Origin: Bacillota bacterium
GTDB taxonomy: Bacteria > Eremiobacterota > SpSt-956 > JAKJGF01
NCBI GenBank assembly: GCA_029555925.1
Contig: JAKPQU010000257.1
Span: 1-8,699, forward strand
Direction of reading: 5' to 3'
DNA: 8,699 nt
Made by a program: the position numbers and the translations under genes. Positions 1-8,699 of the stretch are shown here, one piece after another. The notes below the pieces were generated by a model. That model was given only the letters and a program-made list of their open reading frames with translations, was not told where the DNA came from and searched no databases. The first letter of the stretch is position 1, and the number at the start of each line of letters is the position of its first letter.

Positions 1-30
1 CACGCGTCACGCGTTACGCGTCACGACTCA
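1..30. repeat. Heptamer array at left edge
   Basis: Four 7-bp units in register (CACGCGT at 1 and 8, TACGCGT at 15, CACGACT at 22) followed by CA. The array ends 17 bases before the hemC stop codon, on its downstream side. Unit sequence and orientation match the arms of the elements at 2823-2850 and 4885-4919, which also adjoin the 3' end of the preceding gene. The array runs into the window edge, so it is probably the visible arm of a longer composite element continuing to the left. Confidence 0.8.
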
Positions 31-47
31 ATTTTTCATTCCTTACC

Positions 48-968
48 TCAGTAGTCTCTTAATTCCTTTAAAACTGCATATCCACCGTCAGAAAGAAGTT
101 TTTCTGCGAGCTCTTTTCCCAGTTCTTTTCCCTTGCTTCTGTCTCCCCTTATCTCTCCTTTAAACATTTTCTTTCCGTTCATGCTGGCAATAAAACCTTT
201 CAAGGTAAGATTATTACCTGATATGAATGCAGATGCGCCTGCAGGTATCTGACATCCTCCTTCCATTGTGAAGAGAAAACTCCTTTCGGCGAATATTTCA
301 TCTCTGGTGACAGGATCATCTATTTCTTTCAACAGGTTGAGTATGTCCCTGTTATCTTTTCTTGCTTCTACTGCAATAGCACCCTGCCCTGCAGAAGGAA
401 TTACCATATCAGGTGAAAAATATTCGGTAATTTTATCTGCCAGACCCATTCTTATAATACCGGCTGCGGCAACTATAAGCCCGTCAAAATCCTCTTTTTC
501 AAGCTTTCTGAGTCTTGTATCCAGGTTTCCTCTTATATCTTTTACAATCAAATCAGGTCTCATAGCAAGAATTTGAGCTTTTCGTCTGAGACTGCATGTG
601 CCTATAACCGAACCTTCAGGCACCTCATGGAGTTTTTTCCATTCCTTTGAGATAAAAACATCTCTCCTGTCTTCCCTTTTAGTCGTTGCTCCTATACATA
701 ACTCATCAGGTATTAAAGAAGGGAGATCTTTCAGGCTGTGTACAGCTATATCTACCGTTTTCTTTAAAAGTTCTTCTTCTATTTCTTTTACAAATAATCC
801 TTTATCACCTATTCCGGATAAAGGAGTATCAAGTATGTTATCACCTTTAGTTTTTATAATCCTGAGAACAGAAGAATATCCTTTTTCCTGAAGTCTCCTT
901 CTTATCTCTTCAGATTGTATGAGAGCAAGCTTACTCCCTCTTGTACCTATGATTATTTCTTTTTTCAA
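48..968 (-). CDS. hemC: Porphobilinogen deaminase (hydroxymethylbilane synthase)
   Basis: This cytoplasmic enzyme joins four porphobilinogen molecules into hydroxymethylbilane, the linear tetrapyrrole precursor of heme, siroheme and cobalamin. The 306 residues match the family's usual length of about 310. Visible family motifs are the N-terminal IGTRGSKLAL (residues 7-16), VHSLKDLP (76-83) with the catalytic aspartate D81, GTCSLRRKAQ (123-132) and RGNLDTRL (146-153), which carry substrate-binding arginines, PSAGQGAIAVE (191-201), and EGGCQIPAGA (236-245), where C239 should hold the dipyrromethane cofactor. The start is TTG at 966-968, with GGGGAG nine bases upstream; no better in-frame start exists because the IGTRGS motif follows at once. 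The DUF1844 gene lies 14 bases upstream and the ribosome site touches its stop codon, so the two are very likely co-transcribed. hemA and hemD are not in the window. The identification is secure. Confidence 0.97.
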   Translation of the reverse strand: MKKEIIIGTRGSKLALIQSEEIRRRLQEKGYSSVLRIIKTKGDNILDTPLSGIGDKGLFVKEIEEELLKKTVDIAVHSLKDLPSLIPDELCIGATTKREDRRDVFISKEWKKLHEVPEGSVIGTCSLRRKAQILAMRPDLIVKDIRGNLDTRLRKLEKEDFDGLIVAAAGIIRMGLADKITEYFSPDMVIPSAGQGAIAVEARKDNRDILNLLKEIDDPVTRDEIFAERSFLFTMEGGCQIPAGASAFISGNNLTLKGFIASMNGKKMFKGEIRGDRSKGKELGKELAEKLLSDGGYAVLKELRDY

Positions 969-983
969 AAGATATGTCTCCCC
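966..983 (-). promoter_or_regulatory. hemC ribosome binding site with TTG start
   Basis: On the minus strand GGGGAG (978-983) is followed by nine bases and TTG (966-968). The first G of the motif, at 983, is the last base of the upstream TAG stop codon (983-985), which suggests translational coupling of hemC to the preceding small gene. TTG rather than ATG may lower hemC translation. Confidence 0.75.
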
Positions 984-1267
984 TATTTCGGCTGGTTGCC
1001 TGCTTTCTGTACATAGGCCATTCTGAGGGTTGCAAGAAGATTTCGAAAGTCCTGAGATTGTTTTGTGTCTATCATAGGACTTATTGCTTCAATAATAGCT
1101 CCCATACTGTCTATAGCAAGTTTTGCCTGCTTCAAATCAATCTTTGAGCCTTCTTTAGGAATAAGTCCGAGACAGTCATAGGCTTTATTACCAAGGAGTC
1201 CTATGAAATTTGCAAGTAATATTTCTACATCGGGAAGTTTTACATCTTCCATTTTCTTTTCTGACAT
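983..1267 (-). CDS. DUF1844 family small protein
   Basis: A 94-residue, probably cytoplasmic protein with no signal peptide or membrane segment. The pattern LPDVEILLANFIGLLGNKAYDCLG (residues 11-34), then a variable IPKEG stretch, a helix with DLKQAKLAIDSMG (44-56), and a final helix DFRNLLATLRMAYVQKA (73-89) matches what I recall of the DUF1844 family: a first helix ending in a small-residue segment, the 'DLxxAKxxID' helix and a closing 'LxxLRxxYV' helix. The family has no established function. The start ATG at 1265-1267 has a near-perfect ribosome site, AAAGGAGGA, upstream. It precedes hemC by 14 bases and follows resB by 47 bases that contain a short heptamer array. Co-transcription with hemC is inferred from spacing; a role in heme metabolism is not shown by the sequence. 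Confidence 0.85.
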   Translation of the reverse strand: MSEKKMEDVKLPDVEILLANFIGLLGNKAYDCLGLIPKEGSKIDLKQAKLAIDSMGAIIEAISPMIDTKQSQDFRNLLATLRMAYVQKAGNQPK

Positions 1268-1286
1268 AAATATTCCTCCTTTGAAT

Positions 1287-1303
1287 CGTGACGCGTGACG
1301 CGC
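1287..1303. repeat. Short heptamer array between resB and DUF1844 gene
   Basis: Two exact CGTGACG units (1287-1293 and 1294-1300) and a partial third (CGC). The array lies between the resB stop codon (1315-1317) and the DUF1844 ribosome site (1275-1282). It has the orientation of the left arms of the composite elements at 2698 and 4811, that is, the arm next to the 5' end of the following gene. No hairpin core accompanies it, so it may be a remnant or a minimal form. Confidence 0.75.
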
Positions 1304-1314
1304 GGATTATTATC

Positions 1315-2676
1315 TTACAAAACACTCTGAAGTTCTATCAGATATTTTTTCATTTTATCCAGAAATATTTTATTATATTCTTCCTCTTTACCGGAAAAAC
1401 CTGCATAGAGATTTTTATCAGCATACTTAAACAGTATTCTTATAATTCTCCTGGATGTATAAAAGGTTAACAACATGCCGATCATCATAAGGAAACATCC
1501 GGCATATACCACAGGAACTCCGGGGTCTTCTTTTATCTGAAGACCTGTATATTCTATTACCCTGTTGAATGTAAATTTATACCCTTCAAAATCTCTGGAT
1601 ATCCCTTTCTTAAACAGCCCCAGTTCAACCCATGACGGTTCTTTACCGGTCATAAATTCCCTGCATAGCTGTAATGTCACAGCAGGACTGACAGGGAAAT
1701 AAGACCGGGATTTTACAGTATTTCCATCAATAAACATATCAGGATAAAAATATCCACTTTTAACTATCCAGTCATTAGGAAGAATAAAAAAATTATTACC
1801 ATCTGCAGGTTTCCCGCTATCATCAAGAGGAATAAAATAATCTTCCTTTATTCCGTCAGGATATATAACAGAAAATTCCAGAGCCGTCATTCCCCAGTCT
1901 GCCTGATAGAATGTAACACCTTTATATTCCAGAGGATCATTGACAGATATAGTTTTTTCCAGTATCTTCCTGTTACCTTCCAGAACCTCAAGATCACTGC
2001 AATACTGTTTTATTCTATGATTTTCATATAAATCCAGATGGAAATCTTTAAGTCTTACCTGAAAATTATTATTTCTGTCAGTATAAGTATTCTGCTGTTC
2101 AACCTCTACGAGAGTAACATAATCTTTATAACCTGTAATTCCTCCGTATATGGCTCCTGCGAATATTACAAGAATACTTATATGAATTATAAAAGGCCCC
2201 CATTGTTTTAAATATCCTTTTTCACCATATATATGGACATTACCGTCACTGTCCTTTTCGTGCTTCACATAAAAACCGTTCTGGCAGAGATATTTTAAAA
2301 TTTTATCACATATTTCTGCAGAAGATATTGAGACAGTCATGAAATTTTTATAAAAATCCAAAGGCATGACTGTTTTCTTTCCTTTAATTTTACTGGCTGT
2401 ATGCTCTATGGAACAGATAGTTATATTTATACCTATAATGGCAAGTAATATTCTGTATATAAGGGAGTTATACAGATTATTAACTCCAAGAGTAAGTATG
2501 AGATTATACCAGAAAGGAGAGTACATATGTTGATATATGTCAGTCTGTTCACTTTGAGGTATGAGAGTTCCTGCTATTGATACAATAGCAAGAAGGATTA
2601 TAAAAAAGACAGCAACCTTCATAGAAGTAAAAAACAGCCAGATAGAATCTATAATATTTTTTTTATTATCCTTCAA
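1315..2676 (-). CDS. resB: ResB/Ccs1-like cytochrome c biogenesis protein
   Basis: A membrane protein of 453 residues, the size of ResB/Ccs1 of the System II pathway, which with CcsA/ResC moves heme across the membrane and joins it to apocytochromes c. Visible features are an N-terminal segment SIWLFFTSMKVAVFFIILLA running into GTLIPQ (residues 11-41), typical of ResB; a second membrane segment at about 72-90; a third at about 160-181 (QWGPFIIHISIL) with H165, probably the heme-handling histidine of that helix; a large outside domain at about 182-385 containing VNDPLEYKGVTFYQADWG (245-262), a ResB signature; and a last membrane segment near 387-411 with a basic tail. The start chosen is TTG at 2674-2676, preceded by GGAG at a 7-base gap. 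The frame stays open 43 codons further upstream, but only through repeat DNA. No CcsA partner lies in the window. The di-heme cytochrome gene upstream is a plausible client. Confidence 0.88.
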   Translation of the reverse strand: MKDNKKNIIDSIWLFFTSMKVAVFFIILLAIVSIAGTLIPQSEQTDIYQHMYSPFWYNLILTLGVNNLYNSLIYRILLAIIGINITICSIEHTASKIKGKKTVMPLDFYKNFMTVSISSAEICDKILKYLCQNGFYVKHEKDSDGNVHIYGEKGYLKQWGPFIIHISILVIFAGAIYGGITGYKDYVTLVEVEQQNTYTDRNNNFQVRLKDFHLDLYENHRIKQYCSDLEVLEGNRKILEKTISVNDPLEYKGVTFYQADWGMTALEFSVIYPDGIKEDYFIPLDDSGKPADGNNFFILPNDWIVKSGYFYPDMFIDGNTVKSRSYFPVSPAVTLQLCREFMTGKEPSWVELGLFKKGISRDFEGYKFTFNRVIEYTGLQIKEDPGVPVVYAGCFLMMIGMLLTFYTSRRIIRILFKYADKNLYAGFSGKEEEYNKIFLDKMKKYLIELQSVL

Positions 2677-2687
2677 TATATGACTCC
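2674..2687 (-). promoter_or_regulatory. resB ribosome binding site deciding a TTG start
   Basis: GGAG on the minus strand (2684-2687) is followed by a 7-base spacer and TTG (2674-2676). The next in-frame ATG downstream (residue 19) would cut into the first membrane segment, and the upstream in-frame ATG codons lie inside or beyond the heptamer repeat. TTG is therefore the best-supported start. Confidence 0.7.
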
Positions 2688-2697
2688 ATTCTAAAAT

Positions 2698-2878
2698 CGT
2701 GACACGTAACGCGTGACGCGTGACAGGTGGTTTCGTGATGCGTAATGCGTGATGCATGTTTTCGCCGGTACCGGGTGAACACAGTGGTTCGCCCCTACTA
2801 CTCACTCTTCACTTTTCACTTTTCACGACTCGCGACTCACGACTCACGATTTCTTTTTCACCCTTCACCCTTCACTAT
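2698..2878. repeat. Composite heptamer-armed intergenic element, copy 1
   Basis: The left arm has four units of the CGTGACG/CGTAACG type (2698-2725), then GGTGGTTT, then three units of the CGTGATG/CGTAATG type (2734-2754). The core (2755-2798) holds the perfect palindrome CCGGTACCGG (2765-2774) and a hairpin (2773-2794). The right arm keeps a 7-bp register for eleven units from 2802 to 2878, ten of them starting TCAC or TCGC: TCACTCT, TCACTTT twice, TCACGAC, TCGCGAC, TCACGAC, TCACGAT, a degenerate TTCTTTT, TCACCCT twice and TCACTAT. CGTGA on the left is the reverse complement of TCACG on the right, so the arms form an imperfect inverted repeat. The element fills the space from the resB ribosome site to one base before the peroxidase stop codon. 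A second copy lies at 4811-4922. Confidence 0.88.
2773..2794. repeat. Hairpin in core of element copy 1
   Basis: GGGTGAAC (2773-2780), loop ACAGTG (2781-2786), GTTCGCCC (2787-2794). Seven of eight pairs are Watson-Crick. The fourth is a T-G wobble if the plus strand is the RNA and a C-A mismatch in minus-strand RNA, the direction in which all genes here are transcribed. No T-run follows on either strand, so it is not a standard intrinsic terminator. Confidence 0.75.
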
Positions 2879-2879
2879 T

Positions 2880-3881
2880 TTACATTCTCTTTGTATCAGT
2901 CAGACTCTTCAAAAAACTCACAATAGAATCTGTTTCGCTATCATTAAAATCTTTACCGAGCTGTAAAGCCCCCATGCTTTTCACAGCTTCTTCAATGGTT
3001 TTTATCTTTCCGTCATGATAATAGGGGGCAGTAATGGCAATATTCCTGAGCATAGGTACTTTAAATATAAATTTATCAGCTTTATCTTTTGTTATTTCGT
3101 AACGGCCAGAGTCTGCAGTATTTTCATAAGGTTTTACCACTCCAATTTTCTGATACATATTTCCGCCCAGAAGAGGCCCTGCATGACATGTAATACACCC
3201 GGAGGACATAAACAGTTCCAGTCCCTTCTGTTCATCATCGGTAAGGGCATTATAATTTCCTTTTATAAATTCATCAAAACGATCGGATGTTTTGAAAGTC
3301 CTTTCATAAGAAGCTATTGCTCTGTTAACATTGGCAACAGTAAATGGTTTACTATCTTTCGGAAATGCTTTTTTAAATAAATCACTGTAATCTTTACTCA
3401 ATCTTTCCTTTAATTTTTTCGAAGGATATACCATATGACCTTTTAACTGTTCTTCAAGTGTTGTAGCACGTCCGTCCCAGAACTGTGCAAATTGATAACC
3501 TGCATTGAGTACAGTAGGGGTATTTCTCTTACCCTTTTTACAGGCTGTACCTTCAGAAACAGATAAATTATCAACTCCACCCTTTTTATTATCCACCATA
3601 TGGCAGATGTTACAGGATTCTTTGCCATTATCGGAGAGTTTCTTTTCAAAGTAAAGTTTTTCTCCGAGTCTTACAAGCTCTTCAGTATCTTCATCTTTTC
3701 CCGACATTTGTTCAGGTATGACACCGAATATAGAGGATACCTGTTTTACAAGAATAGCAGGCTCCTTTCCTTTATTTGCAGATGGTTCCGGTTCAGGAGA
3801 ATTCTGTCCGGAAGGCTGACAATTTATTACAAAAACAATAGAAATAAGCAGGAGAAGAGCCAGAGAAAATGTTTTTTTCAT
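2880..3881 (-). CDS. Di-heme cytochrome c peroxidase (CcpA/MauG family), variant
   Basis: An exported 333-residue protein of the bacterial di-heme cytochrome c peroxidase family, which reduces hydrogen peroxide with electrons from small cytochromes. The hydrophobic leader (about 4-20) ends in VINC, a possible but atypical lipobox (Asn before C21), then a Pro/Ser-rich linker. Heme sites are CNICH (90-94) and CITCH (229-233). Other family motifs are RLGEKLYF (71-78), KRNTPTVLNAGY (118-129), FWDGRATTLEEQ (134-145), FKVPMLRNIAITAPYYHDG (273-291) and a closing helix near 313-328. Compared from memory with Pseudomonas peroxidase, the loop histidine (H71 there) is T112 here and the catalytic glutamate (E114) is K155, although Q145 is kept, so activity may differ from a classical peroxidase. 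The ATG start has GGAG six bases upstream. The WG-repeat gene ends 13 bases before it, implying one transcript. Heme attachment should need the System II machinery to which the downstream resB belongs. Confidence 0.9.
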   Translation of the reverse strand: MKKTFSLALLLLISIVFVINCQPSGQNSPEPEPSANKGKEPAILVKQVSSIFGVIPEQMSGKDEDTEELVRLGEKLYFEKKLSDNGKESCNICHMVDNKKGGVDNLSVSEGTACKKGKRNTPTVLNAGYQFAQFWDGRATTLEEQLKGHMVYPSKKLKERLSKDYSDLFKKAFPKDSKPFTVANVNRAIASYERTFKTSDRFDEFIKGNYNALTDDEQKGLELFMSSGCITCHAGPLLGGNMYQKIGVVKPYENTADSGRYEITKDKADKFIFKVPMLRNIAITAPYYHDGKIKTIEEAVKSMGALQLGKDFNDSETDSIVSFLKSLTDTKRM

Positions 3882-3894
3882 AAAAAACTCCTTA

Positions 3895-4791
3895 TTATTT
3901 TTCAGAATTCCATATTATCTTACCGGATTTATCAACATAGCCAGATTTATTATCTCTTACTATGACTGCTCTGCCGTTATGAAAATAATCGGCTCTATCA
4001 AAAGATGGTTTTATCACAACCTTACCTTTAATATCAATATATCCCCAGAGGCCGCCGGTCTTAACGGCAGCCAGTCCTTCCGAAAAACTGCAGGCATCGT
4101 CAAATGCCGGTTTAATTACACTGAAACCGGCACTGTTTATATAGCCGTATTTATCACCCATTCTGATTATAGCCATAGACTGCAAGAAAGCTCTGGCTTC
4201 ATCAAACTGCGGCTCAATAGCCAATGAGCCATGAATATCTACATATCCCCATTTATCATCAACCTTTACGGCAGCAAAACCTTCGGAAAAATTGTAACCG
4301 TAATCAAGGACAGGGGCAAGAATTATCTTTCCTCTTCTGTCTATATAACCATATTTATTACCATTTCTCACAACTGCTATATCGTCATAAAAATCTGAAA
4401 TTGAATCATATTCCGGTTTAATAATAATCTTACCGTGACCGTCTATATAGCCACATTTATCTCCTATCCATACAGGAGCCATACCTTTATATAAATCTCC
4501 TGCTTCATCAAACTGAACTTCACAGATTATATTACCCTTATTATCTATATATCCCCACTTGCTGCCAATTTTTATAGATGCCAATCCTCCGGAGAAATTA
4601 TGTGCTTCATCAAAGATCGGTTTAATAATAATATTTCCATTGCAATCCATATAACCATATTTACTGCCAACTTTTACAGAAGTCAGACCTTCCGCATAAT
4701 CTCCCTGACAGTCAATCATCTCCTGAGAGGATACAGAAATTTTTACAAACAGTAATAGCAGAAACAGGCTGGATAAGATATATTTTATCAT
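3895..4791 (-). CDS. Exported WG-repeat protein
   Basis: A 298-residue protein with an N-terminal signal segment (basic MIKY, hydrophobic residues 5-20, likely cleavage after VSS or nearby), so it is probably periplasmic or outside the cell. The rest is eight tandem WG repeats of 34 residues starting at residues 33, 67, 101, 135, 169, 203, 237 and 271, the last shortened to 28. The consensus is roughly EGLAxVKxGxKxGYIDxxG followed by xIIIKPxFDEAxxF. The WG/YG dipeptide is lost in unit 3 (KCGY) and unit 8 (KSGY). WG-repeat proteins are widespread, and their function is generally unknown; the fold is probably a beta-rich solenoid or propeller for binding. The ATG start has GGAG five bases upstream. 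It is followed after 13 bases by the di-heme peroxidase gene, suggesting joint expression in the same compartment. A binding or scaffold role for that cytochrome is only a guess. Confidence 0.9.
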   Translation of the reverse strand: MIKYILSSLFLLLLFVKISVSSQEMIDCQGDYAEGLTSVKVGSKYGYMDCNGNIIIKPIFDEAHNFSGGLASIKIGSKWGYIDNKGNIICEVQFDEAGDLYKGMAPVWIGDKCGYIDGHGKIIIKPEYDSISDFYDDIAVVRNGNKYGYIDRRGKIILAPVLDYGYNFSEGFAAVKVDDKWGYVDIHGSLAIEPQFDEARAFLQSMAIIRMGDKYGYINSAGFSVIKPAFDDACSFSEGLAAVKTGGLWGYIDIKGKVVIKPSFDRADYFHNGRAVIVRDNKSGYVDKSGKIIWNSEK

Positions 4792-4810
4792 ATATACTCC
4801 TTATAAGAGG

Positions 4811-4922
4811 CGTAACGCGTGACGGGTGGTCAGTGAGCGTAATGCATATTTTCACCGGTACAGGGCGAACACAGTGGTTCGCCCCTACGACTCACAACTC
4901 ACGACTCACGACTCACGACTCA
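4811..4922. repeat. Composite heptamer-armed intergenic element, copy 2
   Basis: The left arm has CGTAACG and CGTGACG (4811-4824), then GGTGGT, a CAGTGAG stretch and CGTAATG (4838-4844). The core at 4845-4888 matches copy 1 (2755-2798) at 40 of 44 positions. The right arm has CTACGAC (4885), TCACAAC (4892) and TCACGAC at 4899, 4906 and 4913, then TCA (4920-4922), which is the cydB stop codon read on the minus strand. The element fills the space between cydB and the ribosome site of the WG-repeat gene (4797-4802). It has the same order and orientation as copy 1 but a shorter right arm, so the arms vary by whole heptamers while the core is conserved. Confidence 0.88.
4863..4884. repeat. Hairpin in core of element copy 2
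   Basis: A perfect 8-bp stem, GGGCGAAC (4863-4870) with GTTCGCCC (4877-4884), and loop ACAGTG. The loop and the 3' arm are identical to copy 1. No T-run follows in either direction, so intrinsic termination is not supported. The adjacent palindrome of copy 1 is broken here by one base (CCGGTACAGG). Confidence 0.8.
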
Positions 4923-5933
4923 ATACACAAGATCCTTTTCTTTTACTTTATCTTTGAAAAGATTGTATACCCAGGTCTGATAGATTATTACAATAGGAAC
5001 AAAAACAAGTGCTACAACAAGCATTATCTTCAGAGTAAGAGGGCTTGATGAAGAATTATATATTGTCAGGCTGAATGAAGGGTTTATGCTTGATGGCAAC
5101 ATACAGGGATAAAGGCCTGTAACACCAAAAAATGTTGCGCTTAATATGGTCAGACATGATGAAAACCATGCTTTCCACCAGGCTTTTTTATGTATGAACA
5201 ATCTTGTTAATATAAGTCCGATAACCGTCAATAAAGGTATAATAAACAGAACCGGCATATGAATATAATTATCAAAGAGCCCTGTAAGTAATTTTGTCAC
5301 AAGCAGAAAAATCAAGGTGACAAGCAGAAGTGTAACCCATAATATTTCCGAGAGACCGGCAGATCTGTTATTAAGCTCTCCTTCTGATTTAATGGCAAGC
5401 CAGAGGGAACCATGAAGCAGAAATAAAAGAAGGAAAAATACTCCACCCAGAAGTCCGTAAGGATTGAGGAGTGTAAAAAGATTTCCTCTGTATATTCCGG
5501 CTCCGTCAATGGGAATACCCTTAAAAATATTTGCAAAAGCTACTCCCAGTAACAGTGCAGGAAGAAAACTACCTGCAACAAGTCCTGTATCCCATATTTT
5601 TTTCCACAGACCATGTTCGAGTTTACCTCTGAACTCAATAGATATGCCTCTGAGTATAAGAGCAAATAAAACCAGCATTAATGCTGAATACATCGAACTA
5701 AACATAACTGAATAGGTCTTCGGAAAGGCAGCAAAGGTAACTCCGCCTGCAGAAATGAGCCATACTTCATTACCATCCCAGAAAGGCCCTATAGAGTTAT
5801 ATATAGTCCTTTTATTTTCCTCGTTTTTAGCCAGAAAGGGCATAAGCGTACCAAGGCCGAGATCAAATCCGTCCAGCATAAAATAAACTGCCCAGAGAAC
5901 TGCCCAGAGAATAAACCATATTGTTTCTAACAT
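4920..5933 (-). CDS. cydB: Cytochrome bd quinol oxidase subunit II
   Basis: The second subunit of cytochrome bd oxidase, the integral membrane complex that oxidises quinol and reduces oxygen to water with high affinity. The 337 residues are the usual subunit length. Family motifs are DGFDLGLG (21-28), GPFWDGNEVWLI (49-60), LRGISIEFR (94-102), GSFLPALLLGVAFAN (121-135), HGSLW in the middle membrane region, and the C-terminal stretch with LYPCMLPSS, TIYNSSSSPLTL and a final membrane helix ending in IIYQTWVY. About nine membrane helices are expected. The ATG at 5931-5933 lies one base after the cydA stop codon, and its ribosome site (AAGGAG) lies inside the end of cydA, so the two are translationally coupled. 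The TGA stop (4920-4922) coincides with the first bases of a heptamer repeat. No cydX-like small gene follows in the 128 bases before the next gene. Confidence 0.97.
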   Translation of the reverse strand: MLETIWFILWAVLWAVYFMLDGFDLGLGTLMPFLAKNEENKRTIYNSIGPFWDGNEVWLISAGGVTFAAFPKTYSVMFSSMYSALMLVLFALILRGISIEFRGKLEHGLWKKIWDTGLVAGSFLPALLLGVAFANIFKGIPIDGAGIYRGNLFTLLNPYGLLGGVFFLLLFLLHGSLWLAIKSEGELNNRSAGLSEILWVTLLLVTLIFLLVTKLLTGLFDNYIHMPVLFIIPLLTVIGLILTRLFIHKKAWWKAWFSSCLTILSATFFGVTGLYPCMLPSSINPSFSLTIYNSSSSPLTLKIMLVVALVFVPIVIIYQTWVYNLFKDKVKEKDLVY

Positions 5934-5934
5934 G

Positions 5935-7254
5935 TTATATCTCCTTTCCGGCCACAGGTTCTGGCCCTTTTATTGCATTTATATACATAAGATAAAAAGC
6001 TGCAAGGCCAAGCAGAGAATAAACCAGTATAAAAGCTATAAAGGAAATGAAAACCTGAGAAGCACTGACAGGTGATACGGCATCTGCTGTTTTCATCAAT
6101 CCGTAAACAATCCATGGCTGTCTTCCGACTTCTGCTAAAATCCATCCTGCCTCACAGGCGATATAAGGAAGAGGAATGGAAACAACCATTATCCACAAGA
6201 GCCATCTATATGTTTCAAGTCTGTTACGTAAAAGAAAACATACAACAGTGAGAAGCATAAAAAGCATGCCCAGTCCGACCATAACTCTGAAAGCGACAAA
6301 AGATATAAAGACAGGAGGTCTTTCGGATGGAGGAAAATCTTTAAGTCCCTTCACAGTTGCATCAGGAGAATGGTAGGCAAGCATGCTCAGTGCTCCGGGA
6401 ACCTGTATTATCTCAACTGTATTTCTTTCCTTCTTTTCATCCGGTATAAGAACCATAGTAAAAGGAGCATTACTTTTAGTTTCCCAGAAAGATTCCATGG
6501 CGGCCAGTTTTGCAGGCTGTATTTTTGCCACTTCTCCGCCGTGAATATGTCCATGAATAACTTCTAAAATTGAAAAAACAAGGGAAAAAATAAGAGCTAT
6601 TCTGAAAGATTTAAGGAAAAATTCTGTATGTTGCTTTTTAAGTAAATGATAGGCACTTATACCCATAACAAAAAAACCTGCAAGTATATATGCGCCTGTT
6701 ACTGTATGAAGAAATTCCTGTATGGCAAATGGCTGTGTTATAACTGCCACAAAATCCGTAAGTTCTGCCCTTCCGTTTCTTATTGTATAACCTACAGGAT
6801 GTTGCATCCATGCATTGGCTATAAGTATCCAGAGTGCAGAAAGAGTTGATGCAAATGCTACAAGCCATATACATATGGCATGAAACGTCGGTGAAAGTTT
6901 ATTCCATCCGAAATGCCATACTCCTATAAAAGTGGATTCAAGAAAAAAAGCAGCAGTAGCCTCAATAGCCAGAAGGGAACCGAATATATCGCCTACATAG
7001 GCTGAATACCTTGACCAGTTTGTTCCGAATTGAAATTCAAGTGTTATACCTGTAACAATACCTATAGCAAAATTTATAAGAAAGATTTTTCCCCAGAACC
7101 GGGCCATGTTTTTATATAAATCCTGTCCTGTTCTTACATAGATTGTCTCCATTATTGCTATGAGAACCGATAGCCCCAGTGTAAGAGGAACAAAGAGAAA
7201 ATGAAAGAATGTTGCAGCGGCAAACTGCAGACGGGAAAGCATCAGGACATCCAT
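5935..7254 (-). CDS. cydA: Cytochrome bd quinol oxidase subunit I
   Basis: The heme-bearing subunit of cytochrome bd oxidase, which binds quinol and hemes b558, b595 and d. Its 439 residues, against about 520 in E. coli, place it with the short Q-loop type. The key residues can be matched: H18 (E. coli H19), E98 and E106 in IEATAAFFLES (E99/E107), H183 in FLHTVTGAY (H186), K249 and E254 in QPAKLAAME (Q-loop K252/E257), M325 in FRVMVG (M393), and GWILAEVGRQPW (370-381) with W371 and E375. A histidine-rich HGHIHG (234-239) sits just before the Q-loop. About nine membrane helices are visible. The ATG start has AAGGAG seven bases upstream. The gene follows rubredoxin after 89 bases filled by a heptamer-armed hairpin element and runs directly into cydB. 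Oxygen removal by a largely anaerobic cell fits the flavodiiron neighbour. Confidence 0.97.
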   Translation of the reverse strand: MDVLMLSRLQFAAATFFHFLFVPLTLGLSVLIAIMETIYVRTGQDLYKNMARFWGKIFLINFAIGIVTGITLEFQFGTNWSRYSAYVGDIFGSLLAIEATAAFFLESTFIGVWHFGWNKLSPTFHAICIWLVAFASTLSALWILIANAWMQHPVGYTIRNGRAELTDFVAVITQPFAIQEFLHTVTGAYILAGFFVMGISAYHLLKKQHTEFFLKSFRIALIFSLVFSILEVIHGHIHGGEVAKIQPAKLAAMESFWETKSNAPFTMVLIPDEKKERNTVEIIQVPGALSMLAYHSPDATVKGLKDFPPSERPPVFISFVAFRVMVGLGMLFMLLTVVCFLLRNRLETYRWLLWIMVVSIPLPYIACEAGWILAEVGRQPWIVYGLMKTADAVSPVSASQVFISFIAFILVYSLLGLAAFYLMYINAIKGPEPVAGKEI

Positions 7255-7273
7255 AAATAAACTCCTTATATTA

Positions 7274-7338
7274 AGCAGACAGCTATCAGTTATCAGCTTT
7301 CAGAAAAGCTGACTGCTGATAGCTGACTGCTGACTGCT
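7274..7338. repeat. Heptamer-armed inverted repeat between rubredoxin and cydA
   Basis: The left arm has units AGCAGAC, AGCTATC, AGTTATC and AGCTTTC (7274-7301). The right arm, in opposite orientation, has AAAAGCT, GACTGCT, GATAGCT, GACTGCT and GACTGCT (7304-7338). The reverse complement of the right arm equals the left arm except for one extra heptamer and a few substitutions. The centre is a tight hairpin, AGCTTT (7295-7300), loop CAGA, AAAGCT (7305-7310). It fills the space between the rubredoxin stop (7344-7346) and the cydA ribosome site (7260s). A transcript crossing it would fold into a long imperfect stem. No T-run follows on the minus strand, so termination is uncertain. The unit sequence is unrelated to the CGTGACG family elsewhere, but the design is the same. 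Confidence 0.85.
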
Positions 7339-7343
7339 TATGA

Positions 7344-7505
7344 TTATTCTTCCACAGGAGAAAAGCTATCTTTACCAACACCACAGACAGGACAAACCCA
7401 GTCATCAGGTATATCTTCAAAGGGGGTACCAGGAGCAATCCCTCCGTCTGCATCTCCAACTTCCGGGTCATAAATATACCCGCACATTTCACATTCGTAT
7501 TTCAT
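7344..7505 (-). CDS. Rubredoxin
   Basis: A small cytoplasmic electron carrier with one iron bound by four cysteines. The 53 residues, the standard length, contain CEMCG (C5, C8) and CPVCG (C38, C41), with the family's YIYDPEVGD (10-18), [15 protein letters not shown] (22-36) and aromatic core residues Y3, Y10, Y12, F29, W36 and F48. The start is ATG at 7503-7505, since rubredoxins begin two to four residues before the first CxxC; an upstream in-frame TTG (7545-7547) would add a 14-residue tail lacking family character. The gene lies 72 bases after the flavodiiron gene. Rubredoxin is the known electron donor to flavodiiron oxygen or nitric oxide reductases, so the pair is functionally matched. 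The electron source, an NADH:rubredoxin reductase, is not in the window. Confidence 0.95.
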
Positions 7506-7525
7506 TCTGTCACATTCACTCCTTT
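7503..7525 (-). promoter_or_regulatory. Rubredoxin ribosome binding site with long spacer
   Basis: AAAGGAG (7519-7525 on the minus strand) is strong, but 13 bases separate it from the ATG at 7503-7505, longer than the usual 5-9. No alternative in-frame start lies at a better distance. An out-of-frame ATG in between leads at once to a stop codon. Confidence 0.5.
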
Positions 7526-7546
7526 CAACATAGTTTTTTATTATCA

Positions 7547-7570
7547 ATTATATTTTCTGAGAATACTCAG
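7547..7570 (-). promoter_or_regulatory. Possible rubredoxin promoter with overlapping inverted repeat
   Basis: In the 72-base gap between the flavodiiron gene and rubredoxin, the minus strand carries a consensus -10 hexamer TATAAT (7547-7552), about 42 bases before the rubredoxin ATG. Directly upstream is CTGAG-TATT-CTCAG (7557-7570), a 5-bp-stem inverted repeat lying where a -35/-10 spacer would be, as an operator might. No good -35 hexamer is visible at 16-18 bases, so the promoter call is weak. The hairpin has no T-run in either direction, so it is not a clear terminator. Confidence 0.3.
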
Positions 7571-7577
7571 AAGTGGT

Positions 7578-8699
7578 TTATTCATATTTTTTATGAAATT
7601 CTTTTACCTGTCTGGCAAATTCTCTGCCAAAATCGTAACATTTTTTATCGTCTTCCTGAACCGGTCTGAAGTTCATCTCCAGTCCCGGACCGACTTCTCC
7701 AAGTTTCATGCCTTTAAATTCATTATAAAGCCATTTAACTGCTCCTCCGCTCCATCCGTAACAGCCGAAAGCACCCATTAACCTGTCAGAAGGTCGAAGC
7801 CCGCGAAGGTGCATAATAAATTCTGCTACAGAAGGATAGACTTCATTGTTAAGAGTGGGAGAACCTATAAGACAGCCGCGGCTGTTCCAGAATTCTTTAA
7901 TAGCAACACTCATTGGAGTGGCGCGAAGCTTTATAACTTTACATGCCACACCTTCATCTTTTATACCCTGCACTATGGGCTGGGTCATAATCTCCGTTCC
8001 ATGCCACATAGTATCATAAATAATAGCAATCCTGAGATTTGTTTTGCCGCTGGCCATATTCATGTACATATCAATTACCTTACCGGGATTTTTTCTCCAG
8101 ATAAAGCCATGGTCGGGAGCAATCATGTCAATAGGAATACCCAGTTTCTTTAATTCTCCTATTTTTGCTTTTATGAGTTTACCGAAGGGCATTAAAATAT
8201 TGGCGTAATAATCTATTACTGCATCTTCCAGTTCCGCTTCCGATGCACAAGCAATAAAATCGTCATCAAATCGTTCTGTTGACGCATAATGCTGGCCGAA
8301 AGCATCCTGAGATATTAAAAGATGGGCTTCTTTTACATAGGTTACCATAGAATCAGGCCAGTGCATCATAGGGGTTTCAATAAACATAAGGGTATATTTA
8401 CCTGTTTTGAGTTCATGCCCTGTTTTAACAGTTTTAATATCCCATTTTGAGACATCAAAAAACCTGGCCATTCCGGCTTTTCCCTTTTCCGTAGTATATA
8501 TAGTGGCATTTTTTGTTAAATTCATAATTCTACGGAGAGAGCCCATATGGTCATTTTCAATATGATTGACTATAACATTTTTAATCTTTGACGGTTCTAT
8601 AAGGCTGGCGATATTTGAAGCTGCAACATCTCCAAAATCAAATTTGACAGTATCGACAAGAGTAATATCATCATCTAAAATTAAATAATTATTGTAGGT
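7578..8699 (-). CDS. fprA: Flavodiiron protein (A-type flavoprotein), 5' end outside window
   Basis: A cytoplasmic flavodiiron protein, an oxygen and/or nitric oxide reductase with a beta-lactamase-like diiron domain followed by an FMN-binding flavodoxin domain. The reading frame is open to the window edge, giving 373 residues; family spacing suggests about 33 are missing. Counting from the first visible residue, the diiron ligands are all present: H46, E48, D50 and H51 in NHIENDH (45-51), H113 in MMHWPDS, D132 in ISQDAFGQHYAS and H197 in APDHGF. The flavodoxin domain begins near 222 with IAIIYDTMWHGTE, the FMN phosphate loop. It ends with no rubredoxin or reductase fusion, so it is a class A protein, and a separate rubredoxin gene follows 72 bases downstream. 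The internal ATG at 8544-8546 is not the start, since it would delete the first four ligands. Whether oxygen or nitric oxide is preferred cannot be read from the sequence. Confidence 0.95.
   Translation of the reverse strand, partial: TYNNYLILDDDITLVDTVKFDFGDVAASNIASLIEPSKIKNVIVNHIENDHMGSLRRIMNLTKNATIYTTEKGKAGMARFFDVSKWDIKTVKTGHELKTGKYTLMFIETPMMHWPDSMVTYVKEAHLLISQDAFGQHYASTERFDDDFIACASEAELEDAVIDYYANILMPFGKLIKAKIGELKKLGIPIDMIAPDHGFIWRKNPGKVIDMYMNMASGKTNLRIAIIYDTMWHGTEIMTQPIVQGIKDEGVACKVIKLRATPMSVAIKEFWNSRGCLIGSPTLNNEVYPSVAEFIMHLRGLRPSDRLMGAFGCYGWSGGAVKWLYNEFKGMKLGEVGPGLEMNFRPVQEDDKKCYDFGREFARQVKEFHKKYE

Follow-up and report, generated by a model that had tools for sequence, protein, structure and literature searches.

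REPs of the GTAG class consist of a tag and a short stem-loop, are located in intergenic regions near the 3' ends of genes and are frequently paired head to head, with the GTAG outermost (Di Nocera 2013, PMC3733652). According to the part of that account considered here, most REPs are apparently free of association with other repeats, and heptamers are not among the few exceptions named. In many bacterial genomes heptamers outnumber every other kind of long simple repeat (Mrazek 2007, as cited in PMC4679880 and PMC4692102). Those of Xanthomonas (GGGAATC) and Nostoc (GGGGA(C/T)T) are mostly intergenic; the Xanthomonas unit occurs on the coding strand within 50 bp past stop codons and on the non-coding strand just before starts, and it forms 70 and 75 convergent pairs in two genomes (Rehm 2015, PMC4692102). 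In the part of that article considered here, its authors report generally no connection of heptamers with mobile elements. The TAACTGA repeats of Beggiatoaceae, cyanobacteria and Bacteroidetes are intergenic direct heptamers which provide stop codons on the forward strand; in the main genome they are found mostly just upstream of start codons, as 169 direct sets and one indirect (MacGregor 2015, PMC4679880).

The present work concerns an intergenic element, found twice in an 8,699-nucleotide stretch of bacterial DNA (the window), in which a GTAG-class REP is joined to arms of tandem 7-base GTGA-NNN units. The element resembles GTAG REPs and REPINs in its tag, its stem-loop and its intergenic site near gene 3' ends, and differs from them in having a pair with one shortened unit and, beyond the tag, an in-register heptad array. 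With the Xanthomonas and Nostoc heptamers it shares the 7-base units, the intergenic site and the convergent arms, whereas those repeats are of other sequence and have G-quadruplex potential (the window units are GTGANNN and have no G-tract), and the part of the source considered here describes no REP core. The TAACTGA repeats are likewise intergenic direct heptamers with stop codons, but they differ in unit, in their position before start codons and in the near absence of indirect sets. The preliminary description had held that the element could not be named; its core does match GTAG REPs as they have been described (PMC3733652), and for Xanthomonas there is a published account of convergent heptamer arrays (PMC4692102). 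We judge that both parts are of known kinds and that their ordered, in-step fusion is undescribed in the open-access literature searched, in which no account of GTGA-NNN heptads or of a REP fused to heptads was found. GTAG REPs and heptamer arrays, which are treated separately in the papers considered here, are tied together by this element.

Anatomy of the two copies

The genes on the minus strand of the window follow the order hemC, a DUF1844 gene, resB, a MauG-type peroxidase gene, a WG-repeat gene, cydB, cydA and an ODP/flavodoxin gene. The closest named relatives of HemC, ResB and CydB (78%, 86% and 93% identity, respectively) are labeled Candidatus Eremiobacterota by their source. Copy 1 (2699-2875) is located in the gap between the peroxidase gene and resB and copy 2 (4812-4923) in that between cydB and the WG-repeat gene, in both cases directly past a stop codon and with co-directional neighbors. 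The features of the copies and of two smaller arrays are as follows.

1..32, minus strand: heptamer array of the type seen in copies 1 and 2, 3' of hemC, cut by the window edge
1287..1302, plus strand: short GTGACGC array between the DUF1844 gene and resB
2699..2755, plus strand: left arm of copy 1, GTRA-NNN units starting at 2699, 2706, 2713, 2720, 2727, 2735, 2742 and 2749; the unit at 2727 is degenerate (GTGG) and has 8 bases
2757..2766, minus strand: probable remnant of a second, opposed REP in copy 1 (spacer-side half, GTAG half absent), an interpretation based on likeness by eye
2773..2798, minus strand: REP of copy 1; tag GTAG 2795-2798, stem 2787-2794 with 2773-2780, 6-base loop 2781-2786
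2799..2875, minus strand: right arm of copy 1, eleven GTGA-NNN-type units in register with GTAG
4812..4845, plus strand: left arm of copy 2, units starting at 4812, 4819, 4826 (GTGG), 4833 (6 bases) and 4839
4847..4856, minus strand: similar probable remnant of a second REP in copy 2, interpreted by comparison with the pairs of genomes G002-G004
4863..4888, minus strand: REP of copy 2; tag GTAG 4885-4888, stem 4877-4884 with 4863-4870, loop 4871-4876
4889..4923, minus strand: right arm of copy 2, five units in register with GTAG; the outermost contains the cydB stop TGA (4920-4922)

The two loci had been described as copies of one composite unit, and this holds: between oppositely oriented arms both carry a 44-bp core (2755-2798 and 4845-4888) in which 40 of 44 positions agree. 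Its minus strand reads GTAG, GGGCGAAC, CACTGT and GTTCRCCC, followed by a spacer and the remnant, which gives the format of a GTAG-class REP, with an unpaired GTAG at one end, an 8-base stem and a 6-base loop. All eight stem positions pair on the minus strand of copy 2 and seven of eight in copy 1, where the one unpaired C-A corresponds to T-G on the plus strand. Two complete opposed REPs, as in a REPIN, are present in neither copy, the left unit being at most a remnant. Since half of a second REP is apparent in the core, similar by eye to the inner half of the REP pairs in G002-G004, a decayed head-to-head pair is suggested.

The right arm of copy 1 reads, on the minus strand, GTGAAGG, GTGAAGG, GTGAAAA, AGAAATC, GTGAGTC, GTGAGTC, GCGAGTC, GTGAAAA, GTGAAAA, GTGAAGA and GTGAGTA, and that of copy 2 TTGAGTC, GTGAGTC, GTGAGTC, GTGAGTT and GTGAGTC, each followed by GTAGGGG. 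The expectation of phase-locked arms is upheld for the right arm of copy 1, whose eleven 7-base units run in strict register as far as the core's GTAG, and not fully for the left arms, where a single step departs from 7 bases (8 in copy 1, 6 in copy 2). GGTGGT, listed earlier as a part of its own, is a degenerate left-arm unit (GTGGTTTC, GTGGTCA). As had been proposed, the core is kept and the arms vary, both in how many units they have (eleven versus five on the right) and in the sequence of these units; next to the tag the copies differ in the triplets (AAA, AGA, GTA versus GTC, GTT) and have the same GTGA anchor. Phased GTRA runs in the window reach a length of 4 at most, which was attained in none of 300 resamplings with a 3-base-context Markov model, where the longest run was 1 to 3.

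The arms are, by their tandem 7-base units, heptameric simple sequence repeats. The GTGA strand points inward from both of them, so that in each copy two arms of the same type stand face to face in one gap as a convergent pair, and the right-side tag falls within the 7-base register. Compared as the terminal inverted repeats of a MITE, the arms of copy 1 are 72% complementary across 36 nt.

A known RNA family was discarded as the identity of the element: Rfam gave no match above the gathering threshold in the window. Plasmid or phage origin was discarded likewise, as blastn of copy 1 against plasmids and of copy 2 against phages returned no match. A 22-base piece of the core had no match in viral_contigs, a looser pattern gave five viral hits which on reading were without the composite structure, and the REP-heptad pattern as it stands in the window was not found in genome_contigs.

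With a probability of about 0.6, we have here a non-coding, dispersed repeat of intergenic regions that combines a GTAG-class REP (apparently a decayed pair), probably RAYT-mobilized, with slipping GTGA-NNN arms on its outer sides. Anatomy, register, orientation and the recurrence of both parts and of their junction are shown by the sequences; RAYT mobilization, slippage, an effect on RNA and the three-unit change at resB (described below) are deduced. The REP part most likely followed the route suggested for other GTAG REPs, its tag and hairpin being recognized by a Y1 (RAYT/TnpA-REP) transposase, either the host's own or an ancestral one. The arms would then gain and lose whole 7-base units through slippage or unequal recombination, and the GTGA anchor might stay constant because re-pairing needs matching anchors, or because something reads them.

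REP hairpins and REP-heptad junctions in other genomes

The 12-base REP end GTTCGCCCCTAC was matched in 8 of 16 genomes searched. It occurs 91 times in G002, 72 in G003 and 50 in G004, many of the matches forming opposed pairs with the tag outside, and only 1 to 4 times in the other five; for the reversed control the counts in G002, G003 and G004 were 0 to 1. A hairpin whose stem is that of the window REP is thus dispersed in these three genomes. Y1 transposases are found in 15 of 16 genomes, so their presence alone is uninformative. In G002-G004, 15 stretches around Y1 hits were compared with the exact stem GTAGGGGCGAAC and gave no match, and proximity to a RAYT by exact stem was dropped as support. 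Among these stretches clear GTAG REPs lie beside the gene at two loci, both in G003: a Y1 transposase ORF (Pfam E 2.4e-9) at L285 has GTAG REPs of similar design and other stems on either side, and a weaker ORF at L288 (22.4 bits against a cut-off of 23, E 1.4e-4) has them around and inside, again with other stems.

The window-like architecture of REP plus heptads recurs in other genomes. In 16 cases, from 9 of 297 genomes, two or more TCAC units come after the REP end CGCCCCTAC at a distance of up to 20 bases (reversed control, 3 matches in 3 genomes); with two or more GTGA units in their place there is a single case in the same 297 (reversed control, 3, all in one genome). By eye, 12 of the 16 TCAC junctions, from 6 genomes, are arrays beside a hairpin, and four (L170, L174, L175 and L179) are chance or minimal matches. 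In G159 the junction is located inside a MITE with at least 12 distinct inner forms among the first 30 of 51 matches; related copies among the matches listed have from none to seven heptads beside the tag. One hairpin type of this genome has no heptads at L252, L254 and L255 and several at L256 and L268, and a different hairpin (L251) is followed by seven. G060 has a different hairpin and heptad family, GGCCNNNGGCCNNNGACC, with 25 occurrences in 800 kb; reversal of each word gave a control count of 9.

The alternative that survives best, to which we give roughly one chance in five, is that the composite is a nested accident: heptamer arrays and REPs would both pile up in the few gaps that tolerate them, and the window loci would stem from simple duplication of one such gap. 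GTGA tracts are in fact largely intergenic (51 of 63 tracts of at least three units, according to a custom gene caller), and some REPs are known to be situated inside other palindromes (PMC3733652). Such an accident would leave the orientation of the junctions random, and the count is far from that, 16 versus 1. Register divides the evidence. The tag keeps to the 7-base register in five of eleven junction families (the window, two hairpins of G159, G134 and one G283 locus), against an expectation of 1 in 7 (p 0.013, a post hoc value for families sorted by eye); the remaining six (G003, G163, two in G195 and two in G283) are off register, as the accident would have it. By these orientation and register counts REP and heptads are coupled, and the element leads to a testable rule: the anchor strand points inward, the REP tag is on the same strand, and the register is shared in part of the cases.

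Anchored heptads and the orientation of the arms

The pattern (GTGANNN)3GTGA occurs in 68 of 198 genomes from the phylum of G002, and in several of them the triplets change inside a single array. Its reversed control is unclean and positive in many genomes because AGTGANN units fit both patterns; a period-8 search is the better control and was positive in 16 of 198, with the matches listed being GTGA tetramer microsatellites in 6 of these 16. In the phylum of G007, 2 of the 14 genomes reached were positive.

Anchoring also appears where no anchor is imposed. Across 57 distinct period-7 arrays (49 others, which share an 18-mer with an array already counted, were omitted) departures from the unit consensus cluster by phase (453.1 versus 263.6, sd 17.9), and 13 of the 57 reach p < 0.05 individually. 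The clustering ratio is 1.72 for period 7 and 1.30, 1.39 and 1.18 for periods 6, 8 and 9. In 800 kb of G060 there are 83 period-7 and 52 period-8 arrays, compared to 0 and 3 in resampled sequence.

A fixed anchor with a variable triplet, within arrays and between the window copies, is what would be expected of a protein- or RNA-binding platform, on which a factor contacts GTGA once per 7 bases (21 bp being two helical turns) and leaves the triplets free. We regard this as improbable, on the order of half as credible as the nested accident: in G060 the anchors CGAC, GACC and CTAG behave like GTGA, which would call for many factors, and no protein has been identified. The anchor-plus-triplet unit and the directional layout are constraints for which plain polymerase slippage alone does not account, and the abundance of heptamers among the long simple repeats of bacteria is a question on which these constraints bear.

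In other genomes GTGA arms form 20 convergent and 4 divergent pairs, in a set of which a large part was selected for holding GTGA tracts. The 21 convergent pairs found became 19 after removal of the duplicates L143 (= L233) and L152 (= L226), and G195 adds one; L226 and L231 have common flanks and may be one locus, and counted once they leave a ratio of 19 to 4. The 11 and 10 pairs whose arms share one direction are outside this ratio. The further test in G195 gave 1 convergent and no divergent pair among 18 tracts in 222 kb, with 5 of the 20 stretches picked for their matches. Orientation relative to the gap midpoint is a weak trend, 25 of 39 tracts following the rule. Between co-directional genes, GTGA is found equally often on the coding and on the opposite strand, 16 times each; the orientation rule is therefore about the gap and not the transcript. 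Hairpin formation does not explain the convergent layout, since divergent arms would pair equally well.

Stop codons do not explain it either. As GTGA heptads give stop codons in all three frames on the strand that enters a gap, they might have been selected as fail-safe insulators of translation at gene ends, a notion favored by the cydB stop codon inside the copy 2 array and by several G118 tracts which start a few bases from a stop codon. We consider it very unlikely. The 16-to-16 strand balance speaks against it, as does the CydB end DLVY, which the five nearest relatives (P0241-P0245) all share and which makes the stop position independent of the array. As a general cause, insulation was rejected in view of the Xanthomonas GGGAATC arrays: they are reported with the same orientation rule (PMC4692102, in the part considered here), and their unit gives no stop codon on either strand.

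That neither hairpins nor stop codons account for the layout is the basis of another, equally long shot: an enzyme may add 7-base units with a fixed tetramer, in register, to the GTAG tag and, more generally, to 3' ends at an opened intergenic site, after which the two extended ends would join like fused telomeres. Arms made in this way would be convergent, precisely as in the window and in the Xanthomonas report; the enzyme would copy the anchor from a template and add the triplet with errors, and the first suspects would be the lineage of tag-binding Y1 transposases or a reverse transcriptase.

Transcripts and apparent unit turnover at the resB junction

For the REP with slipping arms, transcription would let the arms pair as a ladder (GUGA-UCAC every 7 bases) around the REP hairpin, directly downstream of stop codons. 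The minus-strand transcript of copy 2 folds computationally into such a ladder, with GUGA-UCAC helices as its rungs and the REP hairpin at its tip (z -2.71, with 4 of 200 shuffles as good), and that of copy 1 is at chance level (z -0.96, 32 of 200). No terminator-like site was detected at either element, and the reading as an intrinsic terminator was set aside. Given this and the chance-level fold of copy 1, a regulatory role is not claimed; the likeliest effect on the host would be a modest one on mRNA 3' ends, and essential regulation is not proposed.

Gain and loss of whole units may be followed at resB. Because the TCAC strand is without stops, gene callers extend the ResB frame into the left arm, where the window encodes the peptide ITKPPVTRHALRVTILE, in which the stretch to compare is PPVT-RHALRVT-ILE. 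In P0122, a ResB of 87% identity, the corresponding stretch is TPPVTILEW (PPVT-ILEW), seven residues, that is 21 nt or 3 heptads, fewer than in the window. P0124 (86%) reads NALRVTHYALSVTI / NALRVTHYALSVTISEW at that place, P0123 starts too late for the arm peptide and P0125 (76%) has no such peptide, so arm peptides are readable in two of the four nearest ResB relatives, all compared as protein sequences. As deduced from these proteins, the orthologous resB junction appears to differ by exactly three units. A further heptamer array is present in the window at 7280-7338.

Predicted start of ResB

The predicted ResB N-terminus (window 2676-2805, minus strand) runs into the heptamer arm because the TCAC strand of the arm is open, and a comparable extension occurs in P0122 and P0124, two of its four closest relatives. 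The ResB start sites given in databases are therefore probably wrong.

Other heptamer arrays in the window

As judged by eye, the majority of the window's intergenic gaps above about 40 bases in length carry some heptamer array. Arrays outside the two composite copies are:

1-32, GTGACGC-type heptamer array
1287-1302, GTGACGC-type heptamer array
7280-7338, heptamer array of a second, CTGA type (CAGCTAT... and GCTGACT...)

The CTGA-type array is arranged as an inverted pair, its TGA-bearing strands pointing outward, in the sense opposite to that of the GTGA arms, and cydA lies directly downstream.

Arrays and dispersed repeats in other genomes

In Desulfococcaceae bacterium HSG8 (L024, 2339-2603) about 95 bp are flanked by 14 GTGA units and 10 opposed units; inspection of this array revealed no GTAG REP. 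Genome G060 contains a dispersed composite repeat distinct from the window's element (L186-L225; 25 matches in the 800 kb searched), which by eye consists of a left arm of octamers, a GGCCGAAGGCC hairpin and GACCGNN heptads, and a predicted gene often starts shortly downstream. Genome G159 carries a MITE family (L247-L276) with GAGCCTCTTGCAAAA ends and inserts that vary between copies, comprising REP hairpins together with heptads, another GTAG hairpin or next to nothing.
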